Assembly (NCBI RefSeq): GCF_008017455.1
Contig: NZ_VRTY01000010.1
Span: forward strand, 1-64,000
DNA length: 64,000 bases
Direction: 5' to 3'
Origin: Pontibacter qinzhouensis
GTDB lineage: Bacteria > Bacteroidota > Bacteroidia > Cytophagales > Hymenobacteraceae
Shown: positions 1 through 64,000 of the stretch, piece after piece
Position numbering within the stretch: the stretch's first letter is position 1
Layout of the letters: the number at the start of each line of letters is the position of its first letter
The notes under the pieces: model-generated
What the model saw: only the letters and a program-made list of their open reading frames with translations
Databases searched by the model: none
What the model was told of the DNA's origin: nothing
Position numbers and translations under genes: made by a program

Positions 1-732
1 GATAACAAATACGGTTGTAAAGAATCGTTGGTAGATGCGATTCGTCGTGCTACTGATGTAATGATGGCCGGTAAAGTAGCTGTTGTTGCTGGTTACGGCG
101 ATGTGGGCAAAGGTTCTGCTGCTTCGCTTCGTGGTGCCGGTGCCCGTGTTATTGTAACCGAAATAGACCCGATTTGTGCTTTGCAAGCTGCTATGGATGG
201 TTTTGCTGTAAAGAAAATGGCAGATGCCATAAAAGAAGCCGACATTGTAGTTACTGCTACCGGCAACTACGGTATTATTGGTGAGCAGCACTTCCGCAGC
301 CTCAAAGACAAAGCCATTGTATGTAACATCGGCCACTTCGACAATGAAATTGATATGGCTTGGTTAAATGGCGCTTACGGTCATACAAAAGACACTGTTA
401 AGCCGCAAGTAGACCTCTACAACATTGATGGCAAAGACGTAATTGTGCTGGCAGAAGGCCGCCTGGTGAACCTGGGTTGCGCTACTGGTCACCCGTCTTT
501 TGTAATGTCTAACTCTTTCTCGAACCAGACACTGGCACAGATCGAACTTTGGACAAACACAGCTGCATACGAAAACAAAGTATACACACTGCCTAAGCAC
601 CTCGACGAGAAAGTTGCCCGCCTGCACCTGGCCAAGATTGGTGTTGAATTAGACGAACTTTCTGAAGAGCAAGCAGCTTACATTGGTGTAGAAGTTCAGG
701 GTCCGTTTAAGCCTGAGTACTACCGTTACTAG
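1..732 (+). CDS. ahcY: Adenosylhomocysteinase, 3' part (5' end outside window)
   Basis: The product hydrolyses S-adenosylhomocysteine to adenosine and homocysteine, keeping the methylation cycle running in the cytosol. The reading frame is open from base 1 (DNKYGCKES...), so the gene starts upstream of the window. What remains is the NAD-binding domain with the Rossmann motif [10 protein letters not shown] and the C-terminal NAD/tetramer tail ending in KPEYYRY, typical of the family. It is convergent with the response regulator gene on the other strand, and a long perfect hairpin separates the two. Only the start is missing; no disruption is seen in the visible part. Confidence 0.97.
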
Positions 733-773
733 TTTTTAAGGATACAAGACGCAGGATATAAGACGTAAGACTT

Positions 774-835
774 TTCCTGATATAAAAAGAGAAACCCGGT
801 GCAACAGCACCGGGTTTCTCTTTTTATATCAGGAA
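774..835. terminator. Bidirectional intrinsic terminator between ahcY and the response regulator gene
   Basis: The arms 774-802 and 807-835 are perfect reverse complements (29 bp) around an AACA loop, with a GC-rich top (CCCGGTGC) and A/T-rich base. It can act on both strands, as fits two convergent genes. Confidence 0.9.
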
Positions 836-892
836 TTATGCTAATGATTTAGGCCTTCAGAAGCTTTTAAACAGAAAACAGGTCAAGGGCTA
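834..892 (+). repeat. Dispersed 58-bp intergenic repeat, copy 1 (orientation A)
   Basis: This element starts AATTATGCTAATGA, has the core GGCCTTCAGAAG, and ends GGTCAAGGGCTA. It abuts the terminator stem, and its last three bases form the stop codon (TAG on the minus strand) of the response regulator gene. Nine related copies occur elsewhere in the window. Confidence 0.75.
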
Positions 893-1633
893 AATGATGT
901 TAAACCTCGACATAAGCGTTTTTTTGTAGGATTTGCCAATCGGAATGTCACCTTTGCCGAAAACAACGGAGTTTTCTTCCAGGGCCTCAATTTTATCGAG
1001 GTTGGCGATGTAGGAGCGGTGCACGCGCACAAAGTTTTGCGCCGGTAGCTTATGCTCCATGTCTTTAAGGGTAGAACTTACCAGGTATTTCTGGTCGGCA
1101 GTTACAATAAAAGAATAGTTATCGTAGGCCTCAACCCACAAAATATCGTTGTAAAGTACTTTAATAATCCGATGCTTTACTTTTACAAAGATGTAGTCGG
1201 TAGCAACCTCCTGCTCTTTATTGTTAACCGGGGCAGGTGTTTCTTCGGCTTCTTCGGCTTTGTGGTCGTGCTTGTACAAGGCAATTTCGATAGCGGAGCG
1301 CAGGCTTTTCATATCGAAGGGCTTTACCAGAAAGCCGTCGGGCTCAGTTTTTTTGGCTCTGTCTATAGTAGCTTTGTCGGCATAGGCTGTCAGGAATATA
1401 AACGGAATTTTGAATTCATTTTTAATAAGAAGGCCAATGTCTATGCCATCGGCTTTACCGCGCAGGTTTATGTCCAGCAGTACGAGGTCAGGCTTTGTCT
1501 CCCGGATCATTTCTATTGTGTCTTCGCCAGAGTCTATGGCGCACGTTTCGTAACCTAACTCTTCTAAACAAGCCGCCAGGTCTTCCGCGATAATGACCTC
1601 ATCCTCTGAAATAAGAATTTTAGGTTTTGTCAT
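890..1633 (-). CDS. LytTR-family response regulator (REC + LytTR DNA-binding domain)
   Basis: This is a 247-residue two-component response regulator. The N-terminal receiver domain (about 5-120) has the acidic pocket (E10, D11), the likely phospho-acceptor D54 in LVLLDIN, and the conserved FLTAYAD and KPFD segments that carry the switch Thr and Lys. A charged linker leads to a LytTR DNA-binding domain (about 145-247; FVRVHRSYIANLDKI is the hallmark block). It lies 35 bp downstream of the propeller histidine kinase on the same strand, so the two are very probably a cognate pair in one transcript. The target genes cannot be read from the sequence. The stop codon falls in a dispersed repeat element. 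Confidence 0.93.
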   Translation of the reverse strand: MTKPKILISEDEVIIAEDLAACLEELGYETCAIDSGEDTIEMIRETKPDLVLLDINLRGKADGIDIGLLIKNEFKIPFIFLTAYADKATIDRAKKTEPDGFLVKPFDMKSLRSAIEIALYKHDHKAEEAEETPAPVNNKEQEVATDYIFVKVKHRIIKVLYNDILWVEAYDNYSFIVTADQKYLVSSTLKDMEHKLPAQNFVRVHRSYIANLDKIEALEENSVVFGKGDIPIGKSYKKTLMSRFNII

Positions 1634-1668
1634 AACAATATGTTCTTACATGTATTTTCAAGGTAAGG

Positions 1669-4662
1669 TTATATATTAAAATACAAAGTAGATAGTGCAC
1701 CCTGCTCGTTCTGTAGCTCCAGCCTTCCGTTTAGCTTTTTTATGAGAGAGTTTACCAGGCGCAAGCCAAATGAAGTTGCGCTTTTCGGATCAAAGTCTGC
1801 TGGCAGGCCCACCCCGTTGTCTGCAATTACCAGTTTATGCGTTGAGGAGGTGTGTTGCGTTAACCGAATTTTCAGCCACCCTTTACGCTCGTTCGGGAAT
1901 GCATATTTTAACGTATTGGAAACTAGTTCGTTTACGATAAGCCCTAGTGTTATGGCTGAATCTATGTCAACTTTTAAATGCGGTATTTCCAGTTCCAGCG
2001 CTACATGTTCCGGATTAGTGCCGAAAGAAGAGTAAAGGCTCTCGCATATACCCGAAAAGTAGGTGGCCAGGTCTATTTCTGCCAGGTCTTCGTGCTGGTA
2101 GAGGCGCTCGTGCAGAATAGCCATGGAGCGTACTCTGTTGCGGAGTGCCTGCATAACCTGTATCGATTCAGGGTCCTGTATATGGCGGGTTTGCAGGTTG
2201 AGCAGGCTTATAACAATCTGCAGGTTGTTTTTTACGCGGTGGTGAATCTCCTTCAGGAGTGTTTCCTTCTCCCTGTTTTTTTCTTCGAGCAAGCGCGTGC
2301 GGTGCTTTACCCTTTGCTCCAGTAGCGAATTCTGTTTTACAAGGCTTCGCTCGCGCAACCTGATGAGTGAAATAATTGCCATTGCCACTGCCAGCAGCAG
2401 CACCCCAATAAACCATTCCCGCTTCCAGACAGGTGGGGCAACAGTAAAAGTATAGCTAGCGGGTTCTGGAGTCCAGAAGCCATCGTTGTTGCGGGCCAGC
2501 ACCTGGAACGTATAATCGCCGGGGCTCAGGCTGGCGTAGGTGGCGTAGTTGTTAGCTGTTACGCCCGACCAAGCATCCTGGTAGCCCAGCAAGCGGTACC
2601 GGTAGCGCACCTGCTCCGGGTTGGTTAACGAAATGCCCTGAAAACCAAAGGTGATGTGGTTCTGGTCGTACCGTAGCCGAAGGTCTGCCGGGAGCCCGGT
2701 TACGGTATCGGTATCGAAGCCCAGTGCCTGCCAGTCGGCGGGCTGCATAAAGAGTTCGATAGAGGTTAAGAAGGCATTTGGGTGCACATTGTTTGGGCTA
2801 AAGGTGTGATGAGCGTATTGTGTAAGGCCTTGTGCGGTGCCAAACCATACTCTTCCATCGGGTGTCTGGGTTATAGCATTCAGGCTTACCTCTCTGCCCC
2901 TGAAGCCTTCGTTAGCCGTGTAGGCTCTAAACTGTAGTTCGTGCTGCTGCTGAAAGGGAGCTAAGTTTGCTTTGAGAACACTACGCCCGGTACCTGCCCA
3001 AAGGTAGTTCTGCTTATCTACGTACAGGCTCAGAATACTTTCGTCGGCCACACCATTGGGAGCGTGGTACACACGTGGGTTTTGCAGCGTACGGTCGAGC
3101 GTGAGCAGGCCCTGGTCGTAACTCCCGAAAAACAGGTTGCCGAGCGAGTCTTCGGCCATGCTATACACATCTCTGAACTTAAATGGCTTTACCGCCTCCA
3201 CTTCCTGCCACGTGCTGCCGTTTTGCCTGAAGATGCCATTTTCGGTTGTAGCCCACATGGTTTGCCTGCTATCGAGGTGCAGGTAGTATACTTTGCCCAG
3301 CATGCGGGCCTGGTGTGCTGTAAACCTGCCGTTGCTGAACCGTGCAATGCCGTTGGCGGTTGCAAACCAGAAGGTACCCTGTTGGTCTGGTAAGCAGCTG
3401 TATACCTCGTTGGCCGGCAAGCCATGGTCGGTAGTGTAGTGTGTGGCGGTTGTAGGCGATATTTTCCAGATGCCGTGGCTGGTGCAGACCCAGGTCTCCT
3501 GGTCGCTGGCTACCCAGATGTCGTAAATGGTGGTGCCGGTGGGCCAGAGACCTCTGCGCAGCCATTGCGGCTTGTTCTGCTCCATGTAAGCGGCATGGCC
3601 ATCTTCGGTGCCGAACCAGAGTCTGCCTTGGGCATCCTGCGAGAGTGCTGTAACACGAAGTTCCTCAATCAGTCCGAAATCGAAGTAATGTGTAAACCAG
3701 GGGTTGCGGTATTGCTGTAGCCCCTGCCCATCCGTCCCGATCCAGATATTGCCTTCTGTATCGGAAATAATGGCCGTAATGTGATTGGTTTTTAGGCCGT
3801 TTTCTTTTGTGATGTGTTCAAATGCCGTTCCGTTTCCTTTTAAAACGCCTTCCTGCCTCAGGCCCAGCCATACATTATCTTCGGCATCTTGTGCAAAGCA
3901 AACTATGTCGGGTTGCGTAACAGTGGCCGGTAGCGTAACTCCCGAAAGCCTGCCTCGCGCGTAAACAGCTACTCCCATGTTAGTACCTACCCAGATGCTG
4001 CCGTCTGTGTTCTGGCTTATAAAGTTGACTTTGTTAGCTGGCAAGCTGCTGTTTTGTGTATGGAAGGAGCGTAGGCCAGAGGTGGAGCTATAGAACAGAC
4101 CAGCTGTTGCGCTGCCTGCCCAAATCTCTCCGGCAGCTGTGCAAAGCACCGCCGTGTAGGCTAGTTCCGGAAAGTTGCCTGCCTTTACAAAAGCATCTTG
4201 CTGCGTAACAAAAAGCCCTCCGTCTGTGGCTGCCCATATACGACCTGCCGTATCTTCTGCCAAACTATTAATTCTGTTAGCTCCGGGTACATCGGGCAGC
4301 TGGCGCAAACTAATTTTCTGGCCGTTATACACCATAATGCCACGCCTGGCAGTACCAATCCAGATGCGGTTACGCTTATCTTGCAACAAGGCGGTAATGT
4401 GGTTGCTGTTAAGGCCCTGCCGACGGGTAAAGGTCGTAAAGGCGGTGCCATTAAAGCGGCTCAGGCCACTGTGGGTGCCTAGCCAAAGCTGGCCTTTGTG
4501 GTCCTGCAGCAAAGCGTTTACCTGCGATTGCGGCAGGCCTTGTTCCTGCGTCCAGCTCCGGAAGTTGTACTGTTGCGCATCTACTACTACGGGGTAACCA
4601 AGCACCAGCAGCAGGCTGAGGAGCCAATTGAGGTAATGCCCTGTATAGCATTGGTTTTGCAT
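1669..4662 (-). CDS. Membrane sensor histidine kinase with periplasmic double beta-propeller and Y_Y_Y domain
   Basis: This 997-residue sensor kinase has an N-terminal signal/anchor (LNWLLSLLLVLGYPVVVDAQ). About 14 Reg_prop-type repeats of the form (L/I/V)W(I/F/A)GT..G(L/I) follow, enough for two seven-bladed propellers (about 30-610). A Y_Y_Y domain comes next (YRYRLLGYQDAW through RNNDGFW, about 660-740), then a single transmembrane helix (about 751-768) and a short coiled coil. The HisKA_2-type dimerisation block EIHHRVKNNLQ (likely phospho-His 808) and an HATPase domain (NELVSN near 911, DNGVGLP, FGLRLVNSL) complete it. It lacks the AraC-type output domain of hybrid systems and instead has a separate LytTR partner downstream. 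No SusCD or glycan-degradation genes lie nearby, so the ligand is open. Confidence 0.93.
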   Translation of the reverse strand: MQNQCYTGHYLNWLLSLLLVLGYPVVVDAQQYNFRSWTQEQGLPQSQVNALLQDHKGQLWLGTHSGLSRFNGTAFTTFTRRQGLNSNHITALLQDKRNRIWIGTARRGIMVYNGQKISLRQLPDVPGANRINSLAEDTAGRIWAATDGGLFVTQQDAFVKAGNFPELAYTAVLCTAAGEIWAGSATAGLFYSSTSGLRSFHTQNSSLPANKVNFISQNTDGSIWVGTNMGVAVYARGRLSGVTLPATVTQPDIVCFAQDAEDNVWLGLRQEGVLKGNGTAFEHITKENGLKTNHITAIISDTEGNIWIGTDGQGLQQYRNPWFTHYFDFGLIEELRVTALSQDAQGRLWFGTEDGHAAYMEQNKPQWLRRGLWPTGTTIYDIWVASDQETWVCTSHGIWKISPTTATHYTTDHGLPANEVYSCLPDQQGTFWFATANGIARFSNGRFTAHQARMLGKVYYLHLDSRQTMWATTENGIFRQNGSTWQEVEAVKPFKFRDVYSMAEDSLGNLFFGSYDQGLLTLDRTLQNPRVYHAPNGVADESILSLYVDKQNYLWAGTGRSVLKANLAPFQQQHELQFRAYTANEGFRGREVSLNAITQTPDGRVWFGTAQGLTQYAHHTFSPNNVHPNAFLTSIELFMQPADWQALGFDTDTVTGLPADLRLRYDQNHITFGFQGISLTNPEQVRYRYRLLGYQDAWSGVTANNYATYASLSPGDYTFQVLARNNDGFWTPEPASYTFTVAPPVWKREWFIGVLLLAVAMAIISLIRLRERSLVKQNSLLEQRVKHRTRLLEEKNREKETLLKEIHHRVKNNLQIVISLLNLQTRHIQDPESIQVMQALRNRVRSMAILHERLYQHEDLAEIDLATYFSGICESLYSSFGTNPEHVALELEIPHLKVDIDSAITLGLIVNELVSNTLKYAFPNERKGWLKIRLTQHTSSTHKLVIADNGVGLPADFDPKSATSFGLRLVNSLIKKLNGRLELQNEQGALSTLYFNI

Positions 4663-5112
4663 TCTGTAGAATTAAAATGTGATTTATCTAAAGTACGAGT
4701 TTTCAGGATAATGTTTAGCATATATGTTAATCTACTTATATAGACAGCGACAGTACTTCCTGGAAATAGTTTTACGAAAATACAAAAGAGGAAAAGTTTT
4801 GTGTCGTGATACTTATGTCCTGTTTTTAGGAGAGATACAATTTCAATTTCTGATAAGTTATGACGCAGTCTATATACTCTTGCAATTTATAAAAGCTGAC
4901 AGTAACAGAAAAGAAGCATAGCAAAGGGTACAGAAACCGAATACTGGCTAATGAGTGGAGAACCCTGTGGGTACTAAGAGTTAAGGATTAAACTAAACTT
5001 TTTCTGGTATCTTTTTCTTGCTTATAGCGGCTTTACCACAGCTTCTGGGCGCTTTAAGCCTTTGCAAACGGTAGTAGCTCTTCATGCATGAACGTAGGCT
5101 GTTTCTAGGTAG

Positions 5113-5170
5113 ACCCTTGGTGAACTTTTAGCTAAAATCCTTTTGGAGGCAGTTTTTATTAGCATAATTT
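5113..5170 (-). repeat. Dispersed 58-bp intergenic repeat, copy 2 (orientation B)
   Basis: Read on the plus strand it begins ACCCTTGGTGAAC, carries the core ATCCTTTTGGAGGC, and ends with TTATTAGCATAATTT. It is the reverse orientation of copy 1. Confidence 0.75.
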
Positions 5171-5324
5171 GAAATGCAAGGTGCCATATTCGGTAACATC
5201 CGGATACAGATGAAATTTTTTATTTTTTTTCTGAACCAGTGTAACCTTGGCTATTGTGGCTCCGTATAAAAGAACGGCTAAAAGTTGAAGATTAATTTAT
5301 TTAAGTAGATTCATTTTCAAAAAT

Positions 5325-5360
5325 AAAAAAAGTCTCTCTGGAAACGGAGGGACTTTTTTG
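5325..5360. terminator. Intrinsic terminator-like hairpin with no assigned gene
   Basis: The A7-GTCTCTCT arm pairs with GGAGGGAC-T6 (about 14 bp including two G-U pairs) around a GGAAAC loop. It is followed by a T-rich run on the plus strand and could act in either direction. Confidence 0.6.
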
Positions 5361-5584
5361 TTTATATCCCTGCCGTTCGAAATAAGGTAATTATAACTCT
5401 CTTACAGGTTAGGATACAGCTCTTAACAATTGGTAGAAACGGGCAGAATTTGTTCCTTTGCTCTAAAACCATCATCTTAGGTTGCTTTACCTGCAGGTCT
5501 GGTGTGGCCGTTTTATGTTTTAGCGGGCCATCTAACACCTTCGTAATGTACTGTCAGATTATGGTAAAAAAGCCTGTTATCAGC

Positions 5585-6346
5585 ATGAATAGAAAGCTAT
5601 CAGTAGTCATTATAACTTATAACGAAGAAGAGAGCATCGGGCGTTGTCTTGAATCGGTGGCAGGTATAGCAGATGAGATTGTGGTGGTCGATTCTTTTTC
5701 TACAGACAGAACAAAAGAGATTTGCGAGGCGCATGGTGTTACTTTTTCTGCTAACCCTTTTAAAGGCCACATAGAACAGAAGAATTACGCTTTGAACCTG
5801 GCTAGCCACGATTATGTGCTCTCGCTTGATGCCGATGAAGCGCTGACTCCTGAACTGCGCCAGGCAGTGGCAGCAGCCAAAGCCAACTGGACTGCAGATG
5901 CCTACAAACTGGCACGCCTTACCAACTACTGCGGCAGCTGGATAAAACACGGCGGCTGGTACCCCGACTGGAAAGTAAGACTCTTTGATAAACGAAAAGC
6001 GCATTGGGGCGGCCAAAACCCACACGACCGGATAATTTTAACCGGAGAGGCTACCTTAGGAGTTTTAAAAGGCGATTTGCTGCACTACTCTTATTTCAGT
6101 ATAAAGCAACATCTGGATCAGGTTAACTTTTTTACGGAAATAGCCTATCAGGAAATGAGGAGCAGAAATAAAAGTACTTCAGTTATGGCTTTGCTCCTGA
6201 AGCCTCCCTTTAAATTTATAAAGATGTATTTTATTCAGTTGGGTTTCCTGGATGGTTTTGCCGGATTCTGTATAGCTGTTATCTCGTCTTATGCGGTGTT
6301 TGTGAAGTACGCAAAGCTTTATCTTTTTAACAAGAACAGAGCCTGA
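5585..6346 (+). CDS. Family 2 glycosyltransferase, WaaE/KdtX-like
   Basis: This is a predicted inverting GT-A glycosyltransferase that probably adds a sugar to lipopolysaccharide core. The start at 5585 gives MNRKLSVVIITYNEEE, which puts the GT2 nucleotide-binding strand at the N-terminus. In-frame starts at 5561 and 5450 only add non-conserved residues. Other motifs are DEIVVVDSFSTDRT, the metal-binding LDADEAL, and HGGWYPDWKVRLFDK, characteristic of the WaaE/KdtX subgroup. A hydrophobic C-terminal stretch suggests membrane association. The stop overlaps the next start by one base (TGATG), so it is coupled to the GT9 gene. Donor and acceptor are not predictable here. Confidence 0.88.
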   Translation: MNRKLSVVIITYNEEESIGRCLESVAGIADEIVVVDSFSTDRTKEICEAHGVTFSANPFKGHIEQKNYALNLASHDYVLSLDADEALTPELRQAVAAAKANWTADAYKLARLTNYCGSWIKHGGWYPDWKVRLFDKRKAHWGGQNPHDRIILTGEATLGVLKGDLLHYSYFSIKQHLDQVNFFTEIAYQEMRSRNKSTSVMALLLKPPFKFIKMYFIQLGFLDGFAGFCIAVISSYAVFVKYAKLYLFNKNRA

Positions 6347-7392
6347 TGAAGACAATTCTTATAAGCAGGCCAGATGCAATTGGTGATGTGGTGCTCACGT
6401 TACCTATGTGCGGTTGGCTGAAGCATGTGCTCCCGGGCTGCCGTATTATTTTTCTGGGCTCAACCTACACGGCTCCTGTAGTTGCCTGCTGCGAACATGT
6501 AGATAGTTTTATAAATGCCGATACACTGCTTGCCCTGCCATACCAGGAGCAGGTAAATTTCCTGAAGGCGCAGTCTGTTGATATTATACTGCATGTGCTG
6601 CCACACAAAGCTATTGCCAGGCTGGCATACAAAGCCAGAATTCCGCTGCGTGTAGGTACCCGCAACAGGTGGTTTCATTGGCGCACCTGCAATAAATTAG
6701 TAGCCCTGAGTCGTAAAAACTCCGACTTACACGAAAGCCAGTTGAACCTGCAACTACTCCAGGGAATTGGCATAAACCATTTCCCGGCCTTTGCAGAGAT
6801 GCACCGCTATACAGGCTTTACCAGAGTTGCTCCCTTACCTGCCTGGGCACAGGAGCTGTTAAATCAGAAGCAGCCAGGAAAGTTGAATATTATTCTGCAC
6901 CCTAAATCGAGAGGCAGCGCCCGCGAGTGGAGTTTGCAGCACTATGGCGCGTTGGCCCGCCTGCTGCACGGGCAGGGCCACCAGGTGTTTGTAACCGGAA
7001 CTGCCAAAGAGGGCGATTTAATAAGAGATTGGCTGCAAGAGCACTCAGAGTTCGTATTAGATATGACAGGCCGTTTCGAGTTAGCTGAATTTATAAGTTT
7101 TACAAGCGCAGCAGATGGTATAGTGGCAGCCAGCACCGGCTCGCTGCACCTGGTGGCAGTAGCAGGGGGAAATGCCCTGGGAATTTATGTGCCTATGCGG
7201 CCCCTACACCCTGGGCGTTGGGCTCCAATTGGGGAACATGCCGATTTTCTGGTAAAGCCAATAGACTGCAACGCCTGCCGGAAAGCACCCGCAACCTGCA
7301 GCTGCATAAACGAAGTAAGTCCGGATATGGCTCTGGGCCGTATATTAAACTGGAGACCTCCTGCAAAACAGGATATAGAGAAACCTGTATAG
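6346..7392 (+). CDS. Family 9 glycosyltransferase (heptosyltransferase-like)
   Basis: This 348-residue GT-B enzyme belongs to the ADP-heptose:LPS heptosyltransferase family. The N-terminal block ILISRPDAIGDVVLTLP is the family signature. The C-terminal donor-binding half has HPKSRGSAREWSL and the late AASTGSLHLVAVAG motif. A cysteine cluster near the C-terminus (CNACRKAPATCSC) could bind metal. It is translationally coupled to the preceding GT2 gene, so both probably act on the same envelope glycan. The exact sugar is uncertain, since GT9 enzymes in Bacteroidota often act outside a classical heptose core. Confidence 0.9.
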   Translation: MKTILISRPDAIGDVVLTLPMCGWLKHVLPGCRIIFLGSTYTAPVVACCEHVDSFINADTLLALPYQEQVNFLKAQSVDIILHVLPHKAIARLAYKARIPLRVGTRNRWFHWRTCNKLVALSRKNSDLHESQLNLQLLQGIGINHFPAFAEMHRYTGFTRVAPLPAWAQELLNQKQPGKLNIILHPKSRGSAREWSLQHYGALARLLHGQGHQVFVTGTAKEGDLIRDWLQEHSEFVLDMTGRFELAEFISFTSAADGIVAASTGSLHLVAVAGGNALGIYVPMRPLHPGRWAPIGEHADFLVKPIDCNACRKAPATCSCINEVSPDMALGRILNWRPPAKQDIEKPV

Positions 7393-7484
7393 AGTTATAG
7401 CCACAACAGGTAACTTTTTTACGCCAATTTTGTATGTAGTCCTATATAGTTGCCCTTTGTTAAGGATAAATAAAGATAGGGGCC

Positions 7485-7492
7485 TATCTTTG
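7485..7492 (+). promoter_or_regulatory. Candidate -7 element for the ECF sigma operon
   Basis: TATCTTTG matches the Bacteroidota -7 consensus TAnnTTTG and lies 49 bp before the sigma factor ATG. A TTTG at 7456-7459 could be the -33 box, but its 25-bp spacing is longer than usual. Confidence 0.6.
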
Positions 7493-7541
7493 TGACATTA
7501 GACAGGCCTGATTCACTTTCGTAAGTACAAACTCCAATTAA

Positions 7542-8135
7542 ATGAGCGAGCAAACAGGTAAACAACTTAGTAAAGAGGAAAAAGATGCACGGTTTGAGGC
7601 CGAGCTACTTCCTGTACTGGCCCCTCTGTACAACTTTGCCTACAGACTGACCTTAGATGAAGATGATGCCAACGATCTGGTACAGGAAACATATCTTAAG
7701 GCATATCGCTTTTTTGATTACTTCGAACAAGGAACTAATGCAAAAGCATGGCTGTTCCGAATCCTGAAGAACTCCTTCATAAACGAGTTCAGGAAAAAAA
7801 GCAAACAACCCGCTAAAGTAGACTATAGCGAGGTAGAAGGGTATTACAACACCGACGACGTAGAGGGAGAGGGAGGCGTTGCCACCACCACCGATATGCG
7901 CACCGAAAGCGTGCAGGACCTGATTGGAGACGAAGTGGCAAGCGCCTTGAATGCATTGCCTGTCGATTTCAGAACTGTCATAATCTTGTGCGACCTGGAA
8001 GGATTTACTTACGAGGAAATGGCCAAGATTTTAGACATACCGATAGGAACGGTCCGATCGAGGCTGCACCGCGCCAGAAACTCCCTGAAAGAGAAGTTGG
8101 AAGAGTATGCAAAAAGCATGGGATATAACAGTTAA
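7542..8135 (+). CDS. ECF-type RNA polymerase sigma factor
   Basis: This 197-residue sigma-70 family factor has only regions 2 and 4. Region 2 includes LYNFAYRLTLDEDDANDLVQET and the -10 recognition helix around AKAWLFRILKNSFINEFRK. An acidic Gly/Glu-rich linker of about 40 residues follows. Region 4 has ALNALPVDFRTVIILCDLEG and the helix-turn-helix TYEEMAKILDIPIGTVRSRL. A small protein with a zinc anti-sigma motif starts 31 bp downstream and is the likely antagonist. gmk and nadD follow closely, so stress-responsive transcription might extend into them. The regulon is unknown. Confidence 0.94.
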   Translation: MSEQTGKQLSKEEKDARFEAELLPVLAPLYNFAYRLTLDEDDANDLVQETYLKAYRFFDYFEQGTNAKAWLFRILKNSFINEFRKKSKQPAKVDYSEVEGYYNTDDVEGEGGVATTTDMRTESVQDLIGDEVASALNALPVDFRTVIILCDLEGFTYEEMAKILDIPIGTVRSRLHRARNSLKEKLEEYAKSMGYNS

Positions 8136-8166
8136 TCACAAAAAGTATTAAGAGTTTGAAGTTAAG

Positions 8167-8448
8167 ATGGAAACAGAATTTACAGAAGCGTATCAGAGAA
8201 CGTCTGCGGAAGGCAGGGAGACAGAGTGTGAGAAGGTAGCTAATATCTTAGACCTGGTAATAGATGGAGAAGCCAGTACTGATGAGCAGCATTTTTTTAA
8301 TTCTCATATTGAGGAGTGCGTGTCCTGCTTCGAAAGCCATCAAAAGCAAAAGCTTCTGAAAAGCATAATCAGTGGCCATTTAAAGCGTGTTATTGTTCCC
8401 GATCGACTCGCTACATCTATAAAGGCTAGAATCCAAGAAACCGTATAA
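8167..8448 (+). CDS. Small zinc-binding anti-sigma factor (ZAS/RsrA-like)
   Basis: This is a 93-residue soluble protein with no transmembrane segment. It carries Cys21, His47, Cys51 and Cys54, i.e. C-x25-H-x3-C-x2-C. From memory, that equals the ligand spacing of the redox-sensing anti-sigma factor RsrA (C11, H37, C41, C44). In that family the zinc site holds the sigma factor until oxidation releases it. The gene directly follows the ECF sigma gene, which supports an anti-sigma role. Redox sensing is inferred from the cysteine pattern alone. Its stop lies 8 bp before gmk. Confidence 0.85.
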   Translation: METEFTEAYQRTSAEGRETECEKVANILDLVIDGEASTDEQHFFNSHIEECVSCFESHQKQKLLKSIISGHLKRVIVPDRLATSIKARIQETV

Positions 8449-8456
8449 CACCCCTG

Positions 8457-9035
8457 ATGCAAGGAAAAATCATCATATTCTCGGCTCCATCCGGTGCCGG
8501 CAAAACTACAATCGTTAAACACCTGCTACAGGTGAACCCTACATTAGACTTCTCCATCTCGGCCTGCACCCGCGATAAGCGCGGAAGAACCGAAGAAAAC
8601 GGGAAAGACTATTATTTTATCACCCCGGAAGACTTTAAGAAAAGAATAGAGAACGATGAGTTTGTGGAGTGGGAAGAAGTGTATGAAGGCGCTTTTTACG
8701 GCACTCTGAAATCTGAAATAGAGCGTATTTGGGCAACAGGTAAATATCCTATACTGGATGTTGATGTTAAAGGAGGACTGAGTATAAAGGAATTTTACAA
8801 AGACAAAGCACTGGCTATTTTCGTAAAGCCACCCTCAATAGATGAACTGGCCAAACGCCTGACCGCCCGCAACACCGACTCTACGTCCAGTATATCGAGC
8901 AGGGTGTTTAAGGCAGAGTTTGAGCTTCGGTTCGAAAACAAGTTCGACCAGGTAATTGTGAACGATAACCTGGAAGAAGCCTTTGCCAAAGCAGAGAAAC
9001 TGGTAGGCGATTTCCTGAACCCGGAGCAGGCGTAG
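8457..9035 (+). CDS. gmk: Guanylate kinase
   Basis: The enzyme phosphorylates GMP to GDP with ATP in purine nucleotide synthesis. The P-loop SAPSGAGKTT is at residues 9-18, followed by the GMP-binding region (SISACTRDKR, EENGKDYYFI) and lid residues near TARNTDSTSSISSR. At 192 residues it has the normal bacterial length. The gene starts 8 bp after the anti-sigma gene and ends one base before nadD, so the four genes are probably co-transcribed. No Shine-Dalgarno is visible. Confidence 0.97.
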   Translation: MQGKIIIFSAPSGAGKTTIVKHLLQVNPTLDFSISACTRDKRGRTEENGKDYYFITPEDFKKRIENDEFVEWEEVYEGAFYGTLKSEIERIWATGKYPILDVDVKGGLSIKEFYKDKALAIFVKPPSIDELAKRLTARNTDSTSSISSRVFKAEFELRFENKFDQVIVNDNLEEAFAKAEKLVGDFLNPEQA

Positions 9036-9036
9036 C

Positions 9037-9612
9037 ATGAAGGTAGGGCTCCTTTTCGGCTCTTTTAACCCGATCCACGTCGGGCACCTGCTGCTGGCAA
9101 ACTACATGGCTACGAACACCGACCTCAACACAGTTTGGTTTGTAGTATCGCCGCAGAATCCGTTTAAGCAAAGCAACACGCTGCTGCACGAGTTCGACCG
9201 GCTGCACATGGTGTCGCTGGCCATCGGCGATAATCCTGACCTGGGTGTGTCTAACATAGAGTTTCAGATGCCTAAGCCGAGCTACACCATCGATACCCTG
9301 ACCTACCTGCAGGAGAAGTACCCAAGCTATGAGTTTGTATTGATCATGGGGGAGGACAATTTAGCGGGTTTTCCGAAGTGGAAAAACTACGAGAGCATTC
9401 TGAACTACCACCGGGTGTATGTGTACCCGCGTTCAGGCTCCGCCACCACCGATCTTACCACCAGACTGCCTAATGTTACCTTTGTGAAAGCCCCTGTGCT
9501 CGACATATCGGCTACCTTTATCAGAGACTGTATCAGGCAAGGCAAATCGGTCAGGTATATGCTACCCGATGAGGTAGCTGCTTATATTAAAGTGCACAAG
9601 CTTTACCTATAG
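9037..9612 (+). CDS. nadD: Nicotinate-nucleotide adenylyltransferase
   Basis: The enzyme adenylates nicotinate mononucleotide to deamido-NAD in NAD biosynthesis. The nucleotidyltransferase signature GSFNPIHVGHLLLA lies at residues 8-21. FVLIMGEDNLAGFPKWKNYE and the C-terminal ISATFIRD (the ISxTxxR motif that binds ATP phosphates) are also present. The 191-residue length fits the family. The start is one base after the gmk stop, and the gene ends before a strong terminator at 9623-9671. Confidence 0.97.
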   Translation: MKVGLLFGSFNPIHVGHLLLANYMATNTDLNTVWFVVSPQNPFKQSNTLLHEFDRLHMVSLAIGDNPDLGVSNIEFQMPKPSYTIDTLTYLQEKYPSYEFVLIMGEDNLAGFPKWKNYESILNYHRVYVYPRSGSATTDLTTRLPNVTFVKAPVLDISATFIRDCIRQGKSVRYMLPDEVAAYIKVHKLYL

Positions 9613-9622
9613 CCCTACAAAA

Positions 9623-9671
9623 AAACCAGAAGCCCCGACTGCTTGATTTAAGCTGCCGGGGCTTCTGGTTT
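9623..9671 (+). terminator. Intrinsic terminator of the sigma-gmk-nadD operon
   Basis: The arms 9623-9637 and 9657-9671 pair perfectly over 15 bp (AAACCAGAAGCCCCG). The loop contains a small inner hairpin GCTT/AAGC. It lies 11 bp after the nadD stop. Confidence 0.85.
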
Positions 9672-9696
9672 CCGGGGCGTTTCATTAAGCCCGCTA

Positions 9697-9754
9697 ACCC
9701 TTGAGCTACTTTAGGGCAAAACTCCTTCTGAAGGCTATTTTCATTTAAATAATT
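9697..9754 (-). repeat. Dispersed 58-bp intergenic repeat, copy 3 (orientation B)
   Basis: It begins ACCCTTGAGC, has the core CTCCTTCTGAAGGC, and ends ATTTTCATTTAAATAATT on the plus strand. Confidence 0.75.
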
Positions 9755-9845
9755 GCTCGTTGGCCAAAGCGAACTCTTATATGGGTAAGGTTAAACTAAA
9801 CTTAACTAAATTGGATAAAGGAGAAAACAAAAACGGAGTAGCCCA

Positions 9846-9902
9846 ACCCTTGAACTGAATAAGCCTGAAATCCTTTGGAAGGCCATTTTCATTAGAATAA
9901 TT
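9846..9902 (-). repeat. Dispersed 58-bp intergenic repeat, copy 4 (orientation B)
   Basis: It begins ACCCTTGAAC, has the core ATCCTTTGGAAGGCC, and ends ATTTTCATTAGAATAATT on the plus strand. This copy is close to the inferred consensus. Confidence 0.78.
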
Positions 9903-10075
9903 GCTGTTTACAGGAGATACATATGATAAAGGGTGCTACAGGAGGTCATAGTTAATGTGCCAAATTTTAAGGGCGGTAAGCCGTATTGGCCAAAAGTCCG
10001 TTTAAGGGTAATGGTTTTAGTATGTCAAACTAAATCAGTATGTTAATTTAACTAACACCCAAACAGAAGAACACC

Positions 10076-10321
10076 ATGAAAACCTATAAAGTAGTAAAAG
10101 TAACAGCTGCAGAGACTTTCGAAACAAGTCTGAATGAGCTCTCACAAGCAGGCTGGAAAGTGGTAAACGCTAACCTCGTCTTCGCCAACGACACCAATAA
10201 CACGCCTACCTATTTTGCCCTGCTCGAGAATACTCCTTTAGAAGATGAACTAAAACAAATGGTAGAAGAAAACCCTGAGGAGTTACTGAACGACATGGGC
10301 CTGAGCCCTTCGTCTAATTAA
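10076..10321 (+). CDS. Small DUF4177-like protein
   Basis: This 81-residue soluble protein opens MKTYKVVKV, with ETSLNELSQAGWKVVNANLVF further on. That YKVV...LNxLxxxGWxxV pattern resembles DUF4177 proteins. The C-terminal half is acidic (LEDELKQMVEENPEELLNDM). The family's function is unknown. It stands alone between a repeat-containing spacer and the FkbM methyltransferase region. Confidence 0.75.
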   Translation: MKTYKVVKVTAAETFETSLNELSQAGWKVVNANLVFANDTNNTPTYFALLENTPLEDELKQMVEENPEELLNDMGLSPSSN

Positions 10322-10426
10322 GCAGCCTGAAGGAGGTACTGCTTCTAGTTATTCATAAAGCTGCTGCTCCTGCCGTCCATCTTCAGTTAGAAAGCTTTTG
10401 GGGCAGCAGCAAAATTTAACACATGT

Positions 10427-10434
10427 TAGCTTTG
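10427..10434 (+). promoter_or_regulatory. Candidate -7 promoter element upstream of a small ORF and the FkbM gene
   Basis: TAGCTTTG matches TAnnTTTG. A start just downstream would transcribe the 41-codon ORF at 10481 and then the methyltransferase gene. No good -33 box was confirmed. Confidence 0.4.
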
Positions 10435-10480
10435 GAAGTAGTATATTTAAACAAAACTAAAATGTAAGGTAGCAACAAAC

Positions 10481-10606
10481 ATGCGCCAGCTGTTGATTCT
10501 GCTTAAGGCTGTGTTTATGGTTTGCTGTGTACCGGCAATGGTTTCGGTAAAGCAATTTTTAGGTAGCCAACTAGCCGCGCTACCTAAGAATTTGAACATG
10601 GTCTAA
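10481..10606 (+). CDS. Possible 41-residue hydrophobic small protein
   Basis: A short ORF encodes MRQLLILLKAVFMVCCVP and continues to KNLNMV, with a basic/hydrophobic N-terminus like a membrane peptide. It sits between a -7 promoter match and the FkbM gene, whose start is 12 bp after this stop. I cannot assign a family and there is no Shine-Dalgarno. It may be a leader peptide, a small membrane protein, or chance. Confidence 0.3.
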   Translation: MRQLLILLKAVFMVCCVPAMVSVKQFLGSQLAALPKNLNMV

Positions 10607-10618
10607 AAACCTCTTTGT

Positions 10619-11287
10619 ATGACGGAAATATTTAACAAGCTTAAAAGTAAGAATTTAACGTTCCAGCATGTTTGCGAAGTTGGTGTGTATTTGCCGGAAG
10701 TCTCAAACGTGATTGATTTTATCAGAAGTGGCGTAAGAACGTCGTTGGTAGAGGCTGACCTTGGTATTGTTGAGAAAATTAAACAGGTTTTTAAGGATTA
10801 TAATATTACAGTTTATCCTTTTGCTGTCTGGGATTATACCGGAACAGTTAACTTCTCTAAAGCGCATGCGTCTTCTTTTGTAACGCAGCTAAAAGGCAGC
10901 CCGGCCCTGATAAACGACAAATTTGTGGTAACCGAAGACAACACACAGGAAGTAACCTGCAAAGTTTTTTCGGAGATAGACGACGGCACCATCGATTTGC
11001 TGAGCATTGATATTGAAGGCAGCGAATGGTATGTTATTAAGCATATGGTGAGCAGGCCAAAGGTGATCTCCATAGAAACGCACGGCAAGAAATATGTGAA
11101 TCCGTTTATACAGGAAATATTAGCCTGGATGGAGAAAAACAACTACCAGATCTGGTATAAAGATGTAAGCGATACAGTGTTCGTTAAAAAAGGCACTTTT
11201 GAGATTACAGCCTTAGAGAAGTTGCAGCTAAAGCTAATAAACCTTCGGGTTAATTTAAGAAGAGCCAGAAAGAACCTGATGGGTTAA
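10619..11287 (+). CDS. FkbM-family SAM-dependent methyltransferase
   Basis: This 222-residue protein has the FkbM fold. The SAM-binding region starts at VCEVGVYLPE and continues through SLVEADLGIV. The diagnostic motif LLSIDIEGSEWYVI follows, then ISIETHGKKYVNPF. Such enzymes usually O-methylate sugars or lipids, often surface glycans, so a link to the glycosyltransferases at 5.6-7.4 kb is conceivable but not shown. The C-terminus is a basic helix (LQLKLINLRVNLRRARKN). The stop codon overlaps the terminator shared with frr. Confidence 0.88.
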   Translation: MTEIFNKLKSKNLTFQHVCEVGVYLPEVSNVIDFIRSGVRTSLVEADLGIVEKIKQVFKDYNITVYPFAVWDYTGTVNFSKAHASSFVTQLKGSPALINDKFVVTEDNTQEVTCKVFSEIDDGTIDLLSIDIEGSEWYVIKHMVSRPKVISIETHGKKYVNPFIQEILAWMEKNNYQIWYKDVSDTVFVKKGTFEITALEKLQLKLINLRVNLRRARKNLMG

Positions 11288-11331
11288 CAGAAAAGCCCTT
11301 TTAGCATCGCAGCTAAAAGGGCTTTTCTGTT
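11286..11331. terminator. Bidirectional terminator between the FkbM gene and frr
   Basis: The arms 11286-11305 and 11312-11331 are a perfect 20-bp inverted repeat (AACAGAAAAGCCCTTTTAGC) with a six-base loop. It lies between convergent genes, with T-rich runs on both sides. Confidence 0.9.
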
Positions 11332-11353
11332 ATTACTGATACAGCGTAAGAGC

Positions 11354-11917
11354 TTATACTGTCATAATCTCTGCTTCTTTCTTCACCAGCAGTTCATCAA
11401 TTTTTACAATATAGCTGTCTGTTAGTTTTTGCACTTTGGCTTCTGCGTCGCGCACATCGTCTTCGGCAGTGCCTTCTTTCTGGAGCTTGCGCAGCGAGTC
11501 GTTCACATCTTTACGAATGTTACGGATGCTGATCTTGCCGGCTTCTGTCTCGTTTTTTACCTGCTTTACCAGGTCACGGCGTCTTTCCTCTGTAAGAGGT
11601 GGTATGCTCAGCCTGATGCTATCGGCATCGTGCATGGGGTTCAGGTTCAGGTCGCTGTTTTTAATGGCTTTGCCAATTTCAGCCACCATGCTTTTTTCCC
11701 AGGGCTTGATTATAAGTGTGCGGGCATCTGGTGTAGAGATATTGGCTACCTGCGATACGGGGGTAGGAGCGCCATAATAATCTACCCGAAGATCTTCTAC
11801 CATAGCCGGAGAAGCTTTGCCGGCTCTTATTTTGGTAAGTTCAGCACCAGTATGCTGAACAGCCTTTTGCATAGATTCCTCTGCTTCGCTGAGGTAAAAC
11901 TGAATTTCTTCCGTCAT
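11354..11917 (-). CDS. frr: Ribosome recycling factor
   Basis: RRF acts with EF-G to split post-termination ribosomes. The 187-residue length is normal. Conserved blocks are TKIRAGKASPAMVEDLRVDYYG near the N-terminus (domain I), IKPWEKSMVAEIGKAI in domain II, and RRRDLVKQVKNETEAGKISIRNIRKD in the C-terminal helices. It lies 117 bp downstream of pyrH on the same strand, the common pyrH-frr arrangement. Confidence 0.98.
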   Translation of the reverse strand: MTEEIQFYLSEAEESMQKAVQHTGAELTKIRAGKASPAMVEDLRVDYYGAPTPVSQVANISTPDARTLIIKPWEKSMVAEIGKAIKNSDLNLNPMHDADSIRLSIPPLTEERRRDLVKQVKNETEAGKISIRNIRKDVNDSLRKLQKEGTAEDDVRDAEAKVQKLTDSYIVKIDELLVKKEAEIMTV

Positions 11918-12034
11918 ATCAATTTTATCTTAAAGTTCTTCTGCTGAAACTAAATTGTCTGTGTTAAACGATAGTACTATTTTTTGCAAGATCTGTTTTA
12001 GGCAACAAATTACCGGAGGGTAATGCAGCTTTTT

Positions 12035-12754
12035 TTACAAAACCTCATCCATGCTAACAAGGGTACCTATTTGCTCTCCCTGCACCAGGCGCTTCAGGTT
12101 GCCGCCTTTGTTCATGTCGAAAACAATTATGGGCAGGTCGTTTTCTTTGCAGAGCGTAAAAGCTGTCATGTCCATCACGTTCAGTCCTTTTTCGAACACT
12201 TCTTTAAAAGAAATGTTTGAGTAAAAAATCGCATTCGGGTCTTTTTCAGGGTCGGCTGAGTAAATACCGTCTACACGCGTACCTTTCAGTACCACATCGG
12301 CCTCTACCTCAATAGCTCGTAAACTGGCAGCTGAGTCGGTTGTGAAGTAAGGGTTACCTGTACCGGCACCGAAAATAACCACGCGTCCTTTCTCTAAGTG
12401 TCGTACCGCTCTTCGCCGGATGTAGGGCTCGCACACCTGCTGTATGCTTAGGCCGGAAAGTAAGCGGGTGAACACACCCAGCTTCTCGAGGGCGCTTTGT
12501 AAGGCCATGCTATTAATAACCGTGGCGAGCATACCCATATAGTCTCCCTGCACGCGATCAAGGCCTACCTGCTCTGCCTGCACCCCCCTGAATATGTTGC
12601 CACCTCCTATAACGACCGCCACTTGTACTCCAAGCGCCGAAACTTCTTTTATTTCCTGGGCATACTGCATTAATCTGTTAGAATCTATGCCGTACTGTTG
12701 TTCACCCATCAGCGCCTCACCGCTAAGCTTTAGCAATATCCGTTTATACTTCAC
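12035..12754 (-). CDS. pyrH: UMP kinase
   Basis: The enzyme phosphorylates UMP to UDP in pyrimidine synthesis and belongs to the amino-acid kinase fold, not the NMP-kinase fold. Motifs include [12 protein letters not shown] at the N-terminus, [31 protein letters not shown], and the conserved [12 protein letters not shown] segment. It is 239 residues, as expected. frr follows; the biotin carrier gene lies upstream on the same strand with an 80-bp gap. Confidence 0.98.
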
Positions 12755-12834
12755 GATTATAAGTTGTATGTATGATTTCCAAAAGATCGAGCTGTGGACG
12801 GGCTTTCTGCTGCCCGGCTGGCAACATCAAAAAA

Positions 12835-13332
12835 CTAAAATAAAATCAGCACCTGATTTTTCTCCACGTTCTGGCGCACGGCCACTTTAATTTCCTTTAC
12901 CACCCCATCGCCTGGCGACTTCAGAATGTTTTCCATTTTCATGGCTTCCAGAATCATAATCGCCTCTCCCTTTTTCACCTCCTGCCCTGGCTGCACCTTA
13001 ATTTCAAGAATCAGGCCAGGCATGGGCGCTTTCACATCGTTAATTTTCTGCATGTTGGCGTTCGCCATGCCGAGCTTGTCGAGCAGGAGGTCGAACTGGT
13101 CTTTTACACTAACCGTTTGCACCATGCCGTTTATCTTTAGCGTAAAGGTTTTGGCCTGATAGTCTGCCTCTACGAGTTCGGCAGTATAGGACCTGTTGTC
13201 TTTTAAGATATGAAAAGTATTGGGTCCGATAGGGGAGATGTCCCAGTTGAAAGGTAATCCGTTAAGAAGTACCGCATCTTTCTGTATCGTAACCTGCCAT
13301 GTTTTGTCGTTAGCGGTTTTTACCTGGAGCAT
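12835..13332 (-). CDS. Biotin carboxyl carrier protein (biotinyl domain)
   Basis: This 165-residue protein ends in a complete biotinyl/lipoyl attachment domain. PMPGLILEIKVQPGQEVKKG leads to the biotinylation motif EAMKMEN (the Lys is the attachment site), and the domain closes with NVEKNQVLILF. The N-terminal about 90 residues form a beta-rich region typical of carriers linked to acyl-CoA (propionyl- or methylcrotonyl-type) carboxylases rather than AccB of fatty acid synthesis. No carboxylase or biotin ligase gene is adjacent. It is divergent from the M1 aminopeptidase gene, with an 85-bp shared upstream region. Confidence 0.88.
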   Translation of the reverse strand: MLQVKTANDKTWQVTIQKDAVLLNGLPFNWDISPIGPNTFHILKDNRSYTAELVEADYQAKTFTLKINGMVQTVSVKDQFDLLLDKLGMANANMQKINDVKAPMPGLILEIKVQPGQEVKKGEAIMILEAMKMENILKSPGDGVVKEIKVAVRQNVEKNQVLILF

Positions 13333-13359
13333 CGTGTAAATCTGGTTTCGGAGCTTAAA

Positions 13360-13374
13360 GATAATTGAATTATC
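13360..13374. promoter_or_regulatory. Palindrome in the divergent biotin-carrier/aminopeptidase upstream region
   Basis: GATAATTGAATTATC is a perfect 7+1+7 palindrome in the shared upstream region. Size and position fit an operator for a dimeric regulator, but AT-rich palindromes also arise by chance. Confidence 0.25.
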
Positions 13375-13417
13375 AGAGTATTTTCAGAAATTGAACCCAA
13401 AATTAAATCAATCCACT

Positions 13418-15961
13418 ATGAATCATAGATTTTTGAGCACTGTTGGCCTGGCCGCAATGGTCGCTGTTTCGGCTGGATGCAGTAGCTCTAAAAGTGCAGT
13501 AAACACCTCTGAAAGCAGCTTAGTGATAACCGATACGGCTCCAGACACAGCATCTGTTCCTGTGTGGGCCCCCAAAAAGCACAGCTTTAACCCATCGCGT
13601 ACCAGGCACCACGACCTGCTGCACACCAAGTTGCGCCTGCGCTTCGACTGGGAGAAGCAGCACGTGCTGGGTTTGGCCGAACTTACCCTGAAACCATATT
13701 TCTATCCACAGCAGCAGTTAGTGCTCGATGCCAAGGGCTTCGATATTCATAGCATCCACCTGATGAAAGGTTTTGACGGCACGCCGCTGAAGTATGCTTA
13801 CGATGGCATGAAGCTTACTGTTGAGCTGGGCCGCACCTTTACCCGCGACGAAAAATATGTAATTGAAATTAATTATACGGCCAAGCCTAATGAACTGGCC
13901 GCTGGTGGGAGCGATGCCATTACCGACGATAAAGGGCTCTATTTCATAAACCCGCTTGGCACCGAACCAGACAAGCCGCGCCAGATCTGGACCCAGGGCG
14001 AAACGGAGGCCAGCTCTGCCTGGTTCCCAACTATCGATTCGCCAAACGAACGCATGACACAGGATGTGTACCTGACCGTAGAGAAAAATTTTACCACACT
14101 CTCGAACGGTACCTTTGTGTACTCCCGCCAAAACCCCGATGGTACCAAAACCGACTACTGGAAAATGGAGCAGCCGCACGCGCCTTACCTGGCCATGGTA
14201 GCTATAGGCGAGTTTGCAGTTGTAAAAGACAAATGGCGCGACAAAGAAGTTAACTATTATGTAGAGCCTGCCTATGCTCCAACTGCAAAAAAGATATTTG
14301 GGCATACCCCAGAAATGATGGAGTTCTTCTCGAAAAAGCTGGGAGTTGATTTTCCGTGGGCCAAGTATGCGCAGGTGGTGGTGCGGGACTTTGTATCAGG
14401 CGCCATGGAGAACACTACGGCATCGGTGTTTATGGAAGATCTGCAACTTACGGAGCGGGAACTGATAGATAAGAATTGGGACGGCATTATAGCCCATGAA
14501 CTTTTTCACCAATGGTTCGGCGATTACGTTACCACCGAATCTTGGGCGAACCTGCCACTAAACGAATCTTTCGCAAATTATTCAGAGTTTCTGTGGTCGG
14601 AGCATAAATATGGAGCCGATGAAGCCGCTTATCTGCAGATGGAGGAACTGAGCCAGTACTTAGCAGAGGCAGAGACAAAACGTGAGCCTATGATCAGGTA
14701 CCGCTATGGCAACCGCGAAGAAATGTTCGACAGCCACTCGTATGCCAAAGGCGGCCGCGTGCTGCACATGCTGCGGAAGTACGTAGGCGATGATGCCTTT
14801 TTTACCTCACTTAACCATTATCTTACCAAGCATAAGTTTTCGGATGTGGAGATAGCTGAACTACGCATGGCTTTCGAAGACGTGACAGGTGAAGATATGA
14901 TGTGGTTTTTTGACCAGTGGTTTATGAACGCTGGCCACCCCGAGTTAAGAGTAACCCATACCTATGAAAACGGGCAGCTATCGCTGCAGGTGGAGCAGCA
15001 GCAGGATACCGTATATGCACCTGTTTACCGGTTGCCGCTTAAGGTTGGCGTATGGCTTAACGGCAAGCGCACCGATTATCCTATTGAAATTAGTAAAGCC
15101 ATCCAGACATTTCAGTTCCCGGTGGCGGCCCAGCCACAGGCAGTGGTGTTCGATAGTGAGCAGCAACTACTTGGAACAATAGACCATGCAAAATCAGATG
15201 AGGAGCTAATCTATCAATACAGTAACGTGCCGGAAATGGGCGCCAGGTACGAGGCGCTGACAAAGCTGGAAGATAAGCTACAGAGTCCGGATGTTCGGAA
15301 TGTGATGCAGGCAGCTTTAAAAGACGATTTTTGGTACATCAGAAGTTTAGCTGTTAATGCATTGGTAAGTTTAGAGGCAGAGGAAGCCGCAGCATACGCA
15401 AATGAAATTAAGCAGCTAGCCACTTCCGATAAAAAGAGTTCGGTTCGCGCCGATGCTATATTGGCGCTTGCAGCCTGGGGAGGCAAAGATCTGGTGCCGC
15501 TATATGAACAAGCCATGCAAGATAGCTCATACCAGGTAACAGCTGCCGGTATTTTAGGCTATGCCGGCACAGGAGCTGCCGATACAAAAATAAAACTGGC
15601 ACACTTCGACAAAGAAAAGAATGAAGATGTGGTGCTTTCGTTGGCAGCCTATTATGCGGTGCAGGGAGGGATGGAGAAAAATGATTGGTTTGTGAGGCAG
15701 GTAAAACAGGCCCGGGGAAGCGGTCTGTACTACTTGTTGCAGAGTTATGGAGCCTTTTTAGCAGGAAACGAGCAGGCAAATACACCTGAAGCAATAAATT
15801 TATTAGGCGATTTAGCCATGAACCATAATTTGTACTATATACGGTTAGGTGCTTATCAGGCTTTGGGCGTAATGTCTGACCGTCAGGAGGTAAAGGAGCT
15901 ACAGGAAAAAATAAAACAGAACGAAAAAGATGAGAGGCTGCTAAATTTGTACAGCAGGTAA
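13418..15961 (+). CDS. M1-family metallo-aminopeptidase lipoprotein with C-terminal HEAT-like repeats
   Basis: This zinc aminopeptidase (847 residues from the ATG at 13418) probably trims peptides outside the inner membrane. The start is chosen because MNHRFLSTVGLAAMVAVSAGC is a lipoprotein signal peptide with the acceptor Cys after AVSAG; a TTG nine codons earlier is less plausible. The catalytic domain has the exopeptidase motif GAMEN (about 328-332). The zinc site is HELFH at 360-364 plus E383 in NESFA. The C-terminal about 250 residues are helical HEAT-like repeats (ALKDDFWYIRSLAVNALVSL, SVRADAILALAAWG). It is monocistronic, with the tRNA operon next. Confidence 0.95.
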   Translation: MNHRFLSTVGLAAMVAVSAGCSSSKSAVNTSESSLVITDTAPDTASVPVWAPKKHSFNPSRTRHHDLLHTKLRLRFDWEKQHVLGLAELTLKPYFYPQQQLVLDAKGFDIHSIHLMKGFDGTPLKYAYDGMKLTVELGRTFTRDEKYVIEINYTAKPNELAAGGSDAITDDKGLYFINPLGTEPDKPRQIWTQGETEASSAWFPTIDSPNERMTQDVYLTVEKNFTTLSNGTFVYSRQNPDGTKTDYWKMEQPHAPYLAMVAIGEFAVVKDKWRDKEVNYYVEPAYAPTAKKIFGHTPEMMEFFSKKLGVDFPWAKYAQVVVRDFVSGAMENTTASVFMEDLQLTERELIDKNWDGIIAHELFHQWFGDYVTTESWANLPLNESFANYSEFLWSEHKYGADEAAYLQMEELSQYLAEAETKREPMIRYRYGNREEMFDSHSYAKGGRVLHMLRKYVGDDAFFTSLNHYLTKHKFSDVEIAELRMAFEDVTGEDMMWFFDQWFMNAGHPELRVTHTYENGQLSLQVEQQQDTVYAPVYRLPLKVGVWLNGKRTDYPIEISKAIQTFQFPVAAQPQAVVFDSEQQLLGTIDHAKSDEELIYQYSNVPEMGARYEALTKLEDKLQSPDVRNVMQAALKDDFWYIRSLAVNALVSLEAEEAAAYANEIKQLATSDKKSSVRADAILALAAWGGKDLVPLYEQAMQDSSYQVTAAGILGYAGTGAADTKIKLAHFDKEKNEDVVLSLAAYYAVQGGMEKNDWFVRQVKQARGSGLYYLLQSYGAFLAGNEQANTPEAINLLGDLAMNHNLYYIRLGAYQALGVMSDRQEVKELQEKIKQNEKDERLLNLYSR

Positions 15962-16003
15962 TGGGCAGGTTGAAAAAAAAATAAGTTTTTTTTACCCGAA
16001 TAG

Positions 16004-16033
16004 TTGACTCTAAAATAAAAGTAGTTAATTTTG
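16004..16033 (+). promoter_or_regulatory. Promoter of the tRNA-Tyr/Gly/Thr-tuf operon
   Basis: TTG at 16004-16006 (-33 box) and TAATTTTG at 16026-16033 (-7 box, consensus TAnnTTTG) are 19 bp apart, the expected Bacteroidota spacing. The downstream sequence CATCTCC resembles that after other strong promoters here. Confidence 0.75.
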
Positions 16034-16084
16034 CATCTCCTTAGAACGAACAGCGGGAATGAAGCTGGGAAAACTAAGGAGATG
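16034..16084 (+). repeat. Inverted repeat in the leader of the tRNA operon
   Basis: CATCTCCTTAG (16034-16044) is perfectly complementary to CTAAGGAGATG (16074-16084), with an internal CAGC/GCTG mini-stem. It begins directly after the -7 box, so it would form at the very 5' end of the primary transcript, ahead of tRNA-Tyr. Confidence 0.5.
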
Positions 16085-16115
16085 TTCTGCTAAATTTTGT
16101 ATTGAATTAGCAATT

Positions 16116-16198
16116 GGGGAGATTCCAGAGTGGCCAAATGGGACGGACTGTAACTCCGTTAGCGCGAGCTTTCGAAGGTTCGAATCCTTCTCTCCCCA
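16116..16198 (+). tRNA. tRNA-Tyr (GTA)
   Basis: This is an 83-nt class II tRNA. The acceptor stem is GGGGAGA/TCTCCCC and the anticodon loop is CTGTAAC, giving anticodon GTA. A long variable arm precedes the GGTTCGAATCC T-arm. The CCA end is not fully encoded. It is the first of three tRNAs before tuf. Confidence 0.96.
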
Positions 16199-16236
16199 CA
16201 TTTTGAAAGTCAGGTAATGGCTTGTTTGGTTTTGAA

Positions 16237-16309
16237 GCGGGAGTAGCTCAGTTGGTAGAGCGATAGCCTTCCAAGCTATAGGTCGCGAGTTCGAACCTCG
16301 TCTCCCGCT
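16237..16309 (+). tRNA. tRNA-Gly (TCC)
   Basis: This is a 73-nt cloverleaf with acceptor GCGGGAG/CTCCCGC, D-arm AGCTCAGTTGGTAGAGC, anticodon loop CTTCCAA (anticodon TCC) and T-arm GAGTTCGAACCTC. Confidence 0.96.
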
Positions 16310-16352
16310 CAACTCAGGAAAGAATGACCGGTTGGATTTATGGAAATCAACG

Positions 16353-16386
16353 AAAAAGGAATTTCATGTAAATGGATTTCCTTTTT
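16353..16386 (+). other. Hairpin between tRNA-Gly and tRNA-Thr
   Basis: AAAAAGGAA (16353-16361) pairs with TTCCTTTTT (16378-16386). The shape is terminator-like but weak; it could set partial read-through or be an RNase processing signal in the tRNA-tuf transcript. Confidence 0.4.
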
Positions 16387-16423
16387 ACTATAGGTTCGAT
16401 TTGTATTTCTGCAGGAGTTGAAG

Positions 16424-16495
16424 GCCGACGTAGCTCAGGGGTAGAGTACTTCCTTGGTAAGGAAGGGGTCGTGGGTTCAATTCCCATCGTTGGCT
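16424..16495 (+). tRNA. tRNA-Thr (GGT)
   Basis: This is a 72-nt cloverleaf with acceptor GCCGACG/CGTTGGC (one G-U pair), D-arm AGCTCAGGGGTAGAGT, anticodon loop TTGGTAA (anticodon GGT) and T-arm GGGTTCAATTCCC. It lies 69 bp before the tuf start, an arrangement also known from thrT-tufB in E. coli. Confidence 0.96.
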
Positions 16496-16564
16496 CAAAG
16501 TCCGTTACGTGTACATTTAAAACACAAAACACTTAAACGTTTTAACCTTAATTTAAATCATACA

Positions 16565-17752
16565 ATGGCTAAAGAAACATTTGACCGTTCCAAACCGCAC
16601 GTAAATATCGGTACTATTGGTCACGTTGACCACGGCAAAACAACTTTGACTGCTGCCATTACTACAGTATTGGCTAAGAAAGGTCTGGCTACTCTACGTG
16701 ACTTCTCTTCAATCGATAACGCTCCTGAAGAAAAAGAAAGAGGTATTACTATCAATACTTCACACGTAGAATATGCAACTGTAAACCGTCACTATGCACA
16801 CGTTGACTGCCCTGGTCACGCTGACTACGTGAAAAACATGGTTACAGGTGCTGCTCAGATGGACGGTGCTATTCTTGTGGTTGCGGCTACAGATGGTCCT
16901 ATGCCACAAACTCGTGAGCATATCCTTCTTGCTCGTCAGGTAGGTGTTCCTCAACTTGTTGTGTTCATGAACAAAGTGGACATGGTGGACGATCCAGAGC
17001 TTCTTGAGCTTGTTGAGATGGAAATCAGAGAACTGCTTTCTTTCTATGAGTTCGATGGTGATAACATTCCGGTTATTCAAGGTTCTGCTCTTGGTGGTCT
17101 GAACGGAGATGAGAAATGGGTGAAAACTATCGAAGAGCTGATGGATGCTGTTGATAGCTTCATTCCAATTCCTGCTCGTTTAACAGATCTTCCATTCCTG
17201 ATGCCAGTAGAGGACGTGTTCTCAATCACAGGTCGTGGTACTGTTGCTACAGGCCGTATCGAGCGTGGCGTAATCAACTCTGGTGAGCCAGTTGAGATCC
17301 TGGGTATGGGTGCTGAGAACTTAAAGTCAACTGTTACAGGTGTTGAGATGTTCCGTAAGATTCTTGACAGAGGTGAAGCTGGTGACAACGTAGGTCTGTT
17401 ACTTCGTGGTATTGAGAAATCTGATATCCGTCGTGGTATGGTAATCTGTAAGCCAGGTTCTGTTAAGCCACACGAAGAGTTCAAAGCAGAGGTTTACGTA
17501 CTTTCCAAAGAAGAAGGTGGCCGTCACACGCCATTCTTTAACAAATACCGTCCTCAGTTCTACTTCAGAACAACAGACGTTACAGGTGAAATTATCCTTC
17601 CTGAAGGAGTAGAAATGGTTATGCCAGGTGACAACATCACTATTACTGTGAAGTTGATCAACAAAGTAGCCATGGAGAAAGGCTTACGTTTCGCTATCCG
17701 TGAGGGTGGTAGAACTGTAGGTGCCGGTCAGGTAACAGAAGTACTTGTTTAA
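16565..17752 (+). CDS. tuf: Translation elongation factor Tu
   Basis: EF-Tu carries aminoacyl-tRNA to the ribosomal A site as a GTP complex. The ATG at 16565 gives the canonical 395-residue protein ([20 protein letters not shown]). The longer open frame upstream runs through tRNA-Thr and is not coding. GTPase motifs are GHVDHGKTT (G1), RGITI (switch I), DCPGH (G3), NKVD (G4) and SAL (G5). It is the last gene of the tRNA operon and is followed by a terminator. It lies apart from fusA, so this is not the tuf copy of a str operon. Confidence 0.99.
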
Positions 17753-17760
17753 ATAAAATA

Positions 17761-17804
17761 AAACCCGTTCCTGAGATATTTTTTAGGAACGGGTTTGTTT
17801 TTTT
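17761..17804 (+). terminator. Intrinsic terminator after tuf
   Basis: AAACCCGTTCCT (17761-17772) pairs perfectly with AGGAACGGGTTT (17785-17796), followed by GTTTTTTT. The descending arm overlaps the -33 box of the tRNA-Trp promoter. Confidence 0.9.
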
Positions 17805-17824
17805 AAATATTATAAATAACTTTG
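17794..17824 (+). promoter_or_regulatory. Promoter of tRNA-Trp/secE/nusG/rplKAJL
   Basis: TTTG (17794-17797) and TAACTTTG (17817-17824) are spaced 19 bp, a full match to TTTG-N19-TAnnTTTG. The bases after the -7 box, TTTGCACTCC, are identical to those at the rplC promoter. Confidence 0.8.
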
Positions 17825-17856
17825 CACTCCATTTTAAAAGTGGCGTGCATTTTTTT

Positions 17857-17929
17857 ACGGGTGTAGCTCAATTGGTAGAGTAGTGGTCTCCAAAACCATT
17901 GGCTGGGAGTTCGAGTCTCTCCACCCGTG
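17857..17929 (+). tRNA. tRNA-Trp (CCA)
   Basis: This is a 73-nt cloverleaf with acceptor ACGGGTG/CACCCGT, D-arm AGCTCAATTGGTAGAGT, anticodon loop CTCCAAA (anticodon CCA) and T-arm GGGAGTTCGAGTCTC. It is co-transcribed with secE, which starts 28 bp downstream. Confidence 0.96.
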
Positions 17930-17957
17930 CAACTTAAAATTTAGTAAATCGAAAGCG

Positions 17958-18149
17958 ATGAGCAACATTAAAAGCTACCTAAGCGAAACAGTGGAGGAGA
18001 TGAGGGATAAAGTCTCTTGGCCTTCTTATTCTGAGTTGCAGAATAGTTCTGTACTTGTTTTAATAGGCTCATTGATGTTTGCGCTCGTAGTTGGTGCTAT
18101 AGATTTTGTTTTTGACGGCTCGCTGGAGTGGTTTTACAACCAATTTTAA
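17958..18149 (+). CDS. secE: Preprotein translocase subunit SecE
   Basis: This is the small essential subunit of the SecYEG channel. The ATG at 17958 gives 63 residues (MSNIKSYLSETVEEMRDKVSWPSYSEL); the open frame further upstream lies inside tRNA-Trp. The amphipathic N-terminal helix with KVSWPS and the single transmembrane helix (about 31-52) are the whole conserved core. nusG follows after 9 bp. Confidence 0.96.
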   Translation: MSNIKSYLSETVEEMRDKVSWPSYSELQNSSVLVLIGSLMFALVVGAIDFVFDGSLEWFYNQF

Positions 18150-18158
18150 TAACAAGCT

Positions 18159-18716
18159 ATGGCTGATTTAAAATGGTATGTAGTACGCGCGGTTAGTGGC
18201 CAGGAGAAGAAAGCGAAGGCTTACCTGGAGAATGAAATTATCAGGCAACACCTGGAAGAGTATGTGCCACAAGTTCTGATACCAGCAGAAAAGGTATACG
18301 AGATGCGTGGTGGTAAGAAACGGATAAGAGAAAGGAATTTCTTTCCAGGTTATGTTCTTGTGAATGCAGATTTATCTCATGGAGAGGCAGAACACATCAT
18401 TATAAGTACACCAGGTGTTATTGGTTTTCTGGGTTCAAATGAAGGAGCTTTGAACAAAAAGCCGGTTCCATTGCGTCAGTCGGAGGTAAACAGGATTTTG
18501 GGTACCGTTGACGAGGCAGAAGAACAAACAGAAGTGCTGGATACGCCATTTATTGTAGGTGAACTAGTGAAGGTAATGGATGGTCCTTTCAGTGGTTTCT
18601 CAGGAACAGTAGAAGAGGTGTTTGAAGAGCGCAAAAAACTGAACGTGATGGTGAAGATCTTCGGACGTAATACTCCTGTTGAACTGAACTACATGCAAGT
18701 AGAAAAAGAATCGTAG
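18159..18716 (+). CDS. nusG: Transcription termination/antitermination factor NusG
   Basis: NusG binds RNA polymerase and links it to the ribosome or Rho. The N-terminal NGN domain begins KWYVVRAVSGQEKKAKAYLE and includes RERNFFPGYVLVN. The C-terminal KOW domain carries VKVMDGPFSGFSGTVEEV. It is 185 residues, with the secE-nusG-rplK order conserved across bacteria. Confidence 0.98.
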   Translation: MADLKWYVVRAVSGQEKKAKAYLENEIIRQHLEEYVPQVLIPAEKVYEMRGGKKRIRERNFFPGYVLVNADLSHGEAEHIIISTPGVIGFLGSNEGALNKKPVPLRQSEVNRILGTVDEAEEQTEVLDTPFIVGELVKVMDGPFSGFSGTVEEVFEERKKLNVMVKIFGRNTPVELNYMQVEKES

Positions 18717-18729
18717 TTTAATTTAAATA

Positions 18730-19173
18730 ATGGCAAAGGAAATAAAAGGTTACCTGAAAATTCAGGTAAAGGGAGGTGCCGCGAACCCATCGCCACCGAT
18801 TGGACCTGCACTTGGTTCTAAAGGTCTTAACATCATGGAATTCTGTAAGCAGTTTAACGCTAGAACCCAGGATAAGCCAGGACAAGTGTTACCAGTATTG
18901 ATTACAATTTATGCAGACAAGTCCTTCGACTTCGTTATTAAAACGCCACCTGCACCTATATTGTTAATGGATGCTGCTAAAATTAAGGTAGGTTCAAAAG
19001 AGCCTAATCGTAACAAAGTAGGTTCAGTTACATGGGATCAGGTTAGAGAGATTGCAGAAATCAAAATGCCCGATTTAAATGCATTCAAACTGGACTCAGC
19101 CATGAAAATGGTAGCTGGTACAGCTCGTAGCATGGGTATCACTGTTTCTGGTAAGGCTCCTTGGAACGAATAA
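18730..19173 (+). CDS. rplK: 50S ribosomal protein L11
   Basis: L11 forms the GTPase-associated stalk base with 23S rRNA. KLQVKGG-type N-terminus ([20 protein letters not shown]), the hinge region and the RNA-binding C-terminal domain ([10 protein letters not shown]) are all present in 147 residues. It lies 13 bp after nusG. Confidence 0.98.
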
Positions 19174-19189
19174 TAACAGTTAAAGGATA

Positions 19190-19882
19190 ATGGCGAAGAT
19201 TTCAAAAAACAGGAAAGCAGCTTTAGCTAAGGCTGACTTAACAAAAGAGTATTCTTTAACAGATGCGGCTTCAGTTGTAAAGGATATCACTTTTACAAAA
19301 TTTGATGCCTCTGTTGATATAGATGTACGCTTAGGCGTAGACCCCCGCAAAGCAGATCAAATGGTTCGAGGAATTGTTACACTTCCTCATGGTACTGGTA
19401 AAGAAGTTAAAGTACTTGCCTTGGTTACACCTGATAAAGAGCAGGAAGCTAAGGATGCAGGTGCTGACTTTGTAGGACTTGATGACTACATCCAGAAAAT
19501 AGAAAAAGGTTGGACTGATGTAGATGTTATCATTACAATGCCAGCTGTTATGGCTAAAGTTGGTCGACTAGGTAGAATTTTAGGTCCCCGCAACCTGATG
19601 CCTAACCCTAAGTCTGGCACTGTAACCCAGGATGTTGCTAAAGCAGTGAAAGAAGTGAAAGCCGGTAAAATTGACTTTAAAGTTGATAAGACTGGTATTA
19701 TTCACACAAGCGTTGGCAAAGTATCGTTTACGCCTGAACAACTTGCTGCAAATGCTGCTGAAGTGATCTCCACGCTTAACCGTTTGAAACCATCTTCAGC
19801 TAAGGGTACTTACATTAGAAGTATAACATTGTCTAGCACAATGAGCCCGGCTGTAATTGTTGACAAGAACGCAACTATCTAA
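19190..19882 (+). CDS. rplA: 50S ribosomal protein L1
   Basis: L1 forms the mobile L1 stalk and in many bacteria represses its own rplKA mRNA. The 230-residue protein has [27 protein letters not shown] and the signature region around [20 protein letters not shown]. It lies 16 bp after rplK; rplJ starts four bases after its stop. Confidence 0.98.
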
Positions 19883-19886
19883 GAAC

Positions 19887-20411
19887 ATGACCAGGGAAGA
19901 AAAAGAAATAATTGTACAGGATCTGAGCGAGAAGTTAGCGAACACTAACTATTTCTATATCACAGATGCTTCTACTATGTCAGTAGCTAGCACAAACCAG
20001 TTCAGAAGACTTGCTTTTGAAAGAGGATTGGAATACAAGGTTTACAAAAATTCTCTCATCAAGAAAGCATTAGATACTTTAGAAGCAGATACTTCATCTT
20101 TAGAAGGTGTGTTAAAAGGTTTTTCAGGTATCGTGTTTTCTACAGAAGCAGGAAATGCCCCAGCAAAGCTGATAAAAGACTTTAGAAAAAAAGGAAATCA
20201 GCTTCCATTGTTGAAGGGAGCCTACATCGATGCAGGAATTTATGTTGGAGATGACCAATTAGATGCTCTCACCAATGTTAAGTCTAAATTTGAACTCATT
20301 GGAGATGTTATCGGTTTACTTCAATCACCAGCTAAAAATGTTGTTTCAGCACTTCAAAGCGGTGGAAGCAAGTTGGCAGGTATACTGAAAACCTTATCAG
20401 AAAAAGAATAA
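19887..20411 (+). CDS. rplJ: 50S ribosomal protein L10
   Basis: L10 anchors the L7/L12 dimers to the ribosome. The ATG at 19887 gives 174 residues (MTREEKEIIVQDLSEKL); an earlier in-frame start would overlap rplA. The globular RNA-binding part includes YKVYKNSLIKKAL and GFSGIVFS, and the C-terminal helix (NVVSALQSGGSKLAGILKTLSEKE) binds L12. With only a four-base gap to rplA there is no room for a separate long L10 leader. Confidence 0.97.
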   Translation: MTREEKEIIVQDLSEKLANTNYFYITDASTMSVASTNQFRRLAFERGLEYKVYKNSLIKKALDTLEADTSSLEGVLKGFSGIVFSTEAGNAPAKLIKDFRKKGNQLPLLKGAYIDAGIYVGDDQLDALTNVKSKFELIGDVIGLLQSPAKNVVSALQSGGSKLAGILKTLSEKE

Positions 20412-20453
20412 TTTAAAAACGTAATCAATAAGTAACTTTTAATTTCAATAAAA

Positions 20454-20831
20454 ATGGCAGATTTAAAAGCATTCGCTGAGCAGTTAGTAAACTTAACTGT
20501 GAAAGAAGTTAATGAACTAGCTACAATCCTTAAGGACGAATACGGTATCGAGCCAGCTGCTGCTGCTCCAGTAATGGTTGCTGGTGGTGCTGCAGAAGGT
20601 GGAGCTGCTGTAGAAGAAAAAACTTCTTTTGACGTAATTCTTAAGTCAGCAGGTGCATCTAAACTAGCAGTTGTTAAACTGGTAAAAGAACTTACTGGTC
20701 TTGGTCTTAAAGAGGCGAAAGAACTGGTAGACGGCGCACCTAAAGCTTTAAAAGAAGGTGTTGCTAAGGACGAAGCAGAATCACTGAAAAAATCTTTGGA
20801 AGAAGCTGGTGCTGAAGTAGAGGTTAAATAA
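20454..20831 (+). CDS. rplL: 50S ribosomal protein L7/L12
   Basis: L7/L12 is the multicopy stalk protein that recruits translational GTPases. The 125-residue protein has an N-terminal dimerisation part ([20 protein letters not shown]), an Ala/Gly-rich hinge (about 35-55), and a C-terminal factor-binding domain ([20 protein letters not shown]). A hairpin at 20854-20895 after the gene probably attenuates transcription into rpoBC. Confidence 0.98.
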
Positions 20832-20853
20832 TCTCACTGTATCAACATACCGA

Positions 20854-20895
20854 AAACAGGTAGACCTGGCAAGTTCGTCAGGTCTTTTCCTGTTT
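20854..20895 (+). terminator. Nested hairpin (attenuator) between rplL and rpoB
   Basis: An inner stem AGACCTG/CAGGTCT (20862-20868 with 20879-20885) is followed by TTTT. An outer pairing AAACAGG/CCTGTTT (20854-20860 with 20889-20895) can extend it. It lies 22 bp after the rplL stop and 88 bp before rpoB, a position where many bacteria cut transcription to balance ribosomal protein and polymerase output. Confidence 0.7.
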
Positions 20896-20983
20896 GTATA
20901 TGGGTTCAATTTTTGAATCCTTTTTTTGCACATAATGTTTTAACATTTATGTGTCTAAGTCAAAATGTAAACGTTAAAATTCA

Positions 20984-23900
20984 ATGTCTTTGGCTAAGAA
21001 TAAAACGAAAGAGCGAATCAATTTTGCTTCTATAAAGCATGTTATCGACTATCCTGACTTTTTAGATGTTCAGCTTCAGTCATTTCAGGACTTTTTCCAG
21101 TTGGAGACTCCAGCTGAAAATAGAGCTCAGGAAGGTTTGTTCAAGGTGTTTGCTGAGAACTTTCCAATATCTGATTCAAGAGAAAACTTCGTTCTGGAGT
21201 TTATCGATTATCATATAGATCCTCCAAAGTACTCTGTTGATGAATGTATCGATAGAGGATTAACGTATTCTGTGCCACTCAAGGCTAAGCTTCGCCTTAT
21301 CTGTAACGACGAAGATAATGAAGATTTTGAGACAATTGAGCAGGAAGTTTTCTTAGGGAATATCCCATATATGACTGAAAGAGGCTCATTTGTTATCAAT
21401 GGAGCTGAGCGGGTAATTGTTTCTCAATTGCACAGATCACCGGGTGTATTCTTCGCACAAAGTAAGCATACAAACGGAACAAAACTATATTCTGCCAGAA
21501 TAATTCCTTTTAAAGGTTCTTGGGTTGAATTTGCGACAGACGTAAATAACGTAATGTATGCCTATATCGACCGTAAGAAGAAATTCCCAGTTACTACTTT
21601 ATTACGTGCTATCGGTTACGGAACAGATAAGGATATTCTCGATTTGTTTGGCCTTTCTGAAGAAATGCCTGCAACAAAGGAGAACCTCAAGAATGCTGCC
21701 GGTAGAAGACTTGCTGCAAGGGTTTTAAGAACCTGGACAGAAGACTTTGTAGATGAAGATACAGGTGAAGTTGTATCTATTGATAGAAATGAAGTGCTTT
21801 TAGAGCGGGACTCTGAAATTACTGCCGAAGATATCAATATCATTTTAGATTCAGGCGTTCAGTCAGTTATTCTGCACCGTGAAAATGTGAACATCGCGGA
21901 TTATGCCATCATTTATAACACGCTTCAAAAAGATAATTCAAATTCTGAAAAGGAGGCAGTAGAGCAAATCTACCGTCAGCTTCGAAATACTGAAGCGCCT
22001 GATGAAGAAACAGCTCGTGATATTATACAGAAATTGTTCTTCTCAGACAAGCGTTACGATTTAGGTGAAGTTGGCCGTTATAGAATCAATAAGAAGCTAG
22101 GGTTAGATACCAATTGGGACGCAAAAGTACTGACAAACGAAGACATTGTTCTTATTGTTAAGTACCTGATTGGTCTGATCAACTCTAAAGCTGTTGTAGA
22201 TGATATTGACCACTTAAGCAACCGCCGTGTAAGAACAGTAGGTGAGCAGCTTTACGCCCAGTTTGGCGTAGGTCTTGCCCGTATGGCTCGTACTATTAAG
22301 GAGCGTATGAACGTACGTGACAACGAAGACTTTAAACCAGTTGATTTGATCAATGCACGTACATTGTCTTCCGTGATCAACTCCTTCTTCGGTACAAACC
22401 AGCTTTCTCAATTCATGGACCAGACTAACCCTCTGGCAGAAGTAACACACAAACGTCGTGTTTCCGCTCTGGGGCCAGGTGGTCTTTCAAGAGAGCGTGC
22501 AGGTTTTGAGGTACGTGACGTTCATTATACTCACTATGGTCGCTTATGTACAATTGAAACACCAGAAGGACCAAACATCGGTTTGATCTCTTCATTGTGC
22601 GTGCACGCACGGGTAAACCACATGGGCTTTATCGAGACTCCTTACCGTAAGGTGGCAGAAGGTAAAGTTAATATAGATGGAACCGTAGAGTACCTTACTG
22701 CTGAAGAAGAGGATACGCACCATATTGCACAGGCAAATGCCATAATCGATGAGAATGGAAATTTTGTTAACGACAGAGTAAAAGGCCGTTTCGAAGGTGA
22801 CTTCCCGGTTGAAGAGCCAAGCACATATTCTTATATGGATGTTGCGCCAAACCAGATTGTATCTGTGGCCGCTTCTCTGATACCATTCCTGGAACATGAT
22901 GATGCAAACCGTGCCCTGATGGGATCTAACATGCAGCGCCAGGCAGTACCATTGCTGAAGCCTCAGGCTCCAATTGTTGGTACAGGTCTGGAAAGACGCT
23001 CAGCTATTGACTCAAGAGCATTGGTTATTGCAGAAGGTGATGGGATAATTGATTTTGTAGATTCTACTAAGATTGTAGTAAAGTACGATCTAACGGAAGA
23101 AGAGAAATTAGTTGCCTTTGATGCAGAGTACGTTACTTATAAACTGATCAAGTTCAGAAGAACTAACCAGGATACCTGTATTAACCTTACTCCAATTGTC
23201 TACACTGGCCAGCGTGTAACTAAAGGACAACCACTGTGTGAGGGCTACGCCACAAATAATGGTGAATTGGCATTAGGAAGAAACTTGCAGGTTGCTTTTA
23301 TGCCGTGGCAAGGTTACAATTTTGAGGATGCTATTGTAATTTCAGAAAAAGTTGTACGTGATGATGTGTTCACCTCCATTCACATTGAGGAGTTTGAGTT
23401 GGAAGTTCGTGAAACGAAACGTGGTGAAGAAGAACTTACTTCTGAAATACCCAACGTAAGCGAGGAAGCAGTACGAAACCTGGATGAGAATGGTATCATC
23501 AGAATTGGTGCTGAAGTAACCGAAGGCGATATTCTAATTGGTAAGATTACTCCTAAAGGTGAGACTGATCCAACGCCAGAGGAAAAATTACTTCGCGCAA
23601 TATTCGGTGACAAAGCAGGTGATGTGAAAGATGCCTCTCTTAAGGCGCCGCCATCACTTAACGGAGTTGTTATTGAAACAAAACTTTTCTCAAGACCTAA
23701 GAAAGATAAGAACCTCCGGGCTAAATCTAAGAAAGAGGTTGAAGAGCTGAAAGTAAAATATTCAAAGGATTTAACAGCTATCAAAAATGTGATGGTTGAC
23801 AAGTTAGTGGCTTTACTAGAAGGTAAAACAACTAATGGCATCAAGCACAAGTTTGGTGATGAAATTCTTACGAAGGGCTCAAAATTCTCTAGAAAAAATA

Positions 23901-24862
23901 TTATAGAGGCTCTCTTCCCTGAAAAGAACCCATACAAGGATGAAAGCAATTATGCTGTTCCGGAAGAGGTTAACATGTTCAAGGACTTAATTCTGGAGAA
24001 TTGGACAGAGGATGAGAAAGCAAACAATATGCTGGTGGAACTTGTTAAAAATTATAACAAGCGTCGCAACATCACCTCTGCACATTTCAAGCGTGAGCGT
24101 TTCACATTAGAAGTTGGAGACGAATTACCTGCTGGTATCGTGCAGTTGGCCAAAGTATACATCGCTAAAAAGCGTAAGCTGAAGGTAGGTGATAAGATGG
24201 CTGGCCGACATGGTAACAAAGGTGTAGTAGCCAGAATTGTGCGTGAGGAAGACATGCCGTTCTTGGAGACTGGTGAGCCAATGGATATAGTCCTTAACCC
24301 ATTAGGTGTACCTTCCAGGATGAACATCGGTCAGATTTACGAAACGGTACTAGGATGGGCAGGAAAGAAATTAGGTAGAACATATGCTACTCCAATTTTT
24401 GACGGCGCTACAGAGGAGCAGGTTTCGGCAGAATTAGCTGAGGCTGGTCTGCCACACTTCGGACGCTCTTACCTGTTTGATGGTTTATCTGGTGATCGTT
24501 TTGACCAGCCTGTTACAGTAGGTGTAATTTACATGCTGAAACTAGGACACTTGGTAGATGATAAGATGCACGCTCGTTCTATCGGACCATACTCCCTCAT
24601 CACGCAGCAGCCACTTGGTGGTAAAGCGCAGTTTGGTGGTCAGCGTTTCGGTGAAATGGAAGTGTGGGCACTTGAGGCATTCGGTGCATCAAATGTTCTT
24701 CAGGAAATCCTAACTGTTAAATCGGATGATGTGATTGGTCGTGCGAAAGCATATGAGGCCATTGTGAAGGGTGATGTTCTGCCTAAACCAAATATACCGG
24801 AATCATTTAATGTATTGATTCATGAGTTAAGGGGTCTGGCATTAGAAATCACATTGGAATAA
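20984..24862 (+). CDS. rpoB: DNA-directed RNA polymerase subunit beta
   Basis: This 1292-residue catalytic subunit has the rifampicin-pocket region around [19 protein letters not shown] and [36 protein letters not shown], the active-site region [16 protein letters not shown] and the C-terminal [16 protein letters not shown] are all intact. The rifampicin-pocket residues look wild type by eye. It is separated from rpoC by 99 bp with a stable hairpin and from rplL by an attenuator-like hairpin. Confidence 0.99.
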
Positions 24863-24867
24863 AAAGA

Positions 24868-24907
24868 TGCACTAAGCGCTGCGGCAAATGCCAAAGCGCT
24901 TCGTGCA
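24868..24907 (+). other. Intercistronic hairpin between rpoB and rpoC
   Basis: TGCACTAAGCGCT (24868-24880) pairs with AGCGCTTCGTGCA (24895-24907) over 12 of 13 positions, with an inner GGC/GCC mini-stem. There is no T-tract, so it is more likely an mRNA processing or stability element than a terminator. A separate palindrome ATTATTATAATAAT (24948-24961) ends at the rpoC start codon. Confidence 0.5.
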
Positions 24908-24961
24908 CTTTATACTGTAGAGCTGTGTAGCATATCATTGTATCGACATTATTATAATAAT

Positions 24962-27900
24962 ATGGCATTTGCAAAAAATAAAAAATTAACTCAGGACTTC
25001 TCGAAAGTAACGATAAGCTTAGCTTCACCAGAGTCGATTCTGGAACGTTCTAACGGAGAGGTAACAAAGCCTGAGACCATCAACTATAGAACCTACAAGC
25101 CTGAGATGGGTGGATTATTCTGCGAAAGAATATTCGGACCAGTAAAGGACTGGGAATGCCACTGCGGAAAGTACAAAAGGATCAGATACAAAGGCATTAT
25201 CTGCGACCGTTGCGGTGTAGAGGTGACTGAGAAGAAAGTTCGTCGAGAGCGCATGGGCCACATAGAGCTTGTTGTGCCTGTAGCGCATATCTGGTATTTT
25301 AAATCTCTACCAAATAAAATTGGTTATCTATTAGGCTTGCCAACTAAAAAGCTTGATCAGATAATTTACTATGAGAGATATGTAGTTATTCAACCAGGTA
25401 TTCTGGCAGAAGATGGAGTTAATTTACTTGACTTCCTGACAGAAGATGAATACTTGGATATGATTGACAAGCTTCCCCGCGAGAACCAAATTCTGGATAA
25501 TAATGATCCGAATAAGTTCATCGCTAAAATGGGAGCTGAAGCATTGCAGATGTTATTGGAGCGTACGAACCTGGATGACTTATCATACGAGCTTCGTCAC
25601 GCAGCAGCACACGAAACATCGCAGCAACGTAAGGCAGAAGCCTTAAAGCGCCTTAGAGTAGTGGAAGCATTCCGGGATGCAACAACACGTATCGAAAACA
25701 GGCCTGAGTGGATGATCATCCGCATGGTTCCTGTTATACCGCCAGAATTACGCCCACTTGTTCCTTTAGATGGTGGTCGTTTTGCGACTTCCGACTTGAA
25801 TGACCTTTACCGACGAGTTATCATTCGTAACAACCGTCTGAAGCGTTTGATCGAAATTAAAGCACCTGAAGTTATCCTTCGTAATGAGAAGCGTATGCTG
25901 CAGGAAGCAGTTGACTCATTGTTCGACAACTCACGTAAAGTGAATGCTGTTCGTGCAGAAGGAAACCGCGCACTGAAATCTCTTTCTGATATGCTGAAGG
26001 GTAAGCAAGGTCGTTTCCGTCAGAACTTACTTGGAAAGCGTGTTGACTATTCTGGTCGTTCAGTAATTGTTGTTGGTCCTGAACTTAAGCTTCATGAGTG
26101 TGGTCTGCCAAAAAATATGGCAGCTGAACTTTTCAAGCCGTTCATCATCCGAAAGCTGATTGAAAGGGGAATTGTAAAAACAGTAAAGTCTGCTAAGAAG
26201 ATAGTAGATCGTAAAGATCCTGTTGTTTGGGATATTCTGGAGAATGTGCTGAAAGGCCATCCAGTGCTCCTTAACCGTGCCCCTACACTCCACAGATTAG
26301 GTATTCAGGCATTCCAGCCAAAACTAATCGAAGGTAAAGCGATTCAGCTCCACCCATTGGTGTGTACAGCATTTAACGCTGACTTTGACGGTGACCAGAT
26401 GGCAGTGCATGTTCCACTTGGACCTGCTGCTGTACTGGAAGCGTCTATGCTCATGCTTGCCTCACATAACATCCTGAACCCTGCGAACGGTGCTCCTATT
26501 GCAGTACCTTCTCAGGACATGGTACTTGGTCTATACTATGTTTCTAAAGGAAAGCGTAGTACAGAACACGAGAAAATTGCTGGTGAAGGCATGAGTTTTT
26601 ACTCAGCTGAGGAAGTAATTATTGCTATAAATGAAGGCAGACTTTCTAAACAAGCCTACATTAAAGTAAGAACAAAAGTTAAAGATGAAAAAGGCGAGTT
26701 AGTGACTAAGTCAATTGAGACAGTTGCTGGTCGTGTTATCTTTAACCAGTTTGTGCCTGAAGAAGTAGGTTTCGTAGACGAACTGCTTACTAAGAAGAAA
26801 TTACAGCAGATTATCTCCAGAGTGTTCAAGGAAACAGGCATGGCCCGCACAGCTCACTTCCTGGATGATATTAAAACGTTAGGTTTCCAGTCGGCTTACA
26901 AAGGCGGTTTGTCCATGGGACTTGGCGATATCCAGATTCCTGCTGAAAAAGATAAATTAGTTAATCAGGCTAAAAAAGAAGTAGATGCTGTTTGGGCTAA
27001 CTACTCTATGGGTCTGATTACAGATAATGAGCGTTACAATCAGGTAATTGATATCTGGACTCGTATCAACAACCAGATTACGGAAACGTTGATGCGTCGT
27101 CTCGAAAATGATGACCAAGGTTTCAACTCCATCTTTATGATGATGCACTCCGGCGCACGTGGTTCTAGAGAGCAGATTCGTCAGTTAGGTGGTATGAGAG
27201 GTCTGATGGCTAAGCCACAGAAATCGCTTCAAGGTTCAGTAGGTGAAATTATCGAAAACCCTATTCTATCTAACTTTAAGGAAGGTCTGGATGTAATCGA
27301 GTATTTCATCTCTACACACGGTGCACGTAAAGGTCTGGCAGATACAGCTCTTAAAACAGCGGATGCTGGTTACTTGACACGTCGTCTGGTAGATGTATCG
27401 CAAGACGTAATTGTGAATGAGGAAGATTGCGGTACTCTGAGAGGTCTGGAAGTAAGCGCACTGAAAGACAATGAAGATATTGTTGAATCATTATCTGAGC
27501 GTATCCTTGGTCGTGTAACCGTTCACGATGTATATGATCCGATCACAAACGATTTAATTGTTGAATCAGGCTCTGAAGTAACAGAAGAAGTTGCACGTGC
27601 GATTGAGAACACTGCGATTGAAACTGTAGAGATACGTTCAGTACTTACTTGTGAATCTAAGCGTGGTATTTGTGCTAAGTGCTATGGCCGTAACCTGGCG
27701 ACAGGCTTTATGGTGCAGAAAGGCGAGGCAGTTGGTGTAATTGCTGCACAGTCTATTGGTGAGCCAGGTACTCAGCTAACTCTGCGTACATTCCACGTAG
27801 GTGGTACTGCGTCAAACATTGCAGTAGATGCTACAATCAAAGCTAAATTTGCTGGTAAAATTGAGTTTGAAGATGTTCGTACAATCGATACGATCAACAA

Positions 27901-29278
27901 CGAAGGAGATTCTGTGAAAGTGGTGATGGGCCGTTCTGGTGAAGTTAAGATTGTTGATCCGACTACTGGAAAACTGTTCATCAGCAACCACGTGCCCTAT
28001 GGTTCATTTATAGTGGTGAACGATGGCCAGATGGTAGAGAAAGGTGATCAGATTTGTAGCTGGGATCCTTATAATGCTGTTATCCTTTCAGAGTTTGACG
28101 GTGTTATCACTTATGAGTCCATTATTGAAGGTATTACTTATCGTGAGGAATCAGATGAGCAGACAGGATATCGCGAAAAGGTAATTGTTGATACCAAAGA
28201 CAAAACCCAAAACCCTGCTATCATTGTTAATCCTGCAAACGGAGAGGCTAAAGGATACAACATACCGGTAGGCGCTCACTTAACAGTTGAAGACGGTGAG
28301 AAAATAAAAGCAGGTCAGATTCTTGTTAAAATTCCCCGTGCGATTGGTAAAACAAGAGACATCACTGGTGGTCTGCCTCGTGTGACGGAACTATTTGAAG
28401 CTCGTAATCCTTCTAACCCGGCTGTTGTTTCTGAGATAGACGGTGTGGTAACCTACGGAAGTGTGAAAAGAGGTAACCGTGAAATTTATATTGAATCGAA
28501 AGATGGTGTGAAGAAGAAGTACATGGTGCCTTTGTCGAAGCATATCCTGGTTCAGGATAATGACTTTATCCGTGCTGGTATGCCATTATCAGATGGTGCT
28601 ATTACTCCTAATGATATACTCAGTATTCAGGGACCAGGGGCTGTACAGGAATATCTTGTAAATGAGATTCAGGAAGTATACCGCTTGCAAGGGGTTAAGA
28701 TTAACGATAAGCACATTGAGGTCGTAGTACGCCAAATGATGCAGAAGGTGGTAGTATTGGAGGCTGGAGACACTAGCTTCCTGGAGCACCAAGTAGTGGA
28801 CAAAATTACATTCATGGAAGAAAATGATAGAATCATTGACATGAAAGTAGTTGAAGATGCTGGTGATTCTCCAAATCTTAAACCTGGCCAAATTGTTTCG
28901 GCCAGGAGACTACGTGATGAAAATTCCAGCTTGAAACGCAGGGATTTGAAACTGGTAACGGTAAGAGATGCTCAACCATCTGTATCTAGACCAACACTAC
29001 AAGGTATTACACAAGCGTCATTAGGTACACAAAGCTTTATTTCTGCAGCGTCTTTCCAGGAAACAACGAAGGTGCTTAGCGAAGCTGCCATTAAGGGAAA
29101 AGCAGATGAACTATTAGGTCTGAAAGAGAACGTAATAGTTGGACATCTGATACCAGCTGGTACAGGTCTGCGTGAATATCAAAGACTGATAGTTGGAAAT
29201 AATGACGAGTATGAATCATTAGTAGAATCAAAAAAGTCCGCCTCTCGCTCTAAACAGCAGGAACTACAAAATAGATAA
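24962..29278 (+). CDS. rpoC: DNA-directed RNA polymerase subunit beta-prime
   Basis: This is the 1438-residue catalytic subunit from the ATG at 24962 ([20 protein letters not shown]); an upstream start would add eight non-conserved residues. The N-terminal zinc site [20 protein letters not shown], the active-site Mg motif [12 protein letters not shown], the bridge/trigger region around [11 protein letters not shown] and the second zinc site ([13 protein letters not shown]) are visible. The coding sequence is uninterrupted. The downstream DUF3467 gene begins 11 bp after the stop. Confidence 0.99.
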
Positions 29279-29289
29279 GCAAGCAGCCA

Positions 29290-29607
29290 ATGGCAGAAGA
29301 AATTCAAAATCAGAACCAAATAAACATTGAGCTGACGGAAGAAATTGCGGAAGGCCAGTATGCAAATCTAGCCATGATCGCGCATTCGAGCAGTGAATTT
29401 GTGATTGATTTTATTAAGCTGATGCCTGGTTTGCCTAAAGCAAAAGTTAAATCAAGAATAATTATCACACCAGAGCATGCCAAAAGACTTTTGGCGGCTC
29501 TGGCAGATAATATTCAAAAATTTGAGGCGAGCTTTGGAGAGATAAAACAGGGAAATGATGCTCCGTCTTTCCCAATGAATTTTGGAGGAACCATAGGCGA
29601 GGCCTAA
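29290..29607 (+). CDS. DUF3467 family protein
   Basis: This 105-residue protein has the core GQYANLAMIAHSSSEFVIDFIKLMPGLPKAKVKSRIIITPEHAKRLLAAL split over two alpha/beta segments. That matches DUF3467, a family of unknown function. It follows rpoC by 11 bp and is clearly in the same transcript, while rpsL downstream has its own promoter. I recall this rpoC-adjacent position as recurrent in Bacteroidota. A role tied to RNA polymerase is inferred from position only. Confidence 0.85.
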   Translation: MAEEIQNQNQINIELTEEIAEGQYANLAMIAHSSSEFVIDFIKLMPGLPKAKVKSRIIITPEHAKRLLAALADNIQKFEASFGEIKQGNDAPSFPMNFGGTIGEA

Positions 29608-29632
29608 GGTGCTAAGAATTAATGAATTAAAA

Positions 29633-29664
29633 TTTGAATTTGCAATCAGAAATTAATACCTTTG
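29633..29664 (+). promoter_or_regulatory. Promoter of the rpsL-rpsG-fusA-rpsJ operon
   Basis: TTTG (29633-29636) and TACCTTTG (29657-29664) are 20 bp apart, matching TTTG-N19/20-TAnnTTTG. The rpsL ATG is 47 bp downstream of the -7 box. Confidence 0.75.
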
Positions 29665-29710
29665 CAAACCAAATTTTTGAGTAGAAAAATCGATAATTAA
29701 CAGATTGTAA

Positions 29711-30127
29711 ATGCCTACTATACAGCAATTAGTAAGAAAGGGAAGAGAGAAGTTAACATCAAAATCTAAATCTCCTGCCTTAGATTCATGTCCTCAAAGA
29801 CGTGGCGTATGTACTAGAGTATATACAACTACTCCTAAGAAGCCTAACTCCGCTATGCGTAAAGTAGCCAGGGTAAGACTTACAAACGGAAAGGAAGTAA
29901 ATGCTTACATACCCGGTGAAGGACACAACCTTCAGGAACACTCAATAGTGTTGATCAGAGGAGGTAGAGTTAAAGACCTTCCAGGTGTACGTTACCACAT
30001 TGTACGTGGCGCTCTGGACACTGCCGGTGTAAGCGGCCGTCTGCAAAGCCGTTCCAAGTATGGTGCTAAGAGACCTAAACCAGGTCAACCAGCTGCAGCA
30101 GCAGGTAAAGGTGGTAAGAAAAAATAA
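29711..30127 (+). CDS. rpsL: 30S ribosomal protein S12
   Basis: S12 sits at the decoding centre. The conserved loop regions [12 protein letters not shown] and [10 protein letters not shown] are present, with the streptomycin-relevant lysines in wild-type context. The 138 residues include a short C-terminal extension ([16 protein letters not shown]). It is the first gene of the str operon. Confidence 0.98.
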
Positions 30128-30145
30128 TTAATAGTTTTTAATACA

Positions 30146-30613
30146 ATGAGAAAAGCAAAGCCTAAAAGTAGAGTTCTCCTTCCAGATCCAAAATATAAAG
30201 AGACCTTAATAACACGTTTCGTTAACTATTTAATGGAAGACGGGAAAAAAAGTGTTGCATATGGTATCTTCTATGATGCTGTAGATCTAGTAGAGCAAAG
30301 AACAAAAGAAAGCGGAGTTGAAACCTGGAAGAAAGCATTGAATAACATCATGCCGAGCGTTGAGGTTAAAAGCCGCAGAGTTGGAGGAGCTACATTCCAA
30401 GTGCCGACTGAGGTTCGTCCGGACCGCAGAGTATCTCTGGGTATTAAGTGGATGATTTCTTACTCTCGCAAAAGAGGTGAGAAGACCATGAAAGATAAGT
30501 TAGCAGGTGAAATCATTGCTGCTGCTAAAGGTGAAGGTGCTGCCGTTAAAAAGAAAGACGATACGCACAGAATGGCCGAGGCAAACAAAGCATTCTCACA
30601 CTTTAGATTCTAA
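30146..30613 (+). CDS. rpsG: 30S ribosomal protein S7
   Basis: S7 nucleates assembly of the 30S head. The 155-residue sequence has [38 protein letters not shown] and the C-terminal [15 protein letters not shown]. It lies 18 bp after rpsL and 3 bp before fusA. Confidence 0.98.
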
Positions 30614-30616
30614 TTA

Positions 30617-32719
30617 ATGGCAAGAGACTTAAAATATACAAGGAATATTGGTATAGCGGCTCACATTGATGCTGGTAAAACAACCACAACAGAGCGAATA
30701 CTATACTATACTGGTAAATCTCACAAGTTAGGGGAAGTTCACGAAGGTGGTGCCACAACAGACTGGATGGAGCAGGAGCAGGAGAGAGGTATTACTATTA
30801 CTTCTGCTGCCGTAACTGTTGCCTGGAACTATAGAGGAAATCCTTACCACATCAACATCATTGATACACCAGGACACGTGGACTTTACAGTAGAGGTAAA
30901 CCGTTCATTACGTGTACTTGATGGTCTTGTGTTCCTTTTCAGTGCGGTAGATGGGGTAGAGCCACAGTCAGAAACAAACTGGCGCCTTGCTGATAACTAT
31001 AAAGTAGCACGTATCGGTTTCGTTAACAAAATGGACCGATCTGGGGCTGACTTCTTAGCAGTGTGTAAGCAAGTGAAAGAAATGCTAGGTAGCAATGCGG
31101 TTGCACTTCAATTACCAATAGGTTCTGAAGATAACTTTAAAGGTGTTGTTGACCTGGTAAACTTTAGAGGCATTGTTTGGAATGAAGAAGATAAAGGAAT
31201 GACTTTTACTGAAGTTCCGATTCCAGATGATATGTTGGAAGAAGCAGAGGAATACAGAGAAAAGCTTCTTGAAGCGGTAGCTGAATATGATGAGTCTTTG
31301 ATGGAAAAATACTTCGAAGATCCTGCATCAATCACTGAGGATGAAATACTGGCAGCTCTTCGTGCTGCAACAATTGACCTGGCAATTGTTCCTATGCTTT
31401 GCGGTTCTTCATTCAAGAACAAGGGAGTCCAGACAATGCTTGATTATGTGATGGCTCTTTGTCCTTCGCCTTTAGACAAAGAAAGCATTAAAGGTATAGA
31501 TCCTGACACAGGTAATGAAATAGCTCGTAAGCCTAGTGTGACGGAGCCTTTCGCCGGCCTTGGATTTAAAATTGCGACAGACCCTTATGTAGGCCGTCTT
31601 TGTTTCGTGAGAGCTTACTCAGGTGTACTAGAGTCAGGGTCTTATGTATACAACACAAGGTCTAATAACAAGGAGCGTATTTCTCGTATCTTCCAAATGC
31701 ACGCTAATAAGCAGAACCAGATCGATAGGCTGGAAGCGGGAGATATTGGCGCTGTAGTAGGTTTTAAAGATATTAAGACAGGCGATACACTTTGCGATCA
31801 GAATGCGAAAATCGTTCTGGAATCAATGGAGTTCCCAGAGCCAGTTATCGGATATGCTATAGAGCCAAAAACTCAGGCTGACTCAGATAAAATGGGTATG
31901 GCAATCGCTAAATTGATTGAAGAAGATCCAACACTACAGGTGAATACTGATGAGGAAACTGGTCAGACAATCCTTAGAGGTATGGGCGAGCTTCACCTGG
32001 AGATCATTATCGACAGGATGAAGAGAGAGTTCAAAGTTGAACTGAACCAGGGTGCTCCTCAGGTAGCTTACAAAGAGACAATAACCAAGTCTGTTGAGCA
32101 TAGGGAAGTATTCAAGAAACAATCTGGTGGTCGCGGTAAATTCGCAGACATTGTATTTGAAATGGGACCGCGAGAAGATGGTAAGCAAGGTCTGGAGTTT
32201 GTGAATGCAATTGTTGGTGGTGTTATTCCGAAAGAATTCATTCCTGCTGTACAGAAAGGATTTGAGGAAGCCATGAAAAATGGTATTCTGGCAGGTTTCC
32301 CAATAGATTCTATGAAAGTTCGTTTATTCCACGGTTCTTTCCACGATGTAGACTCTGATGCTCTTTCTTTTGAATTAGCAGGTCGCCAAGGCTTTAAAGA
32401 GGCCGGTAAACAATGTGCGCCAAAACTTCTCGAACCAATTATGGCTGTTGATGTAGTTACTCCTGATGAATACACAGGTCCGGTAACTGGTGACTTAAAC
32501 AGAAGAAGAGGTCTGATGAAAGGTATGGATACGAAAGGAACTGCAACGGTAGTTAAAGCTGATGTTCCACTTTCAGAACTGTTCGGATATGTAACAGATT
32601 TAAGAACCATTACTTCAGGAAGAGCTACTGCATCACTTACTTTCTCTCATTATGAGCAAGTACCACAAAACCTGGCAGATGGGATCATTGCAAAATTAAA
32701 AGGAACTGCAGCTAAATAG
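30617..32719 (+). CDS. fusA: Translation elongation factor G
   Basis: This GTPase drives ribosomal translocation and works with RRF in recycling. It is 700 residues. GTPase motifs are [17 protein letters not shown] (G1), RGITITSA (switch I), DTPGHVDF (G3) and NKMDR (G4). The later domains include [20 protein letters not shown] and the domain IV/V region ([14 protein letters not shown]). No sign of a second, diverged EF-G is present in the window. Confidence 0.99.
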
Positions 32720-32730
32720 TAGTAGAAATA

Positions 32731-33036
32731 ATGAATCAGAAAATTAGAATAAAACTTAAATCTTACGATCATAACCTGGTTGATAAATCTTCTGAGAAGA
32801 TTGTTAAAGCTGTTAAAGCTACAGGTGCTATTGTAAGCGGACCCATTCCACTTCCGACAGAGAAAGATAAGTTCACTGTTTTACGTTCACCACACGTGAA
32901 TAAGAAATCTCGTGAGCAGTTTCAACTTTGCACTTATAAAAGATTAGTAGATATTTACTCTACCAGCTCAAAAACAGTTGATGCCTTAATGAAATTAGAG
33001 CTTCCTAGCGGTGTTGATGTTGAAATTAAAGTTTGA
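32731..33036 (+). CDS. rpsJ: 30S ribosomal protein S10
   Basis: S10 is part of the 30S head and also the NusE partner in antitermination. It is 101 residues with [21 protein letters not shown] and [28 protein letters not shown]. Here it closes the str operon. A terminator and a new promoter separate it from rplC, so it is not the leading gene of the S10 cluster as in E. coli. Confidence 0.98.
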
Positions 33037-33054
33037 TAAGTAAAGCATCTGATT

Positions 33055-33089
33055 AAAAAGAGAACCGCGAAATCGGTTCTCTTTTTTTT
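33055..33089 (+). terminator. Intrinsic terminator after rpsJ
   Basis: AAAAAGAGAACCG (33055-33067) pairs with CGGTTCTCTTTTT (33074-33086) around CGAAAT, with T residues continuing to 33089. Confidence 0.9.
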
Positions 33090-33125
33090 AGTACCTAATT
33101 GATAATAAATATTTTAAGTAAAGGT

Positions 33126-33157
33126 TGCAAAGGAAAATAAAAATTCACTATCTTTGC
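33126..33157 (+). promoter_or_regulatory. Promoter of the rplC ribosomal protein cluster
   Basis: TTG (33126-33128) and TATCTTTG (33150-33157) are 21 bp apart. The -33 context GGTTGCAAA recurs at the rpsH promoter, and the TTTGCACTCC after it recurs at the tRNA-Trp promoter. rplC starts 59 bp downstream. Confidence 0.78.
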
Positions 33158-33216
33158 ACTCCCTTAGCGAAACTGAGGGGAACAAAATATCATTTCCATC
33201 TAAACAAAAAAGTCGA

Positions 33217-33834
33217 ATGCCTGGAATTATCGGTAAAAAAATCGGAATGACAAGCCTCTTCACTGCAGATGGTAAATACACGCCAGTAACGCTTATTCAA
33301 GCAGGCCCGTGTGTAGTTACTCAAGTGAAGACAGTAGAGACTGACGGCTATCAAGCTGTACAGTTAGGCTATGGCGAGAAGAAGCTGAAGAGAGTAACTA
33401 AAGCGGAAGCAGGTCATTTTAAGAAAGCTAACACAGCTCCAAAGAAAAAAGTAGCAGAATTTGACGCTGAAGGCATTTCATTAAGCCTTGGTGATCAAGT
33501 AGATGTTAATCTTTTCGTTGAAGGTGAATTTGTTGATGTTATTGGGACATCAAAAGGTAAAGGGTTTCAGGGCGTTGTGAAACGTCACAATTTTGCCGGT
33601 GTTGGCGGGCAGACTCACGGTCAGCACAACAGAGCAAGACACCCTGGTTCAATTGGAGCCTGTTCTTGGCCATCACGTGTGTTTAAAGGTATGCGTATGG
33701 CAGGTAGAATGGGTGGTAACAGGGTTACAATCCAAAACTTAACTGTGTTGCGAGTTATTGCAGATAAAAATCTGTTAGTTGTTAGTGGCTCTATACCAGG
33801 TGCCAAAAATTCTTACGTGTTAATTGAGAAATAA
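33217..33834 (+). CDS. rplC: 50S ribosomal protein L3
   Basis: L3 is an early 23S assembly protein that reaches the peptidyl transferase centre. The ATG at 33217 gives 205 residues ([20 protein letters not shown]); the upstream extension runs into the promoter and is rejected. The loop region [18 protein letters not shown] and [20 protein letters not shown] are conserved. It leads the S10-spc cluster; rplD starts one base after its stop. Confidence 0.98.
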
Positions 33835-33835
33835 A

Positions 33836-34465
33836 ATGGAGCTTTCTGTATTGAATATCAAAGGTGAAGATACAGGTAGAAAGGTAACTCTTTCTGATGC
33901 TGTATTTGGTGTTGAGCCAAATCAGCATGCAATGTATCTTGACGTGAAGCAGTATCTGGCAAACCAGAGACAAGGGACACATAAAGCCAAAGAGCGAAAC
34001 GAAGTTGCTGGTTCTACCAAAAAGATTAAGAAACAAAAGGGTACGGGTGGAGCTCGTGCAGGTAGCATTAAAGCACCTCATTTTGTAGGTGGGGGTAGAG
34101 TATTCGGTCCGCGGCCAAGAAACTATTCTTTTAAACTTAATAAGAAGTTAAAGTCAGTTGCTCGTCTTTCTGCGCTGTCTCTTTTAGCACGTGATAATAA
34201 AGTAGCTTTAGTTGAGTCCTTTACTTTCGAAGCACCTAAAACTAAAGAACTTAGAGGTATCTTAAATAACCTACAGGCAACAGGTAAAACCCTTCTTGTA
34301 GCTTCTTCAATAGATGCTAACGTTCTGCTTTCAAGCAGAAATTTGCCTAAGTTTAAGATTTCATCTGTAAACAATATCAACACTTACGATTTGTTGAATA
34401 CAGAGAAACTTCTTCTGGTAGAAGATTCAGTAAATAATTTGGAAAACCTCTTTAGCGCAAAATAA
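33836..34465 (+). CDS. rplD: 50S ribosomal protein L4
   Basis: L4 lines the exit tunnel. The ATG at 33836 gives 209 residues. The tunnel loop region KKIKKQKGTGGARAGSIKAP and GGGRVFGPRPRNYS are typical. The stop shares one base with the rplW start (TAATG), so translation is coupled. Confidence 0.98.
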   Translation: MELSVLNIKGEDTGRKVTLSDAVFGVEPNQHAMYLDVKQYLANQRQGTHKAKERNEVAGSTKKIKKQKGTGGARAGSIKAPHFVGGGRVFGPRPRNYSFKLNKKLKSVARLSALSLLARDNKVALVESFTFEAPKTKELRGILNNLQATGKTLLVASSIDANVLLSSRNLPKFKISSVNNINTYDLLNTEKLLLVEDSVNNLENLFSAK

Positions 34466-34752
34466 TGAACGTTCTTAAAAGACCGCTTGTAACAGAAAAA
34501 TACGCTGCCATGAACGAGGTTGGTAAATATGCTTTTGAAGTGGTGAAAACTGCTAATAAAGTTGAGATCAAGAAGGCAGTAGAAAAGCTTTATGGTGTTA
34601 CTGTAGAAAAGGTAGCTACTATGAAAACGCTTGGGAAGTTAAAAACAAAGCACACAAAATCTGGTGCTGTAACTGGCCGAACGGCTTCTATAAAAAAAGC
34701 AATCGTGACCGTGAAAGAAGGTGATATCATTGACTTTTACAGCGGCATATAA
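34465..34752 (+). CDS. rplW: 50S ribosomal protein L23
   Basis: L23 sits at the exit port and docks trigger factor and SRP. The 95-residue protein has VLKRPLVTEKYAAMNE, KVEIKKAVEKLYGV and the loop KTKHTKSGAVTGR. It overlaps rplD by one base and lies 12 bp before rplB. Confidence 0.97.
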   Translation: MNVLKRPLVTEKYAAMNEVGKYAFEVVKTANKVEIKKAVEKLYGVTVEKVATMKTLGKLKTKHTKSGAVTGRTASIKKAIVTVKEGDIIDFYSGI

Positions 34753-34764
34753 TTTAAAAACACA

Positions 34765-35592
34765 ATGGCTTTAAAAAAATTAAGACCGACAACACCAGGT
34801 CAAAGGTTTAGAGTAGCCCCAGCGTTTGATGAAATCACAACAGCTACTCCAGAGAAATCTTTGTTGGCACCTATTAAAAAATCTGGTGGACGAAATAATT
34901 CTGGTAGAATGACAATGCGCTACCTTGGTGGTGGCCATAAGCAGAAGTACAGAATAATCGACTTCAAGAGAACGAAACATGGCGTTCCAGCTACAGTAAA
35001 AACAGTAGAGTACGATCCAAATAGAACTGCTCGCATTGCTCTTTTGCATTATGCGGATGGTGAGAAAAGTTATATCATTGCTCCTGCGGGCATACAAGTA
35101 GGTACCACTGTTATTTCTGGATCAGGTATTGCTCCAGAAGTAGGTAACTGCCTTCCTTTATCTGAGATTCCTCTAGGTACAATCATTCACAATATTGAGC
35201 TTCAGCCAGGTAATGGTGCTGTTCTAGCTAGAAGTGCGGGTTCTTATGCTCAGTTAGTAGCTAGAGAAGGTCGCTATGCTACTATTAAACTTCCTTCTGG
35301 TGAATTACGCATGGTATTAGTCACGTGCCAGGCTACTGTAGGTACTGTGTCAAACTCTGATCACATGAATGTGAACTTAGGTAAGGCAGGCCGTAACAGA
35401 TGGTTAGGTAAGCGTCCGAGAGTACGTGGTGTTGCTATGAACCCAGTAGATCACCCTATGGGTGGTGGTGAAGGTAAGTCTTCTGGTGGTCATCCGCGTT
35501 CACGTAAAGGCTTATACGCAAAAGGTTTGAAAACAAGAAAGCCTAAGAAGTATTCAGAACAGTTTATAGTTAGTAGAGGAAAGAAAAAATAA
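34765..35592 (+). CDS. rplB: 50S ribosomal protein L2
   Basis: L2 supports subunit joining and peptidyl transferase structure. It is 275 residues with [20 protein letters not shown] and the RNA-contact segment [22 protein letters not shown], which contains the functionally important His. rpsS begins at the very next base. Confidence 0.99.
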
Positions 35593-35871
35593 ATGGCTAG
35601 ATCATTAAAAAAAGGGCCTTATATTGACTTTAGGCTTGAGAAAAAAGTTGAAGTGTTGAACGAGTCTGGCAAAAAGTCAGTTATTAAAACCTGGTCAAGA
35701 AGATCAATGATCTCTCCGGATTTTGTAGGTCACACTTTCGCAGTACATAACGGAAATAAATTTATACCGGTTTATGTAACTGAAAACATGGTAGGACATA
35801 AATTAGGTGAATTCGCCCCTACCAGGAACTTTAGAGGTCACGTTGCTAAAAAAGATAAAGGCAGGAGATAA
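35593..35871 (+). CDS. rpsS: 30S ribosomal protein S19
   Basis: S19 is in the 30S head near the A site. It is 92 residues: [42 protein letters not shown] and [12 protein letters not shown] are family blocks. Its final codons contain AGGAG, which lies 8 bp before the rplV start and might act as a Shine-Dalgarno by chance. Confidence 0.98.
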
Positions 35872-35873
35872 TA

Positions 35874-36266
35874 ATGGAAGCAGTAGCAAAATTAAATAAT
35901 GTGCCTACTTCTCCTCGCAAAATGAGATTAGTGGCAGGTTTGATACGTGGTAAGAGCGTATCTAAAGCACTTGGATTACTTAAATTTGAACCCAATTCTG
36001 GTGCAGAAAGAGTTGAAAAACTTTTATTGTCAGCTTTATCTAACTGGCAGTTGAAAAATGAAGATGTTCGTGTTGAAGATGCAAATCTTTATGTAAAAGA
36101 GATCTTTGTTAATGAAGGTAAAATGCTGAAGCGTCTGCGTCCCGCGCCTCAAGGCCGTGGTCACAGAATCAGAAAAAGGTCAAATCATGTGACAGTTATC
36201 ATCGACAGCTTAACAGATGAGCAACTGGAGCAGCAGTCAAAGAAATCTAAAAAAGCCACTAAGTAA
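35874..36266 (+). CDS. rplV: 50S ribosomal protein L22
   Basis: L22 extends a beta hairpin into the exit tunnel. The 130-residue sequence has [20 protein letters not shown] and the tunnel loop [23 protein letters not shown]. The C-terminus ends in a basic tail (KKSKKATK). It lies between rpsS and rpsC with gaps of 2 and 5 bp. Confidence 0.98.
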
Positions 36267-36271
36267 GAATT

Positions 36272-37045
36272 ATGGGACAGAAAGTAAATCCTATCGGTTT
36301 TCGACTCGGAGTTATCAAAGGTTGGGATTCAAACTGGTATGGCGGTAAAGATTTCGCTGAGAAACTAGTTGAAGACGAGAAAATCAGAAAGTATATTTTA
36401 GCACGTATCCCTAAAGGAGGTATCTCTAAAATCATTATTGAAAGAACGCTTAAGCGTATTACCATCACTATTAATACGGCTCGTCCTGGTGTCGTTATTG
36501 GTAAAGGAGGTCAGGAAGTAGATAAAATCAAGGAAGAACTTAAGAAGCTTACAAACAAAGATGTTCAAATTAACATTTTTGAAATTAAGCGTCCTGAGTT
36601 AGATGCGAAATTAGTTGGAGAGTCTATAGCTCAACAATTACAAGCGCGTATTTCTTTCCGTCGTGCTATGAAGCAGGCAATAGCCTCTGCTCTTCGTGTA
36701 GGCGCTGAAGGTATCAAAGTTCAGGTTTCAGGCCGCTTAGGTGGTGCTGAAATGGCAAGAACCGAACACTACAAAGAAGGAAGGACTCCACTTCATACAC
36801 TTCGTGCTGATATTGATTATGCTCTTTCTGAAGCGCAGACTGTTTACGGAAAACTTGGGATCAAAGTATGGATCTTTAGAGGTGAAGTTTACGGTAAGAA
36901 AGACCTAACACCAAACGCTGGAATTGAGAGCAAAGGTGGGCCTAGCGCACCAGGTAATGAACGTGGTGGTGACCGCCGTGGTGGTAACCGCAACAAGAAA
37001 GAGGGTGCTGGCGCTCCTAAGCGTAATAATAAGCGTCGTCAATAA
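36272..37045 (+). CDS. rpsC: 30S ribosomal protein S3
   Basis: S3 guards the mRNA entry site. The KH domain has [18 protein letters not shown], and the C-terminal domain has [40 protein letters not shown] in broken blocks. After about residue 215 there is a low-complexity Gly/Arg/Lys-rich tail of some 40 residues, longer than in E. coli. It is 257 residues in all. Confidence 0.98.
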
Positions 37046-37074
37046 TTGATTGCTAACATTAATTAAGTACAGAG

Positions 37075-37497
37075 ATGTTACAGCCTAAAAGGACTAAATA
37101 TAGAAAAATGCATAAAGGCCGCGTGAATGGTCTGGCTCATAGAGGCAGTACTATTTCATTTGGTTCCTTTGCAATCAAATCACTTGAAGCTTCCTGGATA
37201 ACAAGTCGTCAGATTGAGTCTGCGCGTATTGCTATGACCAGAGCTATGAAACGAGAAGGCCAGGTTTGGATTAGAATTTTTCCTGATAAGCCTATTACCA
37301 AGAAGCCTGCTGAAGTTCGTATGGGTAAAGGTAAAGGTTCCCCTGAGTATTGGGTAGCAGTTGTTAAACCTGGAACTATCATGTTCGAATCTGACGGAGT
37401 TTCATTAGAAGTAGCGAAAGAGTCTTTAAGACTTGCTGCACAGAAGCTTCCGGTAAAAACAAAATTTGTAGTACGTAGAGATTACGTTGAGAAATAG
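37075..37497 (+). CDS. rplP: 50S ribosomal protein L16
   Basis: L16 helps organise the A-site tRNA position. The 140 residues include [19 protein letters not shown], the central [23 protein letters not shown] and [19 protein letters not shown]. It lies 2 bp before rpmC. Confidence 0.98.
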
Positions 37498-37499
37498 TT

Positions 37500-37700
37500 A
37501 TGAAAAATTCAGAGATAAAGGCTTTATCTTTAGACGAGCTAAAAGAGAAGCTAAGCGCTGAGAGCTCTAATATGCAAAACCTGCGTTTTGCACATGCCAT
37601 ATCTCCACTGGAGAACCCAATGAGAATACGTGAGACTAAGCGTGTAATTGCCAGACTGAATACAGAGATTCGTCGTCGTGAATTAGAAGCTAAATCTTAA
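37500..37700 (+). CDS. rpmC: 50S ribosomal protein L29
   Basis: L29 is a small two-helix protein at the tunnel exit. The 66 residues (MKNSEIKALSLDELKEKL; LRFAHAISPLENPMRIRETKR) fit the family. It lies 14 bp before rpsQ. Confidence 0.96.
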   Translation: MKNSEIKALSLDELKEKLSAESSNMQNLRFAHAISPLENPMRIRETKRVIARLNTEIRRRELEAKS

Positions 37701-37714
37701 TTACTTAAAAGATC

Positions 37715-37972
37715 ATGGAAGAGAGAAATCTTAGAAAAGAAAGAAGTGGTAAGGTTGTTAGCAACAAGATGGACAAATCTATCACTGTACTTGTGGAAAG
37801 CAAAATGAAACATCCGATGTACGGAAAATTCGTTAACAAATCCACAAAATTCATGGCGCACGATGAAAAAAATGAATGCAACATTGGAGACACTGTTCGT
37901 ATTCAGGAAACTCGTCCGCTTAGCAAGAACAAAAACTGGCGTTTAGTTGAAATAATAGAAAGGGCGAAATAA
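37715..37972 (+). CDS. rpsQ: 30S ribosomal protein S17
   Basis: S17 is a primary 16S-binding protein with an OB fold. The 85 residues have [41 protein letters not shown] and [19 protein letters not shown]. The start is in line with rpmC; rplN follows after one base. Confidence 0.97.
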
Positions 37973-37973
37973 A

Positions 37974-38342
37974 ATGATACAACAGGAATCAAGATTAACT
38001 GTGGCTGACAATAGCGGCGCAAAAGAGGTTCTGTGCATTCGTGTGTTAGGTGGTACTGGTAAAAAGTATGCCTCTATCGGAGATAGAATAGTTGTAACTG
38101 TTAAATCAGCTCTTTCTTCTGGTAACGTAAAAAAAGGAACTGTTTCTAAGGCAGTTATTGTAAGAACAAAGAAAGAAGTCAGGAGAAAAGACGGGTCTTA
38201 TATCCGTTTTGATGATAACGCAGCCGTATTACTTAATGCGAACAATGAACCACGTGGTACGCGGATTTTCGGACCGGTTGCTCGTGAACTGCGTGAAAAA
38301 CAGTTTATGAAAATTGTTTCGTTGGCACCTGAAGTTCTTTAA
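37974..38342 (+). CDS. rplN: 50S ribosomal protein L14
   Basis: L14 forms intersubunit bridges. The 122-residue sequence opens [20 protein letters not shown] and contains [19 protein letters not shown] and [15 protein letters not shown]. It starts the block equivalent to the spc operon. Confidence 0.98.
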
Positions 38343-38362
38343 TCCCTAATTCAGAATTAATA

Positions 38363-38686
38363 ATGAATAAGAATAAACTTCATGTAAAAACTGGCGATAC
38401 AGTTAAAGTAATTGCTGGTGACGAGCGTGGCAAAACAGGCCGCATTGTTTCTGTAAATATTGAGAAGCAAAAAGTAGTAATTGAGGGTTTAAACTTAGTT
38501 ACTAAACACACTAAACCTAGTGCTAAAAATCCACAAGGTGGTATTTCAAAGGTAGAAGCTCCCATTCATGTGAGCAACGTTGCAATTGTGGATCCTAAAT
38601 CGGGTGAAATAACAAAAACTGCCAGAAGAACAAATAGCGAAGGTAAAACAGAGCGTTATTCTAAAAAGACAGGAGAAGTAATTTAA
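38363..38686 (+). CDS. rplX: 50S ribosomal protein L24
   Basis: L24 is an assembly initiator with a KOW motif. It is 107 residues: [19 protein letters not shown] is the KOW segment and [19 protein letters not shown] the RNA-binding loop. rplE follows after one base. Confidence 0.97.
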
Positions 38687-38687
38687 T

Positions 38688-39242
38688 ATGGCTACTGCAA
38701 GATTTAAAGAAATATATCAAAAGGATGTAGTTCCTGCCCTGAAAGAGAAGTTCCAGTACAAGAACATCATGCAGGTGCCAAAGCTTACTAAAATCTCCAT
38801 CAACAAAGGTATTGGTGCTGCTGTTGCGGATAAGAAGTTAGTTGATATTGGTGTTGAAGAGTTGTCTACTATTACGGGTCAGAAGGCTGTTGCTACCATA
38901 GCTAAAAAATCTGTCTCGAACTTTAAACTTCGTGAAGGAATGCCAATCGGTGCCCGTGTTACATTAAGAGGCGAGAAGATGTACGAATTCCTCGATCGTT
39001 TATTAACGATTGCACTACCTAGGGTTCGTGATTTTAGAGGCGTTAGTGACAAAGGATTTGATGGCCGTGGCAACTATACACTCGGTGTTAAAGAGCAGAT
39101 CATTTTCCCGGAAATTAGCATTGACAAGATCAAAGCAATAAGTGGTATGGACATAACATTTGTAACGACAGCTCAGACTGACGAAGAAAGCTATGAACTT
39201 CTTAAAGCATTTGGTATGCCTTTCACTAATATTAATAAATAA
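38688..39242 (+). CDS. rplE: 50S ribosomal protein L5
   Basis: L5 binds 5S rRNA and the P-site tRNA. The 184-residue protein has [42 protein letters not shown] in broken blocks, and [15 protein letters not shown]. Confidence 0.98.
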
Positions 39243-39247
39243 ACAAA

Positions 39248-39517
39248 ATGGCGAAAGAAGCAATAAAAGCAAGAGAGCTTAAGAGACAGAAGTTGGTAGC
39301 TAAGTATGCCACTAAAAGAGCTGAGCTGAAAGCAAAAGGAGATTACGAAGGTTTAGATAAATTACCGAAAAATTCTTCTCCTGTAAGACTACATAATCGT
39401 TGCAAACTTACCGGAAGACCAAGAGGATATATGAGAAAGTTTGGTATCTCTCGTGTTACTTTCAGAGAGCTTGCTTCTGCTGGTAAAATTCCTGGTGTAA
39501 CTAAAGCTAGCTGGTAA
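39248..39517 (+). CDS. rpsN: 30S ribosomal protein S14 (zinc-free type)
   Basis: S14 is in the 30S head. This 89-residue form has [19 protein letters not shown] and a single Cys, so it is the long, zinc-independent type rather than the short four-Cys type. A 79-bp spacer with a promoter follows, separating it from rpsH. Confidence 0.97.
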
Positions 39518-39531
39518 AATTTGCGAACAGG

Positions 39532-39563
39532 TTGCAAAAGTTGAAAATATTTTTGTATCTTTG
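39532..39563 (+). promoter_or_regulatory. Internal promoter before rpsH
   Basis: TTG (39532-39534) and TATCTTTG (39556-39563) are 21 bp apart, in the same GGTTGCAAA context as the rplC promoter. No terminator precedes it, so it probably boosts the distal half of the cluster. Confidence 0.72.
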
Positions 39564-39596
39564 CGGCTCGCTTATAAAAAAGCAATTATTAAAAGT

Positions 39597-39995
39597 ATGA
39601 ACTCAGATCCAATAGCAGATTATTTAACTAGACTCAGAAACGCAATTAAAGCGAATCACAGGGTTGTTGAAATACCATCTAGCAATATCAAAAAAGAGAT
39701 TACGAAAGTATTATACGACAAAGGATATATTCAAAGTTACAAATTTGATGATTCCGGAGTTCAAGGTACCATCAAGGTCGCTCTGAAATACAATCCTAGC
39801 ACTAAGCAGTCTGCTATTGTGAAATTAGAGAGGATAAGTAAGCCAGGGCTACGTAAGTACACTGGTCATGATAACCTACCTAGAGTGTTAAATGGTCTCG
39901 GTATCTCAATTCTTTCAACATCAAAAGGTGTAATGACAGAAAAAGAAGCTAGAGATCAAAACATCGGCGGCGAAGTTTTATGTTACGTTTATTAA
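39597..39995 (+). CDS. rpsH: 30S ribosomal protein S8
   Basis: S8 binds central 16S rRNA and is a translational repressor of spc genes in E. coli. The ATG at 39597 gives 132 residues (MNSDPIADYLTRLRNAIKANH). The apparent upstream coding frame is the -7 promoter region. Conserved C-terminal blocks are ISKPGLRKYTG and GISILSTSKGVMTEKEAR. Confidence 0.98.
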   Translation: MNSDPIADYLTRLRNAIKANHRVVEIPSSNIKKEITKVLYDKGYIQSYKFDDSGVQGTIKVALKYNPSTKQSAIVKLERISKPGLRKYTGHDNLPRVLNGLGISILSTSKGVMTEKEARDQNIGGEVLCYVY

Positions 39996-39997
39996 TA

Positions 39998-40005
39998 TAG
40001 GAGGG
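39998..40005 (+). promoter_or_regulatory. Strong Shine-Dalgarno sequence before rplF
   Basis: TAGGAGGG lies six bases before the rplF ATG in a 16-bp intergenic gap. Nearly all other starts in this window lack such a site, as is usual for Bacteroidota. Confidence 0.7.
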
Positions 40006-40011
40006 TAGACA

Positions 40012-40566
40012 ATGTCACGTATAGGAAAATTGCCAATCAACCTGTCCACTGGTATCGAAGTTTCAGTTTCTGATCAAAATTTAGTTACTGTAAAAGGACC
40101 AAAAGGCTCTTTATCAACTCAGGTTGATAAAGACATTATTATAAAACAAGAGGAAAATCAACTTATTGTAGATCGTCCTACTGAGCAGAAACGTCATAAA
40201 GCTATGCACGGTTTATACCGTTCGCTTATCTTTAATATGATCGAAGGTGTTACTAAGGGGTATCAGGAAAAACTTGAACTTGTTGGTGTAGGTTACAAAG
40301 CTGCTATGCAAGGTAAAGTTCTTGAACTGTCGTTAGGATATTCTCATAATATCTTTATGACAATGCCTGAAGAAGTAACTGCAACTGCTGTTACTGAAAA
40401 AGGTAAAGCACCTGTTATTACTCTTGAAAGCAATGACAAGCAACTTATCGGTCAGGTTGCTGCTAAAATCAGATCACTCCGCAAGGTAGAGCCTTACAAA
40501 GGTAAAGGTATTCGTTTTGTCGGTGAAGTTGTAAGAAGAAAAGCTGGTAAGACAGCATCTAAATAA
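40012..40566 (+). CDS. rplF: 50S ribosomal protein L6
   Basis: L6 sits beside the factor-binding site. It is 184 residues with [49 protein letters not shown] in broken blocks, and [21 protein letters not shown]. Its start is preceded by a rare full Shine-Dalgarno. Confidence 0.98.
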
Positions 40567-40574
40567 TCATCATC

Positions 40575-40925
40575 ATGTCTGCTAAGAAAGTACAAAGAAG
40601 ACTCAGAATTAAGCAAGGTATCAGGAATAAAATCGCTGGTACCCCTGAAAGGCCACGATTATCTGTATTTAGAAGTAATAAATTTATTTACGCACAGATA
40701 ATTGATGATACTACTGGTGTGACACTAGCGGCAGCCTCTTCAGCTAAACTTGATGATGTTGCTAAAGCAAATGTTGAAACATCTGGCAAAGTAGGTAAAG
40801 CAATTGCTGAAATAGCCTTAGGTAAGGGTATTACTCAAGTTGTTTTTGACCGTTCTGGTTATTTATACCATGGCAAAGTAAAATCATTGGCAGAAGGTGC
40901 TCGCGAAGCAGGTCTTAAATTCTAG
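40575..40925 (+). CDS. rplR: 50S ribosomal protein L18
   Basis: L18 binds 5S rRNA. The 116-residue protein has [38 protein letters not shown] and [21 protein letters not shown]. Confidence 0.97.
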
Positions 40926-40931
40926 AAAGTT

Positions 40932-41450
40932 ATGTTAAAGAATAATATTCGTAGTGTAAAGGCTAGCGAAATCGAGCTTAAAGAGAAAGTTGTAGCTATC
41001 AATCGCGTTGCCAAAGTTGTTAAAGGTGGTAGAAGATTTAGCTTTGCTGCTATTGTTGTAGTTGGCGATGGTAATGGGGTTGTTGGCTACGGTTTGGGGA
41101 AAGCAAATGAAGTAACTGATGCCATTGCTAAAGGTATAGATGATGCTAAGAAGAATCTTGTAAAGGTACCTTTGTACCATCATACAGTTCCTCATGCTAT
41201 GGAGGGTAAATATTCTGGAGGATTTGTGTTAGTTAAGCCGGCAGCGGCTGGTACAGGAGTAATTGCCGGTGGTGCTATGCGTGCCGTTTTAGAAAGCGCT
41301 GGTATTAAAGACGTACTTTGCAAATCTAAAGGCTCGTCTAACCCACATAACGTGGTGAAAGCTACTTTTGATGCGCTCTCTAAAATGCGTGACCCATTAG
41401 CAGTTGCTCAACAACGTGGTGTTAATTTACAAAAAGTTTTTAACGGATAA
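40932..41450 (+). CDS. rpsE: 30S ribosomal protein S5
   Basis: S5 takes part in decoding fidelity and mRNA unwinding. It is 172 residues: [39 protein letters not shown] and the C-terminal [16 protein letters not shown] are typical. Confidence 0.98.
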
Positions 41451-41455
41451 GGGAA

Positions 41456-41635
41456 ATGGCTAAGGTTACTATTACACAAGTTAAAAGCATTATAGATAAA
41501 CCCAAGAATCAAAAGCTTACTATTCAAGCTTTGGGTCTTGGTAAAATTAGCAAATCAGTAACTGTTGAATTAACTCCACAGATTGCTGGTATGGTTAATA
41601 AGGTTCAACATTTGGTAGAAGTAAAAGACATATAA
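41456..41635 (+). CDS. rpmD: 50S ribosomal protein L30
   Basis: This 59-residue gene fills the gap between rpsE and rplO. It reads MAKVTITQVKSIIDKPKNQK and ends LVEVKDI. The KSIIDKPKNQKLTIQALGLGKI region (given in part) is the L30 signature. rplO begins one base after the stop. Confidence 0.95.
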   Translation: MAKVTITQVKSIIDKPKNQKLTIQALGLGKISKSVTVELTPQIAGMVNKVQHLVEVKDI

Positions 41636-41636
41636 G

Positions 41637-42083
41637 ATGTATTTAAGTTCATTACAACCTGCAGAAGGATCTGTTAAGACCAGAAAGAGAATCGGTAGAG
41701 GTACTGGTTCAGGTAGAGGAGGAACTTCTACCAGAGGTCACAAAGGTGCAAAATCACGATCAGGTTATTCTCAAAAATCTGGCTTTGAAGGTGGTCAGAT
41801 GCCATTACAGAGGCGCGTGCCTAAGTTTGGCTTCAAAAACATTAACAGAGTTGAATACAAAGCTATCAATCTAGATATTCTTCAGTCATTAATTGAGTCT
41901 TCTGAAGTCACTGTTCTGAACTTTGACTTTTTTAAAGCTAATGGATTAGTATCTAAAAATGACAGAGTTAAGATTTTAGGTAGAGGCGAGATAACTAAAG
42001 GTGTTGAAGTACACGCTCATGCGTTTTCTAAAACAGCTACAGAATCTATAGAAAAAGCAGGCGGTAAAACAGTAGCTCTATAA
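41637..42083 (+). CDS. rplO: 50S ribosomal protein L15
   Basis: L15 is a late assembly protein with a Gly-rich N-terminal arm (RIGRGTGSGRGGTSTRGHKG) and a folded C-terminal part. GFEGGQMPLQRRVPKFGF is conserved. It is 148 residues and sits directly before secY. Confidence 0.98.
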   Translation: MYLSSLQPAEGSVKTRKRIGRGTGSGRGGTSTRGHKGAKSRSGYSQKSGFEGGQMPLQRRVPKFGFKNINRVEYKAINLDILQSLIESSEVTVLNFDFFKANGLVSKNDRVKILGRGEITKGVEVHAHAFSKTATESIEKAGGKTVAL

Positions 42084-42090
42084 TATTTGT

Positions 42091-43398
42091 ATGAAGAAGT
42101 TTATAACAACATTAAAGAACATTTTTGCTATTGAAGATTTAAGGATTAGAATTCTTAACACCTTAGGTTTTATAGCTATATTCAGATTAGGTTCTTTTGT
42201 TGTTTTACCTGGCATTGACCCTAACCAACTAAAAGCGAATACAGGTGGTTTATTTGGCCTGTTAGATACTTTCTTAGGTGGCGCATTTAGCAATGCGTCC
42301 ATCTTTGCGTTAGGTATCATGCCGTACATATCAGCTTCTATCGTATTACAGCTTCTTACAATAGCCGTTCCGTATTTTCAAAAAATGCAGAAGGAGGGTG
42401 AGTCTGGTCGAAAGAAAATCAATCAGATTACCCGAGTTCTTACCATATTTATTACGCTTGCACAAGCTGTTGGATTTGTAGCCACTATTAATAGTGAAGC
42501 TATTGCCATTAACACCACGCTCTTTACCATTTTATCTATGATTGTGCTTACATCTGGTACCATATTCTGTATGTGGTTAGGTGAGCGGATTACAGATAAA
42601 GGGATCGGTAATGGTATATCAATGCTGATTATGATCGGCATTATCTCCAGATTCCCGGGAGCATTAGTAGCAGAATTTATTTCTAACCAAGCATTTGTAT
42701 TCTTAATTGAACTTGCTGTTCTTTTCTTTGTGGTTATGTCGGTTGTAATGTTAACTCAAGCAATCAGACGTATCCCTGTTCAGTATGCTAAACAAGTAGG
42801 AGGCAGTTCTTTATATTCTGGTCAGCGCCAGTTTATTCCTATGAAAGTTAATGCTGCAGGTGTAATGCCAATTATATTCGCTCAGTCTCTCATGTTCCTG
42901 CCTTCTATGATTGCATCTATATGGGCTGATACAAATGATACTGCGAATTACATAGGATCTACATTCTCTGACTTTACTTCTTGGCAGTACAATCTAGTGT
43001 TTGGTTTAATGATTCTGATTTTTACCTACTTTTATACTGCTATTAGTGTAAATCCAAACCAAATTGCTGATGATTTGAAAAGAAGTGGTGGTTTTGTACC
43101 GGGTATTAAGCCTGGTAAAGCAACATCGGAATATATTGATGCTATTCTTACCAGAATTACACTACCAGGAGCAATTTACTTAGCTTTAGTAGCGATATTT
43201 CCTGCCATTGCTATGTTATTAGGTGTTACCAGAGAGTTTTCCCAATTCTTTGGAGGGACTTCACTTATCATTATGGTAGGTGTAGTTTTAGATACCCTAC
43301 AGCAAATTGAAAGTTATTTATTAATGAAACATTACGATGGCATGATGAAATCTGGTAAGCTAAGAGGCCGTACAGAGAATATCGCCATGGTATCCTGA
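42091..43398 (+). CDS. secY: Protein translocase channel subunit SecY
   Basis: This is the pore subunit of the Sec channel, 435 residues with about ten transmembrane helices. Visible signatures include LGSFVVLPGIDPNQL, ALGIMPYISASIVLQLL (helix 2), KMQKEGESGRKKINQITR, LGERITDKGIGNGISMLI and PVQYAKQVGGSSLYSGQRQF. It functions with SecE (17.96 kb) and SecA (61.2 kb), both in this window. Confidence 0.98.
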   Translation: MKKFITTLKNIFAIEDLRIRILNTLGFIAIFRLGSFVVLPGIDPNQLKANTGGLFGLLDTFLGGAFSNASIFALGIMPYISASIVLQLLTIAVPYFQKMQKEGESGRKKINQITRVLTIFITLAQAVGFVATINSEAIAINTTLFTILSMIVLTSGTIFCMWLGERITDKGIGNGISMLIMIGIISRFPGALVAEFISNQAFVFLIELAVLFFVVMSVVMLTQAIRRIPVQYAKQVGGSSLYSGQRQFIPMKVNAAGVMPIIFAQSLMFLPSMIASIWADTNDTANYIGSTFSDFTSWQYNLVFGLMILIFTYFYTAISVNPNQIADDLKRSGGFVPGIKPGKATSEYIDAILTRITLPGAIYLALVAIFPAIAMLLGVTREFSQFFGGTSLIIMVGVVLDTLQQIESYLLMKHYDGMMKSGKLRGRTENIAMVS

Positions 43399-43401
43399 TA
43401 A

Positions 43402-44172
43402 ATGGTTTTTTACAAAAACGAAGAAGAAATTGAGCTACTTCGCCAGAGTGCTTTGATTTTAAGCAAAGCTCATGGCGAAATAGCTCTTCTTATAAAGGAA
43501 GGTGTCACTACCGCAGTACTTGATCGTCGTGCGGAAGAGTTTATTAAAGATAATGGCGGTCAACCATCTTTTTTGAACTATAATGGTTTTCCATATAGTT
43601 TATGTATATCAGTAAACTCTACTGTTGTGCATGGCATGCCAAGTAAGTATGCTTTACAAGACGGTGATATAATTTCTGTTGATTGTGGTGTTTTCTATAA
43701 TGGGTTTCATAGTGATTGTGCCTATACCCACGCAGTTGGAAATGTTTCAGACGACGTAAGGAAACTTTTAACAGTCACTGAAGAATCTTTGTACAAAGGT
43801 ATTGAGAAAGCAGTTATTGGTTCGCGGATCGGTGATGTCAGTTATGCGGTTCAACAACATGCTGAAAGTCATGGCTACACAGTTGTTCGGGAATTAGTTG
43901 GCCATGGTTTAGGCCGTAATTTACACGAAGGACCTGAAGTCCCTAATTATGGGAAACGTGGGCAAGGCTTGAAATTGCAAAATGGTCTCGTTATCGCCAT
44001 TGAACCTATGATTAACCTAGGAACAAGACAGATTGTTCAGGAAGACGATGGTTGGACAATCCGAACTAAAGATAATAAACCATCTGCGCATTTTGAACAC
44101 ACTGTGGTGGTAAGAAAAGATGCAGCAGAAATTTTAACAACTTTTGATTATATACAAAAAGCTAATAATTAA
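43402..44172 (+). CDS. map: Type I methionine aminopeptidase
   Basis: The enzyme removes the initiator Met from new proteins. The metal ligands are seen in DCGVFYNGFHSDCAYT (two Asp), GHGLGRNLHEGPEVPN (His), IEPMINLG (Glu) and FEHTVVV (Glu). The 256-residue length fits the short type I form. It lies 3 bp after secY and 3 bp before infA. Confidence 0.97.
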   Translation: MVFYKNEEEIELLRQSALILSKAHGEIALLIKEGVTTAVLDRRAEEFIKDNGGQPSFLNYNGFPYSLCISVNSTVVHGMPSKYALQDGDIISVDCGVFYNGFHSDCAYTHAVGNVSDDVRKLLTVTEESLYKGIEKAVIGSRIGDVSYAVQQHAESHGYTVVRELVGHGLGRNLHEGPEVPNYGKRGQGLKLQNGLVIAIEPMINLGTRQIVQEDDGWTIRTKDNKPSAHFEHTVVVRKDAAEILTTFDYIQKANN

Positions 44173-44175
44173 TAA

Positions 44176-44394
44176 ATGGCGAAACAATCCTCTATCGAAC
44201 AAGACGGTACTATTGTAGAAGCATTATCTAATGCAATGTTCCGGGTAGAGCTCGAAAATGGTCATCAGGTTGTTGCACATATTTCCGGTAAGATGAGAAT
44301 GAATTACATAAAAATCTTACCTGGTGATAGGGTTAAACTGGAGATGTCTCCATATGATCTTACTAAAGGCAGAATTGTTTATCGATATAAATAA
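44176..44394 (+). CDS. infA: Translation initiation factor IF-1
   Basis: IF-1 occupies the 30S A site during initiation. The 72-residue OB fold includes [40 protein letters not shown] and [12 protein letters not shown]. Confidence 0.98.
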
Positions 44395-44399
44395 ATACA

Positions 44400-44516
44400 A
44401 TGAAAGTTAAAGCATCAGTTAAGAAAAGAAGCGCTGATTGTAAAGTTATCCGCCGTAAGGGGAAGCTTTATGTAATCAACAAAAAGAATCCAAGATATAA
44501 ACAAAGACAAGGATAA
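44400..44516 (+). CDS. rpmJ: 50S ribosomal protein L36 (zinc-free type)
   Basis: This 38-residue gene lies between infA and rps[21 protein letters not shown] and then [16 protein letters not shown]. Only one Cys (14) remains of the usual C-C-C-H zinc ligands, so it is the zinc-independent form. Confidence 0.95.
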
Positions 44517-44526
44517 TTAAAGAAGT

Positions 44527-44904
44527 ATGGCTAGAATAGCAGGAGTAGATATTCCGGATAACAAAAGAGGCGAGATTTCATTGACTTATATTTTTGGTAT
44601 AGGTCGTAAGTTGTCTCAGGCAATTCTTACTAAGGCCGGGGTGGATCTTGACAAAAAAGTAAAAGACTGGACTGAGGATGAAGCCAGCGAGATCAGAAAT
44701 ATTATAGCAGCAGAGCACAAAACTGAAGGTGTGCTTCGTTCTGAGGTGCAACTGCACATCAAGCGTCTGATGGATATTGGTTGTTACAGAGGTTTAAGAC
44801 ACCGTAAAGGTCTGCCTGTTCGCGGTCAGCGTACCAAGAACAACACCAGAACTAGAAAAGGTAAGCGTAAGACAGTTGCTAACAAGAAGAAAGCTTCTAA
44901 ATAA
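44527..44904 (+). CDS. rpsM: 30S ribosomal protein S13
   Basis: S13 contacts the P-site tRNA and the 50S subunit. The 125 residues include [34 protein letters not shown] and [20 protein letters not shown]. Confidence 0.98.
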
Positions 44905-44913
44905 TATTTGATC

Positions 44914-45306
44914 ATGGCTCAGAAAAGAAAAGATAAAGCTAAGAAACGTGTAGTAGTTGTTGAATCAACTGGCCAGGTACACATTAAAGCTTCTTTTAAC
45001 AATATCATTATCTCAATAACCAATAATGCAGGACAAGTAATATCTTGGGCTTCTGCTGGTAAAATGGGTTTTAAAGGTTCTAAAAAGAACACTCCTTACG
45101 CTGCACAAATGGCAGCTTCAGATTGCGCTAAAGTTGCCCATGATTTGGGTATGCGCAAAGCTGAAGTTTTTGTTAAAGGACCTGGTGCAGGTAGAGAGTC
45201 CGCTATCCGTACTGTGCAAAATGCAGGTATTGAAGTAACAACTATTAAAGATGTTACGCCTTTACCACACAACGGATGTCGTCCTCCAAAACGCAGAAGA
45301 GTTTAA
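44914..45306 (+). CDS. rpsK: 30S ribosomal protein S11
   Basis: S11 lies on the 30S platform. The ATG at 44914 ([19 protein letters not shown]) gives 130 residues; a TTG two codons earlier is less likely. Conserved: [32 protein letters not shown] and THxP-type [15 protein letters not shown]. Confidence 0.97.
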
Positions 45307-45332
45307 TTTATCTCATTACGATTTAATTAATT

Positions 45333-45938
45333 ATGGCAAGATATACTGGTCCTAAAAGCAAAATCTCCCGAAAATTCAATGAGGAGATTTTTGGCCCAAG
45401 CAAAGCACTTAAGAAAAAAAGCTACCCTCCTGGCCAACATGGTCGCGGACGTCGCAAAAAGCAATCTGAGTATGCTGTACAGTTAGCAGAGAAGCAGAAA
45501 GCTAAATATATATATGGGATGCTTGAAAAACAGTTTGCTAACTTGTTTGACAAAGCTCATAGAAAAGGTGGCATCACTGGTGAAAACTTATTGATCTTAC
45601 TTGAATCAAGGTTAGATAACACTGTTTACCGTTTCGGTATTGCTCCAACAAGGCGTTCTGCCCGTCAGCTTGTATTGCACAAGCACATTACAGTAAACGG
45701 TGAAATTGTAAACATTCCATCTTATAGTTTAAAAGTTGGTGATGTAGTAGCTGTAAGAGAGAAATCTAAGTCTCTTGAGGCAATTACTACCAGCCTTACA
45801 GTACGTAATGCACGTGCATTTAGCTGGTTAGAATGGGACGGTGCACAAATGGCTGGAAAGTTTGTGACTGCTCCTCAGCGTGATCAAATCCCTGAGAAAA
45901 TTCAGGAACAGCTGATTGTCGAGCTTTACTCTAAGTAA
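45333..45938 (+). CDS. rpsD: 30S ribosomal protein S4 (zinc-free type)
   Basis: S4 nucleates the 30S body. The 201-residue protein opens [20 protein letters not shown] and has no Cys cluster at the N-terminus, so it is the zinc-independent form. The S4 RNA-binding domain shows [20 protein letters not shown] and [19 protein letters not shown]. Confidence 0.98.
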
Positions 45939-45975
45939 GCAGCTTAATCAATTTTTAACCTTTAACACTGCAAGT

Positions 45976-46965
45976 ATGTCAATATTAGCATTTCAAATGC
46001 CAGAGAAAGTTGTAATGGAAAAAGCCGACGACTTTCATGGTTTATTTGAATTCAAGCCGCTTGAAAAAGGTTACGGTGTAACCATCGGTAATGCTTTGCG
46101 AAGAATCCTGCTCTCTTCCTTAGAAGGGTATGCAGTTACGAGCATCCGCATACCTGGTGTACTGCATGAGTTCTCTTCTGTTGAAGGCGTTGTTGAGGAT
46201 GTATCTGACATCATCCTTAATATGAAAATGGTTCGCTTCAAGAAAGTAGGCGAAATAGTAGACGATAAAATTACTATAACCATTAGTGGCAAAGACACTT
46301 TCACAGCTGGTGATATCGATAAGTTCTCTACCAGCTTTGAAGTTCTTAATCCTGAGCTTGTAATTTGCAATCTCGATAAAAACATGACCTTAGAGGTTGA
46401 GCTTACTATTCAGAAAGGACGTGGTTACGTACCTGCTGATGAGAACAAGCCAGCTGATCAGGTTTTCGGATTAATTGCCATTGACGCTATTTTTACTCCT
46501 ATTAAGAACGTCAAGTTCAGCGTTGAGAATACGCGTGTGGAGCAGAAAACTGACTACGAAAAACTCGTGCTCGATATCCAGACTGATGGATCTATTCATC
46601 CGGAAGATGCATTAAAAGGCGCTGCGAACATTTTGATCCAGCACTTCATGCTCTTCTCTGATAATACAATGACATTCGAGACTGCCAAACCTGAGGAAGA
46701 AGAGGTAGTTGATGAAGAACTGCTGCATATGCGCAAAGTTCTTAAAACTTCTCTTCAGGATATGGATTTGTCTGTTAGAGCTTACAACTGCCTGAAAGCT
46801 GCGGATATCAAAACCCTCGGTGATCTGGTAACGCTTGATATCTCTGACATGATGAAATTCCGTAACTTTGGTAAGAAGTCATTAACTGAATTAGAGAACC
46901 TTGTTCAGGAGAAGGGCTTGACTTTTGGAATGGACCTTTCTAAGTACAAATTAGACGAAGATTAA
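45976..46965 (+). CDS. rpoA: DNA-directed RNA polymerase subunit alpha
   Basis: Alpha nucleates polymerase assembly and contacts activators. The ATG at 45976 gives 329 residues; the earlier start overlaps rpsD. The N-terminal domain has [20 protein letters not shown] and [17 protein letters not shown]. After a flexible acidic linker the C-terminal domain has [20 protein letters not shown] and [15 protein letters not shown]. Confidence 0.99.
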
Positions 46966-46974
46966 TAATCATAC

Positions 46975-47019
46975 GGCATAATTCCCGATCCCTTTATGTA
47001 GGTCGATCGACGGTATGCC
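46975..47019 (+). other. Imperfect hairpin between rpoA and rplQ
   Basis: GGCATA (46975-46980) pairs with TATGCC (47014-47019), enclosing a self-complementary GTCGATCGAC. The function is unknown; it could be a processing or regulatory element in the 72-bp gap before rplQ. Confidence 0.3.
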
Positions 47020-47037
47020 CGTGCACAACTTATAACA

Positions 47038-47559
47038 ATGAGACACGGTAAAAAAATAAATCACTTAGGAAGAACCGCTTCACACCGTAAGGCAATGTTG
47101 TCTAATATGGCAGCCTCCCTTATTCTGCACAAGCGTGTATCTACTACAGTAGCTAAAGCCAAGGCGCTTCGTAAATATGTGGAGCCTTTGCTTACTAAAT
47201 CTAAAAACGATACCACTCACTCTCGTAGAACTGTTTTTGCTTACCTGCAAGACAAAGAGTCGGTGAAAGAACTTTTTGATATAGTAGCTGAGAAAATTGC
47301 AACCAGACCTGGTGGGTATACCCGCATCCTTAAAACAGGCTACAGATTAGGTGATAATGCAGAAATGTGTGTGATCGAATTAGTAGACTTCAACGAGGAT
47401 ATGTTAGCTGCTTCTGCTGCAGCTGCTGGTGGAGCCAAGAAAACTCGTCGTCGTGGTGGTAAGAAAAAAGAGGCTGATGCAACAGCGCCTGCTGCTGACG
47501 CTACTTCTACACCAGAAGTTGATTCTCCTACTACTGATGAAACTAAAAATGCTGAATAA
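47038..47559 (+). CDS. rplQ: 50S ribosomal protein L17 with extended C-terminus
   Basis: L17 lies near the tunnel exit. The core (about 1-118) has [20 protein letters not shown] and [17 protein letters not shown]. The remaining about 55 residues are a low-complexity Ala/Lys then Thr/Asp/Glu tail, absent in E. coli but common in Bacteroidota as I recall. It ends the ribosomal cluster; a terminator follows. Confidence 0.97.
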
Positions 47560-47579
47560 GCATTTTTATAAATAATTTG

Positions 47580-47613
47580 AAAGGGACACGGCGTAAGTCG
47601 TGTCCCTTTTTTA
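47580..47613 (+). terminator. Intrinsic terminator after rplQ
   Basis: AAAGGGACACG (47580-47590) pairs with CGTGTCCCTTT (47599-47609), followed by a T-run that merges into the carA -7 element. Confidence 0.88.
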
Positions 47614-47619
47614 TTTTTG
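47612..47619 (+). promoter_or_regulatory. Candidate -7 element for carA
   Basis: TATTTTTG matches TAnnTTTG and overlaps the T-tract of the rplQ terminator. The carA ATG is only 16 bp downstream, implying a very short leader. No clear -33 box. Confidence 0.4.
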
Positions 47620-47634
47620 CATTAAATATTTAAG

Positions 47635-48741
47635 ATGAAGAAACAAACAACCACCGATGCAATTCTTCTTTTAGAAGACGGAACCGTATTTAACGGCAAA
47701 AGCCTGGGACTTATAGGAACAACTGGAGGCGAGTTGTGCTTTAATACCGGAATGACCGGTTATCAGGAAATTTTCACTGACCCCTCTTATTATGGGCAAA
47801 TAGTTATCACCACGGTTTCGCATGTGGGTAATTATGGTGTTCAACCGCAGGAAGTGGAATCTGATAATATTCAAATCAAAGGTCTCGTCTGCAAAGATTT
47901 TTCTCACTTCTTTTCGCGCAATACCGCTGAAGGCTCCTTGCAAGAGTATTTTGAAAAGGCTGGTATAGTTGGTATTTGCGAAATTGATACACGGGCACTT
48001 GTGCGGTACATTCGTGACAAGGGGGCGATGAACGCCATTATTTCTTCCGACACCACCGATATAGAAGTTCTGAAAGAAAAGCTTTCGGCGGTGCCTAATA
48101 TGGAGGGTTTGGAGCTTTCGTCTCATGTAAGTACTACTGAGAATTATGAGATGAAGCCTGAGAATGCAAAATATAGAGTTGCGGTTCTGGACTTAGGTAT
48201 AAAAAAGAATATTATTAATAACTTAGTATCTCGGGGCTGTGAGATAAAGGTTTTCCCTTACAACACGCCTTTCGACGAAATGGAAAAGTGGAATCCGGAT
48301 GGTTATTTTATTTCAAACGGCCCCGGTGATCCTGCTGCTACCACAGAAGCTGTCTTGAGTGTAAAGCGTATGCTACAGGACGAGAAACCTTTATTCGGGA
48401 TTTGTTTAGGACACCAGGTACTGGCGCAGGCAAACGATATTCCGACTTACAAAATGCATAATGGGCACCGTGGTCTTAACCACCCGGTCAAAAACCTGAT
48501 TACAGGCCGTTGTGAAGTTACTTCTCAGAACCACGGGTTTGTGGTAGATGGCGAGGCGCTTAAAAACCACCCGCTGGTAGAAGTTACGCATATCAACCTG
48601 AATGATAATACCATCGAGGGTATCCGTATGAAAGGCAAACCTGCCTTTTCGGTGCAGTATCACCCTGAGTCATCTCCTGGTCCGCACGACTCAGAATATC
48701 TTTTCGATGACTTTGTTGAATTACTCAAACAAAATAAGTAA
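47635..48741 (+). CDS. carA: Carbamoyl-phosphate synthase small (glutaminase) subunit
   Basis: The subunit hydrolyses glutamine and passes ammonia to CarB for carbamoyl phosphate, used for arginine and pyrimidines. The N-terminal CPSase domain (GTVFNGKSLG, FNTGMTGYQEIFTDPSYYGQ) precedes the class I amidotransferase domain with the nucleophile Cys in FGICLGHQ and His-Glu in YHPESSPGP. It is 368 residues. carB is not in the window. eno follows 19 bp later. Confidence 0.97.
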   Translation: MKKQTTTDAILLLEDGTVFNGKSLGLIGTTGGELCFNTGMTGYQEIFTDPSYYGQIVITTVSHVGNYGVQPQEVESDNIQIKGLVCKDFSHFFSRNTAEGSLQEYFEKAGIVGICEIDTRALVRYIRDKGAMNAIISSDTTDIEVLKEKLSAVPNMEGLELSSHVSTTENYEMKPENAKYRVAVLDLGIKKNIINNLVSRGCEIKVFPYNTPFDEMEKWNPDGYFISNGPGDPAATTEAVLSVKRMLQDEKPLFGICLGHQVLAQANDIPTYKMHNGHRGLNHPVKNLITGRCEVTSQNHGFVVDGEALKNHPLVEVTHINLNDNTIEGIRMKGKPAFSVQYHPESSPGPHDSEYLFDDFVELLKQNK

Positions 48742-48757
48742 AACTAAAACAACGTAA

Positions 48758-50038
<1,281 letters not shown>

Positions 50039-50065
50039 GCGCTACTTCTTAAAAATAAATATGGG

Positions 50066-50102
50066 TAAGGCTGTGGGTTATATAACGCACAGCCTTATTT
50101 TT
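50066..50102 (+). terminator. Intrinsic terminator after eno
   Basis: TAAGGCTGTG (50066-50075) pairs with CACAGCCTTA (50088-50097), followed by TTTTT. The T-tract overlaps the -7 match at 50096-50103. Confidence 0.85.
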
Positions 50103-50103
50103 G
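50096..50103 (+). promoter_or_regulatory. Candidate -7 element for the DivIC-like gene
   Basis: TATTTTTG matches TAnnTTTG and lies 26 bp before the ATG, inside the T-tract of the eno terminator. Confidence 0.4.
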
Positions 50104-50129
50104 TATAAGTATCAACTGAAGAGCGAGCT

Positions 50130-50429
50130 ATGAAGAGGCACATCCCAAAATTTTTCCGGAATTTCTATTTTGTAACCACGGCACTGTTTCTGATTTGGAT
50201 GTTCTTTTTTGATTCAAACGATTTTATTACCCAGTACCGCATGAGCAAACAGCTGAGCGAGAAAGAGGAGGAGAAGCAGTATTACCTCGATAAAATAGAA
50301 GAGGTTGAAAAAGACCGGCGGGAGCTTATGAGCAATCCGGAGCTGCTCGAAAAATTTGCCCGCGAAAATTACCTGATGAAGCGCCCAGGTGAAGACGTGT
50401 TTATTATTGTGCCTAAGAAAAAGGAGTAG
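50130..50429 (+). CDS. DivIC/FtsB-like septum formation initiator
   Basis: This 99-residue bitopic membrane protein is a likely divisome component. It has a short cytoplasmic basic N-terminus, a transmembrane helix (about 10-27, NFYFVTTALFLIWMFFF) and a periplasmic coiled coil (LSEKEEEKQYYLDKIEEVEK). The C-terminal ENYLMKRPGEDVFIIV resembles the conserved FtsB/DivIC end. Synteny after eno matches the ftsB position in many bacteria. Confidence 0.88.
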   Translation: MKRHIPKFFRNFYFVTTALFLIWMFFFDSNDFITQYRMSKQLSEKEEEKQYYLDKIEEVEKDRRELMSNPELLEKFARENYLMKRPGEDVFIIVPKKKE

Positions 50430-50441
50430 CATCCTAAGCCA

Positions 50442-50499
50442 ACCCTGGACAGTTTTAACTCCAAATCCCTTTGGAAGGCCATTTTCATTTGAATAATTT
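50442..50499 (-). repeat. Dispersed 58-bp intergenic repeat, copy 5 (orientation B)
   Basis: It begins ACCCTGGAC, has the core ATCCCTTTGGAAGGCC, and ends ATTTTCATTTGAATAATTT on the plus strand. Confidence 0.78.
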
Positions 50500-50619
50500 G
50501 GTTGCTGATGATTGGTAGCTTATAGTTTGCAAGTAATATTGTTATCCTGAAGCGGGCAAAATGTTGATGGAGAGAACTAAACGTTTTCAACCTGGCAATC
50601 CTGATGCAGCCACCCATCT

Positions 50620-50677
50620 ACCCTTGGATACCCAGACGCTAAAATGTTTTGGAAGGCTGTTTTCATTAGAAGAATTT
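50620..50677 (-). repeat. Dispersed 58-bp intergenic repeat, copy 6 (orientation B)
   Basis: It begins ACCCTTGGAT, has the core ATGTTTTGGAAGGC, and ends TTTTCATTAGAAGAATTT on the plus strand. Confidence 0.75.
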
Positions 50678-50829
50678 AAAGTTCGCAAGTTCTATTACCT
50701 ATCAGCTGGTGTGGGGAAGTCCCATATTTCTGGCAGTAATCCTACCCAATACCACTTCCCAAATTATTCGTAACTTTATGCCTTAGCACTGCTGCTTTTA
50801 TAGCGGCGGTTAACGATATATTCAAAACT

Positions 50830-52692
50830 ATGGCAAAAGTAGCAATAAACCTTTCTACAGGAGCGCTTCAGCAGGAAGAGGTAATTGTAGGAATAGATTT
50901 AGGTACCACCAACAGCCTGGTAGCCTACATACATCCCGAAGATAAAAAAGCAATCGCCATTAACGACCAGGGCCGTGGTACCATCGTGCCATCGGTAGTG
51001 CACTTCCCGAAAAGCGGAGAGGTGTTAGTGGGCAACGAGGCAAAAGATTATCTTATAACAGATCCGGCCAACACTATTTATTCCGTAAAGCGTTTGCTCG
51101 GAAAATCGTACAAAGACCTTGGGGAGCACAAAAACTACTTCGGCTACAAAATTATCGACGACGATAGCGAGGGCCTGGTAAAGATCAGGGTAGGAGACAG
51201 GTTCTATTCACCGATAGAGCTTTCGGCTGAAATACTGAAAGAGCTGCGCGAGCGGGCGGAGCATTCGCTTAAAACCCCTGTAAACCGTGCCGTAATTACG
51301 GTGCCTGCTTATTTTAACGACTCGCAGCGCCAGGCAACCCGCGATGCCGGCAAGCTGGCAGGCCTGGAGGTACTGCGCATCGTAAATGAGCCCACAGCGG
51401 CGGCACTGGCCTACGGCATCGGCATAGACCCAACCGAAGAAAAGACAATAGCAGTGTACGACCTTGGAGGCGGCACCTTCGATATCTCCATTCTTAGCAT
51501 TCATCAGGGCATTTTTGAAGTGCTCTCCACCCACGGCGACACCTACCTGGGCGGCGACGACATGGATCGCGCCATTATAAACCACTGGATTCAGGAAAAC
51601 CAGTTGCTGGCCGATACCGTGAATGAAGACAAGAACCTCTCGCAGGAGCTGCGCCTGAAAGCCGAAGAAGCCAAAAAAGCCCTAAGCTCGCAGGAGGTAT
51701 ACATTGGTACCATTGCAGGCAAGATCAATTGCCATCTGGAGCGCCACACCTTCGAGACGATGATTGCTCCCATTATAGCGCGTACCATCGAGAGTTGCCG
51801 CCAGGCTATGGCCGATGCAAAGCTAACGCTGGAGCAGATAAACGCCGTGATTATGGTTGGAGGCTCTACGCGTGTGCCGCTGGTGTACGAGTCGGTTTCT
51901 GAGTTTTTCGGTAAGGCTGCCAACAACTCCCTAAACCCCGATGAAGTTGTAGCACTTGGAGCAGCCATACAAGCCGATATTCTGGCTGGTAACCGCAAAG
52001 ATGTTCTGCTGCTCGACGTTACACCTTTAACCCTCGGCATCGAGACTATGGGTGGCCTCATGGATTCCATCATTCCGCGTAATTCTAAAATACCCACCAA
52101 AGCAGGCCGCCAATACACTACTTCTATAGATGGGCAGGTGAACATGAAAATTTCGGTGTACCAGGGCGAACGCGACCTGGTAAAGGAAAACCGTAAACTG
52201 GCCGAGTTCGACCTGAAAGGTATACCCGCCATGCCCGCTGGTTTCCCTAAGGTAGATGTAAACTTTATTCTGAATGCAGATGGTATTCTGAAAGTAGAAG
52301 CAGTAGAGCTACGGTCTGGTACACGGCAGGAAGTAGAGGTGAAACCGCAGTACGGCCTCACCGATGAGCAGGTAGAGCAGATGCTGATGGACTCCATTAC
52401 CCACGCCCGCGACGACGTATCGGCACGTATGGTAATAGAGGCACGCACAACAGCCGAGCAGATGCTGTACCAGGTGGAGCGGTTCCTGGAGAAAAATGGC
52501 GAGCACCTGACAGAAGAGGAAATCAGCCTGACCAGAACCAACGTGCAGAACTTAAGAGACGCGCTCCCTACAAACGACAAAGACACCATTTTACGCGCCG
52601 TAGATGTGCTGGAAGAGCAGACAAGCCCGTTTGCAGAACGCGTAATGCAAATCTCCATTAAAAAAGCAATGGCAGGTAAAAAAATTGAATAG
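50830..52692 (+). CDS. hscA: Hsp70-family chaperone, HscA type
   Basis: This is a 620-residue Hsp70, probably the iron-sulfur assembly chaperone HscA rather than DnaK. The N-terminal extension before VGIDLGTTNSLVA and the overall length match HscA, and there is no long DnaK-type C-terminal tail. ATPase motifs include VYDLGGGTFDIS, VNEPTAAALAYG and VMVGGSTRVPLV. The substrate-binding half starts after the linker DVLLLDVTPLTLGIE. It stands alone here; hscB, iscU and iscS are not in the window, so the HscA role rests on sequence character. Confidence 0.85.
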   Translation: MAKVAINLSTGALQQEEVIVGIDLGTTNSLVAYIHPEDKKAIAINDQGRGTIVPSVVHFPKSGEVLVGNEAKDYLITDPANTIYSVKRLLGKSYKDLGEHKNYFGYKIIDDDSEGLVKIRVGDRFYSPIELSAEILKELRERAEHSLKTPVNRAVITVPAYFNDSQRQATRDAGKLAGLEVLRIVNEPTAAALAYGIGIDPTEEKTIAVYDLGGGTFDISILSIHQGIFEVLSTHGDTYLGGDDMDRAIINHWIQENQLLADTVNEDKNLSQELRLKAEEAKKALSSQEVYIGTIAGKINCHLERHTFETMIAPIIARTIESCRQAMADAKLTLEQINAVIMVGGSTRVPLVYESVSEFFGKAANNSLNPDEVVALGAAIQADILAGNRKDVLLLDVTPLTLGIETMGGLMDSIIPRNSKIPTKAGRQYTTSIDGQVNMKISVYQGERDLVKENRKLAEFDLKGIPAMPAGFPKVDVNFILNADGILKVEAVELRSGTRQEVEVKPQYGLTDEQVEQMLMDSITHARDDVSARMVIEARTTAEQMLYQVERFLEKNGEHLTEEEISLTRTNVQNLRDALPTNDKDTILRAVDVLEEQTSPFAERVMQISIKKAMAGKKIE

Positions 52693-52741
52693 CATTTACT
52701 GAAGTTGTAGTGCCGCCACACAGGCAGCAGAAAACGAAATG

Positions 52742-52800
52742 CAGTAAAAAGAGATCAGCCCTGCTCGGTACATCCAGGCAGGGCTGATCTCTTTTTACTG
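52742..52800. terminator. Bidirectional terminator after hscA
   Basis: The arms 52742-52764 and 52778-52800 form a perfect 23-bp inverted repeat with a GCAGGGCTGATC-type GC-rich top and A/T base. The nearest minus-strand gene ends at 53161. Confidence 0.9.
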
Positions 52801-52809
52801 TTCCTGACA

Positions 52810-52866
52810 AATTATGCGAATGAAAATGGCCTTCAGAAGGATTTTAGCCAGAAAATAGTCAAGGGT
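52810..52866 (+). repeat. Dispersed 58-bp intergenic repeat, copy 7 (orientation A)
   Basis: It begins AATTATGCGAATGAAAAT, has the core GGCCTTCAGAAGGATTTTAG, and ends GTCAAGGGT. It sits 9 bp after the hscA terminator, mirroring copy 1 after the ahcY terminator. Confidence 0.8.
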
Positions 52867-53088
52867 AGCTGCTGCTTTACTGGGCGTAGACCAAAACTTA
52901 ATGCTTCGCCAAATGAAAATTAGAAATTGGAGATTAGAAATTATGCTGGCGAGAGCGGCTTCGCTCGTGCCGATTATTCCTTGGCCTCTGGCCGCTTTAA
53001 AGCACTATTGCAGGTAGCGTAATTTCTAAAACTTAAATTGGAGTATCACTAGGCTCAGTGGGAGGAGGCACTCTGGTAATTCATTTCC

Positions 53089-53125
53089 AAATCTTCACAT
53101 CTTCAAATTTCCAAATTTCCAAATT
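53089..53125. repeat. Period-8 simple repeat tract
   Basis: The units AAATCTTC, ACATCTTC, AAATTTCC, AAATTTCC and a partial AAATT run in tandem, about 4.6 copies. Confidence 0.7.
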
Positions 53126-53160
53126 AATTAAAAAGCAGGGCAGCAATTTAAGCATTAAAC

Positions 53161-53499
53161 TCAAAACAGCGCCAGCACATACTGCAGGAGGTTCACGTTA
53201 AAGTACAGAAGCGTGATGGCTACAATAACGCCTACCAGCACACCTGAATACGGAGCATCCTGCTCGCGCACCTGTTTCAGGCCCCAGTACACATAGGCAA
53301 CCAGCGCCATAGCACCGTATACCAACAATAAAATTTGCACCCCCACCAGTACCTGCAGCGAGGCAATGCGCCAGAAATAATTAATGCCCAGCCAGGCGAC
53401 GTTCAGGAGCCATACCAGCACGAGCATAAAAATGCTGCGATTTGTTGAATTTAGCCCGAGCCCGCGCAGGAGTTTAGCTGTTGTTGTGCCTGTTGCCAT
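53161..53499 (-). CDS. Small multi-pass membrane protein of unknown function
   Basis: This 112-residue protein has three predicted transmembrane helices: about 22-43 (SIFMLVLVWLLNVAWLGINY), 48-71 (VLVGVQILLLVYGAMALVAY) and 86-110 (VLVGVIVAITLLYFNVNLLQ). I do not recognise the family. It starts 9 bp downstream of the Ldh_2-family gene on the same strand, so the two are probably co-transcribed. Confidence 0.65.
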   Translation of the reverse strand: MATGTTTAKLLRGLGLNSTNRSIFMLVLVWLLNVAWLGINYFWRIASLQVLVGVQILLLVYGAMALVAYVYWGLKQVREQDAPYSGVLVGVIVAITLLYFNVNLLQYVLALF

Positions 53500-53508
53500 C
53501 CGTGTAGC

Positions 53509-54576
53509 TTAAAATTGCACACTGAACCTTTTCCCCAGTTCTTCCAGGTCGCGCTGCACAGGGGCCAGTAATGGTATACCTTTTTTCAGGCGAGTAGCTG
53601 TAATTTCGCGTTCCGGGTCGCCTGGTATCAAAACTGCTTTCTGGCCCTTTTTCACTTTGGCGTTCCGGAAAGTGGCGATCCAGTTATCCATGTGCTGCTT
53701 AAATTCGTCGGCAGGCCGGAAAGCATCTACCCGCATAGCACCCATAAAATGGCCTATTCCTTCCCCAACCAGGTTTTCTGCCACTGGCAGGAAGCTTACA
53801 AATGGCGGCACCCATGGCCCATAATTCGCCCCCGATAAAACTGCCGAAAATATATCGACCACCGACGACAAGGCGTAACCCTTGTGGCTGCCATGTAGCC
53901 TGTCGCTGCCGAGCGGTAATAGGGCGCCACCTTCCTTTAAAGCGTGTGCGTCTCTGGTGCCTTCTCCTGTGCTCGTCTGAATCCAGCCGGTAGGCGCTTT
54001 CTTTTCTTTGCGTTGCAAAATCTCGAGTTTACCATTAGCGGCCGCTGCTGTGGCAAGGTCGGCAACAAACGGTGGTTGATGCCCTGTAGGTATGGCCACG
54101 GCAATAGGGTTCGTACCCAGCATGCGTTCCGTAGAAAAAGTAGGTGCCACCAGCGGCGAGGCATTTGTCATCGATATGCCAATCATATCGCGGGCAAGGG
54201 CCTGCATGGCGTGGTAGCCGGCAATGCCGTAGTGGTTCGAGTTCTTAACCGATACCCAGCCAGTACCTACACGTTCTGCTTTTGCAATGGCAATGTCCAT
54301 GGCACGCGGGGCCACTACCAGCCCAAGTCCTGCATCGCCATCTATGGTGGCAGTGCTTGGCGTTTCATGTACAATCCGGATGTTAGGCTTTACATTAATG
54401 CGGCCAGCCTCCCACAACCTTACATAGCCGCTGAGTCGTGCTACGCCATGTGAGTCAACGCCTCTCAGGTCAGCCTCTAATAGCACTTCGGTGGCTAGTT
54501 TTGCATCATCAGGCGGGCAGCCCATCTTTATAAATACTTCCTGAGTAAAATCGAATAATTGTCGGTATGAAAACAT
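53509..54576 (-). CDS. Ldh_2-family NAD(P)-dependent dehydrogenase (malate/L-lactate type)
   Basis: This 355-residue oxidoreductase belongs to the malate/L-lactate/ureidoglycolate dehydrogenase family, unrelated in fold to classical LDH/MDH. Signatures include the N-terminal ADLRGVDSHGVARLSGYV, GDAGLG, the catalytic-His segment VKNSNHYGIAGYHAM, LGTNPIAVAIPTG and SHKGYALSSVVDIFSAVLSG. The substrate within the family (malate, lactate, sulfolactate and others) cannot be told from sequence alone. It is divergent from the large secreted protein gene. Confidence 0.9.
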   Translation of the reverse strand: MFSYRQLFDFTQEVFIKMGCPPDDAKLATEVLLEADLRGVDSHGVARLSGYVRLWEAGRINVKPNIRIVHETPSTATIDGDAGLGLVVAPRAMDIAIAKAERVGTGWVSVKNSNHYGIAGYHAMQALARDMIGISMTNASPLVAPTFSTERMLGTNPIAVAIPTGHQPPFVADLATAAAANGKLEILQRKEKKAPTGWIQTSTGEGTRDAHALKEGGALLPLGSDRLHGSHKGYALSSVVDIFSAVLSGANYGPWVPPFVSFLPVAENLVGEGIGHFMGAMRVDAFRPADEFKQHMDNWIATFRNAKVKKGQKAVLIPGDPEREITATRLKKGIPLLAPVQRDLEELGKRFSVQF

Positions 54577-54884
54577 AGAGCGTAAATCGGTGTATTTCGG
54601 TTTGCAAATTAAGAATTATTCCCACCCATTCTGCAGGTGCAGCAAGATCTTCGGGTTAGTCGATGGAAATTGCCTGTTCCTCTAATAATATCTGCTTTCT
54701 ACTATGCTTTTAAAGAAGGCGTCGAATCTGGAACAGATTTTGTCTTTGGCTACATACTTTAAGTTCAAAAACTAAATGGCCGGTACGGGAGGAATTATTT
54801 AAATGAAAATGCCCTCCAAAAGCTATTAGCCCATTTTACGGTCAAGGCTTGAGTATGGCAGATTTACCTTCAAACTCCACTACC
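54577..54884. other. Intergenic region between divergent genes
   Basis: This 308-bp region contains dispersed repeat copy 8 (54793-54850), 34 bp before the start of the secreted protein gene. No consensus promoter was found for either gene. Confidence 0.55.
54793..54850 (+). repeat. Dispersed 58-bp intergenic repeat, copy 8 (orientation A)
   Basis: It begins AATTATTTAAATGAAAAT, has the core GCCCTCCAAAAGCTATTAG, and ends GGTCAAGGCTT. It lies within a divergent promoter region. Confidence 0.72.
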
Positions 54885-57260
54885 ATGAAACAAATACTAC
54901 TCCTGACCTGGCTATTTCTGGTTGCACTGCTGGTGCAGGCACAGACCAAACTGGCCTTCGATGAAACATTGCCGGAAGCCTACCTCATTAAGAAAGGAAC
55001 CACCGGCATTCCAAGCCAGCAAAACATCAATAGCATTATCAGCCTTCTGCAAGGCAATGTAACCACCCAAACCGGCGGCAGGCCAAACCGCTCGCCAGAG
55101 TTTGTGGTGCGCTTCGTGCAGCAGGCACGCATTTCGCAACAGGGCGATAAGCTACAGCTAAAGGTGGTGCTCAATAAGTTTTCTGTAACGGGAGATATAC
55201 TTTACAAAGGGTTCGATCTGGAAGAAGTGCTGCATCCTGAAAAACTTAGCTATAACATAAAGCTGCTGCAGGGGCAACAGGTGCTGAAAACGTACAGCGA
55301 AAGTGCGAGCCTGAACAAAAAGGAAGTTGTGCTGCTCGATGTAATGGTTCCGGATACCATAGCAGATGGCAACTACAAACTGGTGGTAGAAGGAAAGGAA
55401 TTGCACTACACTGGCTCCAACCTGATGCGTGTGCAGGAGCGGCTAAACCTGATTAACGAGTATTATACCGCAGACGTGACCATCAGTGCTGCTATTCAAA
55501 ACCTGGGTCGTATTCAGCCAAACGATGTGGACCGCATTATGCACCACGACCGCAACCTGAAGGAGGTAGAGCAGACATTTGCGAAGCTGAAGGCAGCTCC
55601 GTTTTACAAAGACCTCATCCTGAAAAAGAACGATCCGCAACGCCTGGGCTCCCGCCTGAACCAGCTGGAGCGACAGATGCAGGACTTCAGGAAAGCCGTC
55701 GCCTTTGCCATCGCTACCCTGGATGAGCAATTCTATAACCGTGGCGTAAGCTTCCTGAGCACCGGCAACAGAAGAGCCGCGCAGGAGTATTTTCTGAAGT
55801 CGGTAGAGGTAAACCCCAAATTCGCACCTTCGCACCTGGAGCTGGCACGCATCGATTTCCTGAATGGATACTTGCCAGAAGCTACCGTCAGAACCAAGGA
55901 CCTGCTCACGCAGATGCGCATCGATCCTCAGACACAGCAACTGGCGCTAGGCCTGGCCCACGACATCTACAGCACCTACATAAACGAAGGCAACCACCTC
56001 ACCAGCCGTGGCGATTACCGGAATGCCATGGCTGCTTATGCTAATGCCCGGGCCATGTGCAGCACCATAGGAGGCCTGCGCTGCAATTTGCCTGCCCTTA
56101 ACGATGGCGAAGGACGCGCCGTGTATGGTGCTTACAGAAATATAGTAGACGAAGGCAGGCGCTTATTGGCCGGTAACAACCTGGTTGCAGCAGAACGTGT
56201 GGCAGGGGAAGCTATGGCTTTTCAGCGACAGTACGACTTTGTGCTGCACGATGCACAGGAGGCACTGGAGTTGCAAAGTCAGGTAAAGTATCAGTACTAC
56301 GTGCTCTACATCGATAAAGGCAAAACCTACCTGAAAGAGCGCAACTTTGGTAATGCCCTGAGCCAGTTCGAAGAGGCACTGGCAATGGAGCAGCGCTTTA
56401 GCTTTCAGCGGGTGCAGGAGTTGGGGCAGCTGGCACAGCAGGCGGCCAAACCGGTGCTATTGGCAAACCTGAACCAAGGCTATGAGCAGGCTGTGAACAA
56501 CAGGCTGGGAGATGCCCGCGCTGTAGCCTCAGCTGCCGTTGCCATGCAGGCACGCTACGCCCTGGAGCACGATGCAGAAGTACAGAATAAGTACAAGCAG
56601 CTCCGCGACCGTATTTCTACACAAGAGTGCATAAACAGCCAGACAGCTTATGATGGGCACATACAGCGGGCAAAAGAACTGGTGCGCGATAGAAAATATC
56701 TGGCAGCCGACCAGGCTTATGTAGCAGCTCTTAAAGCTGCCGAAGGAAACCTGTCGTGTGGCATCGCTTCGTACTCAGCAAAAGATGGCCGCGAAGAAAT
56801 TGCGGCAGCCGTTCGGTATCAGCAGATGCAGGAAGATATTAACCGTTTTGTAGCCAGCAGCAGGTACACAGAAGCTATTCAGCGTTACAATGACGCCGAG
56901 AAATTTTACCTGGCAAACGAGATAAAGCGTTTCGGCTTAAACCATACCTCGTTGCTCAGCTTTGCCCGCAACAGCACCAAGCAACCGTTCACAGCTTCTG
57001 TTGCAAATTATTTCGCTGCTAAGGGAGAGGAGGCCGTAAGTATTCAGTTACTGACATCGCTCCTGGACAAAGGCTACGGCAAAGGCAAAACCAAAAAGCT
57101 GCAGCAGCAACTCGGCCTGCAGTTAGCTCAGAAAGACGTGCAACTAAGTGTGCAGGAAAACACCAAACTGGCTGCAGCTCAACATACTCAAAACCACAAA
57201 AAGCTGAACCACCTCAGCAAAGCCTACGAAAAGGAGCGGAAGCGGCTGGCGAAGGGTTGA
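54885..57260 (+). CDS. Large secreted protein with TPR-like helical repeats, function unknown
   Basis: The start at 54885 gives 791 residues with a clean signal peptide (MKQILLLTWLFLVALLVQA, cleavage before Q). A TTG 12 codons earlier would bury it. Residues about 25-190 look like a beta-rich domain (VVRFVQQARISQQGDKLQLK). From about 220 on the protein is helical with repeated TPR-like pairs, for example YNRGVSFLSTGNRRAAQEYF, FAPSHLELARIDFLNGYLP and YIDKGKTYLKERNFGNALSQ. The C-terminus is very basic (KLNHLSKAYEKERKRLAKG). I cannot name a family. It is probably periplasmic or at the outer membrane, acting as a binding scaffold. Confidence 0.8.
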   Translation: MKQILLLTWLFLVALLVQAQTKLAFDETLPEAYLIKKGTTGIPSQQNINSIISLLQGNVTTQTGGRPNRSPEFVVRFVQQARISQQGDKLQLKVVLNKFSVTGDILYKGFDLEEVLHPEKLSYNIKLLQGQQVLKTYSESASLNKKEVVLLDVMVPDTIADGNYKLVVEGKELHYTGSNLMRVQERLNLINEYYTADVTISAAIQNLGRIQPNDVDRIMHHDRNLKEVEQTFAKLKAAPFYKDLILKKNDPQRLGSRLNQLERQMQDFRKAVAFAIATLDEQFYNRGVSFLSTGNRRAAQEYFLKSVEVNPKFAPSHLELARIDFLNGYLPEATVRTKDLLTQMRIDPQTQQLALGLAHDIYSTYINEGNHLTSRGDYRNAMAAYANARAMCSTIGGLRCNLPALNDGEGRAVYGAYRNIVDEGRRLLAGNNLVAAERVAGEAMAFQRQYDFVLHDAQEALELQSQVKYQYYVLYIDKGKTYLKERNFGNALSQFEEALAMEQRFSFQRVQELGQLAQQAAKPVLLANLNQGYEQAVNNRLGDARAVASAAVAMQARYALEHDAEVQNKYKQLRDRISTQECINSQTAYDGHIQRAKELVRDRKYLAADQAYVAALKAAEGNLSCGIASYSAKDGREEIAAAVRYQQMQEDINRFVASSRYTEAIQRYNDAEKFYLANEIKRFGLNHTSLLSFARNSTKQPFTASVANYFAAKGEEAVSIQLLTSLLDKGYGKGKTKKLQQQLGLQLAQKDVQLSVQENTKLAAAQHTQNHKKLNHLSKAYEKERKRLAKG

Positions 57261-57331
57261 ATTTTGAGTGAATGAATGAGTAAATGAGTGAATGTTTTTT
57301 ACGCACATTCAAAATTCACTCACTCAAAATT
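57260..57331. terminator. Inverted repeat made of simple repeats, possible bidirectional terminator
   Basis: The arms 57260-57277 and 57314-57331 pair over 17 of 18 positions (AATTTTGAGTGA...), with an inner GAATG/CATTC stem and a T6 run. It overlaps the 3' ends of two convergent genes. The left side is a GAGT/GAAT tract (57266-57294). Confidence 0.55.
57266..57294. repeat. GAGT/GAAT tetranucleotide tract downstream of the secreted protein gene
   Basis: Successive four-base units read GAGT, GAAT, GAAT, GAGT, AAAT, GAGT, GAAT. A related tract in the same orientation lies at 58260-58283 on the other side of the Ppx/GppA gene. Confidence 0.7.
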
Positions 57332-58254
57332 AAATCCAGCACCCCTTCCTTCAGCGCGTAGGCCGATACGCGAATTTCGTTCAGCTGGTATTGTTGCAGC
57401 ACAAAATCTATGACAATGCCGGCTACTACAATCATATCGACGCGCATCTCCAGCATGCCGGGTATGGCCAGGCGTTGGGTGTGGTTCTTAGTGAGAAGTT
57501 GGTGGTAAATCTGGTAGAAATCTGCTACAGCCAGCGCAGATGCGGGTGGGGGAGAAGCTTCTTTGCGCCAGGTGTTGCCTTTGCTTTGGGCATCTATGTC
57601 GCAAAGGGTGTCGAAGGTGCCGGAAGAGCCGACTAATACCGTTGGCCGATGTATGGCAATGGCCTCAGAGAGTGGCTGCAGTTTTTCCTGCAGAAAAGCC
57701 TTTTCTGCTGCTATACTGTTAGCCGAAATCGGGTCCTGCTGAAAGAACTTGTCCATGAGGCGCTGTGCTCCGATTTCAAAGCTTTTTTTCCAGAAGATCT
57801 GGTGCACGTTGCAGATGATGAACTCCACACTGCCGCCGCCTATGTCTATAACCAGCGAGGTTGCCTCATCCAGCACACCGGCCGCTCTTACGCCGTAGTA
57901 AATCAGTTCTGCTTCCCGATCGCCATCTATTACCTCCACCTGTATGCCGGTCTGCTGCAGAATGTCCTGCACAAAAGCTTCGCCGTTGGCCGCGTTGCGC
58001 ACCATGCTGGTCGCCATGGCCCGTACCACGCGCACCTGGTGCTCCTCCATCTGCCTCCTGAAATCCTGTAGCGTATCTAAAGCACGTGCATAGGCCGCAG
58101 GCGCAATAGCACCGCTGCTGATGCCGCCCTGCCCCAGCCGCACCGGCACCTTTATCTTCACCAGGTCTGTTAAAGCGCCAGCTGCACCAACTTCCGTTAT
58201 CTGCAGGTGAAATGTATTCGTGCCCATATCGATGAGAGCTATTCTTTTGTCCAT
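57316..58254 (-). CDS. Ppx/GppA-family exopolyphosphatase/pppGpp phosphohydrolase
   Basis: This 312-residue member of the ASKHA fold removes phosphate from polyphosphate chains or pppGpp. The start at 58254 (MDKRIALIDMGTNTFHLQI) places the phosphate-1 motif at the N-terminus. A longer frame to 58323 would translate the upstream GAATGAGT tract and is rejected. Other blocks are VVRAMATSMVRNAANGEAFV, EAELIYYGVR, the phosphate-2 motif VIDIGGGSVEFIIC, and VGSSGTFDTL. It lacks the C-terminal HD-like domain of longer Ppx proteins. The last codons and the stop lie in a simple-repeat tract. No ppk gene is nearby. Confidence 0.9.
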   Translation of the reverse strand: MDKRIALIDMGTNTFHLQITEVGAAGALTDLVKIKVPVRLGQGGISSGAIAPAAYARALDTLQDFRRQMEEHQVRVVRAMATSMVRNAANGEAFVQDILQQTGIQVEVIDGDREAELIYYGVRAAGVLDEATSLVIDIGGGSVEFIICNVHQIFWKKSFEIGAQRLMDKFFQQDPISANSIAAEKAFLQEKLQPLSEAIAIHRPTVLVGSSGTFDTLCDIDAQSKGNTWRKEASPPPASALAVADFYQIYHQLLTKNHTQRLAIPGMLEMRVDMIVVAGIVIDFVLQQYQLNEIRVSAYALKEGVLDLILSE

Positions 58255-58259
58255 TTCCG

Positions 58260-58283
58260 GAATGAGTGAATGAGTGAATAAGT
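58260..58283. repeat. GAATGAGT tract upstream of the Ppx/GppA gene
   Basis: Three tandem 8-bp units (GAATGAGT, GAATGAGT, GAATAAGT) lie five bases upstream of the start codon on the minus strand, so they would be in its 5' UTR or promoter. Confidence 0.7.
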
Positions 58284-58350
58284 GGTTGAGCGAAAGAGAG
58301 TATTTAGAAAGCCTCTGTAACATAAAATAGTATTTGCCGGGGCAACGCCG

Positions 58351-58407
58351 GATTATTCCAATGAAAAAGGCCTTCCAAAGAAAAAGTGGGCAAAACCAGC
58401 CAAGGGT
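58351..58407 (+). repeat. Dispersed 58-bp intergenic repeat, copy 9 (orientation A)
   Basis: It begins GATTATTCCAATGAAAAA, has the core GGCCTTCCAAAG, and ends CAGCCAAGGGTT. It is in the 222-bp gap between two minus-strand genes. Confidence 0.78.
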
Positions 58408-58476
58408 TAGTCACGACAATAGACCTTTCTACAACACTCGTGTCTAAAATCTACTATCTAGCATCTAAAATATAAT

Positions 58477-59361
58477 TCAGGATTTAAACCTGAAAAACGT
58501 CCCCAGCGGCAGCTTCCGCTCGCCTTTGTCCTGCAGGTAAATTTCGCCTAACTCTTCGTTTTTAATTTGCGCTCCAAAAGTCTGGTGCATCAGGTTCTCC
58601 AAAATCAGGGCCGAGAAGCCGAGGGAGTAGAGGTTGATGAGCAGGAAATAATCGGTTTTGTCGAGCATCTGGTGGCAGAGCTTTATGAGTTCGTTCAGTT
58701 CGTCTTCCAGCTGCCACTTTTCGCCGTTCGGGCCTCGGCCATAGGCGGGCGGGTCTAATATAATGCCGTTGTAGGTGTTGCCGCGCTTCACCTCACGCCG
58801 GGCAAATTTCATGGCATCTTCCACAATCCAGCGAATGTTGTCGAGGTTGCTGGCTTCCATGTTGTCGCGGGCCCAGAAGTTCACCTGCTTTATAGAGTCG
58901 AGGTGCGTAATATCGGCTCCGGCTGCTTTGGCTGCCAGCGAGGCGGCACCGGTGTAGGCAAACATGTTCAGTACCTTCGGCGGCTTAGTTTTCAGGTTGC
59001 GGGTGGTGTCGTAAATAAACTGCCAGTTAGCATCCTGCTCCGGGAATAGCCCCACATGCTTAAACGACGAGAGCCCCAGCCGGAAACGCAGCTGCATGTC
59101 TTTGTACCGGTAATTGATGTGCCACTGTTCCGGCATTCCTTTTTTCAGCTGCCACTGGCCTTTTTCGGAGCTGCCTTTGTCGCGCTTAAAAACGGCTTGT
59201 GCCATGCGTTGCCACTCCTGCTCCGGCAGGTGCTTGTCCCAGATGGCCTGCGGCTCGGGGCGCGCCACATAATAGCTGCCGAAGCGCTCCAGTTTCTCGA
59301 AGTTTCCGGAGTCTACTAATTCGTAATCAGGCCAGTTTTCGGATGTTAAAAAGGAATACAT
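58477..59361 (-). CDS. Class I SAM-dependent methyltransferase, RlmI-like
   Basis: This 294-residue protein is a probable RNA methyltransferase of the RlmI/YccW group. The SAM motif is VLNMFAYTGAASLAAKAAGA, followed by the acidic ITHLDSIKQ segment. The catalytic-type motif is IILDPPAYGRGPNGEKW. The N-terminal third, which lacks a clear PUA domain, distinguishes it from E. coli RlmI. The 23S position it might modify is unknown. It is divergent from dapF with a 106-bp gap. Confidence 0.85.
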   Translation of the reverse strand: MYSFLTSENWPDYELVDSGNFEKLERFGSYYVARPEPQAIWDKHLPEQEWQRMAQAVFKRDKGSSEKGQWQLKKGMPEQWHINYRYKDMQLRFRLGLSSFKHVGLFPEQDANWQFIYDTTRNLKTKPPKVLNMFAYTGAASLAAKAAGADITHLDSIKQVNFWARDNMEASNLDNIRWIVEDAMKFARREVKRGNTYNGIILDPPAYGRGPNGEKWQLEDELNELIKLCHQMLDKTDYFLLINLYSLGFSALILENLMHQTFGAQIKNEELGEIYLQDKGERKLPLGTFFRFKS

Positions 59362-59467
59362 ATCTTTGTGAATTATTTCTGACAGTGTGTACTATTCGGT
59401 AAAAGTACTACTATTACTGCTAACCTGAAAAAATGCACGTTAGAGCTGTTTTAATTGTTACAGATAC

Positions 59468-60241
59468 ATGGCAATAAGCTTTTTTAAATACCAGGGCACG
59501 GGCAACGACTTCGTGATGGTCGACAACCGGAAACACAATTTCCCTGCAGATGATGAGCAACTGGTGAAGCGCCTGTGCGACCGCCGCATGGGTGTTGGGG
59601 CCGATGGCCTGATCCTGTTGCAGGACCACTCCGCCTACGACTTCGAAATGGTGTATTACAACGCCGATGGCCGCATAGGCTCTATGTGTGGCAACGGTGC
59701 CCGCTGCACCGTTCGCTTTGCCCGCCACCTGGGCGTAATTGAGGATGTGGCCTGTTTCCTGGCTGCAGACGGCGAGCACCAGGCCAGCGTAGAGCGCGAC
59801 CTGATACACCTGAAGATGAACGATGTACATGGCGTAGAGAAAATCGGGGATGATTATTACCTGAACACCGGTTCGCCGCATTATGTACGGTTCGTAGACG
59901 ATGTGCAGGCGCTGGATGTGTACAAAGAAGGAAAAGCTATTCGGTATAACGAGCGTTTTGCTGAGGTCGGAACTAATGTGAACTTTATTCAGCAGCTATC
60001 AGGAAATGAGTTTTTTGTGCGCACCTACGAGCGTGGCGTGGAAGACGAAACACTTTCTTGTGGAACTGGCGTAACGGCTTGTGCTTTGGTGGCAGGTTTG
60101 CGGGGCATAAGCGGACCGGTAAAAATCAAAACCCTTGGCGGAGACCTGGAAGTGAGGTTTCAGCACGAAGACGACAATTTTCACCACATAAAATTAATCG
60201 GGCCGGCTAAGCAGGTGTTTACGGGTACGGTAGCTCTCTAA
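59468..60241 (+). CDS. dapF: Diaminopimelate epimerase
   Basis: The enzyme converts LL- to meso-diaminopimelate for lysine and peptidoglycan. The 257-residue protein has FFKYQGTGNDFVMVDN, the first catalytic Cys in SMCGNGARC (C74), and the second in LSCGTGVTA. Both active-site cysteines are intact. A TATCTTTG at 59361-59368 is a possible -7 element about 100 bp upstream. A GNAT gene follows after 22 bp. Confidence 0.97.
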   Translation: MAISFFKYQGTGNDFVMVDNRKHNFPADDEQLVKRLCDRRMGVGADGLILLQDHSAYDFEMVYYNADGRIGSMCGNGARCTVRFARHLGVIEDVACFLAADGEHQASVERDLIHLKMNDVHGVEKIGDDYYLNTGSPHYVRFVDDVQALDVYKEGKAIRYNERFAEVGTNVNFIQQLSGNEFFVRTYERGVEDETLSCGTGVTACALVAGLRGISGPVKIKTLGGDLEVRFQHEDDNFHHIKLIGPAKQVFTGTVAL

Positions 60242-60263
60242 CCAATACTTAACCCAGATCGAT

Positions 60264-60779
60264 ATGTTACTGAAGTCAGACCACACGTACCTCCGCGCTT
60301 TAGAACCTGTCGATCTGGATTTTTTATACACCCTCGAAAACGATACCAGGGTGTGGCAGGTAGGCAACACACTTATGCCGTACTCCAGGTTTGTGCTGGA
60401 GCAGTACCTCGAAAATGCCGCGCTCGATATTTTCACCGTAAAGCAACTGCGCCTTGTTATCTGCACCCACAACCATAAGGCTGTAGGCGCTATTGATCTT
60501 TTCGATTTTGAACCGCTACACCAACGAGCCGGGATAGGTATTGTAATTGCCGGACCCGAACGAGGCAAAGGTTATGCTGCGGAGGCACTGCAGGTACTAT
60601 TAGAATATGGCAGACAGATTTTGCAGCTTCACCAGGTCTATTGCTCTGTTACGGCCGATAACGAGGCAAGCCTGCACCTTTTTCAGAAAGCAGGTTTTGC
60701 AGAAATCGGTGTGCGAAGACAGTGGCTGCGAACCCCAACTGGTTGGCAGGATGTTGTTGATTTTCAGAAGCTGCTGTAG
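60264..60779 (+). CDS. GNAT-family N-acetyltransferase
   Basis: This 171-residue GNAT protein resembles the SpeG/RimJ-type subgroup. The acetyl-CoA motif A is GIGIVIAGPERGKGYAAEAL, followed by VYCSVTADNEASLHLFQKAG. The start follows dapF by 22 bp and the pair may be co-transcribed. The acceptor substrate cannot be inferred. Confidence 0.9.
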   Translation: MLLKSDHTYLRALEPVDLDFLYTLENDTRVWQVGNTLMPYSRFVLEQYLENAALDIFTVKQLRLVICTHNHKAVGAIDLFDFEPLHQRAGIGIVIAGPERGKGYAAEALQVLLEYGRQILQLHQVYCSVTADNEASLHLFQKAGFAEIGVRRQWLRTPTGWQDVVDFQKLL

Positions 60780-60846
60780 AAGAGACACAAGACTTTTCAG
60801 CACAAGGTTTAAGAATAGGTTAGGTTGCCGACTTCGGTAGAAAACA

Positions 60847-60904
60847 AATTATTCTAATAAAAACGTCCTTCCAAAGGGTATTTGCCTTCCTTTCAGCCAA
60901 GGGT
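60847..60904 (+). repeat. Dispersed 58-bp intergenic repeat, copy 10 (orientation A)
   Basis: It begins AATTATTCTAATAAAAAC, has the core GTCCTTCCAAAGGGTATTTG, and ends CAGCCAAGGGT. Confidence 0.78.
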
Positions 60905-61120
60905 ATCTAACCTCCAACCCAACCAGCCAAACATAAATCTCTCTCAAAAAGAACTTCTGCCACATTGCCCCTTGTTACCAATATTGTCAGGAGAGAGGCA
61001 AGCTGCTGCAAATGAAAAACAAGCAGGGTTTTGTCTTTCGGAAAATCTGACAGATATCAGTTTAAATCTCAAGTTGGTATTGTTTTCGTACTGATAGTAA
61101 GATATATCAGAAAAACACCT

Positions 61121-61128
61121 TATTTTTG
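61121..61128 (+). promoter_or_regulatory. Candidate -7 element for secA
   Basis: TATTTTTG matches TAnnTTTG and is 43 bp before the secA ATG. No convincing -33 box was found. Confidence 0.5.
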
Positions 61129-61171
61129 ACGATATTGCGGTTAAAGATATTCATTTAAATACTCCTATAGA

Positions 61172-64000
<2,829 letters not shown>

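Follow-up and report, generated by a model that had tools for sequence, protein, structure and literature searches.

A SigR/SigH-like sigma factor and its putative RsrA-type anti-sigma partner ahead of gmk and nadD in Pontibacter qinzhouensis, with a candidate metal site that varies across Cytophagales

The window analyzed here, 64,000 nucleotides of contig NZ_VRTY01000010.1 of Pontibacter qinzhouensis, carries a tight run of genes for an ECF sigma factor, a small anti-sigma protein, guanylate kinase and nicotinate-nucleotide adenylyltransferase (Table 1). The sigma and anti-sigma reading frames lie where a preliminary description of this region had placed them, and the coupling to gmk and nadD that it pointed out stands as a matter of gene order. 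The gap between the sigma and anti-sigma genes is 31 bp, that between the anti-sigma gene and gmk 8 bp, and that between gmk and nadD 1 bp. In all 46 Pontibacter rows, in which some genomes or species are counted twice, gmk is found within 1 kb downstream and nadD is in the locus. The order with gmk is also conserved across the sampled genera of Cytophagales: at least 50 of 61 genera have gmk no more than 1 kb downstream of the sigma gene, which is a lower bound, since some sequence stretches end early, and both the anti-sigma gene and gmk accompany the sigma gene in 47 of the 61. In one genome (G044) the pair is naturally split, the anti-sigma gene (L043:5954-6301) standing 2 bp ahead of gmk and the sigma gene being on a different contig (L126), with no anti-sigma gene recognised beside the latter. 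Downstream of nadD, the window encodes a small protein of 81 residues (10076-10321) with weak matches to DUF4177 and to a nucleoside-diphosphate kinase model.

Table 1. Features of the sigma/anti-sigma locus, with positions in the window.
Feature	Position	Strand	Basis
Possible ECF-type box pair (AAC ... GTATGTAG), weak	7412..7439	+	By eye, alignments; common to L005, L009
TATCTTTG box, fits TAnnTTTG; likely promoter of the run	7485..7492	+	Consensus match; box in 31/61 genera
ECF sigma factor, SigR/SigH-like, 197 aa	7542..8135	+	Pfam Sigma70_r2/r4_2, NCBIfam and PDB matches
RsrA-like anti-sigma protein, 93 aa, soluble	8167..8448	+	TIGR03988, PF13490, best PDB match RsrA 5frf
Cys21 codon, candidate N-terminal metal ligand and redox-trigger cysteine	8227..8229	+	46/46 Pontibacter rows
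His47 codon, candidate metal ligand	8305..8307	+	46/46 Pontibacter rows; absent in 28/55 genera
Cys51-x2-Cys54 codons, candidate metal ligands	8317..8328	+	46/46 Pontibacter rows; both kept in 47/55 genera
gmk, guanylate kinase	8457..9035	+	TIGR03263, 203 bits, over NCBIfam cut-off
nadD, nicotinate-nucleotide adenylyltransferase	9037..9612	+	TIGR00482, 180 bits, over NCBIfam cut-off

The sigma factor contains the Sigma70_r2 and Sigma70_r4_2 domains (Pfam, E = 2.8e-16 and 4.9e-17). Its best match among 95 NCBIfam families was TIGR02947 (SigH_actino) with 170.4 bits, short of the cut-off of that model (251.55 bits), and the next family reached 133.9 bits. The nearest PDB chains were SigH (5zx2, 153.5 bits), a SigH chimera (133.1) and another sigma factor (96.9), and the best match in a plasmid collection was a Tsukamurella sigma factor with 45.5% identity, whose gene is followed by an annotated rsrA. 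The stretch NSFINEFRKKSKQPA of the window sigma factor aligns with NTYINSYRKKQRQPA of SigH, in what we take to be region 2.4. In a sigma tree, from which two other ECF rows of the window genome (L191, L197) were left out for a misidentified frame, Bacteroidota sigma factors stood near the actinobacterial SigR/SigH types, within one large clade that also held other ECF sigma factors; this tree, several rows of which are long, gives no firm order of branching. At E up to 1e-50, the sigma factor was found in 208 of 242 Cytophagales genomes, with a single match in nearly all of them, and in 190 of 296 genomes sampled phylum-wide, most of the matching ones from outside the class of the window genome. 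As judged by these searches, it is near-universal in Cytophagales.

The anti-sigma protein has cysteines at positions 21, 51 and 54 only, and His47 is one of its four histidines. As was said in the preliminary description, these residues form a C-x25-H-x3-C-x2-C motif in a protein of 93 residues. The motif arises by chance in 4 of 200,000 shuffles of the sequence; the anti-sigma gene is present in each of the 36 other Pontibacter genomes, and the ligands are kept in 46 of 46 Pontibacter rows, so that neither the motif nor the pair can be ascribed to chance. The protein is also soluble, as proposed: it has no membrane-like stretch (the highest 19-residue Kyte-Doolittle mean is 0.63), and no second domain was seen in a Pfam scan. 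The reading of the ligand spacing as RsrA-type, on the other hand, held only in part. The spacing is exact, and C21, H47, C51 and C54 align with the ligands of actinobacterial RsrA-type proteins, but this spacing is the generic zf-HC2 consensus and by itself no RsrA signature. Positions 1-34 of the Pfam zf-HC2 profile (PF13490, 26.4 bits, above the gathering cut-off of 22.2) align to residues 21-54, and the anti-sigma proteins encoded at L168 and L169, two loci from a family that lies outside the class and may belong to Chlorobi, have identical aligned ligands. Since the spacing is shared by this consensus and by these two proteins, it marks a zinc anti-sigma domain and not RsrA.

Kinship with RsrA is indicated by profile comparisons. 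The best NCBIfam model for the window protein was that of RsrA, TIGR03988 (38.2 bits, E = 1.1e-9), although its curated cut-off of 62.5 bits was not reached; ten relatives scored 25-60 bits. For the order-wide comparison, one anti-sigma protein from each of 55 Cytophagales genera was taken together with that of the window (56 rows). Forty-one of these rows formed an alignment, A2, and the 15 others were scanned separately; in eight of these the ligands are eroded or odd. TIGR03988 matched 41 of 41 A2 rows at E up to 0.1 (best, 7e-18), and it was also the top match in the rows outside A2, in 6 of 6 at E = 1.5e-5 or better and in 9 of 9 at 1.2e-4 or better. The two general anti-sigma models of NCBIfam matched only 2 of the 41 A2 rows each, and zf-HC2 matched 22. 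In a PDB search with the A2 profile, RsrA (E = 1.6e-12) came ahead of RsiW (4.4e-8), and the hhalign comparison of this profile with two actinobacterial RsrA-type proteins gave a probability of 98.7. In the window genome, the RsrA model had a single match at E up to 1, namely the window protein. It also had matches in six of 14 control genomes, over the cut-off in one; as the other five match weakly, low scores with this model are not fully specific. An AlphaFold model made with 12 close sequences was poor (mean pLDDT 63, pTM 0.47); its four helices span residues 13-33, 38-54, 58-68 and 79-91, and it had no fold match at E <= 0.001. The claim of an RsrA-related protein beside a SigR/SigH-like sigma factor, with the N-terminal cysteine in place, is borne out. 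Taken at the family level, the kinship of the window protein with RsrA is real, as far as profiles can tell, but it is that of a distant, variant relative.

The mechanism of RsrA offers a model for the function of such a protein. According to the available text of PMC4960319 (Rajasekar et al. 2016), RsrA binds zinc through Cys11, His37, Cys41 and Cys44; upon oxidation, a bond forms between Cys11 and either Cys41 or Cys44, zinc is lost and the sigma factor is set free. The N-terminal cysteine is described there as necessary for oxidative release, and the Cys11His variant as retaining zinc while not releasing the sigma factor on oxidation. By analogy, we propose with a probability of about 0.58 that the window pair is a cytoplasmic RsrA-type sigma/anti-sigma switch released by oxidation. 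In the reduced cell, C21, H47, C51 and C54 of the anti-sigma protein would bind a metal, which is probably zinc, and the metal-loaded form would keep the sigma factor bound. Thiol oxidation would join C21 to C51 or C54 in a disulfide, upon which the metal would leave and the helices would repack, and the freed sigma factor would direct RNA polymerase to its own promoters. The metal, the binding of the sigma factor and the oxidation trigger are each plausible from the sequence comparisons. As no membrane segment or second domain was seen in the protein, the metal site would be its natural sensor, and redox sensing by it is likely.

The conservation of the cysteines in orthologues, on which the preliminary description had made its proposal depend, holds in the genus but fails in part across the order. 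In Pontibacter, all four residues are kept in 46 of 46 rows, and in a second genus of the same family (g23) C21, C51 and C54 are present in 20 of 20 rows and His47 in 18 of 20. Across the order, however, the exact CHCC set occurs in only 13 of 55 genera. What persists more widely is an N-terminal cysteine, at position 18, 21 or 24, together with at least one distal cysteine (49/55 genera), and 41 of 55 genera have four or more candidate ligands. The commonest pattern, C18, C24, C51 and C54 without His47, is found in 20 of 55 genera. Among the genera, cysteines have moved by one turn of the helix. In families f4 and f20 and in one genus of f19, one or two of six candidate positions remain. His47 has undergone eight changes on the best sigma tree, seven of which are forced by well supported branches. 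All ligand positions across genera were read from one MAFFT alignment. The survey drew on the higher-scoring sigma matches among those listed and on earlier loci, so that the remotest families are thinly covered. In a family of another order (f26), relatives of 77-79 residues are encoded beside the sigma gene; two of them (L069, L073) have no cysteine and one (L070) has a single cysteine.

The C18/C24 pair occurs in 20 of the 24 genera that lack His47 and keep the CxxC. We considered C18 and C24 as a replacement for His47, but a difference as large as that observed arose in 4754 of 20,000 shuffles on the number of N-terminal cysteines, and a comparison of independent pairs on the sigma tree did not bear out such a trade-off. 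The rule was dropped, as it is unsupported once relatedness is counted.

The sigma factor changed far less than its partner. Within Pontibacter, sigma factors are 95-99% identical and anti-sigma proteins 62-83%, and for the first order-level relatives the respective values are 63-76% and 21-34%. A recognised anti-sigma gene nevertheless adjoins the sigma gene in 55 of the 61 sampled genera; none was recognised next to it in the other six (L123, L126, L144, L151, L157 and L158). In these alignments, the metal-site residues have drifted across the order while the sigma factor has remained far more constant. Because ligand-poor relatives keep a well conserved sigma factor, binding of the latter seems not to need the metal site. 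The drift also counts against a sensor role, as strong selection on a sensor site should have kept it from eroding this far.

It is possible, if rather doubtful, that the metal site is structural, as reported for Bacillus subtilis RsiW, and that thiol oxidation is irrelevant, the anti-sigma protein being switched by another signal such as regulated proteolysis, heat or a partner protein. A structural site would fit the generic zf-HC2 spacing, and it would fit the drift or loss of ligands in relatives that retain a conserved sigma factor and a match to the RsrA model, which even the cysteine-free L069 protein matches (E = 0.004). The available text of PMC7406223 argues that groups with mixed motifs point to a structural role, and that of PMC4960319 mentions a peroxide response of RslA, an HHCC protein, which clouds the rule of the N-terminal cysteine. 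However, the Pontibacter protein has no extra domain or membrane anchor that could receive another signal, which favors the redox-released switch.

The four-cysteine lineages bear on the nature of the metal. That the site holds an Fe-S cluster instead of zinc and senses oxygen or iron appears quite unlikely; such a cluster would be expected foremost in the lineages with C18, C24, C51 and C54 and without His47, which make up the 20 genera mentioned above. The RshA protein of Mycobacterium tuberculosis, a partner of SigH, is described in the accessible part of PMC3427169 as preferring Fe-S over zinc. By contrast, RsrA binds zinc via a CHCC set (PMC4960319, available text), and CHCC is what Pontibacter has.

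A broader, tentative reading is that Bacteroidota possess an RsrA-type switch of ancient origin, nearly universal among Cytophagales and shared by several lineages outside the class, whose sigma factor evolved slowly and whose metal site was repeatedly rebuilt. If so, the site would be CHCC in Pontibacter and a four-cysteine site in other families, with ligands one helix turn up or down, and it would be nearly or wholly dismantled in some lineages. The same sigma factor would then hear different chemistry in each lineage, from zinc-thiol to Fe-S or no metal sensing at all. The metal-site variants that occur in nature alongside one sigma factor also lend themselves to tests of what the metal and each cysteine do.

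The preliminary description had further suggested redox control reaching gmk and nadD, and had named a search for a shared promoter motif as a check. SigR/SigH-type sigma factors are autoregulated from a GGAAT...GTT promoter. The 299 bp that precede the sigma gene of the window contain no GGAA[CT]-N15-19-GTT, and GGAATN16-19CGTT was not enriched in 20 Pontibacter genomes: its counts were below those of the reversed-pattern control in 19 of the 20 (47 + 50 versus 95 + 104 in the window genome) and above it in one (G028, 149 versus 127). This pattern asks for more than a bare GTT box, so that such a search could miss a small regulon. The candidate SigR-type regulon was rejected, and the regulon of the window sigma factor does not appear detectably SigR-like. 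Upstream of trxB, TATACTTG was present in 11 of 20 copies from 15 Pontibacter genomes, and no SigR box was seen by eye among these 20 copies, in four of which the start codon chosen lay too far upstream to show the region. Four of the 15 genomes, including that of the window, have two or three copies of trxB, and many of the Pontibacter trxB genes (L215-L234) lie directly behind the end of a gene whose encoded C-terminus resembles, by eye, that of a primary sigma factor.

What precedes the sigma gene is a box of the housekeeping type. TAnnTTTG is given as the Bacteroidota housekeeping -7 consensus in the available text of PMC9723704. When one row per genus, the first, was scanned for it, 31 of 61 genera had the box no more than 120 bp ahead of the sigma gene, as compared with 191 of 3050 shuffled upstream stretches, and the window has it as well.

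That the sigma factor drives its own operon, with oxidation raising guanylate kinase and NAD synthesis, would be in line with the conserved order of sigma, anti-sigma and gmk described above, and with the G044 anti-sigma gene lying next to gmk despite the sigma gene being on another contig. A TGCAACCC-N15-GGTATGTA element, which 15 of 20 Pontibacter genomes have ahead of the sigma gene (L202 is an example), would fit this reading as well. This element is nearly unique in each genome, a second match elsewhere being found in only two. The window genome has no exact match to it, and it is also absent ahead of the sigma gene in all 61 genera, each represented by its first row; as written it is no regulon motif, and it was set aside as an autoregulatory ECF promoter. 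Moreover, the box before the sigma gene is of the housekeeping type, in the window and in about half of the genera, and gmk and nadD are general housekeeping genes. We consider this wiring unlikely, and the suggested redox control of gmk and nadD was not upheld: with the housekeeping-type box in place and no SigR-type promoter or regulon found, the two genes most likely accompany the pair on a transcript of the housekeeping type and are not targets of the sigma factor.

Outside the class, an anti-sigma gene was recognised beside the sigma gene at 8 of 12 loci (L166-L173), some of them encoding longer proteins, and none was recognised at the four others (L162-L165). At two of these loci (L166:2950-4394 and L167:2653-4061), an AhpC/TSA-Redoxin gene follows directly after the anti-sigma gene; a Redoxin gene is found near the L170 pair, and MsrA is encoded upstream in L172. 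Such redox-type neighbours are only suggestive.

These occurrences differ from the picture in a 2020 survey (PMC7406223), the available text of which places all AS12 (RsrA-type) anti-sigma proteins in Actinobacteria and describes Bacteroidetes ECF12 sigma factors as having no such protein encoded in their neighbourhood. The data from Cytophagales and from some lineages outside the class run against this, as far as that text goes, but its ECF12 group may mean other Bacteroidota sigma factors, perhaps ones like those at L162-L165. Among the titles and abstract openings listed, mainly of open-access papers, none named an RsrA homologue in Cytophagales. As regards Cytophagales and some lineages beyond the class, the pair would be a direct candidate answer to the question of how Bacteroidetes ECF12 sigma factors are controlled, left open in the accessible part of PMC7406223. 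By gene content, the host would make bacillithiol and not mycothiol: BshC was found over the cut-off, whereas the MshA model had 21 matches, none over the cut-off, so that the "mycothiol system" in the name of TIGR03988 does not apply here. The pair would also offer a testable redox regulator for bacillithiol-making Bacteroidota.

Among known systems, EcfO-Reo of Bacteroides and Phocaeicola likewise pairs an ECF sigma factor of Bacteroidota with an anti-sigma protein; according to the available text of PMC13114119, it was first linked to long exposure to oxygen. The same text describes Reo as spanning from the cytoplasm to the surface, whereas the window protein is soluble; EcfO-Reo was set aside as the same system because of this description of Reo as envelope-spanning. 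The RsiW-SigW and ChrR-RpoE pairs share with the window anti-sigma protein a broad domain family and the His-x3-Cys-x2-Cys motif, but RsiW and ChrR are of the HHCC type without an N-terminal cysteine, as stated in the accessible part of PMC4960319, while the window protein has C21. RsiW is also a weaker match than RsrA to the A2 family profile. No solved sigma factor is closer to that of the window than SigH (153 bits), which is paired with RshA in mycobacteria and corynebacteria; RshA is described as an Fe-S protein in the available text of PMC3427169.

The closest counterpart is RsrA-SigR of Streptomyces coelicolor (TIGR03988; PDB 5frf, 5frh). It differs in several respects: RsrA has seven cysteines in the description available to us and the window protein three, the window protein scores 38 bits against the RsrA cut-off of 62.5, gmk and nadD follow the window pair, and no promoter of the GGAAT...GTT type was found before it. 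Nevertheless, RsrA is likewise a small soluble ZAS protein encoded right after an ECF sigma factor of the SigR/SigH kind, and, in the numbering given in the available text, its ligands Cys11, His37, Cys41 and Cys44 have the identical CHCC spacing, with the N-terminal cysteine present in both proteins.
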